A DNA stretch of 64,000 nt from Lachnospiraceae bacterium C1.1 (GTDB lineage: Bacteria; Bacillota; Clostridia; Lachnospirales; Lachnospiraceae), in assembly GCA_030434875.1 (NCBI GenBank), contig JAUISW010000001.1, forward strand, positions 1,499,501-1,563,500. Reading direction: 5' to 3'. Both the position numbers and the translations under genes were made by a program. The notes beneath the pieces are model-generated. The model was not told where the DNA came from, ran no database searches, and was given only the letters and a program-made list of their open reading frames with translations. Below are positions 1-64,000 of this stretch, in pieces; the first letter of the stretch is position 1, and each line of letters opens with the position of its first letter.

Positions 1-2
1 AA

Positions 3-56
3 AATCCTGCAGTTGACGAATTTGTCAAATGTTTCAGGCAGGTAATGGATCAATAA
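3..56 (+). CDS. C-terminal end of a gene cut by the window (possibly LysR-type regulator)
   Basis: Seventeen codons and a TAA are visible in frame 3, followed at once by a strong terminator. The tail (PAVDEFVKCFRQVMDQ) resembles the last helix of the effector domain of LysR-type regulators, but this is a weak resemblance over a few residues. No domain is visible and the start lies outside the window. Confidence 0.35.
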   Translation, partial: NPAVDEFVKCFRQVMDQ

Positions 57-57
57 A

Positions 58-118
58 TAAAACCCGGCATGTTTTCAGCTGATTTCTTCTCAGCCAAAAG
101 CAAATGCCGGGTTTTTTA
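58..118 (+). terminator. Intrinsic terminator after the truncated upstream gene
   Basis: A 10-bp perfect stem (AACCCGGCAT at 61-70 with ATGCCGGGTT at 104-113) is followed by a T run. The loop contains a second small hairpin (GCTGA/TCAGC). It separates the upstream plus-strand gene from the convergent chemoreceptor gene. Confidence 0.85.
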
Positions 119-152
119 ATTTATCTTAAACTATTATGACAAACTTTTATGA

Positions 153-1862
153 TCAATACTGGAATACCGAAATTGCATTCTGCTGATCCTGTGCAAGGTT
201 TGCAAGAGCTTCACTGGAAGCTGCGATCTCCTCTGTAGACGCAGACTGCTCTTCTGTTGCAGCACTTACGGTAGACATTGCATCCGAGATCTTATTGCTG
301 TGCTTATTGATCGCCCTTACTCCTGTCTGGATAAGAACAGTTTCGCTTACCATAGTATCAATAGATTCCTCTACAACATTCATCTGGTTCGAAACTTCAA
401 GGACAACACTGTTAATGTTCTCGAACACACCGCTTAAATTCTCGATGGACTTTGTACCTTCTAATACGGCTTCTCTTTCAGCATTCATTGATTCTACAAC
501 AAGTCTTGTATCTTCCTGAATATCCTTTATAAGAGCTGCAATCCTCTCTGTAGCACCCTGGGATTCATTCGCAAGATTACTTACTTCCTCAGCAACTACG
601 GCAAATCCTCTTCCATGCTCTCCTGCTCTTGCAGCCTCAATTGTCGCATTAAGTGAAAGGAGGTTTGTCTGATCTGCAATACTTGCTATAGTATCAACGA
701 TCTTTCCGATCTCTTCTGATCTTTCTCCAAGCCTGTCAACCATTTCAGAAGATTCATTAACTATATCTTCCACATGGCGGATCGTATCAATAGTTGCAAC
801 AACCTTGTCTCTTCCTGCCAGTGAGTGCTCTGCTGCAGTCTTCGAATTCTCTGCAACCTTCGCTGCCTCAGCCTTAACCCTTTCAACCGACTCGTTTACT
901 CTCTCTAAAGATTCGTTTCCTTCTTTAACTGCGATCTGCTGACCTTCTATAAGTGAAACGACCTCCTGAGATGAATCTGCAACCTGTCCTGATGCCATAG
1001 CAGACTGATCGGCGCTTGCAGCAAGCTCCTCAGAAGATGCAGCGATCTGCTCTGATGCAGCACTGACATCATGAATGAGCTTTCCTACAGAAGCCTTCAT
1101 ATCTTCAAGCGTTCTTGCGAGATCTCCGAATTCATCTTTTCTATCTATCTTACCTGTATAAAGTCTGAAGTCTCCTTCCTTCATCTTTGTACATCCGATA
1201 GTAAATACCTTCATAGTCTGATTTATATCTTTAACGATGATAAAGCTGAAAATAAGAAGTACCAATAATGCAGCCATATTCATTACGATAGTCATAACAA
1301 ACTGCAGATCACTTCTTGCATTAGTTTCCTCAAGAAGAATTTCTGCATTTGAATCCGCAAGGCTTGCCAGATTTGAAAGACTGTCACTCATTGATTTTGC
1401 CGAACCGGAGTCCATTTCTTTGTACTTTTCCCAGGCTTCATCTGTTTTTCCATTATCGCAGAGTGATCTTATCTCTTCTATATCCGCAATGAACTCATCC
1501 CAGTGTCCTTCTGTTTCGCTTACATAAGCTGTAACATTGGAAGCCATATTTCCAAGCACTGCATATTCAGGCCAGATTTCTTTATATTCAGACACTGCCT
1601 CGTCAAGATAAGTCTCAGTTTTAGGATCATCGGGAGCAAGAATGTGTTCGACAGTTCTTTCCTTGATCAGATTTAAAAGCGCACGCTCTTTGCCTAAAAG
1701 ACCTATCGCCGTAAGTTTCCTGTTATACATATTATCCATATCGGCATTAGCTTTTTTTATCGAATTTATACCCGTGATTCCAAGCATCAGCATGCCTATT
1801 ATGCCTATTACAATTAGTATCATGATCTTTGAAACAAGTTTCAGATTTTGGAAGAACTTCAT
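153..1862 (-). CDS. Methyl-accepting chemotaxis protein
   Basis: Transmembrane chemoreceptor of 569 residues that would pass periplasm-side signals to CheA/CheW and so to the flagellar motor. Visible parts: TM1 about residues 13-33, an extracellular helical domain of about 150 residues (four-helix-bundle type), TM2 about 187-210, HAMP about 210-265, then the cytoplasmic coiled coil with the conserved hairpin tip ([20 protein letters not shown] region, about 393-415). No CheR-tethering pentapeptide is seen at the C-terminus. The start has AAAGGA upstream with good spacing. It is a single-gene unit with its own promoter, two TGTATACA operators and a long structured leader. The ligand is unknown. 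Confidence 0.95.
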
Positions 1863-1963
1863 AACACATTCCTTTCATAATGATTAAATAGTGGTGTATA
1901 TTGAACGACTCTTGTCTTATATTGATCCGAACCTGCCTTAAATTGGGGAGTTGGCATTTTTAC

Positions 1964-2030
1964 GCGCAGGACATTGGGGGAATTCCTGCGCATTAAAAAA
2001 GAGAACTAGCTCACAAAAAGTTAATTCTCT
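1964..2030 (-). promoter_or_regulatory. Structured leader of the chemoreceptor mRNA: attenuator-like terminator plus hairpin
   Basis: On the minus strand the predicted leader first forms a hairpin (AGAGAA/TTCTCT at 2025-2030 and 2000-2005, with further interrupted pairs) followed directly by a T run, which looks like an intrinsic terminator inside the leader. A second hairpin follows: GCGCAGGA (1964-1971) with TCCTGCGC (1984-1991). The short CCCCAAT motif occurs both in its loop and again about 40 nt downstream. No known riboswitch consensus is recognised. Premature termination control is an inference. Confidence 0.5.
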
Positions 2031-2045
2031 CTGGAATCAATATTT

Positions 2046-2094
2046 TGTATACAAAAGCAAAATTAAAGATACACTTTGTATACAAAAATGTCAA
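2046..2094 (-). promoter_or_regulatory. Chemoreceptor promoter with two TGTATACA operators
   Basis: On the minus strand, TTGACA (2089-2094), a 17-bp spacer and TATCTT (2066-2071) form a promoter for the chemoreceptor. A TTTGTATACAAA-type palindrome sits in the spacer (core 2077-2084). A second copy (core 2046-2053) lies 31 bp further, about three helical turns, near the first transcribed bases. GTATAC fits the general GntR-family operator pattern, and both positions suit a repressor. The same motif and layout recur at the CAP-protein promoter near 14.4 kb. Confidence 0.6.
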
Positions 2095-2298
2095 TCAAAA
2101 TTTTGTGTTTTTATAAATACATTTTGATCACGTTCAAAGATATATGATCATAAAAAAAAATTCTCCTGATATTTTTTTATCAGAAATAACAAAAATAATA
2201 TCAGGAATTAAACATTTTTATATTATCTAACCGTAGAAGCCTCAAACAGTTCTTACTTTCTTCACAAAATCCGTAACTTTTCACATAATTCTCTGAAA

Positions 2299-2474
2299 GT
2301 GTTTCCCGTATCCAGGAGAATGCACGATGGCGTGCAATTCTGATTGGATACGGGGAAAACTGACGTGTATGAGTGTGCAGGGCGACAGCCCGAAACACAG
2401 GGACGTTTTGATGCGCTATGTGCATCAGTTCACCGCCGTGTGCAGAGCGACCGCCCGGAATACAAATAAACGTT
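2299..2474. repeat. GC-richer repeat block with inverted and direct repeats
   Basis: Between AT-rich flanks lies a block of clearly higher GC. An outer inverted repeat (2299-2314 with 2345-2360, core CCGTATCCA/TGGATACGG) encloses a hairpin TGCACG/CGTGCA. It is followed by two imperfect direct repeats starting GTGTGCAG(G/A)GCGAC and ending ACGTT (about 2373-2406 and 2439-2474). Between these is a TGATGC/GCATCA hairpin (2409-2427). No convincing ORF crosses it. It looks like a dispersed palindromic repeat family. The rest of the gap 1863-2498 holds only the chemoreceptor control region. Confidence 0.55.
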
Positions 2475-2498
2475 GAGAGTTATAAGAACAGTTCCCTG

Positions 2499-3188
2499 CT
2501 ATTTCAGTTTTCTGAGAAGTTTATCATAAATTTTTGTGCTTATTTCAACATCGAAATGCAGACCGTCCACAGTCTTAAAATCTTCATTAATGATCTCGGA
2601 ATACAAATCGATATAATGACATTCATCAAGCCTTTTCCTGATTTCGTCATTAAATTTTTCTACATCTGCATTAAGCTCACTGTATGAACTGTCTACCGGA
2701 AGTACAGATACAAAATATGTTTCCACTCCTTTTTTGCTGTATTTATCTGCAATCCTTTCCAGTGTCTCAGCATAATCATCAACACCGCTGTTTTCTTTGT
2801 CTCCAAATTCCTCGCCAAGGATATCATTTACCCCCAGCAGAACTACAAGTTTCGTATTTTTTTTAATTTTTTCCCTTGCAATAGGTTCGGCATATTCCTT
2901 AAACCAGTCCAGTTTGATACCGCCCTCTGCTATCCATCCTACAGAGTCCTCTTTCCCTCCGTCTGATACGAGATAGAGACCCATAGTCCGTGAATCCCCG
3001 ATAAAGAGGTATTTCATTTCTTCCGGAGTCTCTATGATCATGTTCTCTCTTGAGTAAAGCTTTTTCCTATAGGAAATATGTGCCGTTATAGCAATCCCTG
3101 CCGTAAAAGCGACAAGCAAGCCAATACTTATAAGTCTTTTAATTTTTATCATCCCTATATTATAAGACTTTAGCTGCGAAATGTCCAA
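2499..3188 (-). CDS. SGNH/GDSL-family hydrolase, membrane-anchored
   Basis: Protein of up to 229 residues with a transmembrane or signal anchor at about 18-38 and an SGNH fold outside the membrane. Block I is FIGDSR (Ser66 nucleophile), block III is LGVND (118-122) and block V is DGLH (Asp208, His211). The family removes acyl or acetyl groups from lipids, glycans or peptidoglycan; the substrate cannot be read from sequence. The start shown is a TTG seven bases after the stop of the upstream peptide gene and would rely on coupling. An ATG at 3152 lacks a spaced Shine-Dalgarno. TTGGAC-18-TATAAT lies just before that ATG. Proximity to a double-glycine peptide suggests a shared role. Confidence 0.8.
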   Translation of the reverse strand: MDISQLKSYNIGMIKIKRLISIGLLVAFTAGIAITAHISYRKKLYSRENMIIETPEEMKYLFIGDSRTMGLYLVSDGGKEDSVGWIAEGGIKLDWFKEYAEPIAREKIKKNTKLVVLLGVNDILGEEFGDKENSGVDDYAETLERIADKYSKKGVETYFVSVLPVDSSYSELNADVEKFNDEIRKRLDECHYIDLYSEIINEDFKTVDGLHFDVEISTKIYDKLLRKLK

Positions 3189-3194
3189 AGATGC

Positions 3195-3437
3195 TCAGGC
3201 AAAACCGATGGTGTCATTTTTTTCCTCCACGCCGTCTTTTTTCTTATCCTGAGTTCCTCCACTAACATTAATTACATGAGTAGCATGATATTTTTTATTC
3301 ATATCTGCAGCTTTCGCGCCTATATTTGCTATGTGTTTTCCTATCTGTATTGCAAGGAGATTTCCGCCTCCATTTACTCCATCAAGTTCTTCATCGTTTA
3401 TTTCATTATTATTTAAAATCTTTTTTTCGTCTGACAT
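3195..3437 (-). CDS. Small peptide with double-glycine (bacteriocin-type) leader
   Basis: An 80-residue product. The N-terminal half (LNNNEINDEELDGVNGGGN) matches the ELxxVxGG leader cleaved by peptidase-containing C39 ABC exporters in class II bacteriocins, quorum peptides and some RiPPs. Cleavage after GG would leave about 55 residues. This part has a small-residue helix (LLAIQIGKHIANIGAKAA) followed by a Lys/Asp-rich polar tail and no Cys. AAAGGGG stands about ten bases before the ATG. No C39 transporter, immunity protein or modification enzyme is seen nearby; the only coupled gene is the SGNH hydrolase. The function (bacteriocin, signal or processed surface peptide) is inference. Confidence 0.65.
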   Translation of the reverse strand: MSDEKKILNNNEINDEELDGVNGGGNLLAIQIGKHIANIGAKAADMNKKYHATHVINVSGGTQDKKKDGVEEKNDTIGFA

Positions 3438-3565
3438 AATAATCTGACCCCTTTCAAAAATACACTGTTGTTTCCATATCCGGTCAGCTTCACCGGACTG
3501 GAGCTTATCTTTGTTACACTTATTTATACGCTGCTGGCAGATAAAAGTATAAAATAGTTACAGAT

Positions 3566-4588
3566 TTATAACAGTTCTATCAGTTTATCGGTATCTTCCT
3601 CTTTTGTAGCCCAGCTTGTACAGAATCTTATTACCATCCTTCCATCCGGAAGTGTTTCCATGAAACCATATTTTGCATTTTTATCAAATTCCGCTGCCTG
3701 CTCTTCCGTAACAATAGGAAAGATCTGATTTGTCGGTGAATCAATATAAAGCTCATATCCCTTCTCAAGAAGCGCTTTTCTTATTTTTCGTGCCATTTTT
3801 ATAGCATTGGCAGATATATCCTTATAAATTCCATCAGTAAAAAGTGCGTCAAACTGCAGACCGAGAAGCCATCCCTTAGCAAGCATAGCTCCATGCTGCT
3901 TTGTTATGGTATAAAAGTGCGGAACAAGGCCAGGTTTTGGAAATACAACAGCCTCGCCGAAAAGAGCACCTACTTTTGTTCCGCCAATATAAAACACATC
4001 AACAAGAGAAGCAATATCAGCTATTGTCAATGATTCATCAGCTGCAAGTGCATAGCCCAGTCTCGCACCATCCAGAAATATTTTGAGTCCGTATTTATCA
4101 GCCGTTTCACGCAGCTTGCGCAGATCATCATGACTGTAAAGGGTACCATATTCCGTAGGATTGGAAATATAGATCATTCCGGGCGCTACTTCATGTTCGT
4201 TATTCAGATCTTTTTCAAAAAAAGTCATGTAATTTGCAACATCTTCAGCCGAGATTTTACCATCATGACCCTTAAGCGTGATCACCTTGTGGCCGCCATG
4301 CTCTATCGCCCCCGCTTCATGAGTTGCGATATGCCCGGTATCGGCAGCAATTACTCCTTCATATGGTCTGAGTACGGAGCTTATGATAGTCTCGTTCGTC
4401 TGGGTTCCACCGATCAGAAAATATATTTCAGCATCATCTATCTTACACTCTTTCCTGATCTTTTCCTTTGCACTTTCCGAATACGGATCCCGGCCATATC
4501 CGGAATTTTTCTCCATATTGATCTCCGTCATTCTTTTTAAGATTGACGGATGTGCGCCCTCCATGTAGTCACTGACAAAATAAAGCAT
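3566..4588 (-). CDS. ltaE: Low-specificity L-threonine aldolase
   Basis: PLP-dependent fold-type I enzyme of 340 residues that cleaves L-threonine or L-allo-threonine to glycine and acetaldehyde in the cytoplasm. The family opening (SDYMEGAHPSIL, NSGYGRDPYS) is present, with LDGARLGYA (Asp173 for the pyridine nitrogen, Arg176) and FYIGGTKVGALFGE, where Lys205 should bind PLP. The length is usual for the family. It appears to be monocistronic, with a short AT-rich gap to the next gene. A beta-eliminating lyase of the same superfamily is the only realistic alternative. Confidence 0.9.
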   Translation of the reverse strand: MLYFVSDYMEGAHPSILKRMTEINMEKNSGYGRDPYSESAKEKIRKECKIDDAEIYFLIGGTQTNETIISSVLRPYEGVIAADTGHIATHEAGAIEHGGHKVITLKGHDGKISAEDVANYMTFFEKDLNNEHEVAPGMIYISNPTEYGTLYSHDDLRKLRETADKYGLKIFLDGARLGYALAADESLTIADIASLVDVFYIGGTKVGALFGEAVVFPKPGLVPHFYTITKQHGAMLAKGWLLGLQFDALFTDGIYKDISANAIKMARKIRKALLEKGYELYIDSPTNQIFPIVTEEQAAEFDKNAKYGFMETLPDGRMVIRFCTSWATKEEDTDKLIELL

Positions 4589-4619
4589 TTCTCTCTCCTT
4601 AAATTATAAAATTATAAAA

Positions 4620-5780
4620 TTATATATCTGTAATATTCTTTTTTCTAAGTCCCCTGTATATAAGCTTCCTAAATATGTCGTAGATTGTCGCAAATACAGG
4701 AACTCCGACGATCATACCGATAAATCCCCATATTCCACTGAAAAAGAGGATTGAAAAAAGAATCCAGAAACTTGAAAGTCCGGTTGAATCTCCTAAGATC
4801 TTCGGTCCTATGATATTTCCATCAAGCTGCTGAAGCACAATGATGAAGATCAGGAAATAAAGACAATGCATCGGATTAACGATCAAAAGGATCAAAGCAC
4901 TTGGAATAGCTCCAATATACGGTCCAAAGAACGGGATAATATTAGTTACTCCGACTATAACACTTATCAATACCGGAAATTCTATTCTCATAATGAGACA
5001 TCCGATAAAGCATATAGCACCAATAATTGCAGAATCTATGATCTTTCCATATAAAAATCCGCTGAACATTTTATCTGCATAAATGAGTTCTTCGTGAATA
5101 AGCTTTGCAGCCTTTGTAGGAACCAGTCCGTATAAAGCTTTTTTTGCCTGAACCGCAAATTTTCTCCTGCACAGAAGTATATAAATGCATACGAGGAAGC
5201 CCAGAAATATATTCTTTAAGACCGTGGCAACATTATTAATCCCGCTGCCGACACTTTCAGCAAATTTTCCTAAAGTATTCAGAAGATCAGTTTTGATCCA
5301 TCCCTGAATCTTTTCATATATATCTGTCATGGATGCTTCTACATACTGAGCCTCATCAGGATAATCCGCAAGAAAACTGTTCAAAGTATTCACTCCGTTA
5401 TTATATGCTGACGGAGCCTTATTAACTATTCCCACGACACTCTCATATATCTGTGGAATAACCGCAACAAAAAACAGGACTATTACGACCAGTGCAATAA
5501 TGACTCCCAGCACAATAGAAAGATTCTCCGCAATTTTATTCGCATTCTTAAACTTTGCAAATGCTTTATTAAATAATTTTTCAAAAAAACAGCAAACAGG
5601 ATTCAGCAAATAGGCAAATGCCGCACCATATATAAACGGCATTAGGATTGCGATTATCTTATTGCAGTATTTCCATACTCCATCAAATCTGAAGAAGAAA
5701 AAATAAATAATAACCGTTGTTGAAAGTGCCAGTGCAGTCGACGAAAAATTCACCCAGAAATCACGTTTCTTTTCTCCCAT
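4620..5780 (-). CDS. AI-2E family transporter (PerM/YtvI-like permease)
   Basis: Integral membrane protein of 386 residues with about eight hydrophobic segments and the large soluble stretch after the second or third segment that is typical of the family. The C-terminal half keeps the conserved GVTNIIPFFGPYIGAIPS motif. Members export AI-2, act as Na+/H+ antiporters or have unknown substrates, so the name is only a family label. The start is set at the ATG at 5780 because AGGTGG stands six bases upstream; an ATG at 5795 overlaps the birA stop (TAATG) but lacks its own site. It is probably cotranscribed with birA. Confidence 0.85.
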   Translation of the reverse strand: MGEKKRDFWVNFSSTALALSTTVIIYFFFFRFDGVWKYCNKIIAILMPFIYGAAFAYLLNPVCCFFEKLFNKAFAKFKNANKIAENLSIVLGVIIALVVIVLFFVAVIPQIYESVVGIVNKAPSAYNNGVNTLNSFLADYPDEAQYVEASMTDIYEKIQGWIKTDLLNTLGKFAESVGSGINNVATVLKNIFLGFLVCIYILLCRRKFAVQAKKALYGLVPTKAAKLIHEELIYADKMFSGFLYGKIIDSAIIGAICFIGCLIMRIEFPVLISVIVGVTNIIPFFGPYIGAIPSALILLIVNPMHCLYFLIFIIVLQQLDGNIIGPKILGDSTGLSSFWILFSILFFSGIWGFIGMIVGVPVFATIYDIFRKLIYRGLRKKNITDI

Positions 5781-5794
5781 AGTTTTCCACCTCA

Positions 5795-6505
5795 TTATAA
5801 ATATAGATTATCCAGTTCCCTTATCAGACTTGCAGTAACTGCCGCCCTTTTTATACCCTTTATGGGTCTGATACCAATTCCTAACATGATGTATCTGATA
5901 TATCCGCTCTCAGCTTCCATTAATATTTCAGAAAGAATCCCGGAAACCTTTCTTGAATCAATATACAGATCACCAGGATATTTAACCTCAATTTTATTAT
6001 CAGACATTTTCGTTATTATCCCTGCAAGTGTATCCGCTGCCAGGGGTGTAATCTTTTTTATATCAATTTTACCGGATGGAACAATAAGATATGACATATA
6101 AATGCTTTTATTATCAGGAGAAGCAAAGCTTCCTCCTCCTCTGCTTCTTCCCATCGTCTGCGCGTCAGCAATGACTGTCTGACCGGTTCCCGCTCCATTC
6201 TCAGCCAGCTCGTGTAAACTGACATTTGTAGAACTTACAGTTTCATAAACAGCAATAGTTTTCAATCGTTCAGAGGGTAAATAGCTCAACAATTCCCCGT
6301 AATTGATCTGATCCGGATCAGAGCTGATCTGATAACCCTTTCTGTTCACTGCCTCAATAATATAACCTTCATCCCTTAATACTGAAACAGCTTTATTTAC
6401 TGCACTTCTCGAAATTCCAAGTCCTTCTGCTATCTCCTGTCCTGAAATATAATCATCACCGGCCTTAAGTATTTCATTGAGCACAAGATATCTTGACGGA
6501 ATCAT
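5795..6505 (-). CDS. birA: BirA-type biotin ligase/repressor, shortened
   Basis: 236-residue protein with an N-terminal winged helix (about 5-60, SGQEIAEGLGISRSAVNKAV) and a biotin protein ligase domain. Full-length BirA attaches biotin to acetyl-CoA carboxylase and represses biotin genes. Here the protein stops just past the GIGI strand (about 209-212), so the C-terminal SH3-like domain and the usual INVN segment are missing (family length is about 320). The biotin loop is GRSRGGG instead of GRGRRGR, and KWPND is KYPGD. The catalytic-type Lys in KVSGILSE is kept. It lies divergently from bioY with a candidate operator between. It may be mainly a regulator. Confidence 0.8.
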   Translation of the reverse strand: MIPSRYLVLNEILKAGDDYISGQEIAEGLGISRSAVNKAVSVLRDEGYIIEAVNRKGYQISSDPDQINYGELLSYLPSERLKTIAVYETVSSTNVSLHELAENGAGTGQTVIADAQTMGRSRGGGSFASPDNKSIYMSYLIVPSGKIDIKKITPLAADTLAGIITKMSDNKIEVKYPGDLYIDSRKVSGILSEILMEAESGYIRYIMLGIGIRPIKGIKRAAVTASLIRELDNLYL

Positions 6506-6672
6506 CTGTATAAGCCCTCTCTTTATTCATATTGCAGCGGCAATATAACTTTTATATATTAAAGTTTACTTCATAAACACGCTAATTACAACTTATATAT
6601 ATATCAAAATCTAACTCTCTTCATTAATTTATTTCTTAAATTTCAATATATTTTAACTTTATCCCAGTTGAA

Positions 6673-6725
6673 ATGTAAACCTTTATATTTTTTGGGTGGA
6701 CAATTGGTAAAAAATTATATATACT
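6673..6725 (+). promoter_or_regulatory. bioY promoter overlapped by a candidate BirA operator
   Basis: TGTAAACC (6674-6681) and GGTGGACAA (6695-6703) form an imperfect inverted repeat with a 13-bp spacer, close to the TTGTAAACC-N14/16-GGTTTACAA pattern known for BirA. The right half overlaps the -35 TGGACA (6697-6702), which is 17 bp from the -10 TATACT (6720-6725). Binding there would block bioY transcription. Half-site agreement is 7 of 9 on the right, so this needs a footprint. Confidence 0.5.
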
Positions 6726-6752
6726 ATAACCTGACTTAAATATATGACAAAA

Positions 6753-6811
6753 GCCCCATGTGATTACTGAATCGGTAACAGTCCTCTGATCACAAAAAAT
6801 TTTAAGGGGGC
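6753..6811 (+). promoter_or_regulatory. Hairpin in the bioY leader
   Basis: The roughly 100-nt leader holds nested complementary blocks: GCCCC (6753-6757) with GGGGC (6807-6811), GTGAT (6760-6764) with ATCAC (6789-6793), and ACTG with CAGT inside. It ends eight bases before the AAAGGAGAG ribosome binding site. No known riboswitch class is recognised. Nothing else is seen in the 6506-6831 gap. Confidence 0.35.
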
Positions 6812-6831
6812 AAAACTAAAGGAGAGAAAAA

Positions 6832-7383
6832 ATGGATTCAAAAACAACAAGCATTTCAAACAGTTCATCGACAGCATTAAGGATTGCTCTGATAGGCTTA
6901 ATGGCCGCTATGATCTGCATATTCGGGCCACTTTCAATCCCCATCGGTGTAATTCCGGTATCCCTTACCCCATTTGCTGTATTTTTAGCAGTTTATATAT
7001 TAGGTAAAAATGCTGGAACAATCGCATTTGTAGTATATCTGCTCCTTGGACTTGTCGGACTTCCTGTCTTCTCCGGTTTTATGGGCGGTCCTGCAAAGCT
7101 TATAGGTCCCACAGGCGGATATCTGGTATCCTTTATACTCATGGCTTATATCGCAGGAATTTTTATTGAAAAATCCAATAATATTTTTATTCAGATGCTT
7201 GGATGTTTTATCGGACTGCTTCTCTCCTATACAATAGGAACCATATGGCTTTCCGTTCAGGCATCAATGTCACTGACTGCAGCTCTTGCAGCAGCAGTTA
7301 TTCCTTTTGTTCCATTTGATATAATAAAAATTGTTCTTGCAGTTCTTCTTGGCAAAGAAATCAAAAAAAGAATAAAAATCTGA
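6832..7383 (+). CDS. bioY: BioY biotin transporter (ECF substrate-binding subunit)
   Basis: 183-residue hydrophobic protein with about six membrane segments and the BioY motifs IPVSLTPFAVFLAVYILG, GLVGLPVFSGFMGGPAKLIGPTGGY. It is the S component of an energy-coupling-factor importer for biotin; the EcfA/A'/T module would come from elsewhere in the genome since none is adjacent. AAAGGAG lies ahead of the ATG. Pairing with birA across a shared intergenic region supports biotin-dependent control. Confidence 0.93.
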   Translation: MDSKTTSISNSSSTALRIALIGLMAAMICIFGPLSIPIGVIPVSLTPFAVFLAVYILGKNAGTIAFVVYLLLGLVGLPVFSGFMGGPAKLIGPTGGYLVSFILMAYIAGIFIEKSNNIFIQMLGCFIGLLLSYTIGTIWLSVQASMSLTAALAAAVIPFVPFDIIKIVLAVLLGKEIKKRIKI

Positions 7384-7391
7384 ATAACACT

Positions 7392-7430
7392 AAAAAGGCG
7401 CTTTTGGAAAATCCCAAAAGCGCTTTTTTT
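7392..7430. terminator. Bidirectional terminator between bioY and pyk
   Basis: GCGCTTTTGG (7398-7407) pairs with CCAAAAGCGC (7414-7423), with T7 after it on the plus strand and A5 before it, so it can end both bioY and the convergent pyk transcript. Confidence 0.9.
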
Positions 7431-7459
7431 ATCTGATAAAATATTTAATTATTAAGCTA

Positions 7460-8890
7460 TCAGCCTAAATCTTTTCCTACTTCGATCACGCGGATAAGGT
7501 TTGTTCTTCCGCTTACACCAAGAGGCATTCCGGCAGTAAGCACAACAGTGTCGCCGGGCTTTACATATCCGGCAAGCTCTGCCATATGAACAGCCGAGTT
7601 CAGAAGCTCTTCCTGATTATCCTCCTGATGTATTATGAGAGGTATTACATCAAAGAAAAGGTTTGTCTGACATGCAACCCTTGATGAAGGTGAACATGCA
7701 AGGATCGGGCATGTAGGCTTGTAACGCGAAAGCTTCTCTGCTGTGAATCCTGACATTGTTACAGTAATGATGGCTGCAGCATCTATGTCCTCAGCAATAG
7801 TACATGTAGCATGAGAAATTGCAGTTGTAGTTTCCTTCATTACAACATCTGCATAACGTTTACGCATACGCTCCTTGTAGTCTATATCAAGCTCTGTCTT
7901 TTCAGCAATTTTAGACATTATCTCAACAGCCTCTACCGGATACATGCCGTTTGCTGTTTCACCGGAAAGCATGATAGCTGTTGTTCCATCATAAATGGCA
8001 TTGGCAACGTCAGTGGTCTCGGCACGCGTAGGACGAGGATTATGCATCATTGAATCAAGCATCTGGGTAGCCGTAATAACCTGCTTTCCTGCCTGCTCAG
8101 CAAGCTTGATGATCTTTTTCTGAACTGCAGGAACATCCTCAAGCGGAATCTCCACACCAAGATCTCCTCTTGCTACCATTACGCCATCAGCAACTTCGAG
8201 GATTTTTTCGATATTATTAACACCCTGAACGCTTTCGATCTTGGCAATGATCCTCATGTTTGCATTCTGGCTCTCAATAAGCTTTCTAACTTCAATGATA
8301 TCCTCAGCAGTTCTTGTAAATGAAGCTGCGACCATATCAAATCCCATTCTGCATCCGAAGATGATATCTTCTCTGTCCTTCTCACTGATAAAAGGCATTG
8401 AAAGATCAGTACCGGGTACGTTTACACCCTTCTTATCAGAAACGGGACCATCATTTAATACTGTGCAGACAATATCAGTAGATCCTACTTTATTGATATG
8501 AAGCTCGATAAGACCATCATCGATAAGAATAGATCCGCCCGGCTTAACATCATTTACAAGACCCTTATATGTAATAGAAGCTCTTGAGGAATCTCCTTCG
8601 ATATCATCAGTTGTTAAAGTAAACTCCTGGCCTCTCTTTAATTCAATCTTATGATCCTTGAAATTACCAAGACGGATCTCAGGACCTTTTGTATCAAGAA
8701 GTACACCGATAGGCATATTCATCTCGGTACGTACTTTTTTCAAATTCTTAAATTTATTTCCATGCTCTTCATAATCACCATGTGAAAAGTTAAATCTGGC
8801 AATATTCATTCCGGCTTTTATAAGCTTTCTGAGCATTTCCTCGCTCTCTGAAGCCGGTCCTATAGTACAAACAATCTTAGTTTTTCTCAT
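7460..8890 (-). CDS. pyk: Pyruvate kinase
   Basis: Glycolytic enzyme converting phosphoenolpyruvate and ADP to pyruvate and ATP. The 476-residue product contains the N-terminal MRKTKIVCTIGPAS, the substrate/metal segment IARGDLGVEIP and the signature IIAKIES with its catalytic Lys. The C-terminal allosteric domain ends about residue 470, without the extra PEP-utiliser domain seen in some Bacillus enzymes. The start is placed at the ATG at 8890 (AAAGGA seven bases upstream and the family's usual N-terminus) rather than the in-frame ATG at 8911. It is monocistronic with its own promoter and terminator. Confidence 0.97.
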   Translation of the reverse strand: MRKTKIVCTIGPASESEEMLRKLIKAGMNIARFNFSHGDYEEHGNKFKNLKKVRTEMNMPIGVLLDTKGPEIRLGNFKDHKIELKRGQEFTLTTDDIEGDSSRASITYKGLVNDVKPGGSILIDDGLIELHINKVGSTDIVCTVLNDGPVSDKKGVNVPGTDLSMPFISEKDREDIIFGCRMGFDMVAASFTRTAEDIIEVRKLIESQNANMRIIAKIESVQGVNNIEKILEVADGVMVARGDLGVEIPLEDVPAVQKKIIKLAEQAGKQVITATQMLDSMMHNPRPTRAETTDVANAIYDGTTAIMLSGETANGMYPVEAVEIMSKIAEKTELDIDYKERMRKRYADVVMKETTTAISHATCTIAEDIDAAAIITVTMSGFTAEKLSRYKPTCPILACSPSSRVACQTNLFFDVIPLIIHQEDNQEELLNSAVHMAELAGYVKPGDTVVLTAGMPLGVSGRTNLIRVIEVGKDLG

Positions 8891-8970
8891 TTTAAATCCT
8901 TTCTTCTTCATAGGTGTTTCTTCTTATTACATTACACCTTCATATTCAACATTTTTTCCTAAACCACGTC

Positions 8971-8999
8971 ATTCTAACACAAAGTTTTCAACTTGTGAA
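8971..8999 (-). promoter_or_regulatory. Probable pyk promoter
   Basis: Minus-strand TTCACA (8994-8999), a 17-bp spacer and TAGAAT (8971-8976) lie about 80 bp before the pyk start and slightly overlap the recQ 3' end. The -35 is weak, so this is a tentative call. Confidence 0.4.
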
Positions 9000-10607
9000 T
9001 AGCGAATTTTGACTATTATTTAACGCAGTCAGGAAACGTTTGCCGTATTTTTCAAATTTATTCTGTCCAACGCCGCTTATTTTAAGCATTTCGCTCTTGT
9101 TTTTAGGTCTTTCGACAGCCATAGACGCCAATGTACGGTCAGAAAAAATCATATAAGGATGAAGTCTGCTTTCCTTCGCAATAGCTGTCCGAACTTTTCT
9201 TAATTCTTCAAATATACGTCTGTCCTCTTCTTCAAGGCTCTCCGCTGCAGACTTCTTCTTTGCCGACGTATATGTTCTGGCAGGCTTAGAGTAAGACCTT
9301 TCTCCATGGTAGTCGTAATCACCGTCGACATCAATTGGAATCCTGAGTATCTCTTCTTCCTTTTCTTTTAAGCATACTGAGCAGTTTCCGCAATTTTTTA
9401 CGCCTTTTTCTCCAAAATACCTGAGTATGGCATCTCTCAGGCAATATTTGGACCGGCAGTAATAGGTCATTCTTTTCAGTCTTTCCTTATCTTTTGCCAT
9501 AACCTCTGTTTTCTGCTCATCACTAAGCTCACTGTTTGCTTCACGTCCGTGCTCAATAAGCCAGTTGTTCAAATGCCAGTCACTTTTAGCATAATATAAT
9601 ATACACTCTGCCATATCGCCGTCACGACCGGCTCTTCCAGCTTCCTGATAATAACTCTCCATATCTTTAGGCATATTATAATGGATCACATATCTCACAT
9701 CTGACTTATCAATTCCCATACCAAAAGCATTTGTAGCTACCACGATCTGCTTTTCGCCGTTTATAAAGGCTTCCTGATTTTCGATTCTTTCTTTTTCCGA
9801 AAGTCCCGCATGATATTTTGTGACAGAAAAGCCATCTGCTTCCAGTCTTCCGGAAACCTCTTCCACCAGCTTTCTCGTAGCACAGTAAACGATTCCTGAA
9901 GCTCCCGGAAGTGCCTCTTCCTTATCAGTCAGATAAAATTTAAGCTGTGAATATTTATCCCTCGGCATCTGTACTCCGAAATATAAATTTTCCCTGTCAA
10001 ATCCTGTGGTAACGGTTTCCGGATTTTTCAGTCCAAGCAGCTCAATAATGTCCTTTTTCACGGCCTCAGTAGCCGTTGCAGTATAAGCCCCGACCATGGG
10101 TCTTTCCTCAAAGGAATTTATAAAGTCCGAAATCCTTAAATAACCCGGTCTGAAATCCTGTCCCCATTGCGACACGCAGTGTGCCTCATCGATAGCCACA
10201 AAAGGAATATAAACGTTTTCATCCCTGACAAAGTCCATAAACGACTCTGTCTCAAGCCTCTCCGGTGCCACATAAATGATCTTGTAACGTCCTCCCCTTG
10301 CCAGCTCCAGAGCTTTCCTGTACTGTCCCGGAGTAAGTGAGCTGTTAAAATACGCTGCATGTATCCCGGCTGCATTAAGCGCTTCAACCTGATCCTTCAT
10401 AAGTGATATGAGCGGTGAAACAACTATAGTTATGCCCTCAAGCATTAAAGCCGGAATCTGAAAACAAACAGATTTTCCGGCTCCCGTAGGCATTACCGCG
10501 AAGGCATCCCTTCCCGATAATACTGCATTGATCATTTTTTCCTGACCCGGTCTGAAGCTGTCATAGCCGTAGACCTTCTTTAAAACCTCATTTGATTCTT
10601 TCTGCAA
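8988..10607 (-). CDS. recQ: ATP-dependent DNA helicase RecQ
   Basis: 539-residue 3'-5' helicase for recombination and fork repair. Seen: FRPGQEKMI (motif 0), MPTGAGKSVCFQIPA (Walker A), DEAHCVSQWGQDFRPGY, helicase C with YHAGLS and QEAGRAGRDG, the RecQ zinc cysteines (CRSKYC, CGNCSVC) and a C-terminal HRDC domain (about the last 80 residues). It is shorter than E. coli RecQ. The start is a TTG at 10607 with GGAG upstream; this gives the standard N-terminus and a 20-bp overlap with the murD end, implying coupling. Longer in-frame starts would run further into murD without a good site. Confidence 0.95.
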   Translation of the reverse strand: MQKESNEVLKKVYGYDSFRPGQEKMINAVLSGRDAFAVMPTGAGKSVCFQIPALMLEGITIVVSPLISLMKDQVEALNAAGIHAAYFNSSLTPGQYRKALELARGGRYKIIYVAPERLETESFMDFVRDENVYIPFVAIDEAHCVSQWGQDFRPGYLRISDFINSFEERPMVGAYTATATEAVKKDIIELLGLKNPETVTTGFDRENLYFGVQMPRDKYSQLKFYLTDKEEALPGASGIVYCATRKLVEEVSGRLEADGFSVTKYHAGLSEKERIENQEAFINGEKQIVVATNAFGMGIDKSDVRYVIHYNMPKDMESYYQEAGRAGRDGDMAECILYYAKSDWHLNNWLIEHGREANSELSDEQKTEVMAKDKERLKRMTYYCRSKYCLRDAILRYFGEKGVKNCGNCSVCLKEKEEEILRIPIDVDGDYDYHGERSYSKPARTYTSAKKKSAAESLEEEDRRIFEELRKVRTAIAKESRLHPYMIFSDRTLASMAVERPKNKSEMLKISGVGQNKFEKYGKRFLTALNNSQNSLFTS

Positions 10608-11778
10608 AATAATCTCCACGTTCTTCAAAGTTCTTAAAATACCCATACGAAGCCGCAGCCGGCGACAATACGCAGGCCGCACCCTTATCGGTTATTTCTT
10701 TTGCAAGAAGGATCGCCGCCGCCAGATCATCCCTATAATAAAGATTTTTTCTTTCTCCGGTCTCGCTGCATATTCTCTTTCCTGCATCATAAGATGCGAT
10801 GAAATTTATCTCAGAATGTTCTTTAATGAAATCCTCTAAAATATCGTATTCTATATTTCTATCCATTCCGCCTATGAGCACTGTTTTAACATTTTCTATA
10901 GAATTCACTGCACCTATCGCAGCTTCCGGTATGGTTGAGATCGAATCATCATAATAACGTATTCCGTCATAAGTACCCAGATATTGGAGTCTGTGCGGAA
11001 GACCATGAAAAGCCTTCATTCCCTCTCTCACACTTTCCTCATTTAAACCAAGTTCGTCAACACAGATTTTTTTGACAAACTCTGCATTATATTTATTATG
11101 CTCACCCGGAATCGTAAGTTCATAATGACCTATATGATCTTCACATATAACTCTCTTCTGCGCCTTTGTCTCAAAAACAGGTACCTGACAGCCCACATAA
11201 AAAATATCGTTTTCTGTCTGATTTTTTGTAATTCCTTTTTTAGCATCAAAATAATGTTCTTCCGTAATATATCTATCGAGATGATCCTCAAAAAGATTTA
11301 AGAATACAGCAATGTGCGGTGAAACAGTAAGTCTCTGACATTGATGACAGGACAATTCAAAAACTGCTATTTCATCCGGATTTTCTGCCATTTCAGCATA
11401 AAAATCAAGACAGGGTACAGAAATATTTCCAACAAGACATGTCTTCTTTCCGCACTCTTTGATAGCATTGTATAAAAGACAGCTTGTCGTACTTTTCCCC
11501 TTGGTTCCTGTTATACCAATGGTTCTTTCAGAAAACGCCTCTAGAAAGACCTGCGTCTCAGAAGTAAATTTTGGATTTTCCTCCTCGAAAGGGATTCCCG
11601 GGCTGACAAAAATATAGTCATATTTATCGTCATTAACTCCACTCCTGTCTCCCTCATATATTTCATAAGAAGAATCCGGACAAAAATTTTTTATAAATCT
11701 TTCTGTTGCCTTTCCCTCACGACCATATCCCCATATAAGGATAGACCTGCCATTTAAATATTCAATACTGCTACGCAC
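10588..11778 (-). CDS. murD: MurD-type UDP-N-acetylmuramoyl-L-alanine-glutamate ligase
   Basis: Mur ligase of 396 residues adding glutamate to UDP-MurNAc-L-Ala with ATP in the cytoplasm. An N-terminal Rossmann-like region (ILIWGYGREG, VSPGIPFEEENP) is followed by the ATP loop GITGTKGKSTTS (91-97) and the C-terminal domain (HGLPHRLQYLGTYDGIRYYDDS, then INFIASYDAG). It is somewhat shorter than the usual 430-450. The GTG start overlaps the MurL-like gene by 25 bp. Beside a MurL homologue it is most likely the MurD2 kind that adds L-Glu, as characterised in Xanthomonas; that specificity is inference. Whether a second MurD exists elsewhere cannot be told. Confidence 0.85.
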   Translation of the reverse strand: MRSSIEYLNGRSILIWGYGREGKATERFIKNFCPDSSYEIYEGDRSGVNDDKYDYIFVSPGIPFEEENPKFTSETQVFLEAFSERTIGITGTKGKSTTSCLLYNAIKECGKKTCLVGNISVPCLDFYAEMAENPDEIAVFELSCHQCQRLTVSPHIAVFLNLFEDHLDRYITEEHYFDAKKGITKNQTENDIFYVGCQVPVFETKAQKRVICEDHIGHYELTIPGEHNKYNAEFVKKICVDELGLNEESVREGMKAFHGLPHRLQYLGTYDGIRYYDDSISTIPEAAIGAVNSIENVKTVLIGGMDRNIEYDILEDFIKEHSEINFIASYDAGKRICSETGERKNLYYRDDLAAAILLAKEITDKGAACVLSPAAASYGYFKNFEERGDYFAERIK

Positions 11779-13121
11779 TTTTCCAATGCTCCCTTTAATT
11801 TTTCTTCATATCCATCAGGAAGAAAGTTTTCTTTTTCCCAGGCTTTCATATATTCTTTAATATCTGAACTTCCGGCCTCAATCGCATTTCTGTATTTTTC
11901 AGTAAGAATGCTTCTTCCGCCTTTAGCAATATACGCCTTAAGAGAAGCAATCACTTCTCCTCTGGTTCCAACACATTCAAACGGTTTATTTTCATCTAGT
12001 CCGGTAAGTTCTCTGAAATCTTTTTCCAAAGACTCCTTATCAAGAAGTTTCTCTCCAAAAATATTTATAACTTCCTTTTCACTAAGAAATGGTGAAAGAA
12101 TAATATAAACAAAAAGACATTTCGGACAATCACAGCACCAGATTCCCTTTTTACTGCCCACATTACAACTTCTGAATACACTGTGGTATGACCTGAAAGT
12201 AGAAAACAAGGCTGCTATCTGTAATTCCGTCAAGGGTCTTAAAAAGCTGAAATAATGAATATCACTGCTTATAAGTGAATGAAGATATTCATCAAAATCC
12301 TTTTCAAATTCATAACTCTTAGAATACTGATGGTTAACAAATGAATCCTTTACAGTAGTTTCATTAGCACTGGTCTCATTCGAAAGTGCAATAAACTTCT
12401 TCTTATTCAAAAATGCTGTTATTACTGATGAAAAAGCAACTATGGCAGAAAAAGGAGTATGCCCATTCAAATATCCCTGCTTATTTAACTCAAGCATATT
12501 TTTATCAAGTGTCCTTAAGGCACAGAGATCTGTTTTTTCATCATTAAAAACTTCTATAACTTCTATTGCAGAGGAATTGTGATTAATATGATAAGTTGAA
12601 ACATCCTCATCTTTAAGGATTTCCAATGAAACAACAGAATCCTTGCCTCCGCCTACCGGGATCATGAATCCTTTGTAATCCGTATCGTCATTTATGAGTT
12701 CTTCTTTTCCATCCTTGGATTCTATTGTCAATAACTCTTCTTCTCTGATATTTATGCCATTTCGATAGATAAATTCACCAAGTCCGTTGTAAAAAAGCTT
12801 TCTCCACCATAAGGATTTTTTTTCACTCAAATGTCCGGCTTCAACTATGACCTTTTCCGGGCAGACACACTTGTAATAACTTATAGCCTCGGTCATTCCC
12901 AGATTAAATAAAAGGACGTCAAGAACTTCCGAAATATTTTTGTCCTGCAGATCATTACGTCCGACAGGAAATTCCCAGGTCGGATGAAATTCAGCCAGCC
13001 CCGGAGTTTCAAAATCAAAAGTAACTTTCAACTTGTTATTTTCAATTGTTTTATGATATGCCCTGTAAATAAAAGACTTATATTCTTTTCTATATTCCTT
13101 AAATTTTGCAGAATTATCCAA
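11754..13121 (-). CDS. murL: MurL-type UDP-MurNAc-L-Ala-L-Glu epimerase
   Basis: 455-residue protein resembling MurL, which epimerises the terminal L-Glu of UDP-MurNAc-L-Ala-L-Glu to D-Glu using ATP and thereby bypasses glutamate racemase. It shows the PP-loop-like IPVGGGKDS (154-162), ALSNETSANE, VNHQYSKSYEFE, FSFLRPLTELQIAALF, and a Cys cluster (Cys319, 329, 330, 332, 335) near GIWCCDCPKC. The identification rests on remembered family motifs plus overlap with a MurD gene; a general PP-loop or asparagine-synthetase-like enzyme is the alternative. The start is TTG with AAGGTGAG six to seven bases upstream. Operon: murL-murD-recQ, overlapping throughout. Confidence 0.7.
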   Translation of the reverse strand: MDNSAKFKEYRKEYKSFIYRAYHKTIENNKLKVTFDFETPGLAEFHPTWEFPVGRNDLQDKNISEVLDVLLFNLGMTEAISYYKCVCPEKVIVEAGHLSEKKSLWWRKLFYNGLGEFIYRNGINIREEELLTIESKDGKEELINDDTDYKGFMIPVGGGKDSVVSLEILKDEDVSTYHINHNSSAIEVIEVFNDEKTDLCALRTLDKNMLELNKQGYLNGHTPFSAIVAFSSVITAFLNKKKFIALSNETSANETTVKDSFVNHQYSKSYEFEKDFDEYLHSLISSDIHYFSFLRPLTELQIAALFSTFRSYHSVFRSCNVGSKKGIWCCDCPKCLFVYIILSPFLSEKEVINIFGEKLLDKESLEKDFRELTGLDENKPFECVGTRGEVIASLKAYIAKGGRSILTEKYRNAIEAGSSDIKEYMKAWEKENFLPDGYEEKLKGALEKCVAVLNI

Positions 13122-13248
13122 TTATTTCTCACCTTCCGTGTTCTAATTAAACTTTCCGATTTAGTTTACACCAAATAAATGATGTTAGCAAACATTTTAA
13201 TATGAAGTTACAAAGCCGTTCCAATTTGGTTATTTTTACGTTAAATAC

Positions 13249-13277
13249 TTGACGAAACGCTAAAATAGCTGTAAAGT
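13249..13277 (+). promoter_or_regulatory. Promoter of the DUF6465 gene
   Basis: TTGACG (13249-13254), 17 bp, TAAAGT (13272-13277). The -35 and the following GAAA match the HU promoter 570 bp downstream, suggesting similar use. Confidence 0.45.
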
Positions 13278-13323
13278 TTACATAGTGAGTATAATAAAAT
13301 CCAAATATAGAGGAGAGTTGATT

Positions 13324-13710
13324 ATGGGAAGAAAAGCAAAGACTACTAGTGAAACTCCTGCAGTTAAAGAAACTACTGCTGCGAAGAAGGTTATCGCAGA
13401 GGCAGCAAAAACTGCTGATAAAAAAACTGAAACTGCTCCTAAGGCTGCTGCAAAAAAAGCACCTGCTAAGACCGCTCCTGCTAAGGCATCTGCAAAGTCT
13501 TCTGTAAGCTTAAAGACATCTCTTAGTGTTCAGTATCAGGGTAAAGATTTTTCATCAGATGATCTTTTCAATGCTGCAAAAGATGTATGGAGTAAAGATA
13601 CAGGCAAAAAGATTGCAGATCTTAAATCTCTTGATCTTTATGTTAAGCCTGAAGAGAACAAAGTTTATTACGTAGCAAATGGTAATGAGCTTGGCTCTTA
13701 TGATCTTTAA
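13324..13710 (+). CDS. DUF6465-type protein with histone H1-like Ala/Lys-rich tail
   Basis: 128-residue protein with two parts. The first 60 residues are almost entirely Ala, Lys, Thr and Pro (KAAAKKAPAKTAPAKASAKS), like the basic tails of H1-like bacterial proteins, and should bind DNA or RNA non-specifically. The last 65 (SVQYQGKDFSSDDLFNAAK ... VYYVANGNELGSYDL) form a small compact domain of the DUF6465 type, seen in Lachnospiraceae. The ATG at 13324 follows GGAGAG; an earlier in-frame ATG at 13285 lacks a site. It lies just upstream of HU with a similar promoter, which fits a nucleoid role, but no function is demonstrated. Confidence 0.75.
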   Translation: MGRKAKTTSETPAVKETTAAKKVIAEAAKTADKKTETAPKAAAKKAPAKTAPAKASAKSSVSLKTSLSVQYQGKDFSSDDLFNAAKDVWSKDTGKKIADLKSLDLYVKPEENKVYYVANGNELGSYDL

Positions 13711-13745
13711 TATATAGTTTTAACATATATTTGTCCGGACAATTT

Positions 13746-13788
13746 CCCGTTTTATGTTGTATAATTCAGCATAAAGCGGGTTTTTTTT
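13746..13788 (+). terminator. Terminator after the DUF6465 gene
   Basis: CCCG-TTTTATG pairs with CATAAA-CGGG around an AT-rich loop and is followed by eight T. Confidence 0.85.
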
Positions 13789-13817
13789 GTTTTTTGCTGA
13801 ATTTTAAGCCAAAACTA

Positions 13818-13846
13818 TTGACGAAAGCCCATATTTGCGCTATTCT
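13818..13846 (+). promoter_or_regulatory. HU gene promoter
   Basis: TTGACG (13818-13823), 17-bp spacer, TATTCT (13841-13846); start predicted near 13853. Confidence 0.65.
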
Positions 13847-13868
13847 ACACTTGGAACGTTGATTACAT

Positions 13869-13902
13869 GCGGTTTTCAGCGGTTTTAAGTCTGAAAATCC
13901 GC
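13869..13902 (+). promoter_or_regulatory. Leader hairpin of the HU mRNA
   Basis: GCGGTTTTCAG (13869-13879) pairs with CTGAAAA-CCGC (13891-13902) with one bulged T, an 11-bp stem ending about 20 bases before the ribosome binding site GAGGAA. It has no T run, so it is not a terminator. It could be a stabiliser or an autoregulatory target. Confidence 0.5.
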
Positions 13903-13930
13903 GTAAAATTGGGGAAGTGAGGAATTTAAA

Positions 13931-14230
13931 ATGAACAAAGCAGAATTAGCAGCAAAAGTTGCAGAGAAGGCTGGCGTTTCAAAGAAATCAGCAGCTGAGG
14001 TTATCGACGCATTTACAAGTTCCGTTACAGAAGCAGTTGCTTCAGGTGAGAAGGTACAGCTCATAGGTTTCGGTACATTTGAAGTATCCGAAAGAGCAGC
14101 ACGTACAGGAAGAAACCCTCAGACAAATGAAGAGATTAAGATTCCTGCATCAAAATCTATGAAGTTCAAGGCTGGAAAAGCAGTTAAAGAAGCCGTAAAT
14201 GCAAGTAAGAAAAAAGGCAAGAAAAAGTAA
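13931..14230 (+). CDS. hup: HU family DNA-binding protein
   Basis: 99-residue histone-like protein that bends DNA and organises the nucleoid as a dimer. The whole family pattern is present: [44 protein letters not shown] with the DNA-intercalating RNPQT arm, and [22 protein letters not shown] Lys-rich C-terminal tail (KKKGKKK) is a few residues longer than in B. subtilis HBsu. Ribosome binding site GAGGAA, own promoter and own terminator. Confidence 0.97.
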
Positions 14231-14245
14231 TATTTAAATATGTAC

Positions 14246-14275
14246 ACCCTTCGGTCTATACCGAAGGGTTTTTTT
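14246..14275 (+). terminator. Terminator after the HU gene
   Basis: ACCCTTCGG and CCGAAGGGT form a 9-bp stem with a 6-base loop followed by seven T. Confidence 0.92.
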
Positions 14276-14386
14276 GTGCATTTTTATTAATTATATTTAT
14301 ACAACAATTAAATTATAATAAATTCACGTTAATTATCACTAAATTGTTCTTAAACCAAATCAAAAATAAATGAATTTTTCACAAAT

Positions 14387-14429
14387 TGTATACATAAACC
14401 TTGACGCATTGTATACATTATACTATAAT
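14387..14429 (+). promoter_or_regulatory. CAP-protein promoter with two TGTATACA operators
   Basis: TTGACG (14401-14406), exactly 17 bp, TATAAT (14424-14429). The palindrome TTGTATACA occurs in the spacer (core 14410-14417) and again 23 bp upstream (core 14387-14394), about two helical turns, on the other side of the -35. The same palindrome occupies the chemoreceptor promoter spacer near 2.08 kb. This suggests one shared regulator, possibly GntR-type. Confidence 0.65.
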
Positions 14430-14517
14430 GTATCTAGTTAAGAGCAAGATAACCTGTTTGGTCACAAGTTTTGAATTTAGATCCAGATAGTCTTAGATTC
14501 AAAAGCTAAACTGCATA

Positions 14518-14586
14518 TTGGGCAAACTCGGTGCAAACCGAGGACGCAAAACTATAGGGTCCTGAAAATGGACAGCCAGTTGCCAT
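14518..14586 (+). ncRNA. Cyclic di-GMP-I (GEMM) riboswitch
   Basis: The aptamer is recognisable. P1 is GGCAA (14521-14525)/TTGCC (14580-14584). P2 is CTCGGT-GCAA-ACCGAG with a GNRA tetraloop (14527-14542), followed by the hallmark GGACGCAAA. P3 is built on GGTCC/GGAC and closes with AGCC. Known GEMM-I aptamers bind c-di-GMP between P2 and P3, with the tetraloop docking into P3. It lies in the leader of the secreted CAP protein. The P3 receptor side is short and no alignment was run. Confidence 0.85.
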
Positions 14587-14592
14587 GACGTA

Positions 14593-14623
14593 GTTTTCCT
14601 TTACATTGGAAAGTAGGAAAAAC
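14593..14623 (+). promoter_or_regulatory. Expression platform: Shine-Dalgarno-sequestering hairpin
   Basis: GTTTTCCT (14593-14600) is complementary to AGGAAAAAC (14615-14623), which contains the ribosome binding site of the ATG at 14628. There is no T run, so control should be at translation. Nine bases separate it from P1 of the aptamer. The sign of regulation (on or off with c-di-GMP) cannot be decided by eye. Confidence 0.6.
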
Positions 14624-14627
14624 GAAC

Positions 14628-15140
14628 ATGAAAAAAGATATTTTTACTAAACTTATCAAATCTTTATCCATTTTGTCAGTTACAACATTTGTTGTTTTAT
14701 CATCTACGATGACAGCATTTGCTTCAGATGCAAATACAGTAGATTCCCAATTATTATCAAGCATAAATGAACTTAGAGCGGAAAATGGTCTTCCTTCTCT
14801 TACACTTGATTCAACACTTGTTTCTATTGCTGAAACAAGGTCTGATGAAGCGTCTGTATTATGGTCTCATACTCGTCCCAGCGGCGGAAAAGGTGCTGAT
14901 ATGATCAGCCATGATAAATGGAGAGGTGAAAATCTTTCTTACGTAACATATTCTTCTTACAATGGTTCAGATTCAGAGCAGTCAAGTGCAGCAAGCTTAA
15001 TGTTCAAGAATCTTTGTAATTCACCTTCTCACTATGACAATATGGTATTTTCATCATATACAAAGATTGGTATAGCTACAGCTGTTACAAAAACAGCAAG
15101 CGGAACCAAGGTAACAACAGCCTACATGTTCTCCAACTAA
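14628..15140 (+). CDS. Secreted CAP-domain (SCP/PR1-like) protein
   Basis: 170 residues with a Sec signal peptide (MKKDIFTKLIKSLSILSVTT... cleavage near AFA-SDA, about residue 33) and then a single CAP domain: LLSSINELRAENGLPSLTLD, AETRSDEASVLWSHTRPSG, GENLSY, SPSHYDNMVFSSYTKIGIA. The conserved His and Glu pairs of the CAP cavity are present. Bacterial members are secreted and of unclear biochemistry (surface adhesion, lipid or ligand binding). Control by a c-di-GMP riboswitch and the TGTATACA operator shared with a chemoreceptor suggests a role in switching between motility and attachment. Monocistronic. Confidence 0.93.
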   Translation: MKKDIFTKLIKSLSILSVTTFVVLSSTMTAFASDANTVDSQLLSSINELRAENGLPSLTLDSTLVSIAETRSDEASVLWSHTRPSGGKGADMISHDKWRGENLSYVTYSSYNGSDSEQSSAASLMFKNLCNSPSHYDNMVFSSYTKIGIATAVTKTASGTKVTTAYMFSN

Positions 15141-15152
15141 GACTATAGAATT

Positions 15153-15195
15153 GCAGAAAAGGGATGCAGCCTGACCAACTGCGTCCCTTTTCTGC
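15153..15195. terminator. Terminator between the CAP gene and the pilus operon
   Basis: GCAGAAAAGGGA pairs with TCCCTTTTCTGC, extended by a GC pair. The flanking T runs are weak. It sits between two convergent genes and may serve both. Confidence 0.75.
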
Positions 15196-15277
15196 GTTTA
15201 AAAATATAGGGGGTTGTATTTCGGACTTCGCCTGTTACGCCGTTCGCCTCAAAGTTCCTACGAAAGCGAACCTATAA

Positions 15278-16474
15278 TTATTCGTCCTCGTTGGAATTGT
15301 CTTCGTCGGAGCCGCCCTCTGATTCGATGATATAGCCGATTTTTCCGGCAAGCGAAGGTGATGTACTGAGGATCTTATTAGGAACATCTTTCCACTGGAA
15401 AACATTTTTATCCAGATCATAGAACATCATAAGGCAGGTTTCCTCTACATCAGTTTCTGTATCACCGTTTCCTTTAAAGCTTGGTTCACCCGAAGCCCAG
15501 GCACCTTCATAGATTCCATCTTTTGTTATGGCTTTCTTACTGAATTCACCAAAATTATTGAGCCAGTGATATTCTTCTGAATCTTCATCTCTTGTAGCTC
15601 CTATCCAGAACTGATAATTCTGAAGATTAGACTCTTTGATCAGATTACTTACATATAAAAATTCCTCTTCGGAAGTAATCCTTGCAAGATAACGTTTATC
15701 GCCGTCCATCTGTACAGACTCATATGCCTGTGTCCAGCTGTAATCACCAACTACAAACTCGTAAGTATGAATTTCGTCATCATCAGCATCAAAAGTTCCA
15801 CGATCAACATCTTCCTCTTCTTCGTCTTCCTCTTCTTCAGGAATAATGGTTCTTTCAATGGCATTAGCTGATACATTGCTTGACTTAAGCATTTCTTCCA
15901 GCTGATCATAACTGTATGTCTCTAATAGATATGCCTTATCTTTCTCCTCTATTGTATCATCTGTTTCTTCGAATTCACCCTGTTTTATCTTATAAAATAT
16001 TCCATTTGTAGTTAAAAGATTTCCATATTCAGAGAATATAAATGAATCTTTATCTAATTCAATAAAATCTATGATTCCATCATGCCAGGTATATATCCTG
16101 CTTTCATTACCCAAAAGAACCATTTCAGGGACGTCATCATCATCAATATAGATCAAAGCATTATTGGGATATTCTTCAGCAGTCATTTTTTCCAAAACAT
16201 ATCTGTAATCACTTATCCATTGATCTTCTGCTGCTTCACCCTCCTCAAATTCTTCAACGGCCTCTTCATCTTCATCAGTCGAAGCTACATATCCGGACAC
16301 GATATTTCCGGAAACAACTTCTGTTGAAGCCTCTTCTGTCGAAAACTCAGTTTCCTCGGCCAATTCCTTCTTTTCGGCATTATTCTCAGTCATTATAAGA
16401 ACAACAGCCACAACCGTTGCCACCAACACTAGTCCGATAGCTGCGGCAAACGAAATAACGTCTTTCTTTTTCAT
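15278..16474 (-). CDS. Membrane-anchored C-type-lectin-fold protein (last gene of pilus operon)
   Basis: 398 residues: short cytoplasmic start, one TM (about 8-28), a very acidic Glu/Ser/Thr linker (about 35-85), a middle region with IYIDDDDVPEMVLLG, a second acidic spacer (EEEEDEEEEDVD), and a C-terminal C-type-lectin-like domain (YSWTQAYESVQ, LARITSEEEFLYVSNLI, FWIGATRDEDSEEYHWLN, GEPSF, CLMMFYD...WKDVPN). The fold can bind sugars or proteins. Canonical EPN/QPD sugar motifs are not obvious. Start ATG at 16474 with AGGAG six bases away. Whether it belongs to the pilus is inferred from position only. Confidence 0.75.
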   Translation of the reverse strand: MKKKDVISFAAAIGLVLVATVVAVVLIMTENNAEKKELAEETEFSTEEASTEVVSGNIVSGYVASTDEDEEAVEEFEEGEAAEDQWISDYRYVLEKMTAEEYPNNALIYIDDDDVPEMVLLGNESRIYTWHDGIIDFIELDKDSFIFSEYGNLLTTNGIFYKIKQGEFEETDDTIEEKDKAYLLETYSYDQLEEMLKSSNVSANAIERTIIPEEEEDEEEEDVDRGTFDADDDEIHTYEFVVGDYSWTQAYESVQMDGDKRYLARITSEEEFLYVSNLIKESNLQNYQFWIGATRDEDSEEYHWLNNFGEFSKKAITKDGIYEGAWASGEPSFKGNGDTETDVEETCLMMFYDLDKNVFQWKDVPNKILSTSPSLAGKIGYIIESEGGSDEDNSNEDE

Positions 16475-16577
16475 CAAAATCTCCTTATTTTAAGCATTAG
16501 CTTTTTTCACACATGCTATATATTATCAGACAATTGTTACGAAAATATTAAGAAACTCATTTTGTCTTTTTATATTC

Positions 16578-17318
16578 TCAATCTACCAGGACTCCATGTA
16601 CGAGAAATCGTTTATCCGATCCTGCCGCTCCCGAGCATGTTGCAAGTGTAACGATCTTATCATCTTTATCTACAGGAATCGAAATAGTTTCAATAGTATG
16701 GCTTTTACAGTATTCTATGTAGGTTTCCAGTTCTTCTTCTGTCTGTGGAATAGAGTATGCAGGCGAATTATAATTATCTATATAGTATGAAAATATTTCA
16801 TATTTGAGAACAGTATTATCTTTCAAAATTATGTAAAAATAAGGATTTGAGCTTCTCAGATTAGTTTCCTGGTAAAGTTTTTTAAGTCTGCCAAACATAC
16901 TTCCGTTTTTCATATTATGTCCATAAATAATGCTGTTGTGATCAGAAAAATCATTCTTATTTTCCATATCAAGAAATATTCCGCCACTTTTGTTATCTTT
17001 TTTTTCAAAGGTATGAGTCAGATAATATTCATTATCTTCTGCCTGAACTACAGGATAATTAATAGAACATGCAGGAAATTCGATCCAGGCTACTATATCC
17101 TCATTTATCCCGGCTAACGACTCAAAATCCACATCCCAGCGGTCATTCGGATCTTCGATATCCTGTGTAGTTTTCTCTTTAACATATTCTTCCGATATAG
17201 AATCATACTCCTTATCAGCCTCTCCATACTCATGAAAAATGCTGTATAATTTCCATCCGGAAAAAGAAAAAATTATTATTGCTATAATGATCAAAATTTT
17301 CAGTAAAACAGAACGCAT
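16578..17318 (-). CDS. Class B sortase (second of two)
   Basis: 246-residue extracytoplasmic transpeptidase with an N-terminal membrane anchor (about 5-25) and the sortase B layout. The catalytic triad is His134 in YGHNM, Cys228 in LATCSG and Arg237 in DKRFLVHG. Start ATG with AAAGGAT. Within a pilin locus it should polymerise pilins or attach them to the wall. It follows the Spy0128-like pilin gene after a 94-bp gap that contains a hairpin. Confidence 0.93.
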   Translation of the reverse strand: MRSVLLKILIIIAIIIFSFSGWKLYSIFHEYGEADKEYDSISEEYVKEKTTQDIEDPNDRWDVDFESLAGINEDIVAWIEFPACSINYPVVQAEDNEYYLTHTFEKKDNKSGGIFLDMENKNDFSDHNSIIYGHNMKNGSMFGRLKKLYQETNLRSSNPYFYIILKDNTVLKYEIFSYYIDNYNSPAYSIPQTEEELETYIEYCKSHTIETISIPVDKDDKIVTLATCSGAAGSDKRFLVHGVLVD

Positions 17319-17343
17319 AAATTAATCCTTTGTAACATAAACA

Positions 17344-17377
17344 TACACCGAATATGCCAGTATGCAAATTCGGTGTA
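17344..17377 (-). other. Intercistronic hairpin downstream of the Spy0128-like pilin gene
   Basis: TACACCGAAT (17344-17353) and ATTCGGTGTA (17368-17377), a perfect 10-bp stem without a following T run. It lies between the pilin and the sortase and may protect the pilin message or lower read-through. Confidence 0.6.
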
Positions 17378-17412
17378 ATAGTATTTAACTGATGATAATC
17401 TGCAGAATTATA

Positions 17413-18162
17413 TCATGCAGCTTTATTTTTATCTGCCTTTAACATAGAAACTGCAGCAATTATAATAAAAATTGATGCAGCCATTAATCCGATCCAAAGG
17501 ATAGGATTTGAGCCATCTCCTGTATCAGGTCCCTCTTTATCTCCGAGTACACCTGAATCCGGAGCATTTGTATCCCCGAGTACTCCGGTATCAATAACCG
17601 ATGAAGCTCCTGATGATGCAACTGATGTAGTATCATCATCATCATCGTCGTCATCACTATCAGATGATTTTTTTCCAACATATTCATTATTAAAGGTTGC
17701 TGAATCACTCTTATATGAAGATCCGGAATTACTTATATACACTTCATTAACAAGCCCGTTTCCATTGTTTTTTACTGAAACAGTAATACTATATTCACTG
17801 CTGTCATATGTCATCCTGGAAATCTTGGTATCCGGTATCACCTGTTTAAGGGTATATTTATATACACCTGTTTCCGTGTAGCTAATGGAAAGTTTTACAG
17901 ACTTTGTTGATGTCAGACTAAAACTGTATGAGCCATTAGATCCGCCTGATGGTAACGGATATGAACTGTCATTCGCCTTCAATATATATTTAAAAGTTCT
18001 ATTCAGGTTCGACGGTATTTTATTTTTTTCGCTATAATTTTGCGTTACAGGAATAGTTGCTGTTGTCGATGAAGCAGCCATTGCAGGAACACAGATTATA
18101 AGAGCAGCTGTTAGAAAAGCTGCAATTAAACTGATAAATTTTTTCAATCCTCTGCTCTCCAT
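17413..18162 (-). CDS. Spy0128/FctA-type pilin with isopeptide domain
   Basis: 249 residues: signal peptide (about 1-30, ending AMA-A), then a Spy0128-like pilin isopeptide-linkage domain (TFKYILKANDSSYPLPSGG, GVYKYTLKQV, SEYSITVSVKN, ATFNNEY), about residues 35-165. It is followed by an Asp run of eight, a Gly/Asp/Ser linker with a repeated GVLGD motif, and a C-terminal sorting signal GPDTGDGSNP plus hydrophobic helix and KADKNK tail. The PDTGD motif differs from the VPPTG of the tip and the VTG of the backbone. Start follows GGAGGGGG. Probably a minor or anchoring pilin. Confidence 0.9.
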   Translation of the reverse strand: MESRGLKKFISLIAAFLTAALIICVPAMAASSTTATIPVTQNYSEKNKIPSNLNRTFKYILKANDSSYPLPSGGSNGSYSFSLTSTKSVKLSISYTETGVYKYTLKQVIPDTKISRMTYDSSEYSITVSVKNNGNGLVNEVYISNSGSSYKSDSATFNNEYVGKKSSDSDDDDDDDDTTSVASSGASSVIDTGVLGDTNAPDSGVLGDKEGPDTGDGSNPILWIGLMAASIFIIIAAVSMLKADKNKAA

Positions 18163-18174
18163 TTATCCCCCTCC

Positions 18175-18930
18175 TCAGTTTTCATATCTGTTATTATATT
18201 TAGTATCAGAAATTCTGGCGAGTAAAACCATTCTTCCATCTGTATATGAATAGTCACATGTTGAAAGAACGACTATATGATCATCTTTTGTTAAATCAAT
18301 ATCTCTGTAATATTTTGATCTGCTCTTGATCTGACCAATAAATTCCTGTTCATTTCCATCTTCATATTCCCCATATACCATACTATCATATGCATCGCAT
18401 TCAATATATGAAAAAATTTCAAGTCCATGCTCTTTTTCATCGTAATAAATATTACCATATTTATGTTCATCAAAAAAACTTTCGGCTGCAAATAAATCAA
18501 TATCCCCAAACATCTTATGCTGTTCCATATGATGCCCATAAATCACACTTTTAAAATCCGAAAAATCTTTAGGCTTTGCCGAATCAAGAAAAACAGCCCC
18601 TGATAATGAATAATTTTTTAATACATCCGTATTAACATATTCTAAATTATCTTTTCCCTGTAGAAGCGGATAATCAATTTCTGTTCCATAAATTTCAATC
18701 CAACCAAAAACATCCGGATTAATTTTGCGAAGCTCTTCAAATGAAAGTAAACTATCATCCGAAGGCTTATAGGCAGTATAATTTGACGCATCAGCATCCA
18801 TATATACCTGATTTGAATCCCATATACAATAAATACCACAAGCAATAACAGCCAAAAAGAAAAGCGATATAATTGTTGTTACGATCGAATCAAGGAGAAG
18901 TACAATCTTTGAAGCTTTGCTATTACCCAA
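18175..18930 (-). CDS. Class B sortase (first of two)
   Basis: 251-residue membrane-anchored sortase B (anchor about 10-37). Catalytic residues: His133 in YGHHM, Cys225 in LSTCDYSYTDGR, Arg233. The TTG start is supported by AAGGAGGAG six bases upstream. Placed after the backbone pilin it is the likely pilin polymerase, with the other sortase for a different substrate; this division is inference. It is separated from the pilin gene by a hairpin. Confidence 0.93.
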   Translation of the reverse strand: MGNSKASKIVLLLDSIVTTIISLFFLAVIACGIYCIWDSNQVYMDADASNYTAYKPSDDSLLSFEELRKINPDVFGWIEIYGTEIDYPLLQGKDNLEYVNTDVLKNYSLSGAVFLDSAKPKDFSDFKSVIYGHHMEQHKMFGDIDLFAAESFFDEHKYGNIYYDEKEHGLEIFSYIECDAYDSMVYGEYEDGNEQEFIGQIKSRSKYYRDIDLTKDDHIVVLSTCDYSYTDGRMVLLARISDTKYNNRYEN

Positions 18931-18961
18931 GTTTTTCTCCTCCTTAAAATAAGAGCTGTAC

Positions 18962-18992
18962 CCTCATTTCAGAATATGATTCCGAAATGAGG
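18962..18992 (-). other. Intercistronic hairpin downstream of the backbone pilin gene
   Basis: CCTCATTTC (18962-18970) and GAAATGAGG (18984-18992), a perfect 9-bp stem with no clear T run after it on the coding strand. The position after the most abundant product suggests mRNA stabilisation or partial termination. Confidence 0.6.
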
Positions 18993-19026
18993 ATATCAGC
19001 GCCCTTAATAGTTAATTCAAGCATAA

Positions 19027-20151
19027 TTATCTATATCTTCTTCTGATAGCTAAAACTGTTAAACCAATAAGCGCTAATGCTGCAAAAGCGATCATAGCAA
19101 CAAAAGGAGCATTATTTACAATAACACCTGTAACTGTTATATCCTTATAAGTATTAACATATGAAACACTGTTTTCACCAGCATCTGAAATTACTGTTGT
19201 ATCTACCTTTGTTCCTGTAACTTTATCAGATTCTGTTCCACCTGCAACCTTTGTATAGGAAGCGGTATATCCATCTGCTGCTGTCTCTTCAACGGTATAA
19301 CTAGTTCCTGCTGTTACATCTGTGAATAGTACATACTCACCATGTCCAAGTGTAAATGTAAGTTCTCCTATCTCTGAGTCTGTAAGATCAACCGAACCGG
19401 TTGCCTTTTCGCTGCCATCTGCCTTATGAACTGTCATAGCAATTGTCTGCTCTGAAACAGTTGAAGGATTGACAAATGAAACTGTATAACTAAATTCTTT
19501 TGTCATATCAGCATATTCACCGGCTATAGTCTTATTAATTGAAAGAGATGTAAGTGTTGATAAAACCCTTATAAAAGTCTCCTCAAATTTAAGGCTTTCA
19601 ACCTTTTCACCAAGCTCTCCTGTATCAGAATCATATGACTGAGCAGTTACACCATATATAACAAGTCCGTCATCACTGTTCTTTACATATACAGAAATAA
19701 GATATTCCTTATCATCTAACATCTGATCCAGATTTACCTTCTCATCATCTGAAGCAACAACAGCTGATGAATCGCAGGTCTCAACCACCTTAAACTCATA
19801 TACTCCTGCTGACGGATAGCTGATATTTGATGTTGAAAGATCAAGCACAAAATTCTTGCTTACCATATCATTCTTTATAGTATCTGAAGACGAATAACTA
19901 ATACTCTGACTTGCAGTATCGCTTGGAACAGTTACCGTCTTTTCTGCCTGTGAAACAGTTACAGAAGTTGTCGTATAGGTATATTCAATAGTCGGAACTG
20001 TTGTACCCTCTGCAATATGCAAAACATTCGAAACAGTTACTTTGCCGCTGTCACCTGCAGTAACAACATCTGCCATTGCAGCATTTGCCGGCAAAACTGC
20101 CAAAGCTGCAGCCAAAACCAGCGCCGTTAATTTCTTAATTCTTTTGATCAT
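19027..20151 (-). CDS. Major (backbone) pilin, sortase-processed
   Basis: 374 residues with a Sec signal peptide (cleavage near NAAMA, about 27), an N-terminal Spy0128-like domain (FVLDLSTSNISYPSAGVYEFKVVE ... YLISVYVKN), and a second Cna-B/DUF7601-like domain (SLSINKTIAGEYADMTKEFSYTVSF ... YTVEETAADGYTASY, with Lys/Glu positions suited to isopeptide bonds). The C-terminus has the sorting region VTGVIVNNAPF, a hydrophobic helix and RRRYR. The TG-NNAPF arrangement is typical for pilins handled by sortase B. Strong AAAGGGAG site. It would form the shaft, with the 887-residue protein at the tip. Confidence 0.92.
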   Translation of the reverse strand: MIKRIKKLTALVLAAALAVLPANAAMADVVTAGDSGKVTVSNVLHIAEGTTVPTIEYTYTTTSVTVSQAEKTVTVPSDTASQSISYSSSDTIKNDMVSKNFVLDLSTSNISYPSAGVYEFKVVETCDSSAVVASDDEKVNLDQMLDDKEYLISVYVKNSDDGLVIYGVTAQSYDSDTGELGEKVESLKFEETFIRVLSTLTSLSINKTIAGEYADMTKEFSYTVSFVNPSTVSEQTIAMTVHKADGSEKATGSVDLTDSEIGELTFTLGHGEYVLFTDVTAGTSYTVEETAADGYTASYTKVAGGTESDKVTGTKVDTTVISDAGENSVSYVNTYKDITVTGVIVNNAPFVAMIAFAALALIGLTVLAIRRRYR

Positions 20152-20188
20152 TTTCTTACTCTCCCTTTAATAATATAAATATTAACTT

Positions 20189-20725
20189 TCAGAAATTTCT
20201 TCTCCTGAAAACAGCTACTACTTTTCCTTTTGCCGCTGATGAACTAACCGGTCCATATATGCGGCTGTCTTCTGCTGAGTCTCTTTTGTCTCCCAGTACA
20301 AAGACTTCGTCTCCGGTTAAAGTTACCGGAAAAGTTATTCCCTCCATATATGCCTGAGTTTTTGTATAAATATTGCTCTCCTGCTGAAGATTTCCATTTA
20401 CTATAAGTCCTGAATCATTAATGTCAACAGTATCTCCGGCGACCGCAGCTACACGTCTGATCTCTGTCTTGCCATTTTTTTCAACTGCAAGAAGGTCACC
20501 GGCTGTAAAGTTTTTCTGCATTCTGTAATAAAGGACCAGATCGCCTTCCATTATTGCCGGCTTCATTGACATATCCCTTACTCTTACAAAACCAAAAACG
20601 AACTTAAACATGAGGATCAGAACTAGCGCAAATACCAATATTTTTGCCAGAAGAAATAGAATATCTTCCCTAAGTCTGTTTCTTTTCTTTCCGTCTGCGG
20701 GACTTTTATTCTCCATTTCTTTCAT
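20189..20725 (-). CDS. Signal peptidase I-like protein of the pilus locus (SipA-like)
   Basis: 178 residues with one TM (about 25-45) and the S26 fold: RDMSMKP (Ser53), GDLLAVE, and EVFVLGDKRDSAEDSR. The catalytic Lys of true signal peptidases (YIKRV) is Arg90 here (EIRRVAAVAGD), although the Ser is kept. Streptococcal SipA in pilus loci also lacks the standard dyad and acts in pilus assembly rather than cleavage, so a chaperone-like role is likely. The two other signal peptidases in this window keep both residues. The start overlaps the adhesin stop (TAATG). Confidence 0.88.
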   Translation of the reverse strand: MKEMENKSPADGKKRNRLREDILFLLAKILVFALVLILMFKFVFGFVRVRDMSMKPAIMEGDLVLYYRMQKNFTAGDLLAVEKNGKTEIRRVAAVAGDTVDINDSGLIVNGNLQQESNIYTKTQAYMEGITFPVTLTGDEVFVLGDKRDSAEDSRIYGPVSSSAAKGKVVAVFRRRNF

Positions 20726-23388
20726 TAAGCCATTCTCTTTCTGTCAATGTAAACCAATGCAGCCGCTGATGAAAGCATTATAAGGATAATCATTCCCAAA
20801 GCTCCTTTTTCATCAGGGATCTTAACACCTGTCGGTGGAACATAAACCGTTTCATAATAATTGGTAAATGTGATCTCCGTGACTGTATCTTCATCATCTT
20901 CATCCAACAAAATACTGTCTGAAACAACTCCGTTATCTGCATCTGCATTGCCTACCGATACTGTTGTATATTTATATCCGATCTTATTATTTCCACCATC
21001 GACATTTTCATAATTTCCACTGTCAACTGAACTGGCAGAATTTTCAGAAACAGCTTCAACAAGTCTGTATTCCTTATTGATCATAAGATCATCAAGATCA
21101 TAACTTCCATCCTCGAAAGCATTGTAGCTAACTGTTGTAACATCTCTCCAGCTGTCATTTTCCTTTGTCTGTAAAACAAACTTTGCGTTGGCAAATTCGC
21201 TGCTGTCCGGTGCATTATCCGAAGCTGAACCATTTATAACAAATTTTTTGTTTACCTTAATATCTGCCGTGTGGAAATTATTATCAATAATAAGTGATAC
21301 ATCTGATTTTCCAATTTCTATACTAGGACGTATACCCTCCCATCTGTCATAGGTTCCGCCAGCAATACTATATGTAGTAGTGTTGCCATATTTATCAGTC
21401 ACTACGTACTCATCAACAAAAAGCTCGTAATCACTTGAGCTTGTTTTTTCCTTAAATTTCCAGGTCTTGTCAACATCAAGTCCGATGAAGATAGCTGTCT
21501 GGCCCGGCTTAAGTGTAAACTCTCCACTCTCATCGGTCGTATGGATCACAGATGAATCAGTATCGTAATAATACTGCGCTCCTGAAACAGTATTTGTACC
21601 TGTTGAATCAAGAATCTGCATTGTATATTCCTGACTATAATCAACCTGCGCATCATTAAGACTTACCGCCTTATGTACCGTTACTGCTCCCTCCGGTACA
21701 GGTGCAAGATTAAAATCAAGCTTTAAGTTCGATGCCCCGGCTCCTCTTTCAAGATAAAACATCTGAAGCAGATGTGATTTTCCATCCGCATATTCAAAAG
21801 TTTTATTATCCTGACTGGATTCCCAGTTCTCTGTAGTTTCCATTTCGGCAGCTTCAAACATTTTTCTTATAGTAGTAGTTTCATATGTAGGTTCTTTTCC
21901 GCTTTCAATATCTGAAAGGTCTGAAGTTGAATATTTAACCTCACCTGTCTGGAAATTGATCGTTCCACACTGTCCGTCATGAACGCCTCCAAGATCCAGA
22001 ACAAGTACGCCATCAATATATACGAGCATATCGTCATCTCCGATAAACTCATATGTCATTGGTTTCATAGCTCCATTTGAGCTTATTTTTCCATTGGCAG
22101 GCTGGAAGAAACGACCATATCCATAAAAGCCAAAATAATAATCATTACTTTCATTAAAGCCATACAAAGCCTCATTATATCTTGGATCTGATTCTTTAAG
22201 CTTTACACCAAAATCGCTGTATAAATTATGGTTCCTCACATCGGATAATTTTAAGGTATTATAAGGCATGAAATTTCCTCTTTGATAATAGAACTTATTA
22301 GAATTCGAGGGTGTTCCAAGCTTAGAGAATACGTTAAAACTGCTGTCATCATCATCATATTTTAAGCTGGCAAAATATTCGGCGCTGTTAAAATAGAAAT
22401 TTCCATAATTGTCATGCTTATCTTTAATAAAAAGATTATCGACTTTAGTACCATATGTATAATCTTTAAGGCTTATGGATGGTTTACTCTTAACTACAGG
22501 AAATCTCAGATAATCGGGAGTACCGTCCGCTCCTTGAGTTAACACGCTATATACACCTTTTTCTATACTTCCCTTTCCATAAGTACCGGAGCCATAGTCT
22601 CCGGATTCACTTCCATGCAGATTAAACTGCATTTTCGTCGAATCAAGCATATACATATTAAAGCCCAGCTCGCTGCTGTCAACAGTCTCTACTTCATAGT
22701 TACTGATATCTGTATCAGAATTATTTGCTAAAAGGAGCATTGTGGAAAAGCTGTCAGGTTCTACCTCCGTAGAAATACCTACTATGCTTTCATCAAGCTC
22801 GCCTTCATTTTCTTTTTCAACTTCAATATTACTTTTGTCTTCAGCAGAATTATCAGCAAGAATTTCCGGAACAGTGTCATTTATCAGGTGAACTAACTTC
22901 AAGCTATCTGCATCTATACCCTGAAGCATGTCCTCTGTTATATCGGTCTTAAGCGTTTCGATGGACAGGCTCTTGACAGCTCCCTCTTCCGGCTCAAACT
23001 CATTTCCTTCTGTATTAATGAGACTTACATCCAATGGAAAGATCCTATCATATTTTATGTCATTAGCAGACAATGTTTCTATGATTTTTTCATATTCTTC
23101 CGAATTGTCCTTAATCTCAGAAACACTTACAGAATCATAACCTGTCAGCTTGTCAGGATAATAATTAAGACAAACACGATAATTCTCAGTTTCTACCGTA
23201 TCTGAAGATAAGCTTCCGACCAGTTCGTTTTCGGAATATGTATTCTCCGAATCAGTCGAAGCACTATTTTCCGGAGCATTGACTACTATAACATCCCCCT
23301 CCTCTGCGGACACAGCAAAAGCACCTGCAGAGAAAACTAAGGAAGCACTTAATAGAATTGTAAGCTCTTTCCTTAATCTTATTTTCAT
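20725..23388 (-). CDS. Pilus tip adhesin with fibro-slime domain
   Basis: 887-residue surface protein: signal peptide (about 1-28), an N-terminal region of about 250 residues, a fibro-slime/PA14-like domain (about 420-560, YEFIGDDDMLVYIDGVLVLDLGGVHD), then Cna-B-type repeats (AVTVHKAVSLNDAQVDYSQEY; IKVNKKFVINGSASDNAPD). The C-terminal sorting signal is VYVPPTGVKIP, followed by a hydrophobic helix and DRKRMA. First gene of a seven-gene operon, so probably the tip subunit that recognises substrate. PA14-like domains often bind glycans; the ligand here is unknown. Confidence 0.9.
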   Translation of the reverse strand: MKIRLRKELTILLSASLVFSAGAFAVSAEEGDVIVVNAPENSASTDSENTYSENELVGSLSSDTVETENYRVCLNYYPDKLTGYDSVSVSEIKDNSEEYEKIIETLSANDIKYDRIFPLDVSLINTEGNEFEPEEGAVKSLSIETLKTDITEDMLQGIDADSLKLVHLINDTVPEILADNSAEDKSNIEVEKENEGELDESIVGISTEVEPDSFSTMLLLANNSDTDISNYEVETVDSSELGFNMYMLDSTKMQFNLHGSESGDYGSGTYGKGSIEKGVYSVLTQGADGTPDYLRFPVVKSKPSISLKDYTYGTKVDNLFIKDKHDNYGNFYFNSAEYFASLKYDDDDSSFNVFSKLGTPSNSNKFYYQRGNFMPYNTLKLSDVRNHNLYSDFGVKLKESDPRYNEALYGFNESNDYYFGFYGYGRFFQPANGKISSNGAMKPMTYEFIGDDDMLVYIDGVLVLDLGGVHDGQCGTINFQTGEVKYSTSDLSDIESGKEPTYETTTIRKMFEAAEMETTENWESSQDNKTFEYADGKSHLLQMFYLERGAGASNLKLDFNLAPVPEGAVTVHKAVSLNDAQVDYSQEYTMQILDSTGTNTVSGAQYYYDTDSSVIHTTDESGEFTLKPGQTAIFIGLDVDKTWKFKEKTSSSDYELFVDEYVVTDKYGNTTTYSIAGGTYDRWEGIRPSIEIGKSDVSLIIDNNFHTADIKVNKKFVINGSASDNAPDSSEFANAKFVLQTKENDSWRDVTTVSYNAFEDGSYDLDDLMINKEYRLVEAVSENSASSVDSGNYENVDGGNNKIGYKYTTVSVGNADADNGVVSDSILLDEDDEDTVTEITFTNYYETVYVPPTGVKIPDEKGALGMIILIMLSSAAALVYIDRKRMA

Positions 23389-23517
23389 TCTTTATACTCT
23401 CCCCTGTTAATTACTTTGAAAAAAAAAGCTGCCGAATATCAGCACAAAAGATGTGCTTTTATACGACAGGGCTCATAAAAAATCGGGCGTTCCCCCTCAA
23501 AAATTATAATTTTTCTA
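23389..23517 (-). promoter_or_regulatory. Structured leader of the pilus operon
   Basis: The predicted 129-nt leader has a GCACA/TGTGC hairpin that shares bases with a weak GCTG/CAGC hairpin followed by nine T, so the two are mutually exclusive, as in an attenuator. In addition CCCTGT (complement at 23466-23471) can pair with ACAGGG of the Shine-Dalgarno region (about 23400-23406). No c-di-GMP or other known aptamer signature is recognised. The plus-strand part of this gap (23530-23767) holds the divergent promoters. Confidence 0.4.
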
Positions 23518-23523
23518 TCAAAA

Positions 23524-23552
23524 ATTGTATAACAAAAAAAGTATTCAGTCAA
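23524..23552 (-). promoter_or_regulatory. Pilus operon promoter
   Basis: Minus-strand TTGACT (23547-23552), 17-bp spacer, TACAAT (23524-23529); transcription would begin near 23517. Confidence 0.6.
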
Positions 23553-23691
23553 TACAATCAGTGTATTGTATTATGTATTCTTTATCAATTTTATACAATT
23601 AATCTTTTTGTCAGATATCTCGGCTCAACATCCTTGTAAAAGCAGTTTCCTACATTTTCACATTATTAATTTCTACTATTATAATATAATC

Positions 23692-23721
23692 TTGACGCGT
23701 TATCCTTTAGTGTGCTACCAT
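23692..23721 (+). promoter_or_regulatory. Promoter of the amino-acid ABC operon
   Basis: TTGACG (23692-23697) with TACCAT (23716-23721) at an 18-bp spacing. The -10 is weak. Confidence 0.45.
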
Positions 23722-23767
23722 ATCAAAGTACTATAAATCAATCGACTTTATAATGAAGGGGATAATT

Positions 23768-24637
23768 ATGAAAAAGAAATCTATTCCGGCATTTGTTCTC
23801 TCCGCTTTAACAGTTCTCTGTCTTACAGCGTGTGGTACAGCAGCATCAACATCTACACAGACTTCTGAGGCTGCACAGGCCTCTTCGGCAGAATCTTCCG
23901 CTGCATCCGTTGAAAGTTCAACTGCCGCAGACAGTTCCAAAGCAACTTTTACAGTTGGTTTTGACCAGGATTTCCCTCCAATGGGATTTGTTGGAGAAGA
24001 CGGTAATTTTACAGGTTTCGATCTTGATCTTGCCGCAGAAGCTGCATCACGCATGGGACTTGAGATTGTATATCAGCCTATTGCATGGGATTCCAAAGAT
24101 GCAGAGCTTGATGCCGGAACGATCGACTGTATATGGAATGGTTTTACGATGAATGGTCGTGAAGACAATTATGAATGGTCAGATCCTTATCTTGATAATG
24201 CACAGGTTTTTGTTGTAGCTGAGGATTCCGGTATTAATTCCACTGCAGATCTTGCAGGAAAAATAGTTGAAGTCCAGGCTGATTCATCTGCAGAGGCAGC
24301 ACTCGATGACGAGGCAAATGCAGAGCTTAAGGCTTCTCTTGGTTCTATACAGACAACACCTGACTACAATACCGCTCTTATGGATCTTGATATGGGTGCC
24401 GTTGATGCTATCGCCATGGATAATACAGTAGCAGATTACAAGATCAGTACAGGAAATCTTGCCTTAAAGACACTTGACGAACCTTTTGCTTCTGAAAAAT
24501 ATGCCGTTGGATTTAAGAAAGGCAATACAGAACTTCGTGATAAGGTAAATGAAGCACTTAAGGAAATGGCTGCTGACGGAACAATGGCTGAAATCTCTGA
24601 AAAGTGGTTTGGCAAAGATATTACAACACTTAAATAA
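23768..24637 (+). CDS. Amino-acid ABC transporter substrate-binding lipoprotein
   Basis: 289-residue family 3 solute-binding protein. Signal peptide ends in the lipobox LTAC (Cys22), then a Ser/Ala linker (about 23-60), then the binding fold: FTVGFDQDFPPMGFVGEDGNF, GFDLDLAAEAASRMG, IDCIWNGFTMNGRED, SDPY. It is tethered outside the membrane and feeds the permease. Ligand by family is a polar amino acid; cystine, glutamine or basic amino acids are all possible. The start is the ATG at 23768 with AAGGGG upstream, not the in-frame ATG at 23753 which precedes that site. First of three genes. Confidence 0.93.
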   Translation: MKKKSIPAFVLSALTVLCLTACGTAASTSTQTSEAAQASSAESSAASVESSTAADSSKATFTVGFDQDFPPMGFVGEDGNFTGFDLDLAAEAASRMGLEIVYQPIAWDSKDAELDAGTIDCIWNGFTMNGREDNYEWSDPYLDNAQVFVVAEDSGINSTADLAGKIVEVQADSSAEAALDDEANAELKASLGSIQTTPDYNTALMDLDMGAVDAIAMDNTVADYKISTGNLALKTLDEPFASEKYAVGFKKGNTELRDKVNEALKEMAADGTMAEISEKWFGKDITTLK

Positions 24638-24674
24638 TTTAACTTCCAATAAATATTATTCAGGAATATAATTT

Positions 24675-25325
24675 ATGAATTTTACAACAATTTTAAGCTC
24701 GCTCACGTCCGGAATGGGCGTGAGCATCTATATTTTTATAATAACTCTGGTTTTTTCTCTTCCTTTGGGACTGCTGGTTGCATTTGCCCGAATGAGTAAA
24801 AATCCCGTTCTTTCTGTATTTAGCAAGGTCTATATTTCAATAATGCGTGGTACGCCACTCATGCTCCAGCTCATGGTAGTTTATTTTGGTCCGTATTATA
24901 TTTTCGGCATCAAAGTTTCCAATGGCTATCGTCTCTGGGCTGCACTCATAGGCTTTATAATCAATTATGCAGCGTATTTTGCAGAAATTTACAGAAGCGG
25001 GATCCAGTCCATGCCTATAGGACAATATGAAGCAGCCCAGCTTTTAGGCTACTCCAAATTTCAGACTTTCCGTGTTATCATTCTGCCACAGGTCATAAAA
25101 CGCATATTACCTTCAATTGCAAATGAGGTAATAACTCTGGTAAAAGATACGTCACTTGCCTTTACCATAAGTGTTGCTGAAATGTTTTCAACAGCGAAGG
25201 CACTCGCCAGTTCCACAACCTCAATGATGCCATTTGTTGCTGCTGCCCTTTTCTACTATATTTTCAACTTCCTTGTAGCTGCACTTATGGATTATACAGA
25301 AAAAAAGATGGATTATTATAAATAA
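24675..25325 (+). CDS. Amino-acid ABC transporter permease
   Basis: 216-residue HisM-type membrane component with about five helices and the EAA loop that contacts the ATPase (YEAAQLLGYSKFQTFRVIILPQ). The opening GMGVSIYIFIITLVFSLPLGL and RGTPLMLQLMVVYF are typical of polar amino-acid permeases. A single permease gene suggests a homodimer. It lies 37 bp after the binding protein and 11 bp before the ATPase. Confidence 0.95.
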   Translation: MNFTTILSSLTSGMGVSIYIFIITLVFSLPLGLLVAFARMSKNPVLSVFSKVYISIMRGTPLMLQLMVVYFGPYYIFGIKVSNGYRLWAALIGFIINYAAYFAEIYRSGIQSMPIGQYEAAQLLGYSKFQTFRVIILPQVIKRILPSIANEVITLVKDTSLAFTISVAEMFSTAKALASSTTSMMPFVAAALFYYIFNFLVAALMDYTEKKMDYYK

Positions 25326-25336
25326 AGGATTAAATT

Positions 25337-26104
25337 ATGTCTTTACTGGAAATGAAAAATATTAGCAAAAAATACCCTGACGGAAAACGTACAGTACTCA
25401 AAGACGTTTCTCTTAAAGTTGATAAAGGTGAAATCCTTTCGATCATCGGTCGTTCAGGATCCGGAAAATCAACTTTATTGAGATGTGCTACAAACCTGAT
25501 ACCAATAAGCGGAGGAAGTATTTCCTACAACTCCGTAATGATGGCTGAAACCGTCAATGGTCAAGTAAGATATGCAGATAAAGAAAACCTGAAAAAAATA
25601 TCTTCAACATTCGGTCTTGTATTCCAAAATTTCAACCTTTTTCCTCACATGTCCGTAATACAAAATATTATGGACGCTCCGATACGAGTTCAAAAAAGAC
25701 CAAAGGATGAAGTCAGGGAAGAGGCATTGAAGCTTCTTTCTAAAATGGGACTGGAAACCCGGGCCGATTATTATCCTTATAAGCTTTCAGGCGGCCAGCA
25801 GCAAAGAGTTGCAATTGCAAGAGCACTGGCTCTGAATCCACAGATACTTTTTTTCGATGAACCAACCTCTGCACTCGATCCCGAGCTGACCGGTGAAGTT
25901 CTTAAGGTCATCAAATCACTTGCTGATCTGCATATAGCAATGGTTATCGTTACCCACGAAATGGCCTTTGCTCATGATATCAGCGACAGAGTGATCTTTA
26001 TAGAGGATGGCATTATTGCCCAGGAGGGAACTCCTGATGAAATATTCTCATCCGATAACGAACGAACAAAAGCCTTCCTCGGACGATATAATCAAATAAT
26101 ATAA
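25337..26104 (+). CDS. Amino-acid ABC transporter ATP-binding protein
   Basis: 255-residue GlnQ-type ATPase: Walker [11 protein letters not shown]-loop [10 protein letters not shown], signature [15 protein letters not shown], Walker [15 protein letters not shown], switch His in [10 protein letters not shown]. It energises the uptake system encoded upstream. Ends the operon at a clear terminator. Confidence 0.96.
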
Positions 26105-26109
26105 AGCAA

Positions 26110-26146
26110 AAACAGGCCAGCTCAGCATTGAAATGGCCTGTTTTTT
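26110..26146. terminator. Terminator between the ABC operon and acyP
   Basis: AACAGGCCA pairs with TGGCCTGTT (stem about 26111-26119/26134-26142), followed by T6 on the plus strand. A-rich sequence on the other side lets it also end the convergent minus-strand operon. Confidence 0.88.
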
Positions 26147-26153
26147 ATTATTT

Positions 26154-26441
26154 TTAATAACCCTTTACTGAAAATCCCGATTCATGCTCTTCAAGCGGAA
26201 TTTCGTTCTCTTCAATATTTGTGATCCTGATAAATCTTCCTTTTTGTAATTCAATCAACATGCGATCCAAAGAACTTTCTTCTCCCTGCAGTTCCATTTC
26301 TACCGATCCATCATACATATTTGCAACCCAGCCTGTTAATCCAAGACTCTCTGCAGCATATTTTGCAGTCCATCTGAAACCTACTCCCTGTACTCTTCCC
26401 TCGAAAATAAAGTGTTTTCTGATTCTGTTTATATCACCCAT
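26154..26441 (-). CDS. acyP: Acylphosphatase
   Basis: 95-residue enzyme hydrolysing acyl phosphates such as acetyl or carbamoyl phosphate. The catalytic Arg23 (GRVQGVGFR) and Asn41 (GWVAN) stand at their canonical positions. The start is the ATG at 26441, with AAGGAG six bases away; it overlaps the yraN stop by one base. Last gene of the long ffh-to-acyP block. Confidence 0.95.
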   Translation of the reverse strand: MGDINRIRKHFIFEGRVQGVGFRWTAKYAAESLGLTGWVANMYDGSVEMELQGEESSLDRMLIELQKGRFIRITNIEENEIPLEEHESGFSVKGY

Positions 26442-26830
26442 TAATTTCTCCTTGGAATATAATAAAAAGCATTTTTCAGCCATTTGATCTCCGAGTCAGT
26501 TATCGCAATAACATCAAAACGATACGAGAGCTCTTCACTCAAGTCGTTCTCCATTCGATAATAGTCAGAAGTTCTGCTGATCTGCCTTTGCTTTTTATAA
26601 TTTACAGCCTCTTCTCCGCTGCCGTTTTTATCAGTTTTTCTGTACTTAACTTCTCCAAAACAGATAGTATCCTCGTCTAAATAAATAATATCTATTTCTC
26701 CGCTTCTTACAGAAAAATTTTTTTCCAAAATTGAACAGCCCTGCCGTTCAAGAAACTCTGCAGCCTTAAGCTCACCGTTTCTTCCTGATACCTTTGTGTT
26801 CCTTTGTTCCAATATTTGCCTTCGCTCCAT
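26441..26830 (-). CDS. yraN: YraN-family (UPF0102) endonuclease-like protein
   Basis: 129 residues with the restriction-endonuclease-like fold: GRNGELKAAEFLERQG, ILEKNF-SGEIDIIYLDED (Asp metal ligand), CFGEVKYRK (ExK). Members are associated with Holliday-junction or DNA processing but the role is poorly defined. It overlaps ylqH by 59 bp as drawn; a TTG at 26812 with AAGG upstream would be a shorter, equally plausible start. Confidence 0.88.
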   Translation of the reverse strand: MERRQILEQRNTKVSGRNGELKAAEFLERQGCSILEKNFSVRSGEIDIIYLDEDTICFGEVKYRKTDKNGSGEEAVNYKKQRQISRTSDYYRMENDLSEELSYRFDVIAITDSEIKWLKNAFYYIPRRN

Positions 26831-27128
26831 CCATTTTTGCCTTCAGGCGATCCATTCTGTCTACAAAGACCAGAACCTCTGCAACTACCTCATATAGTTC
26901 CGGAGGTATCATATCTCCGATATCCAGATTAGAGAGAGTCTCTGCCAGTTTATCATCCCTGTGTACCGGCACATCTGACTCTTTAGCCTTTTCAATAATT
27001 TTCTCCGCAACAGCTCCCTTTCCGGATGCCACCACTGTAGGCGCCGCATCCTTTGGATCATAAGCTATTGCAACAGCCGTTTTGACTTTTGCCCTGTTTT
27101 TTTCTCCGGGCTTATTCTGCTGAGCCAT
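26772..27128 (-). CDS. FlhB C-terminal domain-like protein (YlqH)
   Basis: 118-residue soluble homologue of the cytoplasmic FlhB/YscU tail: TAVAIAYDPKDAAPTVVASGKG, VPVHRDDKLAETLSNLDIGDMIPPELYEVVAEVLVFVDRM. The NPTH autocleavage motif of FlhB is replaced (AYDPKD), so it should not self-cleave. In Bacillus ylqG-ylqH sit at the same place between rnhB and downstream genes. The ATG at 27128 has GAGGA upstream; an ATG at 27143 has none. The role in flagellar export is uncertain. Confidence 0.85.
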   Translation of the reverse strand: MAQQNKPGEKNRAKVKTAVAIAYDPKDAAPTVVASGKGAVAEKIIEKAKESDVPVHRDDKLAETLSNLDIGDMIPPELYEVVAEVLVFVDRMDRLKAKMDGAKANIGTKEHKGIRKKR

Positions 27129-27151
27129 ATTTTCCTCACTCATCCGAGCTT

Positions 27152-29050
27152 CTATGCTCTCACATCAAATGCAGTCTTCTGTATAAGTTTCTCATTACTT
27201 CCTCTGTTGAACATTATCTCCGGAACATCCTTAGCCTCTTTATTAAGCGAAACATCCGTATGCATTACATATCCCCGCTTTGAAAGGGCATTATCCAGCT
27301 CGGATAAATGTTCTTCTATAAAATCCAGCATTTCTTCTTTCTGTAAAAGAAAATGTGTCGTTACATGATCGTAATTCTTCATCGTAATATGAACATCCAT
27401 AGTTCCGAGATTTTCCATATCAAGATGCAGTAAAGCTGAAAAATTCCCATCTTTTTTCGCCAGATTTTTTTTATTTGTATAGACATACAGGTCACCGTGT
27501 GAAGCAGCATTATTCATCTTTAACGGCAGCTGAATATAGGTCATTGCCATATTCATACCGTTCATAAAGTCTATATTGTCCTTTAAATTCTGCATTCCCT
27601 GGGCAAGCGTCGTTTCTCCTCTGCCTGTAACTTTGAGTAGCTCTATCGCCTCCTCTGCCTGCGCAGAAATTTTTTGATAATAGGCTTTAACCTTCTCTTT
27701 GTCCGCTACTGCCTCCGGTTCCAAAAGGTACTGTTTCACTATCTCATTATGCAGTAAAAGCTGATACGGTTCCGATCCTATCATTTCCTTCAATGCATTA
27801 AATGAATTTTCATTTCTGAAATTTGAGGCATTCTCTCCCTCCATTGAGGTATGTATCAATTTAAGAAGCTGTTCCGATGATATTTCACCCGAAGAAACTT
27901 TTTCTGTTATCTCCGGTGGATAACCTGCTTTATTCATCAGTTCAGCCATATTTTTTAAGCCATCAGTTCCCAATAACTGCGTCAGGTTATTGGTCACATG
28001 TCCCGGAAGACTAAGGTTTGCATCAGGCTTGATCACAGGATTTTTTTCAACTGAAGCTTCAGTGTTTAACTGACCTTCAATATTCTTTCCATCAGACTGT
28101 GTTTCTGTTCCTGCTTCTGCTCCCTTTGAGTTACCGCTTGCAGCAATTTCACTTTCAAGAGGTTGTTCTCCATTTTTCTCTGCCGATACATTTGTCGGAT
28201 CAGAATTTAACTGGCTATCAGTCTGAATGATTTCGTTATTATTCCCTTGAATATTTGCTGTCTGATCTTTTGATTCTGATTCTATCAGCGCCAGCAGCTT
28301 CGTGCTGTCGCCATTCATAGCTTCATTCACAGCCTGCATCATTTTAGCTGTAGGCTGTTCACTGAAAATATCCAAAATAGCTTTATTCATGGAAACAGAC
28401 TCACTGCCCAATTGTGCAAATCCCTTTGCAAGATTATCTACGCCGTCAGCTATCTTATACTGTCCTTCTTTGTAAGCTTCAAATTGCTGGACATTTTCTT
28501 CTGTCAATGGAATGCCAAGCTGTGTCATCTGCACAATAGATGCAGGATTAGCTGAAGGATATGCTGATGCTGCTGAAGCCATCCCGGTAAGCGCATTTGA
28601 ATCTATCGGAAGTCCCCTTTCCATCATGGCATTAACCATATCAACATTTCCTACAGTAACAGGCAGATCTGCAGCCATTAAGGCCTTTGCAGCCGCTGAA
28701 TTTGTATCTAAATTTTCATATAGTGGGGTAAGTGTAAGGGTTGAAGAGCTAGATCCCTTCACCTGAAAAGACATAATCTGCCCTTGGTGCATAGTAAGAT
28801 TTGAAGAAAGTCTTGCATTAAGTGTTTTATTATTGGCCAGAAGTATGGCTACAGAGCCATCCTCATTCATTCCGCTTATCTGTCCTGTAAAAATATCTCC
28901 GGACTTAAGCAGTGACAGGCTGCCCGAGCTCACAAGAGCTGTAGGCGACGATAAATTCTGACTTATAACCTGTCTTTCACTGCTGATCTGATTTCCATTC
29001 TGATTTCCTGCCTGATAAATACCGCTACTAGTATTAACTGTAATATTCAT
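27152..29050 (-). CDS. YlqG/FliK-like protein
   Basis: 632 residues. The N-terminal 120 residues (LLKSGDIFTGQISGMNEDGSVAILLANNKTLNARL) look like a small beta-barrel, the middle is Ser/Asn/Gln-rich and disordered (about 270-350), and the C-terminus (LYVYTNKKNLAKKDGNFSALLHLDMENLGTMDVHI) matches the FliK/hook-length-control C-terminal fold. Adjacent to the FlhB-like gene, which mirrors the FliK-FlhB partnership in hook-length switching, but it lies outside a flagellar operon as in Bacillus ylqG. Start ATGA overlaps the rnhB stop. Confidence 0.8.
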   Translation of the reverse strand: MNITVNTSSGIYQAGNQNGNQISSERQVISQNLSSPTALVSSGSLSLLKSGDIFTGQISGMNEDGSVAILLANNKTLNARLSSNLTMHQGQIMSFQVKGSSSSTLTLTPLYENLDTNSAAAKALMAADLPVTVGNVDMVNAMMERGLPIDSNALTGMASAASAYPSANPASIVQMTQLGIPLTEENVQQFEAYKEGQYKIADGVDNLAKGFAQLGSESVSMNKAILDIFSEQPTAKMMQAVNEAMNGDSTKLLALIESESKDQTANIQGNNNEIIQTDSQLNSDPTNVSAEKNGEQPLESEIAASGNSKGAEAGTETQSDGKNIEGQLNTEASVEKNPVIKPDANLSLPGHVTNNLTQLLGTDGLKNMAELMNKAGYPPEITEKVSSGEISSEQLLKLIHTSMEGENASNFRNENSFNALKEMIGSEPYQLLLHNEIVKQYLLEPEAVADKEKVKAYYQKISAQAEEAIELLKVTGRGETTLAQGMQNLKDNIDFMNGMNMAMTYIQLPLKMNNAASHGDLYVYTNKKNLAKKDGNFSALLHLDMENLGTMDVHITMKNYDHVTTHFLLQKEEMLDFIEEHLSELDNALSKRGYVMHTDVSLNKEAKDVPEIMFNRGSNEKLIQKTAFDVRA

Positions 29051-29712
29051 CTTTTCTCCAATATATTTTTAATGAAAGTCATTCTGTGTATCGGAGTGAT
29101 TCCCTTTTCTCTAATTGCAGCTATATGTTCCGCAGTTCCGTAGCCTTTATTTCTTTCAAAGCCATATCCCGGATATTCTTTTGCATATTCAGCCATAAGT
29201 GCATCTCTGGCGACTTTAGCCACTATACTTGCAGCAGCTATCGAAGCGCTCTTTGTATCTCCTTTTATTATAGGAATCTGCTTTATATCCACAGAAGGAA
29301 TTGTTACCGCATCGTTTAATAATATATCGGGCTTTATTTCAAGTTTCTTTATAGCTTCTCTCATTGCCTCATAAGTAGCCTGAAGAATATTAATTTCATC
29401 TATCCTCTTATTGTCTGCCGTACCAATTGCCCATGCAACGGCTTTCTCTTTAATTTCAGCCGACAATATTTCTCTCTTTTTCTCTGATAATTTTTTTGAA
29501 TCATTTATATATAATATATCACAGTCTTTCGGTAATATTACCGCTGCTGCATAAACAGGTCCCGCCAATGGTCCTCTGCCTACTTCGTCAATACCGCAGA
29601 TTGCTAGATTCTCACCGCATTCTCTTTCATAGGAAAACATGAGATGCATTCTTTCTTTTTCTGCCTCAAGCTTTAATCTTCTCTTTTCTTCACGTTCTTC
29701 TTTTTTGGTCAT
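29047..29712 (-). CDS. rnhB: Ribonuclease HII
   Basis: 221-residue enzyme removing RNA from RNA-DNA hybrids and misincorporated ribonucleotides. ICGIDEVGRGPLAGPVYAAAVI carries the catalytic DE pair; IKGDTKSASIAAASIVAKV and NKGYGTAEH complete the family pattern. The first 30 residues are a Lys/Glu/Arg helix, longer than in E. coli. Placed in the conserved rbgA-rnhB-ylqG order. Confidence 0.96.
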   Translation of the reverse strand: MTKKEEREEKRRLKLEAEKERMHLMFSYERECGENLAICGIDEVGRGPLAGPVYAAAVILPKDCDILYINDSKKLSEKKREILSAEIKEKAVAWAIGTADNKRIDEINILQATYEAMREAIKKLEIKPDILLNDAVTIPSVDIKQIPIIKGDTKSASIAAASIVAKVARDALMAEYAKEYPGYGFERNKGYGTAEHIAAIREKGITPIHRMTFIKNILEKR

Positions 29713-29721
29713 GTTTTTTCT

Positions 29722-30240
29722 TTACCTTAATGTTCCAAAAGAATTCAATGGCCAGATTCTCAAAACAACCTTACCCATTATTTCCTTTTTCTTTATGCTT
29801 CCGACATCCGTCGACCTTGAATCCATACTCTCATTTCGGTTATCACCTAAAACGAAGTATTCATCAGTTCCGAGAATGATCGGATTTGAAGCGATCCCGC
29901 CATCATTTATGCTTTCTTTTCCAAAATGTTCTATTAGGGGAATATCATCAATATAGACCATACCATCCTTGATCTGTACAGTCTCACCCGGCATACCAAC
30001 TATTCTCTTAATATAAAAAATATTATTTGATTTATCGTGTGGAAAAACCACTATATCAAATCTCTTATATTTCCCGCTGAATGTCTGTAATTTACTTACA
30101 ATTAGATTATCTCCATTATTCAATGTATTAAGCATTGAATCGCCATCAACTATTGCTCTCTGAAAAACAAAGGTCTTTACAAGACCCGTTAAAATAAGAA
30201 CAATAAGTATATACAGGCTGAACCTGAAAACTTTTTTCAA
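29722..30240 (-). CDS. lepB: Signal peptidase I (first copy)
   Basis: 172-residue membrane protease removing Sec signal peptides. N-terminal TM about 5-25, Ser35 in DGDSMLNTL, Lys78 in FYIKRIVGMPGE, GDNRNESMDSR box. The TTG start follows AGGAGGGG closely. Between rnhB and rbgA; a second copy lies on the other side of rbgA. Confidence 0.95.
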   Translation of the reverse strand: MKKVFRFSLYILIVLILTGLVKTFVFQRAIVDGDSMLNTLNNGDNLIVSKLQTFSGKYKRFDIVVFPHDKSNNIFYIKRIVGMPGETVQIKDGMVYIDDIPLIEHFGKESINDGGIASNPIILGTDEYFVLGDNRNESMDSRSTDVGSIKKKEIMGKVVLRIWPLNSFGTLR

Positions 30241-30302
30241 AACCCCTCCTAAATATCAGCTCTCCCCTGATAATGATCATCCTTATAATATCTATTTGAT
30301 TA

Positions 30303-31151
30303 TTACGGTTCCTCCAAAGATATATGTCCGATCTTTCCACTTCTAAAATCATCTATAAGGAATTTTAAGGCCTTCTCCGTATCCGGAACACCACCGCTTC
30401 TTAAAGCATTTCTCTGAAGAGCTATTGTCTCCAGTGCCGTCAGGAAACTCATATCAGCCTTAACACCATATTTTTCTTCAATAAGATCCGGATGCTTTTC
30501 CTGCATTAATTTAATAAATCGCTCACTCATTTGATCCAGATTGATTATCTCATCATTCATAGAGCCTATCATCGCCATGCAGAAGCCTGCATAATCATCA
30601 TCGATCTTTGGCCAGAGAATACCCGGAGTATCAAGTAATTCAAGGGTCTTAGACATCCTTATCCACTGCTTGCCCTTTGTTACTCCAGGCTTATTTCCTG
30701 TTTTTGCAACTGCTCTTTTAGCATATGAGTTTATAAATGTTGACTTTCCAACATTAGGTATTCCCACAACCATCGCCCTCATGGGTCTGTTGATTATACC
30801 CTTTTTCTTATTTCTCTCTATTTTTTCCTTACATGTTTTTTCAACTGAGGCATTGATGGATTTCATCCCATCCCCACGCTGTGCATTAAGAAGAACTGCT
30901 GTGATCTCTCTCTGCTTAAAGTATTCAAGCCATCTATCATTTACTCTTTTATCTGAAAGATCTGACTTATTCAAAAGAACAAGTCTTGCCTTTCCTGCAC
31001 CTAATTTATCTATATCAGGATTTCTTGTTGCCAGAGGACATCTGGCATCAAGCAGTTCGATCAAAAGATCAACCAGCTTTACATCCTCTTCCATGGCACG
31101 TCTGGCCTTTGTCATGTGTCCGGGGTACCAATTATAACTATTATTTGCCAT
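30303..31151 (-). CDS. rbgA: Ribosome biogenesis GTPase RbgA (YlqF)
   Basis: 282-residue circularly permuted GTPase needed for late 50S assembly in Firmicutes. Motif order is permuted: NKSDL (G4) precedes GIPNVGKSTFINSY (G1) and LLDTPGIL (G3). N-terminal INWYPGHM-like NWYPGHMTKA is typical. C-terminal helical domain with AFLxxxRxG-like DDFRSGKIG. Starts one base after the lepB stop. Confidence 0.97.
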   Translation of the reverse strand: MANNSYNWYPGHMTKARRAMEEDVKLVDLLIELLDARCPLATRNPDIDKLGAGKARLVLLNKSDLSDKRVNDRWLEYFKQREITAVLLNAQRGDGMKSINASVEKTCKEKIERNKKKGIINRPMRAMVVGIPNVGKSTFINSYAKRAVAKTGNKPGVTKGKQWIRMSKTLELLDTPGILWPKIDDDYAGFCMAMIGSMNDEIINLDQMSERFIKLMQEKHPDLIEEKYGVKADMSFLTALETIALQRNALRSGGVPDTEKALKFLIDDFRSGKIGHISLEEP

Positions 31152-31152
31152 A

Positions 31153-31740
31153 TTATTTAACCTTACCTACTCCTTCGTTTCCATATGCCAGATGAAGCCA
31201 TGCCTGACCCACAAGATGTTCTCTCATGACAAGGCCTAAATTTGGACTTCTTGAGTCCTCTGAATTATTGACATTATCACCCATTACAAAAAATTCATCA
31301 GATTTAAGCGTGATTTCATCAGAAGCGATTCCAGGATCTGCTATTTTATCTGTAAAAATATCTTCCTGAGCTTCTCCATTCAGATATAAAACACCATCCG
31401 CTATACATACTTTATCTCCCGGAACGGCAATGACTCTTTTTATCGAATAATGAGCATTTTCATTTCCATTTGGCTTAAAAACAACCACATCTCCTCTTGA
31501 AGGTGCCTTAAAGCTGTATATGATCCTGTTCATATAAATAACCTGTCCGTTATGCAGACCTGTTTCCATTGAACTTCCCATAACGGTCGTCTTTATACCT
31601 ACAGTATAAACAACAAAAAAAGCCAGAAGAAATCCAAGTAAAACAACAAATATCCAGGACATTATTTCAGCCACATGTTCGTTTGAAATTTTTTTCTTTC
31701 TCTGGTAAAAAGAAAGTCCGCCTCTGCGTCCTCTACGCAT
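31153..31740 (-). CDS. lepB: Signal peptidase I (second copy)
   Basis: 195-residue type I signal peptidase with a basic cytoplasmic N-terminus (RRGRRGG), TM about 27-48, catalytic Ser57 in GSSMET, Lys101 in YSIKRVIAVPGD and GDNVNNSEDSR. Tandem lepB copies around rbgA are unusual; different substrate sets are likely but cannot be inferred. Third S26 protein in the window, counting the pilus SipA-like one. Confidence 0.95.
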   Translation of the reverse strand: MRRGRRGGLSFYQRKKKISNEHVAEIMSWIFVVLLGFLLAFFVVYTVGIKTTVMGSSMETGLHNGQVIYMNRIIYSFKAPSRGDVVVFKPNGNENAHYSIKRVIAVPGDKVCIADGVLYLNGEAQEDIFTDKIADPGIASDEITLKSDEFFVMGDNVNNSEDSRSPNLGLVMREHLVGQAWLHLAYGNEGVGKVK

Positions 31741-31864
31741 ATTCTCTCCTCTTAAACTGAGTTAAACCTTATTTTATCTTATATCAAAAACATATTCTTT
31801 GCAAATCCGTCTCAAAATGTAAAAAGACGGGGATGCAATGCATTCCCCGTCTCCGGCTTTTTTC

Positions 31865-32218
31865 TTAGTCAACGATTTCCTTAAGCTTAGCCTTTTTACC
31901 TGTAAGCTTTCTAAGATAGAACAGCTTAGCTCTTCTAGCCTTACCAGAACGAACTACTTCAACCTTCTCTACGTTAGGTGAGTGTACAGGAAATGTCTTC
32001 TCAACGCCTACACCGTTAGAAGTCTTTCTAACTGTGAATGTAGATCTGTTGCTGCCACCCTGGATCTTGATGATTGTTCCTTCGAAGATCTGAATTCTGG
32101 ACTTCTCACCTTCCTTGATTCTGTTGTGTACACGTACTGTGTCACCGACTTTGATCTGAGGTGCTTCAGCCTTTAACTGAGCTGCTTCGATTTCTTTGAT
32201 AATTGCTTCGTTGTTCAT
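31865..32218 (-). CDS. rplS: 50S ribosomal protein L19
   Basis: 117-residue L19 at the 30S-50S interface. [71 protein letters not shown] are diagnostic. GGAGG-type site, own promoter and a long leader separate it from trmD. A GC-containing inverted stretch after the stop may terminate part of the message before lepB. Confidence 0.98.
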
Positions 32219-32382
32219 TTAGAACCTCCATATAAACTGTACGTCAGTATTGTTTTGTTTTAATAAAGACTCTGCAATACTTTCGTTATTTGACGTTCTT
32301 AAATGCCATTAGTGATCTATCTCTTTTATAGACCGGCACCAGAGGACCATCTCCTAAAGACTCGCCTATTCGAGTCTCACAA
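32219..32382 (-). promoter_or_regulatory. Structured rplS leader (candidate L19 autoregulatory element)
   Basis: The 164-nt leader has an AGACTCG/CGAGTCT hairpin near its 5' end, then TGCC-GGTCTAT ... ATAGATC-GGCA (a 7-bp stem capped by AAAAGAG, enclosed by TGCC/GGCA), then AT-rich sequence to the ribosome binding site. Firmicute rplS genes are known to carry an L19 leader RNA; match to that family was not tested. Confidence 0.45.
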
Positions 32383-32388
32383 TATCTT

Positions 32389-32417
32389 AGTATAACACAC
32401 CATTCATTTAAGCGCAA
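32389..32417 (-). promoter_or_regulatory. Internal promoter before rplS
   Basis: Minus-strand TTGCGC (32412-32417), 17-bp spacer, TATACT (32389-32394), located right after the trmD stop. Confidence 0.5.
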
Positions 32418-32418
32418 G

Positions 32419-33132
32419 CTAAAATATTCCACGATTTTTAAGCCATTCAGCATATAGATCAGGACGTCTTTCAGCCGTTCGTTTCATTGATTCTCTGACT
32501 CTATACAACTCTATTTTTTTATGATCTCCTGAAAGAAGTATCTCCGGCACAGTTTTACCATGCCATTCTTTAGGGCGTGTATATTGCGGATACTCAAGCA
32601 GTCCATTATTAAAGGATTCTGTTTCCGCTGATTCTTTATTGTTTAATACACCCGGAACAAGCCTTGATACAGCATCCATCATTACCAGCGAAGGAAGCTC
32701 TCCTCCTGTAAGGACATAATCACCTATCGAGAGATTATCTGTGACAATTTCTTCAAGAACTCTTTCATCAATTCCTTCATAATGTCCGCAAAGAAATATC
32801 AGATCATCAGCCTCTGCAAGATCCGCAGCAATCTTCTCATCAAAAACTCTGCCCTGAGGTGTTGTAAAAACAACCCTTGGCTTTTTTTCCTTATTGCTGA
32901 GCTTTTCCATAGCTGCAAGGTATGCATTATAAACAGGTTCACACTGCATAAGCATTCCTGCTCCGCCGCCATATGTATAATCATCTACAGAACCATAACT
33001 GTTACAGGAAAACTGCTTAAGATCAACAGTATTGATACTGATAACACCGTTTTTTACTGCACGACCGATTATACTGGTATTCATAGCAGATTCTATCATT
33101 TCAGGAAATAAACTAATGACTTGAAAATGCAT
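32419..33132 (-). CDS. trmD: tRNA (guanine-37-N1)-methyltransferase
   Basis: 237-residue SPOUT-class enzyme making m1G37 in tRNAs to prevent frameshifting. FQVISLFPEMI, LCGHYEGIDERV, SIGDYVLTGGELPSLVMMDAVSRLVPGVL and the C-terminal RPKEWHG...PEILLSGDHKKIE are diagnostic, forming the trefoil knot for SAM. It starts at the base where rimM stops. Confidence 0.98.
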   Translation of the reverse strand: MHFQVISLFPEMIESAMNTSIIGRAVKNGVISINTVDLKQFSCNSYGSVDDYTYGGGAGMLMQCEPVYNAYLAAMEKLSNKEKKPRVVFTTPQGRVFDEKIAADLAEADDLIFLCGHYEGIDERVLEEIVTDNLSIGDYVLTGGELPSLVMMDAVSRLVPGVLNNKESAETESFNNGLLEYPQYTRPKEWHGKTVPEILLSGDHKKIELYRVRESMKRTAERRPDLYAEWLKNRGIF

Positions 33133-33653
33133 TATTCCAATCCTTCCAGCAAATGAACTTTCATATTTCCATCCTCGATATTGACTTCAAGAATGCATTG
33201 TTTAATAGCAGGGATCAGGATTTCTTTTCCCTCTTCACTGCGGACAATATATACATCATTTGCACCGGTATGCATTATTTCTTTTAATTCTCCAAGATCG
33301 CGACCATCATCATTTATAACATTGAGACCTATAAGATCAATTTCAAAATACTGACCTTCCTGAAGATCTGCCGCCTCTTCTCTAAGCACACGAATTTCAG
33401 CATTCCTGTACTTCATTACGTCATTTATATCATCGATTCCCTTAAATTTGACTATTGCCATGTTTTTAAAGAATCTGATTTTTTCAATTTCTTCTTCAAA
33501 TTCAGCGCGATTTGTCCTGATAATTACTTTTGTAAAATCCAAAAAGCGGTCAGGGTCATCCAAATACGGATAGACCTTGACCTCTCCTCTCAGACCGTGA
33601 GTTGAAGTAATTTTCCCAGCGGTAACGCGCTCATCATTGTATGATTTCGACAT
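33132..33653 (-). CDS. rimM: Ribosome maturation factor RimM
   Basis: 173-residue 30S assembly factor: N-terminal RimM domain (AGKITSTHGLRGEVKVYPYLDDPDRF) and C-terminal PRC-barrel (DLIGLNVINDDGRDLGELKEIMHTGANDVYIVR). It overlaps khpA by 20 bp. Works with the neighbouring S16 and TrmD genes, a conserved cluster. Confidence 0.97.
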   Translation of the reverse strand: MSKSYNDERVTAGKITSTHGLRGEVKVYPYLDDPDRFLDFTKVIIRTNRAEFEEEIEKIRFFKNMAIVKFKGIDDINDVMKYRNAEIRVLREEAADLQEGQYFEIDLIGLNVINDDGRDLGELKEIMHTGANDVYIVRSEEGKEILIPAIKQCILEVNIEDGNMKVHLLEGLE

Positions 33654-33864
33654 TAACCTTTTTACTTTCTTTTGATGAGGCCGCCTTTACAACGGAACGG
33701 ATAGCTTTAGCTATTCTTCCCTGTTTTCCGATGACCTTGCCCATATCCGAGGGCGCTACGCGAAGTTCCACATTGATTGTACGGTCATCTTCAGTCTCTG
33801 TTACAGTTACCTCTTCAGGACTGTCAACAAGAGCCTTTGCAATGACTTCCACAAGTTCTTTCAT
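33634..33864 (-). CDS. khpA: KH-domain RNA-binding protein KhpA (YlqC)
   Basis: 76-residue single KH domain with the GKQGRIAKAIRS GxxG loop for RNA. In Firmicutes KhpA partners KhpB in controlling cell division and elongation mRNAs. Conserved position between rpsP and rimM. Confidence 0.95.
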   Translation of the reverse strand: MKELVEVIAKALVDSPEEVTVTETEDDRTINVELRVAPSDMGKVIGKQGRIAKAIRSVVKAASSKESKKVNVEIIQ

Positions 33865-33883
33865 TGGTACCTCCCTTTCCGCC

Positions 33884-33911
33884 GTATGATATCATACCTG
33901 TTTCAACAGGT
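33884..33911. other. Two adjacent palindromes between rpsP and khpA
   Basis: GTATGATATCATAC (33884-33897) abuts ACCTGT-TTCA-ACAGGT (33896-33911) in the rpsP-khpA gap. The second would form a stable RNA hairpin without a T run, just before the khpA ribosome binding site; it may be a processing or stabilising element. Confidence 0.4.
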
Positions 33912-33950
33912 CATGAGCCTATTACAGCAGTTTACGAATATAAGATTTTA

Positions 33951-34199
33951 TTATTTCTGGATGATACCTGCGTTCTTAAAAAGTCTGGTAACAGTATCTG
34001 TAGGCTGAGCACCATTCTGAAGCCATTTCTTAGCAAGCTCCTCGTTGATCTTTACGAGAGCAGGCTCCTGAAGCGGATCATATGTACCGAGGTTCTCGAT
34101 AGCATCAGGTGTCTTGCATGAAGCCTTAGAATCTGTAACAACTATTCTGTAAAAAGGTGCCTTTTTCTTACCGATTCTCTTAAGTCTAATCTTTACCAT
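33951..34199 (-). CDS. rpsP: 30S ribosomal protein S16
   Basis: 82 residues with [24 protein letters not shown] and [10 protein letters not shown], ending NAGIIQK. Component of the 30S body; its assembly neighbour RimM is encoded two genes on. Confidence 0.98.
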
Positions 34200-34292
34200 T
34201 TCAATTCTCCTTGATCTTAAATCAATATTACTTAATGTTTATATATTTCAACTGCTCTCAGCAGAATGAAACCATGTTTAACTCTAAACGCA

Positions 34293-35654
34293 TCAGCGCA
34301 TTCCGCGCATCATATTCTTAAGTGCGTTCATTCCTCCAAAACCACCGCGGCCTTTCATCATTCCGGGCATCTTCTTCATCATTTTCTGCATCTCATTAAA
34401 TTCTTTAACAAGACGATTTACATACATGATGTCTACTCCTGCGCCCTTTGCAATTCTATGTTTGCGGTGAGGATTCAAAATTGAAGGATTTGCTCTCTCA
34501 GCTTTTGTCATTGAATGAATTATTGCCTCATTTCTTCTGAGGACTTTTTCATCAACCATGCTGCTGATATCTTTTCCCCCGGTAAGTCCAGGAAGCATTG
34601 AAAGTATTGAGCTTAATCCGCCCATCTTTCGCATCTGATCCATACTGGTAAGGTAATCATCAAAATCAAATTTACCTTTTTTGAACTTTTCCTTCATATC
34701 TCCGGCAGCTTCAACATCAACTGTTTCTGCAGCCTTTTCTATCAATGAAAGGATATCTCCCATTCCAAGGATTCTTGAAGCCATTCTGTCCGGATAAAAC
34801 TGCTCCAGATCGGTGAGCTTCTCACCCATACCAACATATATGATAGGCTTTCCTGTAACAGCACGGATTGAAAGTGCTGCACCGCCTCTTGCATCTGAAT
34901 CCATCTTTGAAAGAACAACACCGTCAAGACCGATTTTTTCATCAAATCCCTTGGCAACATCCACTGCCGCCTGACCGGTACTTCCGTCTACAACCAGAAG
35001 TGTGTTCATTATTTCTATGTTTTCTCTAATGCGAACAAGCTCATCCATGAGCTCTTCATCAATCTGCTGACGACCGGCCGTATCAAAGATCACGACTGTG
35101 TGACCGTTTTTCTCAGCATAAGCAAGTGCTTCTTTTGCGATTTCTACCGGATTCTTACTGTCTTCTTTCTTAAAGACCTCAGCTCCAACTTTTTCACCAT
35201 TTATTTCCAACTGTTTAATAGCAGCAGGTCTGTAGACGTCGCAGGCAACCAGCAAACTCTTTTTTCCGCGTTTCTTCAAAAGTGCTGCAAGTTTTGCTGT
35301 AGTCGTTGTCTTACCTGCACCGTTAAGTCCACACATCATGATCGTTGTAATAGACTTTCCGGGAGCAAAGTTGAGCTCAGTCATCTCAGAACCCATAAGA
35401 GAGATCATCTCTTCATTAACGATCTTAATAACCGTCTGGGCAGGGTTAAGATTATCAAGAACTTCAGCTCCGACTGCTTTTTCCTGTATCGCAGAAATAA
35501 ACTGTTTAACGACTTTGAAGTTAACATCGGCCTCCAAAAGCGCCATTTTAACTTCTTTCAGGGATTTTTTAACGTCGTCCTCTGTAAGTCTTCCCTTTGA
35601 ACGAAGATTCTTAAATACATTCTGTAGTTTTTCGGTAAGGCTTTCAAATGCCAT
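34293..35654 (-). CDS. ffh: Signal recognition particle protein Ffh
   Basis: 453-residue SRP54 homologue. N domain (1-85), GTPase domain with GLNGAGKTTTTAKLA, DTAGRQQ and the TKMD-type LSKMDSDARGG, then a Met-rich M domain (MMKKMPGMMKGRGGFGG) for signal sequences and 4.5S RNA. It delivers nascent membrane proteins to FtsY, encoded 1.7 kb away in the same block. Coupled to ylxM directly upstream. Confidence 0.98.
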   Translation of the reverse strand: MAFESLTEKLQNVFKNLRSKGRLTEDDVKKSLKEVKMALLEADVNFKVVKQFISAIQEKAVGAEVLDNLNPAQTVIKIVNEEMISLMGSEMTELNFAPGKSITTIMMCGLNGAGKTTTTAKLAALLKKRGKKSLLVACDVYRPAAIKQLEINGEKVGAEVFKKEDSKNPVEIAKEALAYAEKNGHTVVIFDTAGRQQIDEELMDELVRIRENIEIMNTLLVVDGSTGQAAVDVAKGFDEKIGLDGVVLSKMDSDARGGAALSIRAVTGKPIIYVGMGEKLTDLEQFYPDRMASRILGMGDILSLIEKAAETVDVEAAGDMKEKFKKGKFDFDDYLTSMDQMRKMGGLSSILSMLPGLTGGKDISSMVDEKVLRRNEAIIHSMTKAERANPSILNPHRKHRIAKGAGVDIMYVNRLVKEFNEMQKMMKKMPGMMKGRGGFGGMNALKNMMRGMR

Positions 35655-35987
35655 CTATAAATCACCCAATATCTTTCCCGCAAGCTCACCGATCTTCCCG
35701 GCTCCCGGATCTTCTATCTTTCCGGCGATAATACTTATCTCACCCACAGCAGATTTTATACTTTCAAACTTAGCCACCAGATGAAGCCTCTCTTCATATC
35801 CGTCAAGAGCCTTTCTGCAGCGGCTGATCATTGTTGATACTGCCTGTCTGCTAATACCGTACTCGGCTGAAATCTCTGCCAGCGAAAGATCTTCCATCGT
35901 GTATGCTTCATATATCTGTCTTTGGTGCTCGTTCAGCAGCTCTCCGTAGAAATCAAAAAGCATTGCTGTCCTTGCAAGATCTTCCAT
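35655..35987 (-). CDS. ylxM: YlxM-family (UPF0122) helix-turn-helix protein
   Basis: 110 residues: LARTAMLFDFYGELLNEHQRQIYEAYTMEDLSLAEISAEYGISRQAVSTMISRC is the sigma-70 region-4-like HTH typical of YlxM, which always precedes ffh and modulates SRP. The start is set at the ATG at 35987 (AGAGGA about 11 bases upstream). Longer in-frame ATGs (36017, 36014) would lie at the predicted transcription start, without a leader. The C-terminal extension after the HTH is about 40 residues. Confidence 0.9.
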   Translation of the reverse strand: MEDLARTAMLFDFYGELLNEHQRQIYEAYTMEDLSLAEISAEYGISRQAVSTMISRCRKALDGYEERLHLVAKFESIKSAVGEISIIAGKIEDPGAGKIGELAGKILGDL

Positions 35988-36028
35988 ATCTCGTACCGTC
36001 CTCTGCAGCTTCATCATGCAACTAGTGT

Positions 36029-36057
36029 ATAATATCACACAAAAGAGAAGGTGTCAA
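36029..36057 (-). promoter_or_regulatory. ylxM-ffh promoter
   Basis: Minus-strand TTGACA (36052-36057), 17-bp spacer, TATTAT (36029-36034): near-consensus. The -35 lies within the right arm of the ilvA terminator. Confidence 0.75.
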
Positions 36058-36079
36058 CATCAAATGTTAACACCTTCAA
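36045..36079 (-). terminator. ilvA terminator overlapping the ylxM promoter
   Basis: AAGGTGT-AACAT and ATGTT-ACACCTT pair around a 3-base loop, followed by CTCTTTT on the minus strand. Its downstream arm contains the -35 of ylxM. Confidence 0.65.
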
Positions 36080-36098
36080 AAGCACCTTAAAAAAGCAA

Positions 36099-37322
36099 TT
36101 ATAATGCCGGACGTACAAGTCTCGGACGGAGTCCCTTCTTATCAAGTGACTCAATTATCTGATTTTTATGCTCTGTGCCAAATGCCTCGAGAGTTATGCG
36201 AAGTTCAACTGCCTCTGTTCTGTTTGTTGTAACGAACTGGTTATGCTCAAGCTTTATAACATTTCCATTTTCTTCGGCAATTATACCGGCAACTCTCGCA
36301 AGTTCACCTGGCTTATCCGGAAGAAGGACTGAAACTGTAAATATTCTGTCTCTCTGGATAAGTCCATTCTGAACTACAGAAGACATTGTTATTACATCCA
36401 TATTTCCGCCGGAAAGAATAGAGACAACTTTCTTGCCCTTACATTTAAGCTGCTTAAGGGCAGCAACCGTCAAAAGTCCGGAATTTTCAACTACCATCTT
36501 ATGATTCTCAACCATATCCAGGAATGCTGTAACAAGATCAGAATCCGGAACTGTTATTACCTCATCAAGATTTTTCTGAAGATAAGGGAATATCTTGCTT
36601 CCGGGTGTCTTAACAGCAGTTCCGTCAGCAATTGTAGATGCAGATTTAAGTGTAGTGACCTTGCCCTTTTTCATGGATTCTGTAAGGCATGCTGCCCCCT
36701 CCGGCTCAACACCGATAACCTTTGTATCCGGATGAAGAAGCTTTGTAAGAGTAGAAACGCCGGTAGCAAGTCCGCCTCCTCCGATCGGTACAAGGATATA
36801 ATCAACCGTAGGAAGTTCCTTAAATATCTCCATAGCGATCGATCCCTGACCTGTGGCTACTCCAAGGTCGTCGAAAGGATGAACGAATGTAAGTCCTTCC
36901 TCTTCTGCCATTTTTAAGGCTTTTGCTGCAGCATCATCATAAACATCGCCATGAAGTACTACCTCTGCACCAAGTGCCTTTGTCCTGTTAACTTTAATAA
37001 GCGGCGTGGTTGTAGGCATTACGATCACAGCTCTGCATCCATAAGCTTTTGCTGCATAAGCAACACCCTGGGCATGATTTCCTGCCGATGCAGTAATAAC
37101 ACCCTTTGATCTTTCTTCATCTGAGAGTTTACTGATCCTGTAATATGCTCCTCTTATCTTATAGGCACCTGTTCTCTGAAGATTTTCAGGTTTCAGATAA
37201 ACATTGTTTCCACAGCTGTTTGAAAAGTAATCACTTGCAATTAACTTTGTCTCAAATGTGACTTCCTGCACCTTATCAGATGCCTCTTCAAATGCCTCAA
37301 GAGTTAAAAAATTGTCGCTCAT
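36099..37322 (-). CDS. ilvA: Threonine ammonia-lyase (threonine dehydratase)
   Basis: 407-residue PLP enzyme making 2-oxobutanoate from threonine, for isoleucine synthesis or catabolism. LKPENLQRTGAYKIRGAYY carries the PLP Lys, GNHAQGVAYAAK and PIGGGGLATG bind the phosphate, and a C-terminal ACT domain (VSVLLPDKPGELARVAGIIAE) ends the protein. One ACT-like module only, as in the TdcB/IlvA forms of Clostridia. AGGAG before the ATG. Sits between ftsY and ylxM without an obvious functional link. Confidence 0.95.
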   Translation of the reverse strand: MSDNFLTLEAFEEASDKVQEVTFETKLIASDYFSNSCGNNVYLKPENLQRTGAYKIRGAYYRISKLSDEERSKGVITASAGNHAQGVAYAAKAYGCRAVIVMPTTTPLIKVNRTKALGAEVVLHGDVYDDAAAKALKMAEEEGLTFVHPFDDLGVATGQGSIAMEIFKELPTVDYILVPIGGGGLATGVSTLTKLLHPDTKVIGVEPEGAACLTESMKKGKVTTLKSASTIADGTAVKTPGSKIFPYLQKNLDEVITVPDSDLVTAFLDMVENHKMVVENSGLLTVAALKQLKCKGKKVVSILSGGNMDVITMSSVVQNGLIQRDRIFTVSVLLPDKPGELARVAGIIAEENGNVIKLEHNQFVTTNRTEAVELRITLEAFGTEHKNQIIESLDKKGLRPRLVRPAL

Positions 37323-37342
37323 TTTACGTCTCCTCGTCTTTG

Positions 37343-38221
37343 TTACTGTTCGTTATCAAAAAGTCCTTCTACAAATTTATCCGGATCAAATTTTTCAAGA
37401 TCCGAAATTTTCTCGCCAAGTCCGATATATTTAACCGGAATTCCAAGTTCATTCTGGATTGAAACTGCAATTCCTCCCTTGGCGCTTCCGTCAAGTTTTG
37501 TAAGTACAAGACCTGTAACGTTAGTCACTTCCAGAAACTCCTTTGCCTGACTCATAGCATTCTGTCCTGTAGTTCCATCCACTACAACCAGAGTTTCCTT
37601 GATCGCCTCACTATATCCGCCTTCAATGATTGTATTTATCTTTTTAAGCTCATTCATAAGGTTCTTTTTATTATGAAGACGACCTGCCGTATCGCAGATC
37701 AATATATCAGTATTTCGAGCTTTTGCAGCCTGTATGGAATCAAAAATAACAGAACCCGGATCTCCGCCTTCTTTTCCGTTTATGATATCTACTCCGGCAC
37801 GTTCAGCCCACACATCGAGCTGCTCTATAGCCGCTGCCCTGAATGTATCTGCAGCAGATAAAAGAACCTTTTTGCCCTCATTTTTATAATTTGCTGCAAG
37901 TTTTCCGACAGTGGTGGTTTTACCAACACCATTTACTCCGACAACAAGTACTACAGATTTATTATTTTCAAAGTCATACATATCATCTGTACGAACAGAC
38001 TTAAGCATCTCCTTCATGATCTCTTTCAAAAGTTCTCTGCATTCTGAAGGCTCACTTATCCTTTTCTCCCTGACCTTTTTTCTTAAATCTTCAAGGATGG
38101 CTTCTGTAGTATTAATTCCGAGGTCTCCCATTATGAGGGTTTCTTCGAGTTCCTCATAAAAATCCTCATCTATTTCTTTATATCCTGTAAAAAAATCTGC
38201 AAGTTTAGAGAAAAATCCCAT
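37343..38221 (-). CDS. ftsY: Signal recognition particle receptor FtsY
   Basis: 292-residue SRP receptor GTPase. N domain (about 1-85), then VVGVNGVGKTTTVGKLA, DTAGRLHNK and LTKLDGSAKGGIA. It has no acidic A domain, as in many Firmicutes, so membrane contact depends on its N-terminal amphipathic helix. In the conserved rnc-smc-ftsY order. Confidence 0.97.
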   Translation of the reverse strand: MGFFSKLADFFTGYKEIDEDFYEELEETLIMGDLGINTTEAILEDLRKKVREKRISEPSECRELLKEIMKEMLKSVRTDDMYDFENNKSVVLVVGVNGVGKTTTVGKLAANYKNEGKKVLLSAADTFRAAAIEQLDVWAERAGVDIINGKEGGDPGSVIFDSIQAAKARNTDILICDTAGRLHNKKNLMNELKKINTIIEGGYSEAIKETLVVVDGTTGQNAMSQAKEFLEVTNVTGLVLTKLDGSAKGGIAVSIQNELGIPVKYIGLGEKISDLEKFDPDKFVEGLFDNEQ

Positions 38222-38245
38222 ATATTTACCTCAATATTATTAATC

Positions 38246-41200
38246 TTATGACTCGACCTTATCAGAATAATACGACTCATCGGAAAGGTCAACATTAACC
38301 TGTGTTGAAACTCCCTTTTCCTGCATCGTTATACCGTAAAGTCTGTCGGCTTTAACCATGGTACCTCTTCTATGTGTAATAACTATGAACTGCGTATGTT
38401 CAGTAAGCTTTGAGAGGTATGATGCAAAACGGTCTACATTTGCCTCATCAAGTGCTGCCTCTATCTCATCAAGCAGACAGAAAGGTGAAGGCTTAAGATT
38501 CTGTATCGCAAACAAAAGAGCTATTGCAGAAAGTGCCTTCTCTCCACCGGAAAGCTGCATCATATTCTGAAGCTTCTTTCCCGGCGGCTGTGCAGTGATC
38601 TTTATATCTGTGGACAGAAGATCCTCGCTGTTTACAAGCTCCAGCGTACCTTTTCCGCCTCCAAAAAGTTCCTTGAAAACTATATCATATTGAGTAGCTA
38701 TCTCTCCAAACTTCTCTGAAAACTGTTTCTTCATGTTTTCATCAAGTTCTTCTATTACTTTTTGTAAATCCTCAGCAGCCTTGACCAGGTCATTTCTCTG
38801 CTCATCCATGAAATTGAAACGTTCCATGAGATTTTTATAGTCCTCTATAGCATTTACATTAACTGCACCAAGGTCTCTTATATCATTTTTCAACGAAGAT
38901 ATCTTTTTCTTCATTGACGCAAGCTCTCCGCTCTCTTCTGTTCTTAGCTTTTCAGCATCTGACGGAGTCATCTCATACTCTTCCCACATATATGATGTGA
39001 GATTCTCGATAGAACCTTCGTATTTCTCTTTTGCAGAAGAAAGTCTGTAAATCTCTTTTTCGATCGATGTCTTTCTTTCTGCCAGCCCTTCTCTGGATGT
39101 AAAAATCTCGTTCTGTTCTTTCGAAAGTTCTTCCTTTCTTGAGACCAGTGCATTCAGCTCTTTATGATCATCATCCGTTTCATCTTCATCCTGAGCTATG
39201 CTCTTTTCGAGTTTTTCTATTTCCTTAAGTTTATTTTCTGTCTCTATCTGATTTTCATTGATATTTTTCAGATTTACTGCAAGTTCGCTCTCGCATCTGC
39301 TTATCGAGCTTTCAATTCTTTCAAGTTCTGCAGCCGCATATTTCTGTGCCTCAAGGAGAGATGCATTTGCTCTGTCAGCCTCTCCTATCTTGTCTCTGAG
39401 GCTGTGAGCTTCAGCTGACTTAATTTCGTTTTCGCCTGAAAGCCTTTCAACCTCTGATTTGAGTTCTTCCTCTGTCTTTTCCGACTCTTCGAGCTCGGAA
39501 GCAACCTTTTCCTTAGCAGCCTTAATTTCTTCTATCTGGCGTTTTAACTCGCCCTTCTCTCTTTCGATGCCGCTTTCGCCTTCACGACGTTCTTTGGTAC
39601 GCTCTTCAAGATTTTTAAGCGCAAGTGCACAGGTATTTCGTTCAATCCCTGCTTCACGTATATCTTTTTCTTCTTTCTGCATAAGTTCAGAAAGTTCTCT
39701 TTGCTCATTTCTAAGCTCTTCAACTTCGCTTAAGACCTTATCCAGCTCTGTCATTATCTCACGACCTTCTTTTGTGAGATTTTCTATCTCCCTCTGTCGT
39801 CCGAGAAGACCTGCGCTGTTTGCCCTGTAAGCACCACCAGAGATAGATCCGCCCGGATTCAGGACTTCTCCTCCAAGCGTAACTATTCTTAGCCTGTAGC
39901 GGTATTTTCTTGCTATCAAGGTTGCATTATCTATATTATCAACAACAAGAATTCCACCCAAAAGGTTTGACGCAACATTTTCGTATTTTTTCTCAACAGA
40001 AATAAGTGTGTTTCCTGCCCCTACAACGCCCTTTTCTTTTAATGCTTCCGGAACAGGTATCGACCTCGGCTGTATCGATGTCAGTGGAAGGAATGTTGCA
40101 CGTCCTGCATGCTCAGATTTCAAATAGTTAATGATCCTTTTTGCAGTATCTTCATCTGTCGTGACAATATTCTGCATGGCTCCGCCAAGGGCTGTCTCTA
40201 TTGCAACTTCATATTTCTGCTCAACCGTAAAAAGATCCGCTACAACACCACATATTCCCTTTTCCCTTGAGCGCTGCTCCATTGCCTTTTTAACGGCATT
40301 CCCATATCCGTCATAGCGCTCAGCCATATTCTTAACAGACTCAAGTCTTGATTTCTTCTCATGGTACTTTATTTCAAGTCCATGATGTCGACTGTCAAGT
40401 TCAGAAAGCTTTGCTGTTATCGCATTGCGTTTTGAATCGTTTTCAACTTTTGACTGCTCAAGTCCACGAAGTTTTTCCTCAGCCTCGTCAAACTTCGCCT
40501 TTGCTTCACCAAGTTCCCTGTTCAGAGTCTCCTCATCGGTCTTGGCCTGTAAAAATCTTGCTTCTATCTCGCTCTGTCTGATACTGGCCTGTTCAAGCAT
40601 CGTATCATAACGACCTATATTTGACTTTATAGTGGATCTGGCATTAAGCGTTTCAATGATCCGGCTTTTTCCGTCTTCAGTCTTCTTTTCGAGTTCAGAA
40701 ATCTCTTCTTCAAGCTCTTTCAGTTTTTCTCTGTCTTCATCGAGAATAGCGATCCTGCCCTGCACCTTTTCATCAGCTTCACGCTTCTTCTCGCGAATTC
40801 CTTCGACCTCTTTTTCAAAGCCTTCCTTGTCTTTCTTCAGCGCATCAATACGATTATTAAAATGTTCATCCGAAACCTTGATCGTATTTATCTGCTCTTT
40901 AAGAACGTTTATCTGCCCCTGGATCTGGCCTTTATAAAGGGTTTTACCTGCTATTTCCTCCCTCTTGGCCTCGATTTTCTTGTCAATTTCTTCAGCCTCT
41001 GTGACCTTTTTTTCATAATTTACACGACTTTCTTCATACTGCTGTACTGCTTCCTTAAGGTCTCCGTCAGCGATTTCCTGCTTTTCTACAGTTTCTTTTA
41101 TCTGGGTTTTAAATTTATCCGTTTCCAAAAGAAAAACATTTATATCAAGACCTTTAAGTTCCTCTTTTTTAGACAGATAGATCTTTGCCGTTTCTGACTG

Positions 41201-41821
41201 CTCTTCCAATGGCTTGATCTGCGTTTCAAGCTCTGAAATAATATCATTTACTCTGACGAGATTTCCCTCTTCCTCAGACAGTTTCTTCTGTGCGATATTC
41301 TTTCTTCTCTTAAATTTAACGATTCCGGCAGCTTCATCAAAAAGTTCTCTTCTTTCCTCAGCTTTTCCCGAAAGAATCTTATCAATCTGGCCCTGTCCGA
41401 TTATAGAATAACCTTCCTGACCAATACCTGTATCATAAAAAAGCTCCTCAACGTCACGAAGCCTGCAGGTATTTCCATTTATAAGATATTCACTTTCTCC
41501 GGAGCGGTAAACACGTCTTGCAACTGTAACCTCATCGAATTCGATAGAAAGAGCGTGATCTGAATTATCCAGGCAAATAGCTACACTGGCATATCCCATA
41601 GGTTTTCTTGTTTCAGTGCCTGAGAAAATAACATCCTGCATTGAGGAACCTCTGAGTTCCTTCGCGCTCTGTTCTCCCAATACCCATCTTACAGCGTCTG
41701 CTACATTGCTTTTACCGGATCCGTTAGGTCCAACAATACCTGTTATTCCGCCCTTAAAATTAAACTCAAGCTTATTTGCAAACGATTTGAACCCCTGGAT
41801 TTCTATACTCTTTAAATACAT
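38246..41821 (-). CDS. smc: Chromosome segregation protein SMC
   Basis: 1191-residue structural-maintenance-of-chromosomes ATPase. Head N-part with GPNGSGKSNVADAVRWVLGEQ, first coiled coil about 170-500, hinge about 500-680 (RYDGYGNAVKKAM ... NPGGSISGGAYR), second coiled coil, then signature LSGGEKALSAIALLFAI and Walker B CLLDEIEAALDEANV. It forms the condensin-like loop extruder with ScpA/ScpB, not in this window. Confidence 0.98.
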   Translation of the reverse strand: MYLKSIEIQGFKSFANKLEFNFKGGITGIVGPNGSGKSNVADAVRWVLGEQSAKELRGSSMQDVIFSGTETRKPMGYASVAICLDNSDHALSIEFDEVTVARRVYRSGESEYLINGNTCRLRDVEELFYDTGIGQEGYSIIGQGQIDKILSGKAEERRELFDEAAGIVKFKRRKNIAQKKLSEEEGNLVRVNDIISELETQIKPLEEQSETAKIYLSKKEELKGLDINVFLLETDKFKTQIKETVEKQEIADGDLKEAVQQYEESRVNYEKKVTEAEEIDKKIEAKREEIAGKTLYKGQIQGQINVLKEQINTIKVSDEHFNNRIDALKKDKEGFEKEVEGIREKKREADEKVQGRIAILDEDREKLKELEEEISELEKKTEDGKSRIIETLNARSTIKSNIGRYDTMLEQASIRQSEIEARFLQAKTDEETLNRELGEAKAKFDEAEEKLRGLEQSKVENDSKRNAITAKLSELDSRHHGLEIKYHEKKSRLESVKNMAERYDGYGNAVKKAMEQRSREKGICGVVADLFTVEQKYEVAIETALGGAMQNIVTTDEDTAKRIINYLKSEHAGRATFLPLTSIQPRSIPVPEALKEKGVVGAGNTLISVEKKYENVASNLLGGILVVDNIDNATLIARKYRYRLRIVTLGGEVLNPGGSISGGAYRANSAGLLGRQREIENLTKEGREIMTELDKVLSEVEELRNEQRELSELMQKEEKDIREAGIERNTCALALKNLEERTKERREGESGIEREKGELKRQIEEIKAAKEKVASELEESEKTEEELKSEVERLSGENEIKSAEAHSLRDKIGEADRANASLLEAQKYAAAELERIESSISRCESELAVNLKNINENQIETENKLKEIEKLEKSIAQDEDETDDDHKELNALVSRKEELSKEQNEIFTSREGLAERKTSIEKEIYRLSSAKEKYEGSIENLTSYMWEEYEMTPSDAEKLRTEESGELASMKKKISSLKNDIRDLGAVNVNAIEDYKNLMERFNFMDEQRNDLVKAAEDLQKVIEELDENMKKQFSEKFGEIATQYDIVFKELFGGGKGTLELVNSEDLLSTDIKITAQPPGKKLQNMMQLSGGEKALSAIALLFAIQNLKPSPFCLLDEIEAALDEANVDRFASYLSKLTEHTQFIVITHRRGTMVKADRLYGITMQEKGVSTQVNVDLSDESYYSDKVES

Positions 41822-41833
41822 CTGACCTTCCCT

Positions 41834-42526
41834 TTACGAAAGCTTGACAAGAGCCTCATACGCAGCTCTCTGTTCAGCTGTTTTTTTCGAACTACCCGTT
41901 CCTTCGGAAATATCTTTCCCGTCTATGACTGCTGCAACCGTAAACTTTCTCATATGTTCAGGACCGGTTTCAGCTATGAGCCTGTACTCAAGCACTCCTC
42001 CCTCTTTCTGAACCCTGTTCTGCAGACAGGATTTAGAATCATGGAAAAGGCGTTTCTTCTCCATATCAGTGATGACAAATCTGTTTATAAAAGCTGCTGC
42101 ACAAGCAAATCCTTCATCACCGGCATCGAGATAAATTGCTCCTATAATAGCCTCAAAAATATCTGAAACAATTGAATCATGGTATCGTGACCCCTGCGCA
42201 TCTTCTCCCTTGCCCAAAAGAATATAATCCGAAAGAGATAATTCCTGAGCGCAAAATGCCAAAGTCGGCTCACATACAAGAGCAGCCCTTAACTGGGTCA
42301 TTTCTCCTTCCTGCATATCCGGACGATTCTTATAGAGAAAATCGCTGACTGTAAGCTCAAGTACGGCATCTCCTAAAAATTCAAGTCTCTGATAATCAGG
42401 ATATTTATTGATCATTAATTCATTAATGTATGAACTGTGAGAAACCGCTGATTTTAATAGTTTCTCGTCTTTGAAATGATAACCAATGCTTTCCTCAAGC
42501 CTGGTCAATGGATATTTATTATTCAT
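41834..42526 (-). CDS. rnc: Ribonuclease III
   Basis: 230-residue dsRNA endonuclease for rRNA and mRNA processing. YQRLEFLGDAVLEL holds the catalytic acidic motif, DIFEAIIGAIYLDAG the second, and a C-terminal dsRBD (SCLQNRVQKEGGVLEYRL ... GSSKKTAEQRAAYEALVKL). The ATG at 42526 with GGTG six bases upstream is preferred over a GTG three codons earlier. Confidence 0.97.
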   Translation of the reverse strand: MNNKYPLTRLEESIGYHFKDEKLLKSAVSHSSYINELMINKYPDYQRLEFLGDAVLELTVSDFLYKNRPDMQEGEMTQLRAALVCEPTLAFCAQELSLSDYILLGKGEDAQGSRYHDSIVSDIFEAIIGAIYLDAGDEGFACAAAFINRFVITDMEKKRLFHDSKSCLQNRVQKEGGVLEYRLIAETGPEHMRKFTVAAVIDGKDISEGTGSSKKTAEQRAAYEALVKLS

Positions 42527-42565
42527 TATATTCACCGTTAAAATTCAAACAATTATAAAGATATG

Positions 42566-42594
42566 AAAAAGAGCTCCTTACTAATAAGGAGCTC
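42566..42594 (-). terminator. Terminator after acpP
   Basis: GAGCTCCTT (42571-42579) and AAGGAGCTC (42586-42594) with a 6-base loop, followed by T5 on the minus strand. Separates plsX-acpP from rnc-smc-ftsY. Confidence 0.88.
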
Positions 42595-42635
42595 ATATCT
42601 TTCAGCAGCTAATAATCTAAGACTGTGATTTAATC

Positions 42636-42872
42636 TCAAGCCTTCTCTGAAGCAGACTTGATCTGTGCTACAGCATCAGCAACAGTTACGATCTTCTCAG
42701 CAGCGTCTGTATCGATAACGATATCAAACTCCTGCTCGATTCCCATGATGATCTGGAAAACGTCGAGTGAATCAGCACCAAGATCATCTGTGAATGTTGT
42801 CTCCATAGAGATCTCGTTCTTGTCTACATTTAATACCTCTGCGATGATGTCTTTTAACTTTTCAAATTCCAT
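42636..42872 (-). CDS. acpP: Acyl carrier protein
   Basis: 78-residue carrier of fatty-acid intermediates. The phosphopantetheine Ser is in LGADSLDVFQ, surrounded by acidic helices (FEKLKDIIAEVLNVDKNEI, VTVADAVAQIKS). The start is at 42872, where AAAGGAAC precedes the ATG; a longer in-frame ORF runs back into plsX. Directly follows plsX. Confidence 0.97.
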   Translation of the reverse strand: MEFEKLKDIIAEVLNVDKNEISMETTFTDDLGADSLDVFQIIMGIEQEFDIVIDTDAAEKIVTVADAVAQIKSASEKA

Positions 42873-42930
42873 TTTTTGTGTTCCTTTCTTAACCTTGTAA
42901 AAATTCTTTTTTATTTTATATATAGCCTTT

Positions 42931-43944
42931 TCAGGCATCCTTTAAGCAGATCAGATTCTGTATCTTTTCATTTATCTTTTCTTCTTTAAATGAGATACAC
43001 TGCACAATCGAATTTGTTATTTCCTTGTGCTTTGAACTGCCGTGGGTTTTAACAACTAGACCGTTAAGTCCCAAAAGAGGCGCACCGCCATACTCACTTA
43101 CGTCAAACATTTTCAGAACGCCTTTAAGTGCAGGTTTTATCAAAAGCCCTCCGATTTTAGCTCTGAGAGAAGACATTATACCTGCCTTTATCTGCTGCAT
43201 CATTATGATTCCAACGCCTTCCATCATTTTTAATGCTATGTTTCCGGCAAAGGCTTCACATACAACAACATCAGCAACGCCCTGGTTCATATCCCTGGCT
43301 TCTATGCTTCCAATAAAGTTTATATCAGGACAGTTCTTCAATAAAGGATACGTCTCTTTGACAAGCATATTTCCCTTTTCTTCTTCTGCACCGATATTCA
43401 ATATTGCAACCTTAGGATTCTTTATACCCCGAATATTCTCTACATATACAGAACCCATTTTAGCAAACTGGACGAGATGATCAGATCTGGCATCTACATT
43501 TGCTCCACAGTCAAGCAGCAACGATGCTCCCTTTGTTGTTGGGAAAAAAGTTGCCAAAGGAGTTCTTTCAACTCCTTTTATACGACCTACAAGCACCTGA
43601 CCTCCAACAAGTATCGCCCCGGAACTTCCTGCCGATACAAAGGCATCACACTCGCCATCGTGAACAAGCTTCATGCCTACAACTATTGAAGAATCTTTTT
43701 TCTTTCTAATGGCCATTACCGGAGGTTCTCCGGTCTCTATGACCTCAGACGCTATAATCTGTTTTATTCTGTCCTCAGGATAGGAATATTTCGCCAGCTC
43801 TGTCTTCAATGCATCCTCAGTCCCTATCAGATATACAACTATGTTATCCTTAAGGTTTACTGCATCGACTGCGCCCTTGACTGTTTCTACCGGTGCATTA
43901 TCTCCACCCATAGCATCAAGTGCAACTTTTACAATTTCTGACAT
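42931..43944 (-). CDS. plsX: Phosphate acyltransferase PlsX
   Basis: 337 residues; converts acyl-ACP to acyl phosphate, the donor for PlsY in phospholipid synthesis. VALDAMGGDNAPVETVKGAVDA, VVGMKLVHDGECDAFVSAGSSGAILVGG and GLNGLVVKTHGSSKH are diagnostic. Cotranscribed with acpP. The MITE-like element lies just upstream of it. Confidence 0.97.
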   Translation of the reverse strand: MSEIVKVALDAMGGDNAPVETVKGAVDAVNLKDNIVVYLIGTEDALKTELAKYSYPEDRIKQIIASEVIETGEPPVMAIRKKKDSSIVVGMKLVHDGECDAFVSAGSSGAILVGGQVLVGRIKGVERTPLATFFPTTKGASLLLDCGANVDARSDHLVQFAKMGSVYVENIRGIKNPKVAILNIGAEEEKGNMLVKETYPLLKNCPDINFIGSIEARDMNQGVADVVVCEAFAGNIALKMMEGVGIIMMQQIKAGIMSSLRAKIGGLLIKPALKGVLKMFDVSEYGGAPLLGLNGLVVKTHGSSKHKEITNSIVQCISFKEEKINEKIQNLICLKDA

Positions 43945-44058
43945 GAATAACTCTCCATTTAGTTTATCTGCTGTTTATCTTTTACCAACAGCAATATTAC
44001 TATACAAGAGTGTTTCATAAAAATCAAGGCTAAAATTCAAATTTTAACTCACAATGGA

Positions 44059-44220
44059 CAAACTATGTTACTGTTCACACAGCTCTGCGCACTTGCTGCG
44101 CTGAGCGTAAGAAAACATACAGCAAGAAATATGGATTTGCCCCATTGCCGAAGGCAATCTTTAGATGGGCAAATCCAGTTACTGTGAGCACCTGTAAGGT
44201 GTGAACAGTAACCAAACTAT
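44059..44220. mobile_element. MITE-like palindromic element with 8-bp target duplication
   Basis: A 146-bp element (44067-44212) is bounded by perfect 14-bp terminal inverted repeats, GTTACTGTTCACAC and GTGTGAACAGTAAC. It is flanked directly by the 8-bp direct repeat CAAACTAT (44059-44066 and 44213-44220), a target duplication. Inside, GGATTTGCCC/GGGCAAATCC encloses ATTGCC/GGCAAT, and the right end can form a hairpin of its own (GTTACTGT...CACC/GGTG...ACAGTAAC). No ORF. Such ends and duplication size suit a non-autonomous element mobilised by an 8-bp-duplicating transposase family; the family is not identified. The remaining gap 43945-44330 holds nothing else but the rpmF terminator. Confidence 0.8.
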
Positions 44221-44273
44221 AAGACAATGTCCGTTTTAAGCCAAAAACAAAGCCCTAAAATCCTCCTGCATTA

Positions 44274-44308
44274 AAAAAACGCACCATTCAACAAATGAAC
44301 GGTGCGTT
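44274..44308 (-). terminator. Terminator after rpmF
   Basis: ACGCACC-TTCA and TGAA-GGTGCGT pair around a short loop, with T7 on the minus strand. Confidence 0.88.
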
Positions 44309-44330
44309 ATGACAATCATTCTACTGCCTG

Positions 44331-44510
44331 TTAAGCCTGTGCAATGATTTCCTTTTTGTTGTAAGAACCACAGCTCTTGCATACTCTATGAGGGAGCATA
44401 AGCTCGCCGCACTTAGGGCACTTTACAAGAGTAAGAGAAGCCATCTTCCAATTAGCTCTTCTCTGATCTCTGTGTCCCTTAGAAGATTTATTCTTCGGAC
44501 AAATTGACAT
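44331..44510 (-). CDS. rpmF: 50S ribosomal protein L32
   Basis: 59 residues: MSICPKNKSSKGHRDQRRAN, then the zinc ribbon CPKC...CKSC (CPKCGELMLPHRVCKSCG), ending AQA. The family's usual KRR-rich start and four Cys are intact, making this the C+ form. AGGAGGTG precedes the ATG. In many genomes yceD (DUF177) lies directly upstream; here pta does. Confidence 0.96.
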   Translation of the reverse strand: MSICPKNKSSKGHRDQRRANWKMASLTLVKCPKCGELMLPHRVCKSCGSYNKKEIIAQA

Positions 44511-44618
44511 CTATCTACACCTCCTAACACGCTTTATAATCAAAATAATGCATATAATCAAAATGAACCATGCTTTTTAGATTATACACATGCAGTTTTA
44601 GTTTGTCAACAAATTTAT

Positions 44619-45602
44619 TTATGACAATGCTGCAGTGATAATTGACATTGAATAAACTTCAAGTGCATTACATCCACGTGAGAGGTCATTGATCTGAGCA
44701 TTAAGTCCAAGAAGAATAGGACCATATGCCTCAAAGTTACCCATACGCTGAGCAATCTTATAACCGATATTTCCTGCATTGATATCAGGGAAAATGAATG
44801 TATTTGCATGTCCTGCAACTGATGAACCAGGGCACTTTGTACGAGCTACTCTGGGTGAAACTGCCGCATCAAACTGAAGCTCACCTTCTATAGGAAGCTC
44901 AGGATATCTTTCCTTAGCCTTCTTTGTAGCATTCTGCATCTTTGTAACTGCATCACCCTTACCTGATCCAAGTGTTGAATAGCTTAAGAAAGCAACCTTA
45001 GGATCAACGCCGAATACTCTTGCACATTCTACCGTCTCGCCGCAGATCTCAACAAGCTCATCCTCTGTAGGATAAAGATTGATAGCGCAGTCTGCCATCG
45101 CAAGAACCTCATTCTCGCCTGTAGCTGAAGGACGAACAAGTATGAAGCATGATGAAACAATAGAGTTACCGGGCTTTGTCTTAATGATCTGAAGTGCAGG
45201 ACGAACTGTATCAGCAGTTGAGTATGTAGCACCGCCAAGAAGGCAGTCAGCAACGCCCATCTTTACAAGCATTGTACCAAAATAGTTGCCGCCTGCAAGG
45301 ATCTTTCTTGCCTCTTCCGGCTGCATTCCCTTGCTTTTTCTGATCTCACAGAAAAGGTCTACCATTTCATCAAAACGATCATAGTTTTCTGGATCTATAA
45401 TAACAGCACCACGAATATTATATCCGGCCTCTTCTGCTGACTTTTCTATTTCATCAGGATTTCCGAGGAGAACGGGCTTTAAAAAGTTGCTTGCAAGAAG
45501 TCTTGAAGCAGCCTCAAGTATTCTGGGATCAGAACCCTCAGTGAAGACGATCGTCTTAGGATTCTTTTTAAGTTTTTCTATCATAGTACCAAAACCGAAC
45601 AT
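44619..45602 (-). CDS. pta: Phosphate acetyltransferase
   Basis: 327-residue enzyme interconverting acetyl-CoA and acetyl phosphate. VFTEGSDPRILEAASRLL, GGATYSTADTVRPALQII, SCFILVRP, SYSTLGSGKG, GELQFDAAVSP and the C-terminal HANTFIFPDINAGNIGYKIAQRMG give the full short (class I) form without the DRTGG regulatory domain. GGAGGA precedes the ATG at 45602. Acetate kinase, its usual neighbour, is not adjacent on either side. Acyl phosphate use by acylphosphatase or another kinase is possible. Confidence 0.97.
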   Translation of the reverse strand: MFGFGTMIEKLKKNPKTIVFTEGSDPRILEAASRLLASNFLKPVLLGNPDEIEKSAEEAGYNIRGAVIIDPENYDRFDEMVDLFCEIRKSKGMQPEEARKILAGGNYFGTMLVKMGVADCLLGGATYSTADTVRPALQIIKTKPGNSIVSSCFILVRPSATGENEVLAMADCAINLYPTEDELVEICGETVECARVFGVDPKVAFLSYSTLGSGKGDAVTKMQNATKKAKERYPELPIEGELQFDAAVSPRVARTKCPGSSVAGHANTFIFPDINAGNIGYKIAQRMGNFEAYGPILLGLNAQINDLSRGCNALEVYSMSIITAALS

Positions 45603-45630
45603 AAGAAATTCCTCCAAAAAAAATTGAATT

Positions 45631-45673
45631 ATTATATCATTAGGCGGCCAGTAAAATCCACTGACCGCCTAAT
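45631..45673 (-). promoter_or_regulatory. pta promoter region with a long inverted repeat
   Basis: A 14-bp inverted repeat with one mismatch (ATTAGGCGGCCAGT 45639-45652, ACTGACCGCCTAAT 45660-45673) lies directly upstream of a perfect minus-strand -10, TATAAT (45631-45636). It has no T run, so it is not a normal terminator; an operator over the -35 region is more likely. The -35 itself is not clear. Confidence 0.45.
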
Positions 45674-45743
45674 ATTATAGTGCAATTTAAGTTTTACAAA
45701 ATTGATTTAAATCAAACCGAAACGTTAAGAAATTCACATGCCC

Positions 45744-45929
45744 TCAATCCTTTTCCTCAGGCAGTAAATAGTATCTTGTACAACCACATCTGCTCTTATA
45801 TACTCTCTGCCAGACCTTCCATATATACTCACTTGAAATATATGGTCTTCTTATTTTATCTGTATCTACCAGTGCCGAAACCTCGATATAAAGTTCATGA
45901 GCTAAATCCGACTCAAACCTCACGTTCAT
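45744..45929 (-). CDS. Small conserved-looking hypothetical protein
   Basis: 61 residues (MNVRFESDLAHELYIEVSAL...), mixed charge, two Cys and a Tyr/Lys-rich end; no signal, TM or motif recognised. The start at 45929 is supported by a strong AAGGAG seven bases upstream; an earlier in-frame ATG (45998) has none. Lone gene on the minus strand between pta and the divergent cyclase operon. Function unknown. Confidence 0.6.
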   Translation of the reverse strand: MNVRFESDLAHELYIEVSALVDTDKIRRPYISSEYIWKVWQRVYKSRCGCTRYYLLPEEKD

Positions 45930-46311
45930 CTTTCTCTCCTTGCAAAACATAATAGCATTATCCAACATACACCGGTCGGATACATTTACCATAAACAACT
46001 TTTTTAATCAGTCACTTTCATAATATTATCTGAATTCTTTTTATATTTCAAGAGTTCATATTAAGGCATAATATTTTTTCTGAAAATTTTAGCTCAAAAA
46101 TCACAGAACTTATTATCTGAAAAAATATTTAACTTAAATTGTATTATTTTAAATAATTCAATCATGTCTATAAAATTTAAGCTTCAGATAACCGATAAAA
46201 AATGTAGAAAGTCTGTTTTTGACTGAAGTCAAAGCAGATCAAGCCTATCTGTTTATCTCTTGATCAGAAGCATTTGTAAACAAACAATTCATATTCAAAG
46301 GCGGCGCAAGT
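45930..46311. promoter_or_regulatory. Divergent intergenic region before the TIR/cyclase operon
   Basis: 382 bp, very AT-rich. A perfect 7-bp-arm palindrome TTTGACT-GA-AGTCAAA (46218-46233) is followed at once by GATCAAG ... CTTGATC (46237-46243/46259-46265). These lie 50-100 bp before the GAF gene, where the promoter is expected; TTGATC-17-AACAAT is a poor candidate and no clear promoter was found. The ribosome binding site of the GAF gene is weak (AAAGGCGG). Confidence 0.4.
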
Positions 46312-46890
46312 ATGGCATACGATATCAAACGTTTACTTGAACTTTCAGTAAACATCAACAAGTTTATAGATCCTGATGACTTCTTTGAAGCTGTGATCAA
46401 TGAAGCCATGTATATCACAAACTGCGATGGCGGGACTATATATATTCCCGGCAAAGAAGGGCTTACATTCCAATATGTACGTACAAAATCCAAATATATA
46501 ACTATGGGTTGTGATTCAGGTGCCACTTCTCTCCCACCTATACCAATGGATAAGCACTATGCCTGTGCGCAGGTAGCGATCACTCAGGAACCTCTGAATA
46601 TACGCGATGTATATTACGCAAAAAATTTTGACTTTAATGGTACTTACGTTTTTGACAAGTCAAACAGTTACAGATCACATTCTATGCTTATACTGCCTAT
46701 GTCTTCATGTTTTGAACTCGTAGGTGTAATACAGCTGATCAATTCGATTGACCCTGAAACCGGTCATTGGACACCCTTCACAAGCGAACACGAGCAGCTC
46801 TGTAAATATCTTGCAGGTATTTCTGCTATTAAATTAGAAAATATGAAACTTAAAGGTTTATTAGCTGATAAAAGAAAGTTAGGAAAATAA
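46312..46890 (+). CDS. GAF-domain protein (first gene of TIR/cyclase operon)
   Basis: 192 residues, essentially one GAF domain (about 10-175) plus a short helical tail. INEAMYITNCDGGTIYI, DKSNSYRSHSMLILPM, ELVGVIQLINSIDPETG and FTSEHEQLCKYLAGISA are the family landmarks and are close to GAFs of cyclic-nucleotide phosphodiesterases and cyclases. Such domains bind cyclic nucleotides, haem or small molecules. As a stand-alone sensor next to a cyclase it may bind the cyclase product or an input ligand. Five bases separate it from the TIR gene. Confidence 0.88.
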   Translation: MAYDIKRLLELSVNINKFIDPDDFFEAVINEAMYITNCDGGTIYIPGKEGLTFQYVRTKSKYITMGCDSGATSLPPIPMDKHYACAQVAITQEPLNIRDVYYAKNFDFNGTYVFDKSNSYRSHSMLILPMSSCFELVGVIQLINSIDPETGHWTPFTSEHEQLCKYLAGISAIKLENMKLKGLLADKRKLGK

Positions 46891-46895
46891 CTCCT

Positions 46896-47690
46896 ATGAC
46901 CGCAAAAAAATATGTTTTTTTAAGCTATAGTTCAAAAGATGCTGATTTTATGAAGGAAATTGTGGGGCTCCTTCAGTCTATGAATATTGAATACTGGAAA
47001 GCACCCGAAAAAATCCCTGCAGGATCCAGCTATGCCAAAGAAATCAACTGTGCAATTGAAAACTGCAGCTTATTTTTGCTGGTCTTATCCCAAAATTCAC
47101 AGGAATCTATATGGGTTGAAAAAGAAATAGACTGCGCATTAAACAGCAGACGTGTAATTATTCCTTATAATATAGATAATGTTGCCCTGGTTGATGCGTT
47201 TAAATTTTATCTTAATAATGTTCAGATGGTCTTCCACAATAATTCTGTCCGAAAGTTTAAGGAGTTGGAGGATCTGCTGAAAAAATACATATTAAACACT
47301 GCTAAAATTCCATCAAAAAAACCAATGCACTCAAGCCCTACTGGCAGTAACAGTCCGCGTGCACAGGCAAAAAGTCCGCAAAGCCAACAAAGTCCACAAA
47401 ACCTACAGGTTTTTAATGACGCATACAGAAGGATAACTAAAAGAAACCTTCTCAAATTTAATCGTGTTCCCACAAGATGTGCCTATTGCGGTGGTAAATT
47501 GTTCAATACTCACGATGGAGTTTTTGTCTGTGAAAACTGTAACCGTGAGAACTATGATGATTATCAGAAAATAGAAAATTTTCTCAGAAATAATGGTAAA
47601 GCTACAGTTCCTGAAATCTCCAGGGCACTTAAGCTACCTGTAAAAGTAATTCTGAACTGGCAACATATGCGACAGGAAAATAAACTATGA
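46896..47690 (+). CDS. TIR-domain protein with zinc ribbon and HTH-like C-terminus
   Basis: 264 residues in three parts. TIR domain, about 3-125: YVFLSYSSKDADFMKEIV, AGSSYAKEINCAIENCSLFLLVLS, SIWVEKEIDCAL; Glu77 matches the catalytic Glu of NAD-cleaving TIRs. Disordered Ser/Pro/Gln linker, about 138-172. Zinc ribbon CAYC...CENC (Cys195, 198, 212, 215) followed by a winged-helix-like segment (VPEISRALKLPVKVIL). TIRs act as NADases, NAD-derived signal makers or scaffolds. The zinc-ribbon-HTH half suggests contact with nucleic acid or protein rather than ligand binding. Overlaps the cyclase by 4 bp. Confidence 0.88.
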   Translation: MTAKKYVFLSYSSKDADFMKEIVGLLQSMNIEYWKAPEKIPAGSSYAKEINCAIENCSLFLLVLSQNSQESIWVEKEIDCALNSRRVIIPYNIDNVALVDAFKFYLNNVQMVFHNNSVRKFKELEDLLKKYILNTAKIPSKKPMHSSPTGSNSPRAQAKSPQSQQSPQNLQVFNDAYRRITKRNLLKFNRVPTRCAYCGGKLFNTHDGVFVCENCNRENYDDYQKIENFLRNNGKATVPEISRALKLPVKVILNWQHMRQENKL

Positions 47691-49216
47691 GCATTGAAGT
47701 CTGGATAATAGGCGAAGACAAAAGAAATATGATCAAAAATCAGAGAATGATCAACAGGAATGGCAGTATGCGTGCTGTTTGTCTTTTATCTGAAAAAGCC
47801 TTAAAGGAAGCTATCAAAAAAACAAAAGAAGACCCCGAAATGACAGAAATCCCCTCCCTCATCGTTATGGATTACGAAATTGCAAGGAGAAATGATTTCC
47901 AAAATGTTCATCTCTTAAGAGAATACGACAAACTTGCGGGCGTTCCTCTTTTTATGGCTGTTAATGAAAGTAATGAAGCTACAGCAGATGAATGTTACGA
48001 AAACGGTGCAATGATCATTGTACATACTGAACTCACCAATTCTGAAGTTACACGAATCGAGAACATTGCCTGGCAGCATGATAATACCCGTCTTTACGAG
48101 CAGAAAATGCAGAAACAGGCTTTAGAACTTCATAATGCAAAAGAAATACTTCGACTGAACAAACAGCTCGAAGCAAGAAACGAATTTCTTCATAAAACAT
48201 TTGGACGGTATTTTTCAGATGATCTTCTAAATCTTATCCTTCAAAAGGGCGAGAATGTTTCCCTCGGAGGCGAAAAAAAAGAAGCTACGATCATGATGAC
48301 AGATTTAAGAAATTTTACTTCTTTATCAGAAAAAACAGACTCCGATATCCTTACTTCCGTCCTTAACTTTTACTTCAGTAAAATGGTAGATATTGTCTCC
48401 TATTACAGAGGAACTGTTATCGAATACATGGGAGATGGTATGCTTGCAGTTTTCGGTGCACCTCTATCAGATGACCACCATGTGGATAACGCAGTTGCTT
48501 CCGCAATAAGCATGCAGAATGCCATGCCTTCCTTAAATGAATATTTTATAGAGCATGGATTTCCCTCTCTTGAAATGGGGATTGGTCTGCATTGCGGAGA
48601 GGTATTTATAGGAAATATAGGCTCTGAAAAAATGATGCGCTACAATGTCATTGGAAATACTGTGAACGAAAGTTCAAGAATTGAAAGCTGCAGCGTAGGC
48701 GGTCAAATATTGGTCTCAAAGGAAATAATCAATAAATGTAAAAGCGCTCTGACAACCAAAGAAGGCGTAGAAATAAGCGCAAAAGGATTAAATACGCCAA
48801 TCTGGATATACGAAGTAACAGCTATTTCAGGTGATTACAATGTTTCCGTATCAAATAACAGAAATTATTCAGAAGAGTATGAAGAAGTTTCCGCAGAAAC
48901 CTATTTTCACCTCTACCCAATAAAGGGAAAACTTATATCTGATGAATTTATACCGGCTAAATTATTAAAATTATCAAAGAAAAGAATGGTCGTGGAAATA
49001 AATGATAATGATAGTCCTAAAATCGATTTATTCACAAATGTAAAAATAACATCTCCGATTGATAATAAAGAACTATACGGAGGTTTCTACGCAAAAGTAA
49101 TCGGACATAACGAAACTCTCTGGACTCTTCATTATACAGATGATAATAACGTTGTCGCAGATTTCTTAAGTCGAATAATAAAAGCTAAAAACGGAGGATT
49201 TTATGGATTCCAATGA
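47687..49216 (+). CDS. Class III nucleotidyl cyclase with receiver-like N-terminal domain
   Basis: 509 residues. Receiver-like domain about 1-125 (Asp62 in VMDYE at the phosphoacceptor place), coiled coil about 135-170, then the linker GRYFSDDLLNLIL and a cyclase domain about 195-375. Metal Asp206 and Asp250 (TDLRNF, YMGDG) and catalytic Asn327/Arg331 are present, so it should be active as a homodimer. The base-selecting pair is Glu246/Asn320 instead of the Lys/Asp or Lys/Thr of adenylyl cyclases, so the product (cAMP, cGMP or other) is open. The last 110 residues form a beta-rich domain, perhaps PilZ-like without its c-di-GMP motif. Confidence 0.9.
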   Translation: MSIEVWIIGEDKRNMIKNQRMINRNGSMRAVCLLSEKALKEAIKKTKEDPEMTEIPSLIVMDYEIARRNDFQNVHLLREYDKLAGVPLFMAVNESNEATADECYENGAMIIVHTELTNSEVTRIENIAWQHDNTRLYEQKMQKQALELHNAKEILRLNKQLEARNEFLHKTFGRYFSDDLLNLILQKGENVSLGGEKKEATIMMTDLRNFTSLSEKTDSDILTSVLNFYFSKMVDIVSYYRGTVIEYMGDGMLAVFGAPLSDDHHVDNAVASAISMQNAMPSLNEYFIEHGFPSLEMGIGLHCGEVFIGNIGSEKMMRYNVIGNTVNESSRIESCSVGGQILVSKEIINKCKSALTTKEGVEISAKGLNTPIWIYEVTAISGDYNVSVSNNRNYSEEYEEVSAETYFHLYPIKGKLISDEFIPAKLLKLSKKRMVVEINDNDSPKIDLFTNVKITSPIDNKELYGGFYAKVIGHNETLWTLHYTDDNNVVADFLSRIIKAKNGGFYGFQ

Positions 49217-50210
49217 TTTATTTGAAATGCTTGATCAGTCTCCCGATATTGACGGAATCGGAAGTAGATCGCTGAGTTTATGGTACGGACAGGAATCACT
49301 CATCATCATTATATCAGGAACTATACCAGATGCTGATTTTGCTGACAAAGACATAAGCGACCTCTTAAAAACCTCTAAATTTTTATCTGATCTCAATTGC
49401 AAGCTCTTTCTTCTGCTTTGGAAAGAGCACGATGAAATTCGTGCATATTTTAAAAGTGACAGCAGTCGTGTAAGAGCACTCGATTTCTTAAATGTTTTTA
49501 TGTCAGATGCAGGACTTGTAAAGGGTGATTCGAGGTCAGCTTCCGGAAGAATTGCTTCCGCTACACTCTGGCTTATCATGGGCGAAATGGATCTCACTAA
49601 TCAGATTGATTATTTCAAAAAAATGTCAATTTCATATTTTAAGGATTGCAATTGGATAATAGCTGATGAATACTCAAGTTCTAAACATGATGAAATTCTC
49701 AACATGACAAAATACACCAAGAAACACCTGCCCTGGGCTGTCGTAAAATCGGTTGATATCGCACCTGCAGGAAGCACTATAAATATCAAAACTCTTGAAA
49801 ATGATTCCGGGGTAAATATTACAACAGATGATAATACCTATATTATGATAGGCATTCAGGGAGAAGTCTATAATATAGATTCCAAAAAATTCGACAATAC
49901 ATATGACCTGACAGATGAACCTCTTGATATATTTGCCCGAATGACCTTGTTTATCCCTGAAGTGACAATATTACCGGACAATGAATACATGAACATAGAC
50001 GAAATTGCTCTGATCTGTTATCCCAAGAACAACAGATCAATATATGCAAAACAGCTCGATCGGAGGACTAAGGTTTTTCCTGTTTATGACCGAAAAAATT
50101 ATTTTTTAGGTAATAAAGATGATTTCCTTGCAGTTCGTACCGATGACCTGAGTGATATTTATATAATACAAAAGAGGATTTTTTTAGAGACATACGAGGA
50201 AGCAAAATGA
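49203..50210 (+). CDS. Unrecognised protein of the TIR/cyclase operon
   Basis: 335 residues, soluble, no signal peptide or TM. The first 150 residues have alternating hydrophobic strands (LSLWYGQESLIIIISGTI, CKLFLLLWKE) and a helix; the second half includes VNITTDDNTYIMIGIQGEVYNIDSK and ALICYPKNNRSIYAKQLD. I do not recognise a family. Its start (GGAGG site) is inside the cyclase end by 14 bp and its stop overlaps the MBL gene by 4 bp, so strict stoichiometric expression with the cyclase is likely. A partner or regulator of the cyclase is the simplest guess. Confidence 0.75.
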   Translation: MDSNDLFEMLDQSPDIDGIGSRSLSLWYGQESLIIIISGTIPDADFADKDISDLLKTSKFLSDLNCKLFLLLWKEHDEIRAYFKSDSSRVRALDFLNVFMSDAGLVKGDSRSASGRIASATLWLIMGEMDLTNQIDYFKKMSISYFKDCNWIIADEYSSSKHDEILNMTKYTKKHLPWAVVKSVDIAPAGSTINIKTLENDSGVNITTDDNTYIMIGIQGEVYNIDSKKFDNTYDLTDEPLDIFARMTLFIPEVTILPDNEYMNIDEIALICYPKNNRSIYAKQLDRRTKVFPVYDRKNYFLGNKDDFLAVRTDDLSDIYIIQKRIFLETYEEAK

Positions 50211-51037
50211 ATAAGCAGACTTTGACACTCAAGATTCTCGGGTGTAGAGGATCAGTTCCCATAGAGGGTGAGGATTTCAAAATTTATGGTGGTGCAACAT
50301 CGTCAATATGTGTGCTGGCTGAAACCACAAGCGACGCCGGACATGTTACAGAGGAAATTTATCTCGATTCAGGCTCGGGAATAGTAAATGCAAAACCACT
50401 TCCTGACAGTCATATTTCAATACTTATAAGCCATATGCATATAGACCATCTGATCGGAATGACCTTTTTCCCCGCACTTAGTCAGAAAGACCGTAGAATA
50501 GATATATACGCAGCAGCGAGAAATGGTCTTAAAGTCAATGATGCAATCGACAAGCTCTTTTCGCCTCCATACTGGCCTCTTAAAGTTACGGACTATCCTT
50601 CTGATGCCAGATATTATGAGCTAAAGGAAAATTTTAATATAGGAAATGTAAAGATTAAAAATATAGAGGTTAATCATCCCGGAGGCTCCTCTACTTACAA
50701 AATTGAATTTGCAGGAAAAAATATTGTTTATGCGATTGACTTTGAACACAATGAAAATGAATTAAAAAAGCTTGCTGATTTCAGCAGAAATGCTGATTTG
50801 ATGATATACGACGGTCAATATACCCCGGACGAATATCCGGGATGTTTTGGATATGGTCATTCCATTCCCGAGGTTGGCATTGAATTTGCAAAAAATAACG
50901 GAATAAAAAGAATCCTCTTCAGCCATCATGCCCCGGAACACACAGACAGTTTCCTTTCTGAATGGGAAAAAAAGATAGAAGAAATCTTCCCTGATTCATC
51001 ATTTGCAAAAGCAGGAATGGAAATAAAGATAATATAA
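50207..51037 (+). CDS. MBL-fold hydrolase, phosphodiesterase-like
   Basis: 276-residue metallo-beta-lactamase-fold protein. It has GCRGSVPIEGEDFKIYGGATSS at the start, the metal motif HMHIDHLIG (His76, His78, Asp80, His81), NHPGGSSTYKIE, YAIDFEHNE and FSHHAPEH. The RGS-P ... GG-TSS opening is that of the PhnP/cAMP-phosphodiesterase-related group, which includes Apyc1-type cyclic nucleotide phosphodiesterases. In this operon it would be expected to hydrolyse the cyclase product. Ends at a terminator. Activity on another phosphodiester cannot be excluded. Confidence 0.88.
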   Translation: MNKQTLTLKILGCRGSVPIEGEDFKIYGGATSSICVLAETTSDAGHVTEEIYLDSGSGIVNAKPLPDSHISILISHMHIDHLIGMTFFPALSQKDRRIDIYAAARNGLKVNDAIDKLFSPPYWPLKVTDYPSDARYYELKENFNIGNVKIKNIEVNHPGGSSTYKIEFAGKNIVYAIDFEHNENELKKLADFSRNADLMIYDGQYTPDEYPGCFGYGHSIPEVGIEFAKNNGIKRILFSHHAPEHTDSFLSEWEKKIEEIFPDSSFAKAGMEIKII

Positions 51038-51041
51038 ATAG

Positions 51042-51079
51042 TAAAGGAAATTCGAGCTCAAGTCGGATTTCCTTTATTT
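51042..51079. terminator. Terminator between the cyclase operon and tmcAL
   Basis: TAAAGGAAAT (51042-51051) and ATTTCCTTTA (51068-51077), a perfect 10-bp stem between convergent genes. Confidence 0.75.
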
Positions 51080-52298
51080 ATATCTTTATAAACCTCTCTT
51101 TATAAGGATTTCTAAATTTTTGTCTGAATTTTTCCGCGATCTTTGTCTCATATAGAAATTCTCTCTGCATTTCTTTTTTGAAAAATTCGAGAGCCTTGCC
51201 CGTCAAAATTTTTTTGGCATCAGAAGATCTCATAATGACCGGCACTTTAGAATTTTTGCTAAAGTGTGAGATAAGTTCCATGGATTCTTTTCGACATCCA
51301 ATAACCCTGAGATAATAAGGATCAGAAAAATCTTTTTGCTTCATATTCAATAAAATATGTGTCAACGCCCTGCTCACAGAACTATAAGTCCTGTTTTTGC
51401 TTTTTAGTATTTGCGTAAAATCAGAAAAGGACCTGTATTCATCAAGTCTGCTTATGATCCTGTCCTCCAGATCATCCGAGATATCAAAATAGTTTTTATT
51501 CTTTTCAAAATTCATTCTTAGGACATATCCAAGTTCTGCTGAAAAATCATCTGCACTGATCGGACAGCTCTGTTTCCAGATATCATTAAGCATTTCAACT
51601 GACCCTTCCGGCATAAATCCATTAAAGTCAGAAGGATTAAAATCACTTTCTCTTTCGGTCTTTTCCATTAAATTCCGTATAGATCTTGCAGATGTAAACT
51701 TTCCTTCTGTTATTTCACTATTATAGTCACTGTCTTTTCTGCTGATTGTATAAGGCTCAATATTACTTCCGGTTCTTTCAATTGCCTTCAGATATTCCAC
51801 CGCAAGTATGTTGTTGGGACTTTCAAGAATTCTTTCATCACAAACACCATACTCTGCAAGAGTTTTTTCACGGGCAGCAGGAAAACTATATCCCTTGGAA
51901 AGATATCTTAAAAGGATCGCTTTGTATCTGTCATCTTCTTTAGCCAGAATATTACTGATCCTCTTTAAGGGTTCAAGCTCTCCTTCCTCTGTTCCAAATG
52001 CAAGATAATCTACACAGCCTAAAGCATTAAAAAGCTTCACCGCTCCCGAAGCAAAAAACTCTGCACTACCTGTTGACGTATAAGAGTCAAGCAAAATCAC
52101 CGCAGATGCTCCAGCTTTCAAAGCCATTTCTGTCCTTTCCCTGTAACTCATTATTGCAGCAGTTCCACGCTGCACAAAATTTCCGGACATGGCTATAACG
52201 CAAAAATCGGCACCTGTATTCTTCATACAGGTGTCGATAAGATATTTGTGTCCGTTATGAAAAGGATTAAATTCTGCTATTATTCCAAGAATTTTCAT
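51078..52298 (-). CDS. tmcAL: tRNA(Met) cytidine acetate ligase
   Basis: 406-residue enzyme making N4-acetylcytidine at the elongator tRNA-Met wobble base from acetate and ATP. GIIAEFNPFHNGHKYLI is the HxGH nucleotidyltransferase motif; MSGNFVQRGTAAIMSYRERTEMALKAGA and FTSARSIR complete it. The C-terminal half is the helical tRNA-binding part. Formerly annotated as DUF795/YlbM. Confidence 0.95.
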   Translation of the reverse strand: MKILGIIAEFNPFHNGHKYLIDTCMKNTGADFCVIAMSGNFVQRGTAAIMSYRERTEMALKAGASAVILLDSYTSTGSAEFFASGAVKLFNALGCVDYLAFGTEEGELEPLKRISNILAKEDDRYKAILLRYLSKGYSFPAAREKTLAEYGVCDERILESPNNILAVEYLKAIERTGSNIEPYTISRKDSDYNSEITEGKFTSARSIRNLMEKTERESDFNPSDFNGFMPEGSVEMLNDIWKQSCPISADDFSAELGYVLRMNFEKNKNYFDISDDLEDRIISRLDEYRSFSDFTQILKSKNRTYSSVSRALTHILLNMKQKDFSDPYYLRVIGCRKESMELISHFSKNSKVPVIMRSSDAKKILTGKALEFFKKEMQREFLYETKIAEKFRQKFRNPYKERFIKI

Positions 52299-52313
52299 AA
52301 AATTACACTCAAC

Positions 52314-53678
52314 TTAGTTCTTAAACGAATGTATAGGTGCCGGAATTCTTCCCTTACGATTTACAAATGCTGAACAGTCAAACTTATTAATACTCATAAT
52401 CGGAGCATGTCCTAAAAGTCCGCCAAATTCAACATTATCTCCTACCGTTTTACCGACAACAGGGATTATACGAACGGCAGTTGTTTTCTGATTTACCATG
52501 CCAAGTGCCATTTCATCCGCGATCATACCTGCTATTGAAGTTGCCGGGGTATCTCCGGGGATTGCGATCATATCCAGACCTACAGAACAAACACAAGTCA
52601 TTGCCTCAAGCTTTTCAAGTGTAAGCGCTCCTGCTTCTACTGCATTTATCATTCCCTGATCTTCACTTACAGGGATAAACGCTCCTGAAAGACCTCCTAC
52701 ATAGCTTGATGCCATTACTCCGCCCTTCTTCACCTGATCATTGAGCAAAGCAAGCGCAGCGGTAGTTCCCGGCGCTCCGGCATACTCGACACCGATCTCC
52801 TCTAAAATATCAGCAACCGAGTCACCTATTGCCGGTGTTGGTGCCAAAGAAAGATCTATAATTCCAAAAGGTATGTTCAATCTTCTTGAAGCTTCCTGTG
52901 CCACAAGCTGTCCAACACGTGTTATCTTAAATGCGGTTTTCTTTATCTTCTCGCAAAGAACTTCAAAGTTTTCTCCACGCACACTTTCCAATGCTGTCTT
53001 AACAACACCCGGACCACTTACGCCGACATTGATCACGGCGTCACCTTCAGTAACCCCGTGGAATGCTCCTGCCATAAACGGGTTATCATCCGGAGCATTA
53101 CAAAATACTACGAGTTTTGTACAACCGTAGGAATCATTATCTTTTGTAAGTTCAGCAGCCTCTTTTACTATATCACCCATAAGTCGGACTGCATCCATAT
53201 TTATTCCTGTCTTTGTTGAACCAAGGTTCACACTTGAGCAAAGGAAATCTGTTTCAGCAAGTGCCTTGGGAATTGAGCGTATAAGCAATTCATCTGCCTT
53301 TGTCATGCTCTTTGATACCAATGCCGAATAACCACCTATAAAATTAACTCCGAGCTTTTTAGCACAATTATCAAGAACTTTTGCGATCTTTACAAAGTCA
53401 GCAGAGGTTTTTGCAGCTGCTCCTCCAACAAGTGCTATAGGTGTTACGGATATTCTCTTATTAACGATCGGAATTCCGTATTCTCTCTCAATCTCACGTC
53501 CTGTAGAAACCAGATCTTTAGCTACACGACAGATCTTAGCTTCAATTTTGGAGCATACTTCATCAATATCAGAATCTATACAGTCCATAAGGCTTATTCC
53601 TAATGTAATTGTCCTTACATCAAGATTCGCCTTTTCAATCATGTCATTCGTTTCTTTAACTTCGTAGATGTTTATCAT
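52314..53678 (-). CDS. DUF711/UPF0210 family protein
   Basis: 454 residues with [58 protein letters not shown] and the glycyl-rich [20 protein letters not shown]. Well-conserved in Firmicutes and archaea, biochemically uncharacterised, and routinely next to the ACT-domain protein encoded just upstream. The pairing suggests an amino-acid-sensing role. Confidence 0.93.
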
Positions 53679-53732
53679 AAAATGCCGCTCTCCTTCTCTT
53701 TACACAGTAAATTTCAAAAAATATCGATCTGA

Positions 53733-54005
53733 TCAAATCCTGTGCATGGAGTCAAAGATATCTTCAAGCTGACATTTTACTACTACGCCGATTTCCCTGC
53801 CTACCTGCTCAAGCTCAGCAGAAGCATCATCAAAAGGTTTAGCACTTTCCGCAAAATCAACGATCATCATCATGTTAAAATATCCACTGACAATCGTCTG
53901 GGAGATATCAAGAATATTGATCCTGTTGCTGGCGAGGTATGTACATACCTTTGCTATGATACCTACGGTATCTTTTCCGACTACGGTAATGATTACTTTC
54001 TTCAT
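53733..54005 (-). CDS. ACT-domain protein (UPF0237)
   Basis: 90 residues, one ACT domain: KKVIITVVGKDTVGIIAKVCTYLASNRINILDISQTIVSGYFNMMMIVDF. ACT domains sense amino acids as dimers. It resembles GcvR-type halves but is a single domain. Cotranscribed with the DUF711 gene. Confidence 0.94.
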   Translation of the reverse strand: MKKVIITVVGKDTVGIIAKVCTYLASNRINILDISQTIVSGYFNMMMIVDFAESAKPFDDASAELEQVGREIGVVVKCQLEDIFDSMHRI

Positions 54006-54017
54006 AATAATATTCTC

Positions 54018-54821
54018 CTATACTTCCACACATTCCGAGCATTCATTTCTTTTTGCAACGGAAAGTCTGAAATCCTTCGGAATCGAGCCTCCTCCAATCA
54101 TCTTAAGCTCCATTCTTACTGTCTCGTAAGCAAGTTCTTCCAAGTTGTTTTCTTTACTTAAATGTCCCAGTAACAAATATCTTAAAAATTCTCCCCTGTC
54201 TATCAAGTCAAGAGTAAGCGTTGCCGCAGTATCGTTCGAAAGATGACCTTTTCCCGAAAGTATCCTCTGCTTTAGATAATACGGATAATTTCCTGCTTCA
54301 ACCATTCTTACATCATGATTTGCCTCTAATAAAAGTGCAGAAACTCCATTAAGCCTGTCTAAAATATAATTGTCATAAGTGCCCAGATCCGTCACTACCG
54401 CTGCCGCACTTTTTCCGGAATTAAAACGGTATGCTACAGGCTCTGCGGCGTCATGTGATATCCTTATCGGATCGATCACCATATCTTTTATCTTAAAACT
54501 TTCATCTGCTCTTACCTCATGAAAAAGTTCCTGAGGTGTATTTGCCATATCCTTCTTTGTCAGAAGTGCTTCGATCGTGCCTCTGCTTGCATAAATAGGA
54601 AGCCCATATCGTCTGGTCATAACGCCCAGACCCTTTATATGGTCTAAATGTTCATGGGTTATCAGTATCCCATCAAGTCCGGAAGCCTCTACAGAGAGTC
54701 CGCTTAATCCTAGTTCTATGCGTTTTCCTGAAATCCCGGCATCTACTATCAGATTGGTATCTCCAGATCCGATGTAGGTACAGTTGCCGGAGCTTCCGGA
54801 GGCAATGGAACAAAATCTCAT
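54018..54821 (-). CDS. walJ: MBL-fold exonuclease-like protein WalJ (YycJ)
   Basis: 267 residues with CSIASGSSGNCTYIGSGDTNLIVDAGISGKRIE and LITHEHLDHIKGL (metal site), LLEANHDVRMVEAG, KGHLSND. In Bacillus it stands with walRK; here it follows the FtsA-like gene with a 1-bp overlap. Members have 5'-3' DNA exonuclease activity linked to mismatch repair. Confidence 0.92.
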   Translation of the reverse strand: MRFCSIASGSSGNCTYIGSGDTNLIVDAGISGKRIELGLSGLSVEASGLDGILITHEHLDHIKGLGVMTRRYGLPIYASRGTIEALLTKKDMANTPQELFHEVRADESFKIKDMVIDPIRISHDAAEPVAYRFNSGKSAAAVVTDLGTYDNYILDRLNGVSALLLEANHDVRMVEAGNYPYYLKQRILSGKGHLSNDTAATLTLDLIDRGEFLRYLLLGHLSKENNLEELAYETVRMELKMIGGGSIPKDFRLSVAKRNECSECVEV

Positions 54822-57103
54822 TAATCATTCCTCCAGTATATCTCGAGCCTGTCTCCATTATGAAGCTGCTCAACAAATTCAGCATCGCGTCCGTTTATCT
54901 TAGTTGCAACAGATGTTCCATGCGGTGTCGAACGGTCAAAATCTATATAGTTGAATACATCAACATATATGTAATTATCCTTACCGGTCATTCTTACAGG
55001 CTGGTTATTTACTATAACCTCTATATCTCCCGTAAGGATCGGCTTTTCTTCAAGTTTACCGGCTATCTTATCCTTTAATTTCTTTAAGGCATCCTCAGGT
55101 TTTTCTATGGCAGAGATTTCCTCCTCCTCTTCCTGATCAGCTTCTTCCCTGGCCGGCTCTTCTGCAGGCATTTCTTTTGCCTTTTGATAATTTGGTGAAG
55201 CATTAAGTGCTGCCTCAGCTTTATTGACAGCCTCCATCATGCGTTTTACGGAAGCCTCTGCCTCAGCCTTATCCATTGCAGATTTTTCCTCTGCTGCAGC
55301 CGCTTCTGATTTAGCCTCGTCAACGCTGCCATATGACGGCATCTGTTCTTTTAAAGTCCAGTCAACAGTAAAATTATCATATACTTCCGTAAGAGGGGAT
55401 GCTATCTCATGATTAACGTAGATCTCAGTACCCTCTTCGAGCTGAACATCCATGAAATCCAGAATCTGCTCAACCGAGTAGAATTTTCTCATTTCTACCT
55501 GATCTCCATCCTGTATCTCATAATAACCGTTTTTCATAACGCCATTTACAAGCGCAAATTTAGGAAGACTTATAAGCTGTTTATTTATATTCACACTTAT
55601 CGTATCCGTAAATCCCGGAAGCTTATCAAGAAGAACAGTGACAGGTGCACCAGCCGTTGAAGGTGTGATCTCAATACTGTCTCCTGCTTTTACCTTTTCA
55701 GACAATGTAGCTATTTTTCCGTTAAGCTTGATTACAGCGGCATCACCCGGATCTCCTCTTCTTACTTCCTTCTTTCCGTTCATTGTAAAGCGGATCTCAT
55801 TTCCACGTTTCGGGAAAAGATCCTCATTTGAAAATCCGGCCTGCATTGCTGCATCAGAAATCCGAAGATTAGAATTATCGTAAAGTTTTATCTGTTCACC
55901 ATTAAAATCAAGGAAAATGAAGTTGTTCTTCATATTGTAGAAATTAAGGCAGATTCCTATAGGAGTAACCAGTAAAGAATCCTGCTTCACATCAACCTTA
56001 AAATCTACAGCCTTAAGAACTTCCTCACCCCTTACAGCAACTCTCTGACAGCTTATATCAAGTTCTTTTGCAAGTACTTCCGTAAAACCTGGTGCTTTTC
56101 CGCCGCCACCTACAACGAATACAGCACTTACGCTCTTATCACCGTTCAGTTTCTTGATCCTGTCGGCGATTTCCTTTGTCATTGTATTGATGCATGGTTC
56201 TATTGTCTTTTTTACTTCCTCAGGCGTTACAGTCTGCTCAAGACCCATAATATCATGGAAAATTATAGGCTCGGTCAGCGAAGCACTTCTCTTGATATGC
56301 TCTGCTTCCTTAAATTCTACAAGATATTCCTTGGCAATGACCTCAGTGATCTCATCTCCGGCACTTGGTATCATACCATAAGCTACGATAGTCTCATCTT
56401 TTGTTATACAGATATCACTTGTTCCGGCTCCAACGTCTACAAGCGCAATATTAAGCATTCTGTATGACTCAGGGATCGCAACTTCCATTGCTGCAATAGG
56501 CTCCAGTGTAAGATTTGCAACACGAAGACCTGCCATTCCAACGGCTTTATAAAGTCCATCAACTACTTCATCCGGAAGGAATGTTGCTATAATATCCGCG
56601 CTTATCCTTTCCGCTTTATGATTTTCCAGACTGCTCATCTGGTAATCATTTAAGAAATAGTGCTCAACCGTATAACCAACGCAATAAAAATGGATCCTCA
56701 GGTCATTATTTTTCTCAAACTCGGCGTAAGCTTCCTGTGCTCCCTTAAGTTCAAGGGAATACACATCTTCTGCCGTGACATCTCTTTCCTCATCAAAAAC
56801 TTTTTCAACATGGACATTAACTGTTCTCAGCACACGTCCTGCAGCTGCTATACAGACATCATCCAACGGGCGTCCCAGTCTTTCTTCAAGAATTCCTGTC
56901 ACTTCCTTGATCTCATTTGCTACGCCCTCGATTTTGTGGATCTGACCATCAAGCATGACTCTTGCATCATGTTCTCTTGACTGCATTCCAATAACGTGGA
57001 ATTTATGATCCTTTTCATATCCTACAGTTCCAACAATACTTCTTGTTCCGATGTCCAGGCCATATACCAGCGGCTCTGTTATTCTGTTTTTGTCATTAAC
57101 CAT
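54821..57103 (-). CDS. Long FtsA/PilM-type actin-fold protein
   Basis: 760 residues. The N-terminal 400 are an ASKHA ATPase: VYGLDIGTRSIVGTVG (phosphate 1), VDVGAGTSDICITKD (phosphate 2), VVGGGGKAPGF (adenosine), matching FtsA and PilM. The rest is unlike FtsA: a beta-rich region with GDSIEITPSTAGAPVTVLLD-like repeats, an Ala/Glu-rich coiled region (about 600-690) and a C-terminal beta-grasp-like part. It lacks the amphipathic membrane helix of FtsA at the end. Probably not the divisome FtsA itself. Overlaps coaE by 8 bp. Confidence 0.8.
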   Translation of the reverse strand: MVNDKNRITEPLVYGLDIGTRSIVGTVGYEKDHKFHVIGMQSREHDARVMLDGQIHKIEGVANEIKEVTGILEERLGRPLDDVCIAAAGRVLRTVNVHVEKVFDEERDVTAEDVYSLELKGAQEAYAEFEKNNDLRIHFYCVGYTVEHYFLNDYQMSSLENHKAERISADIIATFLPDEVVDGLYKAVGMAGLRVANLTLEPIAAMEVAIPESYRMLNIALVDVGAGTSDICITKDETIVAYGMIPSAGDEITEVIAKEYLVEFKEAEHIKRSASLTEPIIFHDIMGLEQTVTPEEVKKTIEPCINTMTKEIADRIKKLNGDKSVSAVFVVGGGGKAPGFTEVLAKELDISCQRVAVRGEEVLKAVDFKVDVKQDSLLVTPIGICLNFYNMKNNFIFLDFNGEQIKLYDNSNLRISDAAMQAGFSNEDLFPKRGNEIRFTMNGKKEVRRGDPGDAAVIKLNGKIATLSEKVKAGDSIEITPSTAGAPVTVLLDKLPGFTDTISVNINKQLISLPKFALVNGVMKNGYYEIQDGDQVEMRKFYSVEQILDFMDVQLEEGTEIYVNHEIASPLTEVYDNFTVDWTLKEQMPSYGSVDEAKSEAAAAEEKSAMDKAEAEASVKRMMEAVNKAEAALNASPNYQKAKEMPAEEPAREEADQEEEEEISAIEKPEDALKKLKDKIAGKLEEKPILTGDIEVIVNNQPVRMTGKDNYIYVDVFNYIDFDRSTPHGTSVATKINGRDAEFVEQLHNGDRLEIYWRND

Positions 57104-57686
57104 TGATTACCCCTTCAATCTGCTTAAAGCTCTCCTCTAAAGTCCCCGAATTATCAATTACTACTCTTGCATAGCGTCTGAACATGTCATCGCTAAGCTG
57201 ATTTTTCATGATGCTCTCTGTTTTCTCATCCGAATACCCCCTCGACATCTTAAGCCTTTGTCTTCTGACATCATCAGATGCATAGATATACCACAGTTCA
57301 TCACAAACCTGCTCATATCCTTCTTCTATGAGCAAAGCAGCCTCCAGAAAATAAAAGTCCCGTTTTCCAAGCTTTTCTTCTCTTTCTATATCCTGAATTA
57401 TATATTCCCTTACCGCAGGATGAATTATAGAATTTACCGATGCCAAAAGCCCCTTATCAGTAAATATCTTAGCGGCCATTTTTTGTCTGTCTATTGACCC
57501 GTCTTCCCGCAATATATCATCATTCAGCAAACTGACAAGTCTCATGTAACAGGCTTTACCGGGCTGTGTCACAAGATGTGCGACCTCATCTGCCCTTACG
57601 ACCTTTGCATTATAATTCTTCCCAAGAAACTCCATTATTGCAGACTTTCCGGCACCCACACCGCCGGTGATCCCTATAATCTTCAT
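57096..57686 (-). CDS. coaE: Dephospho-CoA kinase
   Basis: 196-residue last enzyme of coenzyme A synthesis. P-loop GITGGVGAGKSAIM, DEVAH, HPAVREYI and the lid (RQRLKMSRGYSDEKTESIMKNQLS). Four bases after polA, the classical polA-coaE pair. Confidence 0.97.
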   Translation of the reverse strand: MKIIGITGGVGAGKSAIMEFLGKNYNAKVVRADEVAHLVTQPGKACYMRLVSLLNDDILREDGSIDRQKMAAKIFTDKGLLASVNSIIHPAVREYIIQDIEREEKLGKRDFYFLEAALLIEEGYEQVCDELWYIYASDDVRRQRLKMSRGYSDEKTESIMKNQLSDDMFRRYARVVIDNSGTLEESFKQIEGVING

Positions 57687-57689
57687 AAT

Positions 57690-60227
57690 TTAATGCGCCT
57701 CATCCCAATTAGATCCGTTCTTGACCTCTACCTCCAGCGGGACAGCAAGTTTCGCCGCCCCCATCATTTCTTCCTCTAAGATCTTTTCTACTGCCTCTTC
57801 CTCGCCTGGAGCTGTTTCAATAAGCAACTCATCGTGGATCTGCAGTAAAAGTTTTGACTTAAGTCCTTCAGCTTTAAGTCTGTTAAAGACCCTTATCATC
57901 GCTATTTTTATGATATCAGCAGCTGTTCCCTGAATAGGAGCATTCATTGCAACTCTTTCTCCAAAAGAGCGCTGCATGAAATTTGAAGATTTAAGTTCCG
58001 GTAACGGGCGTCTTCTTTTATAAAGAGTCTCTGCAAAGCCCTTTTCTTTTGCTGATGAAACAAGATCATCAAGGAACGCCTTCACTCCGGGATATGTTTC
58101 AAAATATTTTTCTATATATTCAGAAGCTTCTTTCCTGCTGATCGAAAGTCCCTGACTCAGACCAAAAGAGCTTATTCCGTATACAATCCCGAAATTTACA
58201 GCTTTTGCGTTACGCCTCATCTCTGATGTTACCTCATTAAAAGGTACATGGAAAACCTCCGAAGCTGTTATTGCATGTATGTCCTCTTCTTTATTATATG
58301 CATCTATAAGTTTCTGATCTCCGGACATTGCCGCCAGAATCCTTAATTCGATCTGAGAATAGTCAGCATCCGTAAAAGTCCATCCGTCTCTTGGAACAAA
58401 GGCTTTTCTGAGTTCCCTTCCAAGCTCTGTTCTTACAGGAATATTCTGAAGATTCGGATCCGCAGAACTGATTCTTCCTGTTGCAGTAATTGTCTGATTG
58501 AGGCTCGAATGTATCCTTCCTTCCTCATCTATAAATGCAGCAAGACCATCGGCATAAGTAGCCTTAAGTTTTGCAAGGGTTCTGTACTCAAGGACATCAT
58601 TTACAAAAGGAACCTCAGGTGCAAGTTTCTCAAGAACACCTGCTGCTGTAGAATATCCTGTCTTTGTCTTTTTGCCGCCCTTAAGTCCCATTTTCTCAAA
58701 TAAGATAACTCCAAGCTGTTTTGGGGAATTGATATTAAACTCTTCTCCTGCTGCTTTGTGAATTTTATCTTCCAAAGCTTCAATACGCTCTGCAAGCATA
58801 GCACTGAAGTCAGTAAGAACGTCTTTTCTGATGGCTATACCCTCAGCCTCCATCTTTGAGAGAACTTCTTCAAGAGGAAGCTCCACTTTAAGCAGGAGTT
58901 CTTTCATTCCGGCTTCTTCTACTGCCCTGTAATATTTTTCGCCTTTTTCAAAAGCTTCCACAGCAGCTATTTCCGGATTCTCCGAAATCCCATAATCGTT
59001 TCTGGTAGGATCAGAAAGATACATGGCTATCTCTGTATCGATCATTTTTTCAGAATAATCTATATTAAGATTTTTATATAATTTCTTAAACTTAGAGCCA
59101 TAAATAATACCGCTAACTTTTTCCAGAAGTTTTTTTAATTCGCCTTCAATATAAGCAGTTGTAATAAATCCAACAGGCTTAATGGCAAAAGCGCCCTTTT
59201 CCGAAACAAATGTGATCTCTTCAATTTCATTTTTATCAAATGAAATACCAAATCCTATTTTTTCCAAAGGAGCAAGTTCTGTAAAAAGATTATCTGCCTC
59301 TGAAAGCTCTTCAATAAGCTTAAAACTATGCTTTTTCTCTGTTTCAGCCGCCTCCATCGAGCCGCCAAGCCTTGAAAAGAGATTTTTAAGCTCTAGTTCT
59401 TTTATCATTTCAAGTGCTTCAGGAGTCCCCGGATCGTTATATAAAGCGTCTTCTATTTTGTAATCAAATTCAGCTGATGTATTGATGGTTGCAAGAGTAT
59501 AGCTAAGCTCCGCCATGTCAAAATGTTCTTCAAGTGATTCACGTATGCTCTTTTTCTTAACATCCGCAATATGATTCCTGACGCCTTCGAGATTTCCAAA
59601 TTGCTGTAAAAGCTCTGTTGCAGTCTTTTCACCTATTTTAGGAACTCCGGGAATATTATCAGAAGAATCTCCCATAAGTGCCTTGAGGTCAATGATCCCC
59701 ATAGGCTCTACTTTGTACTCTTCCACGACTTTCTCAGGAGTAAATCTTTCAGTTGTTGTCTGGCCTTTGACAGTTCTTGGCAGAAGGAGTGTAACATCCT
59801 TTGTAACCAGCTGAAGAAGATCTCTGTCTCCCGAAACTATTACGGATTCTATCCCCTTTTTCTCAGCTATTCTTGAAATAGAACCCAGTATATCATCAGC
59901 TTCGATTCCCGGCTTTGATACTACGGTAATACCCATAGCTTCCAAAAGCTTTCTAGCCATCGGTATCTGCTGTCTTAATTCCTCGGGCATAGGTTTTCTC
60001 GTACCTTTGTAGTCAGCAAAAACAGCATGCCTGAAAGTCGGTGCATGCTCGTCAAAGGCTACAGTAAGATACTGAGGCTTTTCCTCGTCTATAATTTTTA
60101 ATAAAATATTGAAAAATCCGTAGATGGCACCCGTATGAATTCCGGATGAATTAGTCAGATCAGGTACACCGTAAAAAGCGCGATGCATCATCGAGTGTCC
60201 GTCAATCAGAAGTATTTTATCGCTCAT
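57690..60227 (-). CDS. polA: DNA polymerase I
   Basis: 845 residues: 5'-3' exonuclease (about 1-290; KILLIDGHSMMHRAFYG, GDSSDNIPGVPKIGEKTA), a degenerate 3'-5' exonuclease region (about 300-460) whose DxE metal motif is missing, so no proofreading is expected, and the polymerase (motif A DADYSQIELRILA, motif B RRNAKAVNFGIVYGIS, motif C LLQIHDELLIE). Fills gaps after Okazaki maturation and repair. Confidence 0.97.
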   Translation of the reverse strand: MSDKILLIDGHSMMHRAFYGVPDLTNSSGIHTGAIYGFFNILLKIIDEEKPQYLTVAFDEHAPTFRHAVFADYKGTRKPMPEELRQQIPMARKLLEAMGITVVSKPGIEADDILGSISRIAEKKGIESVIVSGDRDLLQLVTKDVTLLLPRTVKGQTTTERFTPEKVVEEYKVEPMGIIDLKALMGDSSDNIPGVPKIGEKTATELLQQFGNLEGVRNHIADVKKKSIRESLEEHFDMAELSYTLATINTSAEFDYKIEDALYNDPGTPEALEMIKELELKNLFSRLGGSMEAAETEKKHSFKLIEELSEADNLFTELAPLEKIGFGISFDKNEIEEITFVSEKGAFAIKPVGFITTAYIEGELKKLLEKVSGIIYGSKFKKLYKNLNIDYSEKMIDTEIAMYLSDPTRNDYGISENPEIAAVEAFEKGEKYYRAVEEAGMKELLLKVELPLEEVLSKMEAEGIAIRKDVLTDFSAMLAERIEALEDKIHKAAGEEFNINSPKQLGVILFEKMGLKGGKKTKTGYSTAAGVLEKLAPEVPFVNDVLEYRTLAKLKATYADGLAAFIDEEGRIHSSLNQTITATGRISSADPNLQNIPVRTELGRELRKAFVPRDGWTFTDADYSQIELRILAAMSGDQKLIDAYNKEEDIHAITASEVFHVPFNEVTSEMRRNAKAVNFGIVYGISSFGLSQGLSISRKEASEYIEKYFETYPGVKAFLDDLVSSAKEKGFAETLYKRRRPLPELKSSNFMQRSFGERVAMNAPIQGTAADIIKIAMIRVFNRLKAEGLKSKLLLQIHDELLIETAPGEEEAVEKILEEEMMGAAKLAVPLEVEVKNGSNWDEAH

Positions 60228-60245
60228 CTGTCTTGCAAGTGTCCT

Positions 60246-60563
60246 TTATAAGAAAAATAAAATCAAATTCACTAGTGTTAGAAATCCTGCAACGCCCTCT
60301 AATATAAAGACTATTGCCTGAATGCGGTCTGCAAAAAGAACCCTCTGCTTTGTTTTGTAGAGCCTGTCATCAAGCTCTTTTTTTAGATCAAGCGTTTCGC
60401 CGTCCTCAAGGTGTCTCAATCCCTCCATAAGAAGATACCTTATCTCTAACTCATCATAGCAGTCAGCACATTCTATAATATGGCTATGCAGCACGCGCAT
60501 TTGCTCAATATTCAGTTTATTTTCAAGATAAGGCTGGAGTAGATTCTCAACATCCTTACACAT
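60246..60563 (-). CDS. Zinc-finger membrane protein (zf-HC2/anti-sigma-like)
   Basis: 105 residues with MCKDVENLLQPYLENKLN ... HIIECADCYDEL (H-x3-C-x2-C zinc-binding anti-sigma motif) and one C-terminal TM (about 80-104). The start is placed at the third in-frame ATG (60563; AAGGA seven bases upstream), which gives the family's usual MxC start. No ECF sigma factor is next to it, so its partner is unknown. Confidence 0.8.
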   Translation of the reverse strand: MCKDVENLLQPYLENKLNIEQMRVLHSHIIECADCYDELEIRYLLMEGLRHLEDGETLDLKKELDDRLYKTKQRVLFADRIQAIVFILEGVAGFLTLVNLILFFL

Positions 60564-60611
60564 TCCATAATCCTTCACCATTGTCCTTATCATACCATAT
60601 TTACTGTTTTT

Positions 60612-61127
60612 TTAAAAGTATTTCGTCATGACTTCTTTCTCTATTTCAGAGACTATATCCTCAACATTTTTTCCGCTTTCATCTATGGTGTGATCGGCAT
60701 ATTTCTCATAAAGAGGCACTCTCTCATCATAAATATCCCTAAGTGTCTGTCCCTCTTTTACAACAACTCCACGTTCCTTGATATTACCAAGTCGGACTGT
60801 CAGATCCTCAAATCCTACTTTCAAGTATACAATTATGCCGTTTTCCTTAAAGTGCTCCATTTCTTCTTTTCCGTAGACTGCACTTCCACCGGTAGAAATC
60901 ACAGAATTTTCTGCTTCTATTGCAGAGTTTATCCGGTTTTCTACTTCGACAAATCCATCAACGCCCTCTTCTTCTATAATTTCACTCAGCTTTTTTCCTG
61001 TCTTATTTTGTATAACAATATCAGCATCTATAAAATTTCTGCCTGTGACTTTTGCAAGAATTACGCCAACAGTACTTTTTCCTGAAGCGGGCATACCTAT
61101 CAGAACCAGATTAGTTTTTTTATTCAT
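60612..61127 (-). CDS. aroK: Shikimate kinase
   Basis: 171 residues; phosphorylates shikimate in aromatic amino-acid synthesis. P-loop LIGMPASGKSTVGVILAK, DADIVIQNKTGKKLSEI, VISTGGSAVYGKEEM and RVPLYEKYADHTID are diagnostic. Not in an aro cluster here. Confidence 0.93.
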   Translation of the reverse strand: MNKKTNLVLIGMPASGKSTVGVILAKVTGRNFIDADIVIQNKTGKKLSEIIEEEGVDGFVEVENRINSAIEAENSVISTGGSAVYGKEEMEHFKENGIIVYLKVGFEDLTVRLGNIKERGVVVKEGQTLRDIYDERVPLYEKYADHTIDESGKNVEDIVSEIEKEVMTKYF

Positions 61128-61167
61128 AATTATTTCTCCAATTATCCAAACTTAAATCCATATACAA

Positions 61168-61221
61168 CAAAAGCTTTCGGAGATTGTGACAGGGGGAAAC
61201 TGTCATCACCGAAAGCTTTTG
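61168..61221 (-). terminator. Nested hairpin terminator downstream of the HPr-like gene
   Basis: CAAAAGCTTTCGG (61168-61180) and CCGAAAGCTTTTG (61209-61221) enclose a second hairpin TGACAG/CTGTCA. A T-rich tail follows on the minus strand. Confidence 0.7.
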
Positions 61222-61259
61222 CTTAACAATATCTATACTCCATTAACCTGATCAGATAC

Positions 61260-61484
61260 TCAGGCAACAGCAAACTTATCTATCATTTGCTCAAAATTAC
61301 TGTCATATCCCTGATACTGTACTGTAAGTGTCTTTGTAAAATCAAGACCAAGTACACCGAGCATCGATTTTGCATCAATAATTACTCTGTTGTAAAAGAC
61401 ATCAATATCGAAATCACATTTTGAACTTGTCGTAACAAATTCCTTTGCCTGCTGTGGGTTTAATTTAATATGACGTTTGCGCAT
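61260..61484 (-). CDS. HPr-like protein lacking the active-site histidine
   Basis: 74 residues with the HPr fold: IKLNPQQAKEFVTTSSKCDFDIDV ... IIDAKSMLGVLGLDFTKTLTVQYQG. The phosphorylatable His15 and Arg17 (LHARPA in PTS HPr) are replaced (LNPQQA), while the Ser46 region (DAKSMLGV), target of HPr kinase, is kept. It therefore cannot carry PTS phosphate and may act like Crh, as a CcpA corepressor or other regulator. ATG at 61484 follows GGAGGTG. Own promoter and terminator. Confidence 0.85.
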   Translation of the reverse strand: MRKRHIKLNPQQAKEFVTTSSKCDFDIDVFYNRVIIDAKSMLGVLGLDFTKTLTVQYQGYDSNFEQMIDKFAVA

Positions 61485-61593
61485 AAAAAAGCACCTCCAT
61501 GAAAATAAAAAACGCCCTTCAAACAACTTTAGTTCTGCCCCTTATTAAACAAAGTATTTTTTTAAATACAATCTGTTTTCGCTGTTGTTGATT

Positions 61594-61621
61594 ATTATAC
61601 GCTTTATAACTTTTCAGTCAA
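61594..61621 (-). promoter_or_regulatory. Promoter of the HPr-like gene
   Basis: Minus-strand TTGACT (61616-61621), 16-bp spacer, TATAAT (61594-61599). Confidence 0.65.
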
Positions 61622-61813
61622 TATGATTTTTTTCAGTCAAATGTTTATTTTCTTCAGATTTTTACCCATTTTAACTAATTGTATTTTTTAAAAACATTGA
61701 ATTTATCTTTTTTGATCAAAAATTAAATGTTAATCGGTTGACATCTATAAAAACTGCACAATTTTAAATATTGTATAAAATTCATATTTTTACTTATTTA
61801 ATTGAATAAATTA

Positions 61814-61872
61814 ATGCGCAAATGTATTTCTATTCATCGAAATCAAATACATTTGCGCATAATTTTTATATT
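61814..61872. terminator. Long perfect hairpin, probable terminator
   Basis: A 16-bp perfect stem (ATGCGCAAATGTATTT at 61814-61829 with its complement at 61845-61860) followed on the plus strand by a T-rich tail. No plus-strand gene precedes it. It may end the asnA transcript from the other side, or a short plus-strand RNA. Confidence 0.55.
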
Positions 61873-61882
61873 TTTTTAATCT

Positions 61883-61935
61883 TTTCCCTTATTCCCCCAC
61901 CTACACCTTCAAGGCTTAGCAGTGAGGGATTTCTT
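61883..61935. other. Possible IS200/IS605-type end remnant
   Basis: On the minus strand the block reads CCTCACTGCTAAGCCTTGAA and then GGTGTAGGTGGGGG, which can fold into a hairpin (CCCCCAC with GTGAGGG on the plus strand, one mismatch). Terminal hairpins with AAGCC...GGTGGGGG are common at the tnpB-proximal end of IS200/IS605 elements. No tnpA or tnpB is present. Low-confidence resemblance, no search run. The rest of the gap 61527-61948 is AT-rich without a gene. Confidence 0.3.
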
Positions 61936-61948
61936 TTTCTGTATTAAA

Positions 61949-62956
61949 TTAAAGAAGCTGAATTCCTTCTGCCTCACATTTGTCCATATCTTCCTTTTTC
62001 CAGACCGAAGACTGAACTTCACCTATATGAGCCTTTCTAAGGAAATACATACAGATTCTCGACTGACCGATTCCACCGCCTATTGTATAAGGAAGCTCTT
62101 TATTAAGGATCATCTTCTGGAATTCAAGTTCTGCCCTCTCCTCACAGCCGGCTTTCTTAAGCTGCTCTGCCAGAGACTGCTCATCAACTCGGATACCCAT
62201 GGAAGATAACTCAAATGCGCAGTCAAGGATCGGATAATTAACAATAATATCACCGTTAAGCTTCCAGTCATCATAGTCCGGTGCGCGTCCGTCATGTGGT
62301 TCTCCTGACGCAAGCTTGTCTCCTATCTGACAAAGGAAGATCGCACCGTATTTCTTTACATATTCATGCTCTCTCTCTTTTGCTGTAAGATCAGGATAAG
62401 CATCCTCCAGCTCCTGTGTTGTCACAAAAGTAATATCTTCCGGAAGGATAGGTGTAAGGAACTCATATTTTTCAGCAAGATAATCCTCTGTCTTCTTTAT
62501 AGCAGCATAAACGTGTTTAACAACTTCCTTAAGAGTCTCGGGATTACGATCCTTCTTCTCTATAACACGCTCCCAATCCCACTGGTCAACATATAAAGAA
62601 TGAAGGTTATCTGTATCCTCATCACGTCTTATTGCGTACATATCAGTGTAAAGTCCCTCACCGGGCTTAAATCCATATTTCTTAAGTGCATATCTTTTCC
62701 ATTTAGCCAGTGAATGAACGATTTCAACTTCACAGCCAAGATCCTTGATGTCAAAAGAAACAGGTCTCTCCACGCCGTTAAGATTATCATTTAATCCTGT
62801 CTCCGGCCTAACATAAAGCGGTGCTGAAACTCTTGTAAGATTAAGTTCATTTGCAAGTGCCCTTTCGAAGTAATCCTTAACTTCTTTGATCGCAATCTCC
62901 GTTTCAATGATACTCATCTTACTTTCGTACTTAGACGATAATTCCATCAAACTCAT
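61949..62956 (-). CDS. asnA: Aspartate-ammonia ligase (asparagine synthetase A)
   Basis: 335 residues, class II aaRS-like fold; makes asparagine from aspartate, ammonia and [59 protein letters not shown], and [23 protein letters not shown] are family landmarks. Monocistronic. Confidence 0.97.
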
Positions 62957-62986
62957 TTTGTTTTTCTCCTGTCTCTTATTTTATTT

Positions 62987-63856
62987 TTAATAACTCAGAA
63001 TCTCATATCCGTTATCTGTGACTACAAGCTGTACTTCCCACTGTGCTGACGGGCTTCCGTCCTCTGTATAGATCGTCCAGCCATTATCTTCATCTTCGTA
63101 GATAAAATGCTCTCCAAGATTTACCATCGGCTCGATCGTAAAGCACATTCCCGGTACCATAAGCATCTCTGTATTCGGCTTTGAAACAAAACTTACCCAA
63201 GGCTCCTCGTGGAACTCAATTCCGCATCCATGACCACCTATTTCCTCTACTACAGAATAGCCCTGTGACTTACAGAACTCGTTAATTGCGGAGCCCATAT
63301 CACCAAGGAAACGCCATGGCTTAACCTCTGCAAGACCAATTTCTACAGCCTTATGAACATCCTCTACAAGCTTCTTTTTTTCCGGTGTTGTTTCACCGAT
63401 TATAAACATTCTCGATGAATCAGAAAAATATCCCTTGTAAATAGTTGAGCAGTCAACGTTAATTATATCTCCGTCATGGAGGATAATATCCTCTGAAGGA
63501 ATACCGTGACAAACTTCATCATTTATAGATGTACAGCAGTTCTTAGGGAATCCCTCATAATTTAAGCATGCAGAAACACCGCCCATATCTCCTGTGATCT
63601 TAGCTACCCAGTCATCGATCTCCTGTGTTGAAATCCCGGCCTTTATATGTTCAGCAACATAGTCAAGACATGCAATGTTTATCTTTGCACTATCTTTTAT
63701 TCCCTGAATATCAGCTGCGGACTTAAGCATTTTGTGAGTTGGAACCTTATGTCCCGCATCATGTATACGTTTGATCTTATCATCAAACATAAGATGGCAG
63801 CTTTTATATTTCTTGCCGCTGCCGCACCAGCATGAATCGTTTCTTCCAATGTTCAT
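62987..63856 (-). CDS. map: Methionine aminopeptidase with SEC-C motif
   Basis: 289-residue type I enzyme removing N-terminal Met. An N-terminal SEC-C zinc motif (DSCWCGSGKKYKSCH, about 7-21) is followed by the pita-bread fold: INDEVCHGIPS, DGDIINVDCSTIYKGYFSDSSRMF (metal Asp), GGHGCGIEFHEEPWV, FTIEPMVNLGE and QWEVQLVV. The SEC-C probably aids ribosome contact. The ATG at 63856 with CGGAGG upstream is preferred over one at 63886 within the upstream gene; it overlaps that gene's stop (ATGA). Confidence 0.96.
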   Translation of the reverse strand: MNIGRNDSCWCGSGKKYKSCHLMFDDKIKRIHDAGHKVPTHKMLKSAADIQGIKDSAKINIACLDYVAEHIKAGISTQEIDDWVAKITGDMGGVSACLNYEGFPKNCCTSINDEVCHGIPSEDIILHDGDIINVDCSTIYKGYFSDSSRMFIIGETTPEKKKLVEDVHKAVEIGLAEVKPWRFLGDMGSAINEFCKSQGYSVVEEIGGHGCGIEFHEEPWVSFVSKPNTEMLMVPGMCFTIEPMVNLGEHFIYEDEDNGWTIYTEDGSPSAQWEVQLVVTDNGYEILSY

Positions 63857-63999
63857 TTTAATTTCCTCCGTTCGCCTTTCTCCCATTCAAAATCAACAAG
63901 CCATTTAAGAACAGCAAACATAATTGCAGTACCAAAAATACCACCCATGGTATCTACATAAACGTCAAGCAGACTACTGCCGCGTCCCGGTACGAACAA
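63853..63999 (-). CDS. C-terminal part of a VanZ-like membrane protein
   Basis: 48 codons before a stop: LFVPGRGSSLLDVYVDTMGG, then a hydrophobic helix and a Lys/Glu/Arg tail. PGR...LDVxxDTxGG is the VanZ-family motif ahead of the last TM segment. The gene runs out of the window. Its stop overlaps the map start. Confidence 0.75.
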   Translation of the reverse strand: MFVPGRGSSLLDVYVDTMGGIFGTAIMFAVLKWLVDFEWEKGERRKLK

Positions 64000-64000
64000 T

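What the first reader, a model, noticed from the sequence alone, without database searches (positions are those of the whole stretch)
46312..51037. Five-gene GAF / TIR-zinc-ribbon / class III cyclase / unknown / MBL phosphodiesterase operon
The genes are almost fused: 5-bp gap, ATGA overlap, 14-bp overlap, ATGA overlap. Seen: a cyclase with both metal Asp and the catalytic Asn/Arg, a TIR with the catalytic-type Glu77, and an MBL protein of the PhnP/Apyc1-related group. Known: Pycsar pairs class III-type cyclases with TIR effectors, and Apyc1-like MBL enzymes destroy the signal. Inference: this is a self-contained cyclic nucleotide circuit with synthesis, sensing (GAF), output (TIR) and removal. 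It differs from Pycsar because the TIR lacks a nucleotide-binding domain and the cassette carries its own phosphodiesterase, so it may be a signalling or stress system.
Basis: partly seen in the sequence, partly recalled or inferred. Interest (0 to 1): 0.82.

Follow-up and report, generated by a model that had tools for sequence, protein, structure and literature searches.

The report
TIR and nucleotide cyclase signalling cassette
A tightly packed set of gut-bacterium genes pairs an enzyme likely to make a cyclic nucleotide signal with a TIR protein, a linking protein and an enzyme likely to destroy the signal; its core recurs in dozens of related genomes and matches no named system we found.

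Summary
The five genes, coordinates and overlaps are as described. The conserved unit is only three of them: TIR-zinc ribbon, cyclase, gene 4. It occurs in at least 7 other genomes of 299 Lachnospiraceae sampled; a TIR-based scan gave 52 usable loci, 50 with the cyclase and 49 with gene 4. Most carry a GAF-GGDEF protein (33 of 52) and an endonuclease IV/CbiR-like barrel (31 of 52); one clade, including the window, has the metallo-beta-lactamase (MBL) protein instead of the barrel, mostly with a lone GAF. The cyclase is receiver-cyclase-PilZ fold, keeps its catalytic residues and has Glu at the base selector (49 of 49), as in guanylyl cyclase Cya2, so cGMP is the likeliest product. Gene 4 is a DHHA1-fold protein without the DHH catalytic domain; 14 of 33 full-length relatives lie beside a same-strand TIR gene. 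The MBL fits atypical class II phosphodiesterases; its relatives lie in other cyclase operons (10 of 13 regions). A self-contained circuit is well supported; Pycsar membership is not, and defence is unproven. No assay was possible.

The parts
46312..46890 (+). g1: stand-alone GAF domain protein, 192 aa; candidate sensor, its GAF is closest to those of GAF-HD-GYP-type proteins
   Evidence: Pfam GAF 1.7e-9; g1 profile matches 10 of 10 GAF-HD-GYP-type proteins (best 3.9e-56; four of the ten confirmed by Pfam) and 12 of 38 GAF-GGDEF proteins, duplicates of five contigs included (best 1.1e-6)
46896..47690 (+). g2: TIR - zinc ribbon - HTH-like tail, 264 aa; candidate output enzyme
   Evidence: TIR_2 1.3e-18; tail matches YvyF TIGR03826 3.6e-6, 8.1e-16 in relative L033, all below the curated cut-off
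47124..47126 (+). TIR Glu77 codon (catalytic-type Glu)
   Evidence: invariant 8 of 8 in a set found through g4; 53 of 53 in a set found partly by a peptide pattern that contains it
47469..47660 (+). zinc ribbon + HTH-like part of g2
   Evidence: four Cys each conserved in 52 of 53
47687..49216 (+). g3: receiver - class III cyclase - PilZ-fold protein, 509 aa
   Evidence: Guanylate_cyc 2e-27; best solved relatives 6fht/2w01
47687..48061 (+). degenerate receiver domain
   Evidence: PF00072 in 22 of 25 N-termini, best 1.2e-9, window 0.0028, below cut-off
48266..48820 (+). class III cyclase catalytic domain
   Evidence: D206, D250, N327, R331, K366 in 49 of 49
48422..48424 (+). base-selector codon Glu246, equivalent to Cya2 Glu488
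   Evidence: alignment; 49 of 49 Glu; Lys in 10 of 10 cyclases of the other MBL operons
48878..49201 (+). C-terminal PilZ fold (canonical c-di-GMP motif absent)
49203..50210 (+). g4: DHHA1-fold + PGDYG-like protein, 335 aa, no DHH catalytic domain; candidate coupling/ligand-binding subunit
49248..49646 (+). DHHA1-fold part of g4
49650..50207 (+). PGDYG-like C-terminal part of g4
   Evidence: PF14083 in 30 of 47 members scanned, best 7.7e-5; no hit in the window member itself
50207..51037 (+). g5: MBL-fold protein, candidate cyclic-nucleotide phosphodiesterase, 276 aa
   Evidence: Lactamase_B_2 4.8e-14
50429..50449 (+). SHMHIDH metal motif
   Evidence: [TS]HxHxDH in 7 of 7 cassette MBLs and 12 of 14 other relatives
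51040..51078 (+). terminator-like stem-loop after g5
   Evidence: 1 found, 0.3 expected

Best explanation
This is one version of a conserved chromosomal signalling cassette of Lachnospiraceae, core = TIR-zinc ribbon / receiver-cyclase-PilZ / DHHA1-PGDYG protein, with exchangeable sensors in front and a candidate dedicated phosphodiesterase at the edge. Proposed working: (1) the sensor (GAF here; GAF-GGDEF or a histidine kinase with response regulator in relatives) controls the cyclase through its receiver-like and PilZ-fold domains [inferred]; (2) the cyclase makes a 3',5'-cyclic nucleotide, most likely cGMP because the selector is Glu as in Cya2 [active-site residues shown, product inferred]; (3) g4, a DHHA1 protein without the catalytic domain, fused to the cyclase in some relatives and related to proteins encoded beside TIR genes, binds the signal and gates the TIR [inferred]; (4) the TIR, with its Glu intact, processes NAD or makes a nucleotide product as output [inferred]; (5) the MBL enzyme, or in most relatives an endonuclease IV/CbiR-like barrel, hydrolyses the signal and resets the circuit [family and residues shown, substrate inferred].
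For: Core linkage: 50 of 52 TIR loci have the cyclase and 49 of 52 gene 4; L052 and L071 are cut by contig ends, L092 is the one exception. TIR-cyclase gap median 22 bp (49 of 50 rows at most 100 bp), cyclase-g4 median 6 bp (39 of 41 unfused rows). Cyclase and g4 fused in 8 rows, barrel and GAF-GGDEF fused in 6. Distance matrices of 49 rows agree: r 0.77, 0.68, 0.91; 0 of 999 permutations reach them (shared ancestry alone would also give this). Cyclase residues 49 of 49; selector Glu 49 of 49 against Lys 10 of 10 in the cyclases of the other MBL operons. Cya2 E488K switches GTP to ATP (PMC5995499, passages). MBL: class-defining motif and Pfam family (PMC9293780, passages), and a class III cyclase in the same fetched region in 10 of 13 regions of its relatives. 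Barrel: 31 of 31 at 11 of 12 metal-type positions checked, 30 of 31 at the other. g4-TIR link: 14 of 33 full-length DHH relatives have a same-strand TIR gene within 600 bp, and none of the 33 loci holds a cassette-type cyclase. The cyclase is the only PF00211 match of the genome.
Against: No activity, ligand or interaction was measured. The canonical PilZ c-di-GMP motif is absent (position 428 is not D/N in most rows and 433 is not G), so c-di-GMP input is not shown; the window version has no GGDEF gene beside it. The second selector is Asn (47 of 49), not the Cys of many GCs (recalled) or the Gly of Cya2, so GTP is not certain. The MBL scores higher to RNase Z (59 bits) than to the cyclic-nucleotide model (31.6 bits), both far below cut-offs; its only solved relatives by sequence are RNase Z. 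g4's ligand is unknown; 15 of 33 DHH relatives have no TIR gene within 600 bp on either strand; DHHA1 folds also occur in alanyl-tRNA synthetase and pyrophosphatases. TIR-Glu conservation in the large set is partly built in by the search pattern.
Confidence: 0.55

Rival explanations
1. It is an anti-phage abortive-infection system, a relative of Pycsar: infection triggers the cyclase, the signal switches on the TIR NADase, the cell dies; the MBL or barrel prevents accidental firing.
For: Cyclase and TIR in one operon; PADLOC PycC models hit the cyclase (4.2e-24) and ThsB models the TIR (5.4e-9); PycTIR depletes NAD (PMC11224242, passages). Two of 81 flank proteins scanned match several defence helicase models strongly (down to 1.6e-148) and single ones match DinG, mad3 and other models.
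Against: TIR has no CNBD hit; cyclase nearest to Cya2 in the PDB, cytidylate cyclase 8jsf only 5.8e-5; in the 81 flank proteins no PADLOC family matched more than 2 at 1e-20, and the repeated ones are helicase models hit together, as a generic SNF2 helicase would (my reading; no background run); TIR and g4 not found in viral contigs; g4 absent from plasmids at 1e-5; sensors are GGDEF and histidine kinases; neighbours look like housekeeping genes by eye, the same ones in several relatives.
Confidence: 0.2
2. The flow runs the other way: the TIR makes a nucleotide product from NAD, g4 (DHHA1) binds that product, and g4 tunes the cyclase; cNMP is the output, read by a CRP-like regulator.
For: DHH-DHHA1-PGDYG relatives are encoded beside TIR genes without any cassette-type cyclase; g4 is fused to the cyclase in 8 rows; the genome has 5 PF00027 proteins; DHHA1 domains occur in nucleotide phosphodiesterases such as DhhP and GdpP.
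Against: A degrading DHH enzyme beside TIRs need not mean that g4 is a binding remnant; PF00027 proteins are common (10 of 14 control genomes) and not linked to the cassette.
Confidence: 0.25
3. The MBL protein is not a cyclic 3',5'-nucleotide phosphodiesterase but an RNase Z-like or other phosphodiesterase acting on different substrates; only genes 2-4 form the circuit.
For: Best NCBIfam matches are RNase Z and the only solved relatives by sequence are RNase Z; it is absent from most cassettes (7 of 53 rows carry it).
Against: Relatives occur in MBL / GAF-HD-GYP / cyclase operons (10 of 13 regions with a cyclase) and beside cNMP-binding-SpoIIE genes (L116, L129); atypical class II PDEs are themselves close to RNase Z (PMC9293780, passages).
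Confidence: 0.15
4. The genes are neighbours without joint function.
For: None beyond the general possibility.
Against: Recurrence of cyclase beside TIR in 50 of 52 loci, fusions and overlaps.
Confidence: 0.02

Closest known systems
Pycsar (PycC pyrimidine cyclase + PycTIR or PycTM)
   Same: class III-fold cyclase and TIR encoded together
   Different: TIR lacks the CNBD; cyclase nearest to guanylyl cyclase Cya2 with Glu selector; extra sensor, g4 and phosphodiesterase genes; chromosomal context that looks like housekeeping genes
Cya2, CHASE2-guanylyl cyclase of Synechocystis (2w01; E488K variant in 6fht)
   Same: catalytic domain (E 2.6e-45) and Glu at the selector
   Different: soluble receiver-cyclase-PilZ architecture; Asn instead of Gly at the second selector
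Atypical class II PDEs (Rv1339, B. subtilis YhfI, C. glutamicum CpdA) and phage Apyc1
   Same: PF12706 and [TS]HxHxDH motif
   Different: low similarity to the named models; host-encoded inside a cyclase operon, not phage-encoded
DHH/DHHA1 phosphoesterases (DhhP, GdpP, NrnA)
   Same: DHHA1 fold in g4
   Different: no DHH catalytic domain; C-terminal PGDYG-like part
Thoeris (TIR ThsB + receptor ThsA)
   Same: TIR paired with a candidate nucleotide-binding partner
   Different: partner is DHHA1-PGDYG rather than ThsA (ThsA architecture recalled); a cyclase is present
Lachnospiraceae MBL / GAF-HD-GYP / FecR-type / membrane cyclase operons found here
   Same: nearest relatives of g5 and of the GAF of g1
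   Different: cyclase has Lys/Thr adenylyl signature (10 of 10); no cassette TIR or g4 in the 13 regions

Membership tests
Pycsar | cyclase of the PycC family making cCMP or cUMP | tested here: inconclusive
   PADLOC PycC 4.2e-24 but nearest solved relative is Cya2; selector Glu against Arg142 in EaPycC, which lies at the same distance from the second metal Asp (PMC11224242, section 6); product not measurable here
Pycsar | effector carries a cyclic-nucleotide-binding domain (PycTIR) | tested here: not met
   g2 has TIR and zinc-ribbon/YvyF-like matches, no CNBD match in Pfam or PADLOC at 0.1
Pycsar | anti-phage activity | not testable with these tools
   needs phage challenge
Class III nucleotide cyclase | two metal Asp, transition-state Asn/Arg, phosphate-binding Lys (roles recalled) | tested here: met
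   49 of 49 each
Guanylyl cyclase specificity | Glu at first base selector | tested here: met
   49 of 49; alignment to 2w01
Guanylyl cyclase specificity | GC-type second selector residue | tested here: inconclusive
   Asn 47, Ser 2 of 49; Cya2 has Gly
Atypical class II PDE | PF12706 with [TS]HxHxDH | tested here: met
   definition from PMC9293780 passages
Apyc1-type cyclic-nucleotide-degrading phosphodiesterase | NCBIfam NF041851 at its cut-off | tested here: not met
   31.6 bits, cut-off 400
RNase Z | TIGR02651 at its cut-off | tested here: not met
   59 bits, cut-off 292.95
DHH phosphoesterase | DHH catalytic domain | tested here: not met
   g4 begins at the DHHA1 region of the relatives; no Pfam DHH
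c-di-GMP-binding PilZ | PilZ fold | tested here: met
c-di-GMP-binding PilZ | RxxxR and [DN]xSxxG motifs (recalled) | tested here: not met
   read by eye on the alignment; K415 49 of 49 and S430 48 of 49 are kept, but 428 is D/N in few rows and 433 is R in 34 of 49
TIR NADase | catalytic Glu in the TIR domain | tested here: met
   Glu77, 8 of 8 in the g4-found set
TIR NADase | NAD cleavage | not testable with these tools
   needs assay

The most novel reading that the evidence does not exclude
The cassette is a so far unnamed kind of signal-integration unit: diverse inputs (GAF ligand, c-di-GMP synthesis, phosphorelay) feed a cGMP-making receiver-cyclase-PilZ enzyme, a DHHA1-PGDYG subunit couples it to a TIR enzyme, and a swappable phosphodiesterase (endonuclease IV/CbiR-like or MBL) resets it. 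That would make it a host-encoded cGMP-TIR pathway of gut and rumen Firmicutes, with DHHA1-PGDYG proteins as general partners of bacterial TIRs.
Probability: 0.3. Interest if true: 0.9.

Novelty: new variant of a known kind. Interest (0 to 1): 0.7.

Why it matters
Bacterial TIRs are known mainly as defence effectors (recalled); a conserved, sensor-swappable TIR-cyclase unit with ordinary-looking neighbours suggests TIR signalling outside phage defence, or a defence system wired into c-di-GMP and phosphorelay signalling. The window's genome has a single class III cyclase, so the role of its signal can be tested by one deletion. It also points to DHHA1-PGDYG proteins as recurrent partners of TIRs, a testable rule across many genomes, and shows one clade exchanging its candidate phosphodiesterase for an unrelated one.

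Tried and rejected
Whole five-gene unit as the ancestral system: rejected, the MBL marks one clade. Truncation of GAF-GGDEF as origin of g1: rejected, g1 matches GAF-HD-GYP-type GAFs far better. TIR-only loci L063 and L092: L063 was an artefact of my longest-ORF filter (an antisense ORF hid the cyclase and g4; corrected by six-frame search); L092 is a genuine lone second TIR. Mobile or viral origin: viral contigs none for g4 or TIR; plasmids none for g4; phages one unannotated 8.3-kb record at 29% over 76% of g4, not followed. Pfam scan of the cyclase C-terminus gave only scattered weak hits and Foldseek no match below 0.001; the VIA alignment shows the PilZ fold. PilZ proteins of the own genome were fetched but not used. 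Order and phylum surveys with the TIR profile (392 and 398 genomes) mostly found matches to the tail alone (YvyF-like, 160-aa frames); full-length matches in those draws only in the own genome and G188, partial ones in a few others. hhalign of receiver profiles was weak (76.5%); Pfam was clearer. Promoter scan is suggestive only (9 found on both strands, mean 4.1 expected). PADLOC on flanks: described under the first rival, without background. An AU test of the MBL clade was not run; L068 is a long branch and its place is less sure. Literature: the listings of searches show no title or abstract start that describes this cassette; the library is open-licence PMC only, and most listed papers were not opened.
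Full report
OBSERVATION. The unit runs on the + strand between opposite-strand genes: 44619-45617 (read by eye as phosphate acetyltransferase) and 51078-52298 (read by eye as a TmcAL-type protein). A terminator-like stem follows g5. The window's assembly has 4.23 Mb in 3 contigs, and its nearest record among the loci fetched is a Lachnospiraceae MAG contig (L052: neighbouring proteins 97-100% identical, cut inside the TIR gene).

WHAT IS CONSERVED. A g4 search over 299 family genomes, own included, matched 52. Seven genomes besides the window's carry TIR-cyclase-g4 in a row. Of the weaker places I fetched 13 and later 20 more, one of them the own genome's paralogue; the rest were not fetched. 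These 33 are proteins of about 500 aa (one cut by a contig end), 30 of them with DHH-type motifs by a text test, whose C-terminal half resembles g4, and none of the 33 loci holds a cassette-type cyclase. A TIR-profile scan of named genomes returned 54 loci; two (L104, L105) were weak and were dropped, and seven of the remaining 52 are the same contigs as the seven above, as their contig lengths show. By six-frame profiles (E below 1e-20, window not counted), 50 of 52 have the cyclase, 49 g4, 33 GGDEF, 31 the barrel, 6 the MBL and 5 g1. The scan used two exact peptide patterns, so 52 is a lower bound and the set is biased towards TIRs that keep those peptides, one of which includes Glu77.

TWO ARCHITECTURES. 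Of 53 rows (52 loci and window), 27 have barrel + GAF-GGDEF + TIR + cyclase + g4, and 5 including the window have GAF + TIR + cyclase + g4 + MBL (by ORFs; L063 corrected). On a quick cyclase tree of 49 rows the seven MBL-bearing rows form one side of a branch (SH-aLRT 99, one change); L068 is a long branch, and no AU test was run. None of the seven shows a barrel, though several have little upstream sequence. L068, the first branch inside the group, has both the MBL and an inverted GAF-GGDEF, which looks like an intermediate. L086 has a hybrid histidine kinase with GAF and a response regulator directly upstream, and L055 a similar pair (Pfam run on both L086 proteins and on the L055 regulator); L055 has no g1. 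L059, L063, L069 and L074 have an 873-900 aa protein there that looks like a histidine kinase by eye. The sensor is thus the exchangeable part.

PHOSPHODIESTERASES. g5 has PF12706 and SHMHIDH, the signature of atypical class II PDEs, which are described as close to RNase Z (PMC9293780, passages). Related MBL enzymes from B. subtilis prefer cAMP/cGMP, Apyc1 cleaves broadly (PMC9117128, passages). In 150 family genomes 23, own included, had a match to g5; of 14 other places with E below 1e-28 I fetched regions around 13 (G048 was left out), and 10 contain a class III cyclase, typically after GAF-HD-GYP-type and FecR-type genes (HD-GYP shown by Pfam in four, FecR in L108 only; the membrane sensor read as CHASE2 by eye). 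Of the three without, L145 and L146 end at contig ends and L143 runs off its end inside a similar gene. The barrel of the other architecture is PF01261 and matches deoxyribonuclease IV (4.7e-12) and the cobamide phosphodiesterase CbiR (2.2e-8), below their cut-offs. Of 12 metal-type positions checked, 11 are invariant in 31 of 31 and one in 30 of 31 (ligand roles recalled). I infer that the two clades use unrelated phosphodiesterases for the same job.

FUNCTION AND DEFENCE. The GGDEF partners keep GGEEF in 33 of 33 proteins (one search printed 35 because two were counted twice). Flanks look like housekeeping genes by eye. PADLOC at 1e-20 on 81 flank proteins gave no family in more than 2; two proteins match several helicase models strongly (down to 1.6e-148) and a few single matches include DinG (4.5e-114) and mad3 (3.1e-41); no background was run. 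These points lower, but do not exclude, a defence role.

VERDICT. A real, conserved cassette for which the literature searches showed no description (listed under Tried and rejected). Steps shown: gene linkage, domain composition, intact catalytic residues, one clade with the MBL. Steps inferred: product, receptor, direction of flow, TIR output, phosphodiesterase substrate.

Noticed in passing
L039, L040, L041, L047, L048, L050, L051, L164, L168, L169, L178, L179, L180, L182: DHH-DHHA1-PGDYG phosphoesterases encoded next to TIR genes on the same strand, 14 of 33 loci examined, several TIR-beta-propeller: a possible second TIR module without a cyclase.
   Followed up: partly
L136-L142, L144, L147, L148: Operons MBL / GAF-HD-GYP-type (or GAF-GGDEF, or cNMP-binding-SpoIIE) / FecR-type / membrane class III cyclase with Lys-Thr adenylyl signature.
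   Followed up: partly
L105 5484-10126: DHH-DHHA1 gene overlapping a 1041-aa TIR gene outside the cassette, in a Clostridia MAG.
   Followed up: partly
L035 3302-4720: A second TIR protein with DUF6273 (472 aa) directly upstream of the cassette in G212.
   Followed up: no
L092 6959-7660: Lone cassette-type TIR in a genome that also has a full cassette (L096).
   Followed up: no
L084: Record titled Bacteroidales MAG holds the cassette, but a contig of the same length is filed in the window's own family (G188): the title is probably wrong.
   Followed up: no
G000:C1:1903398-1903745 (L163): The own genome has a small zinc-ribbon protein (YvyF-like) matching the tail of the TIR gene, hinting at a flagellar-regulation link.
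   Followed up: no
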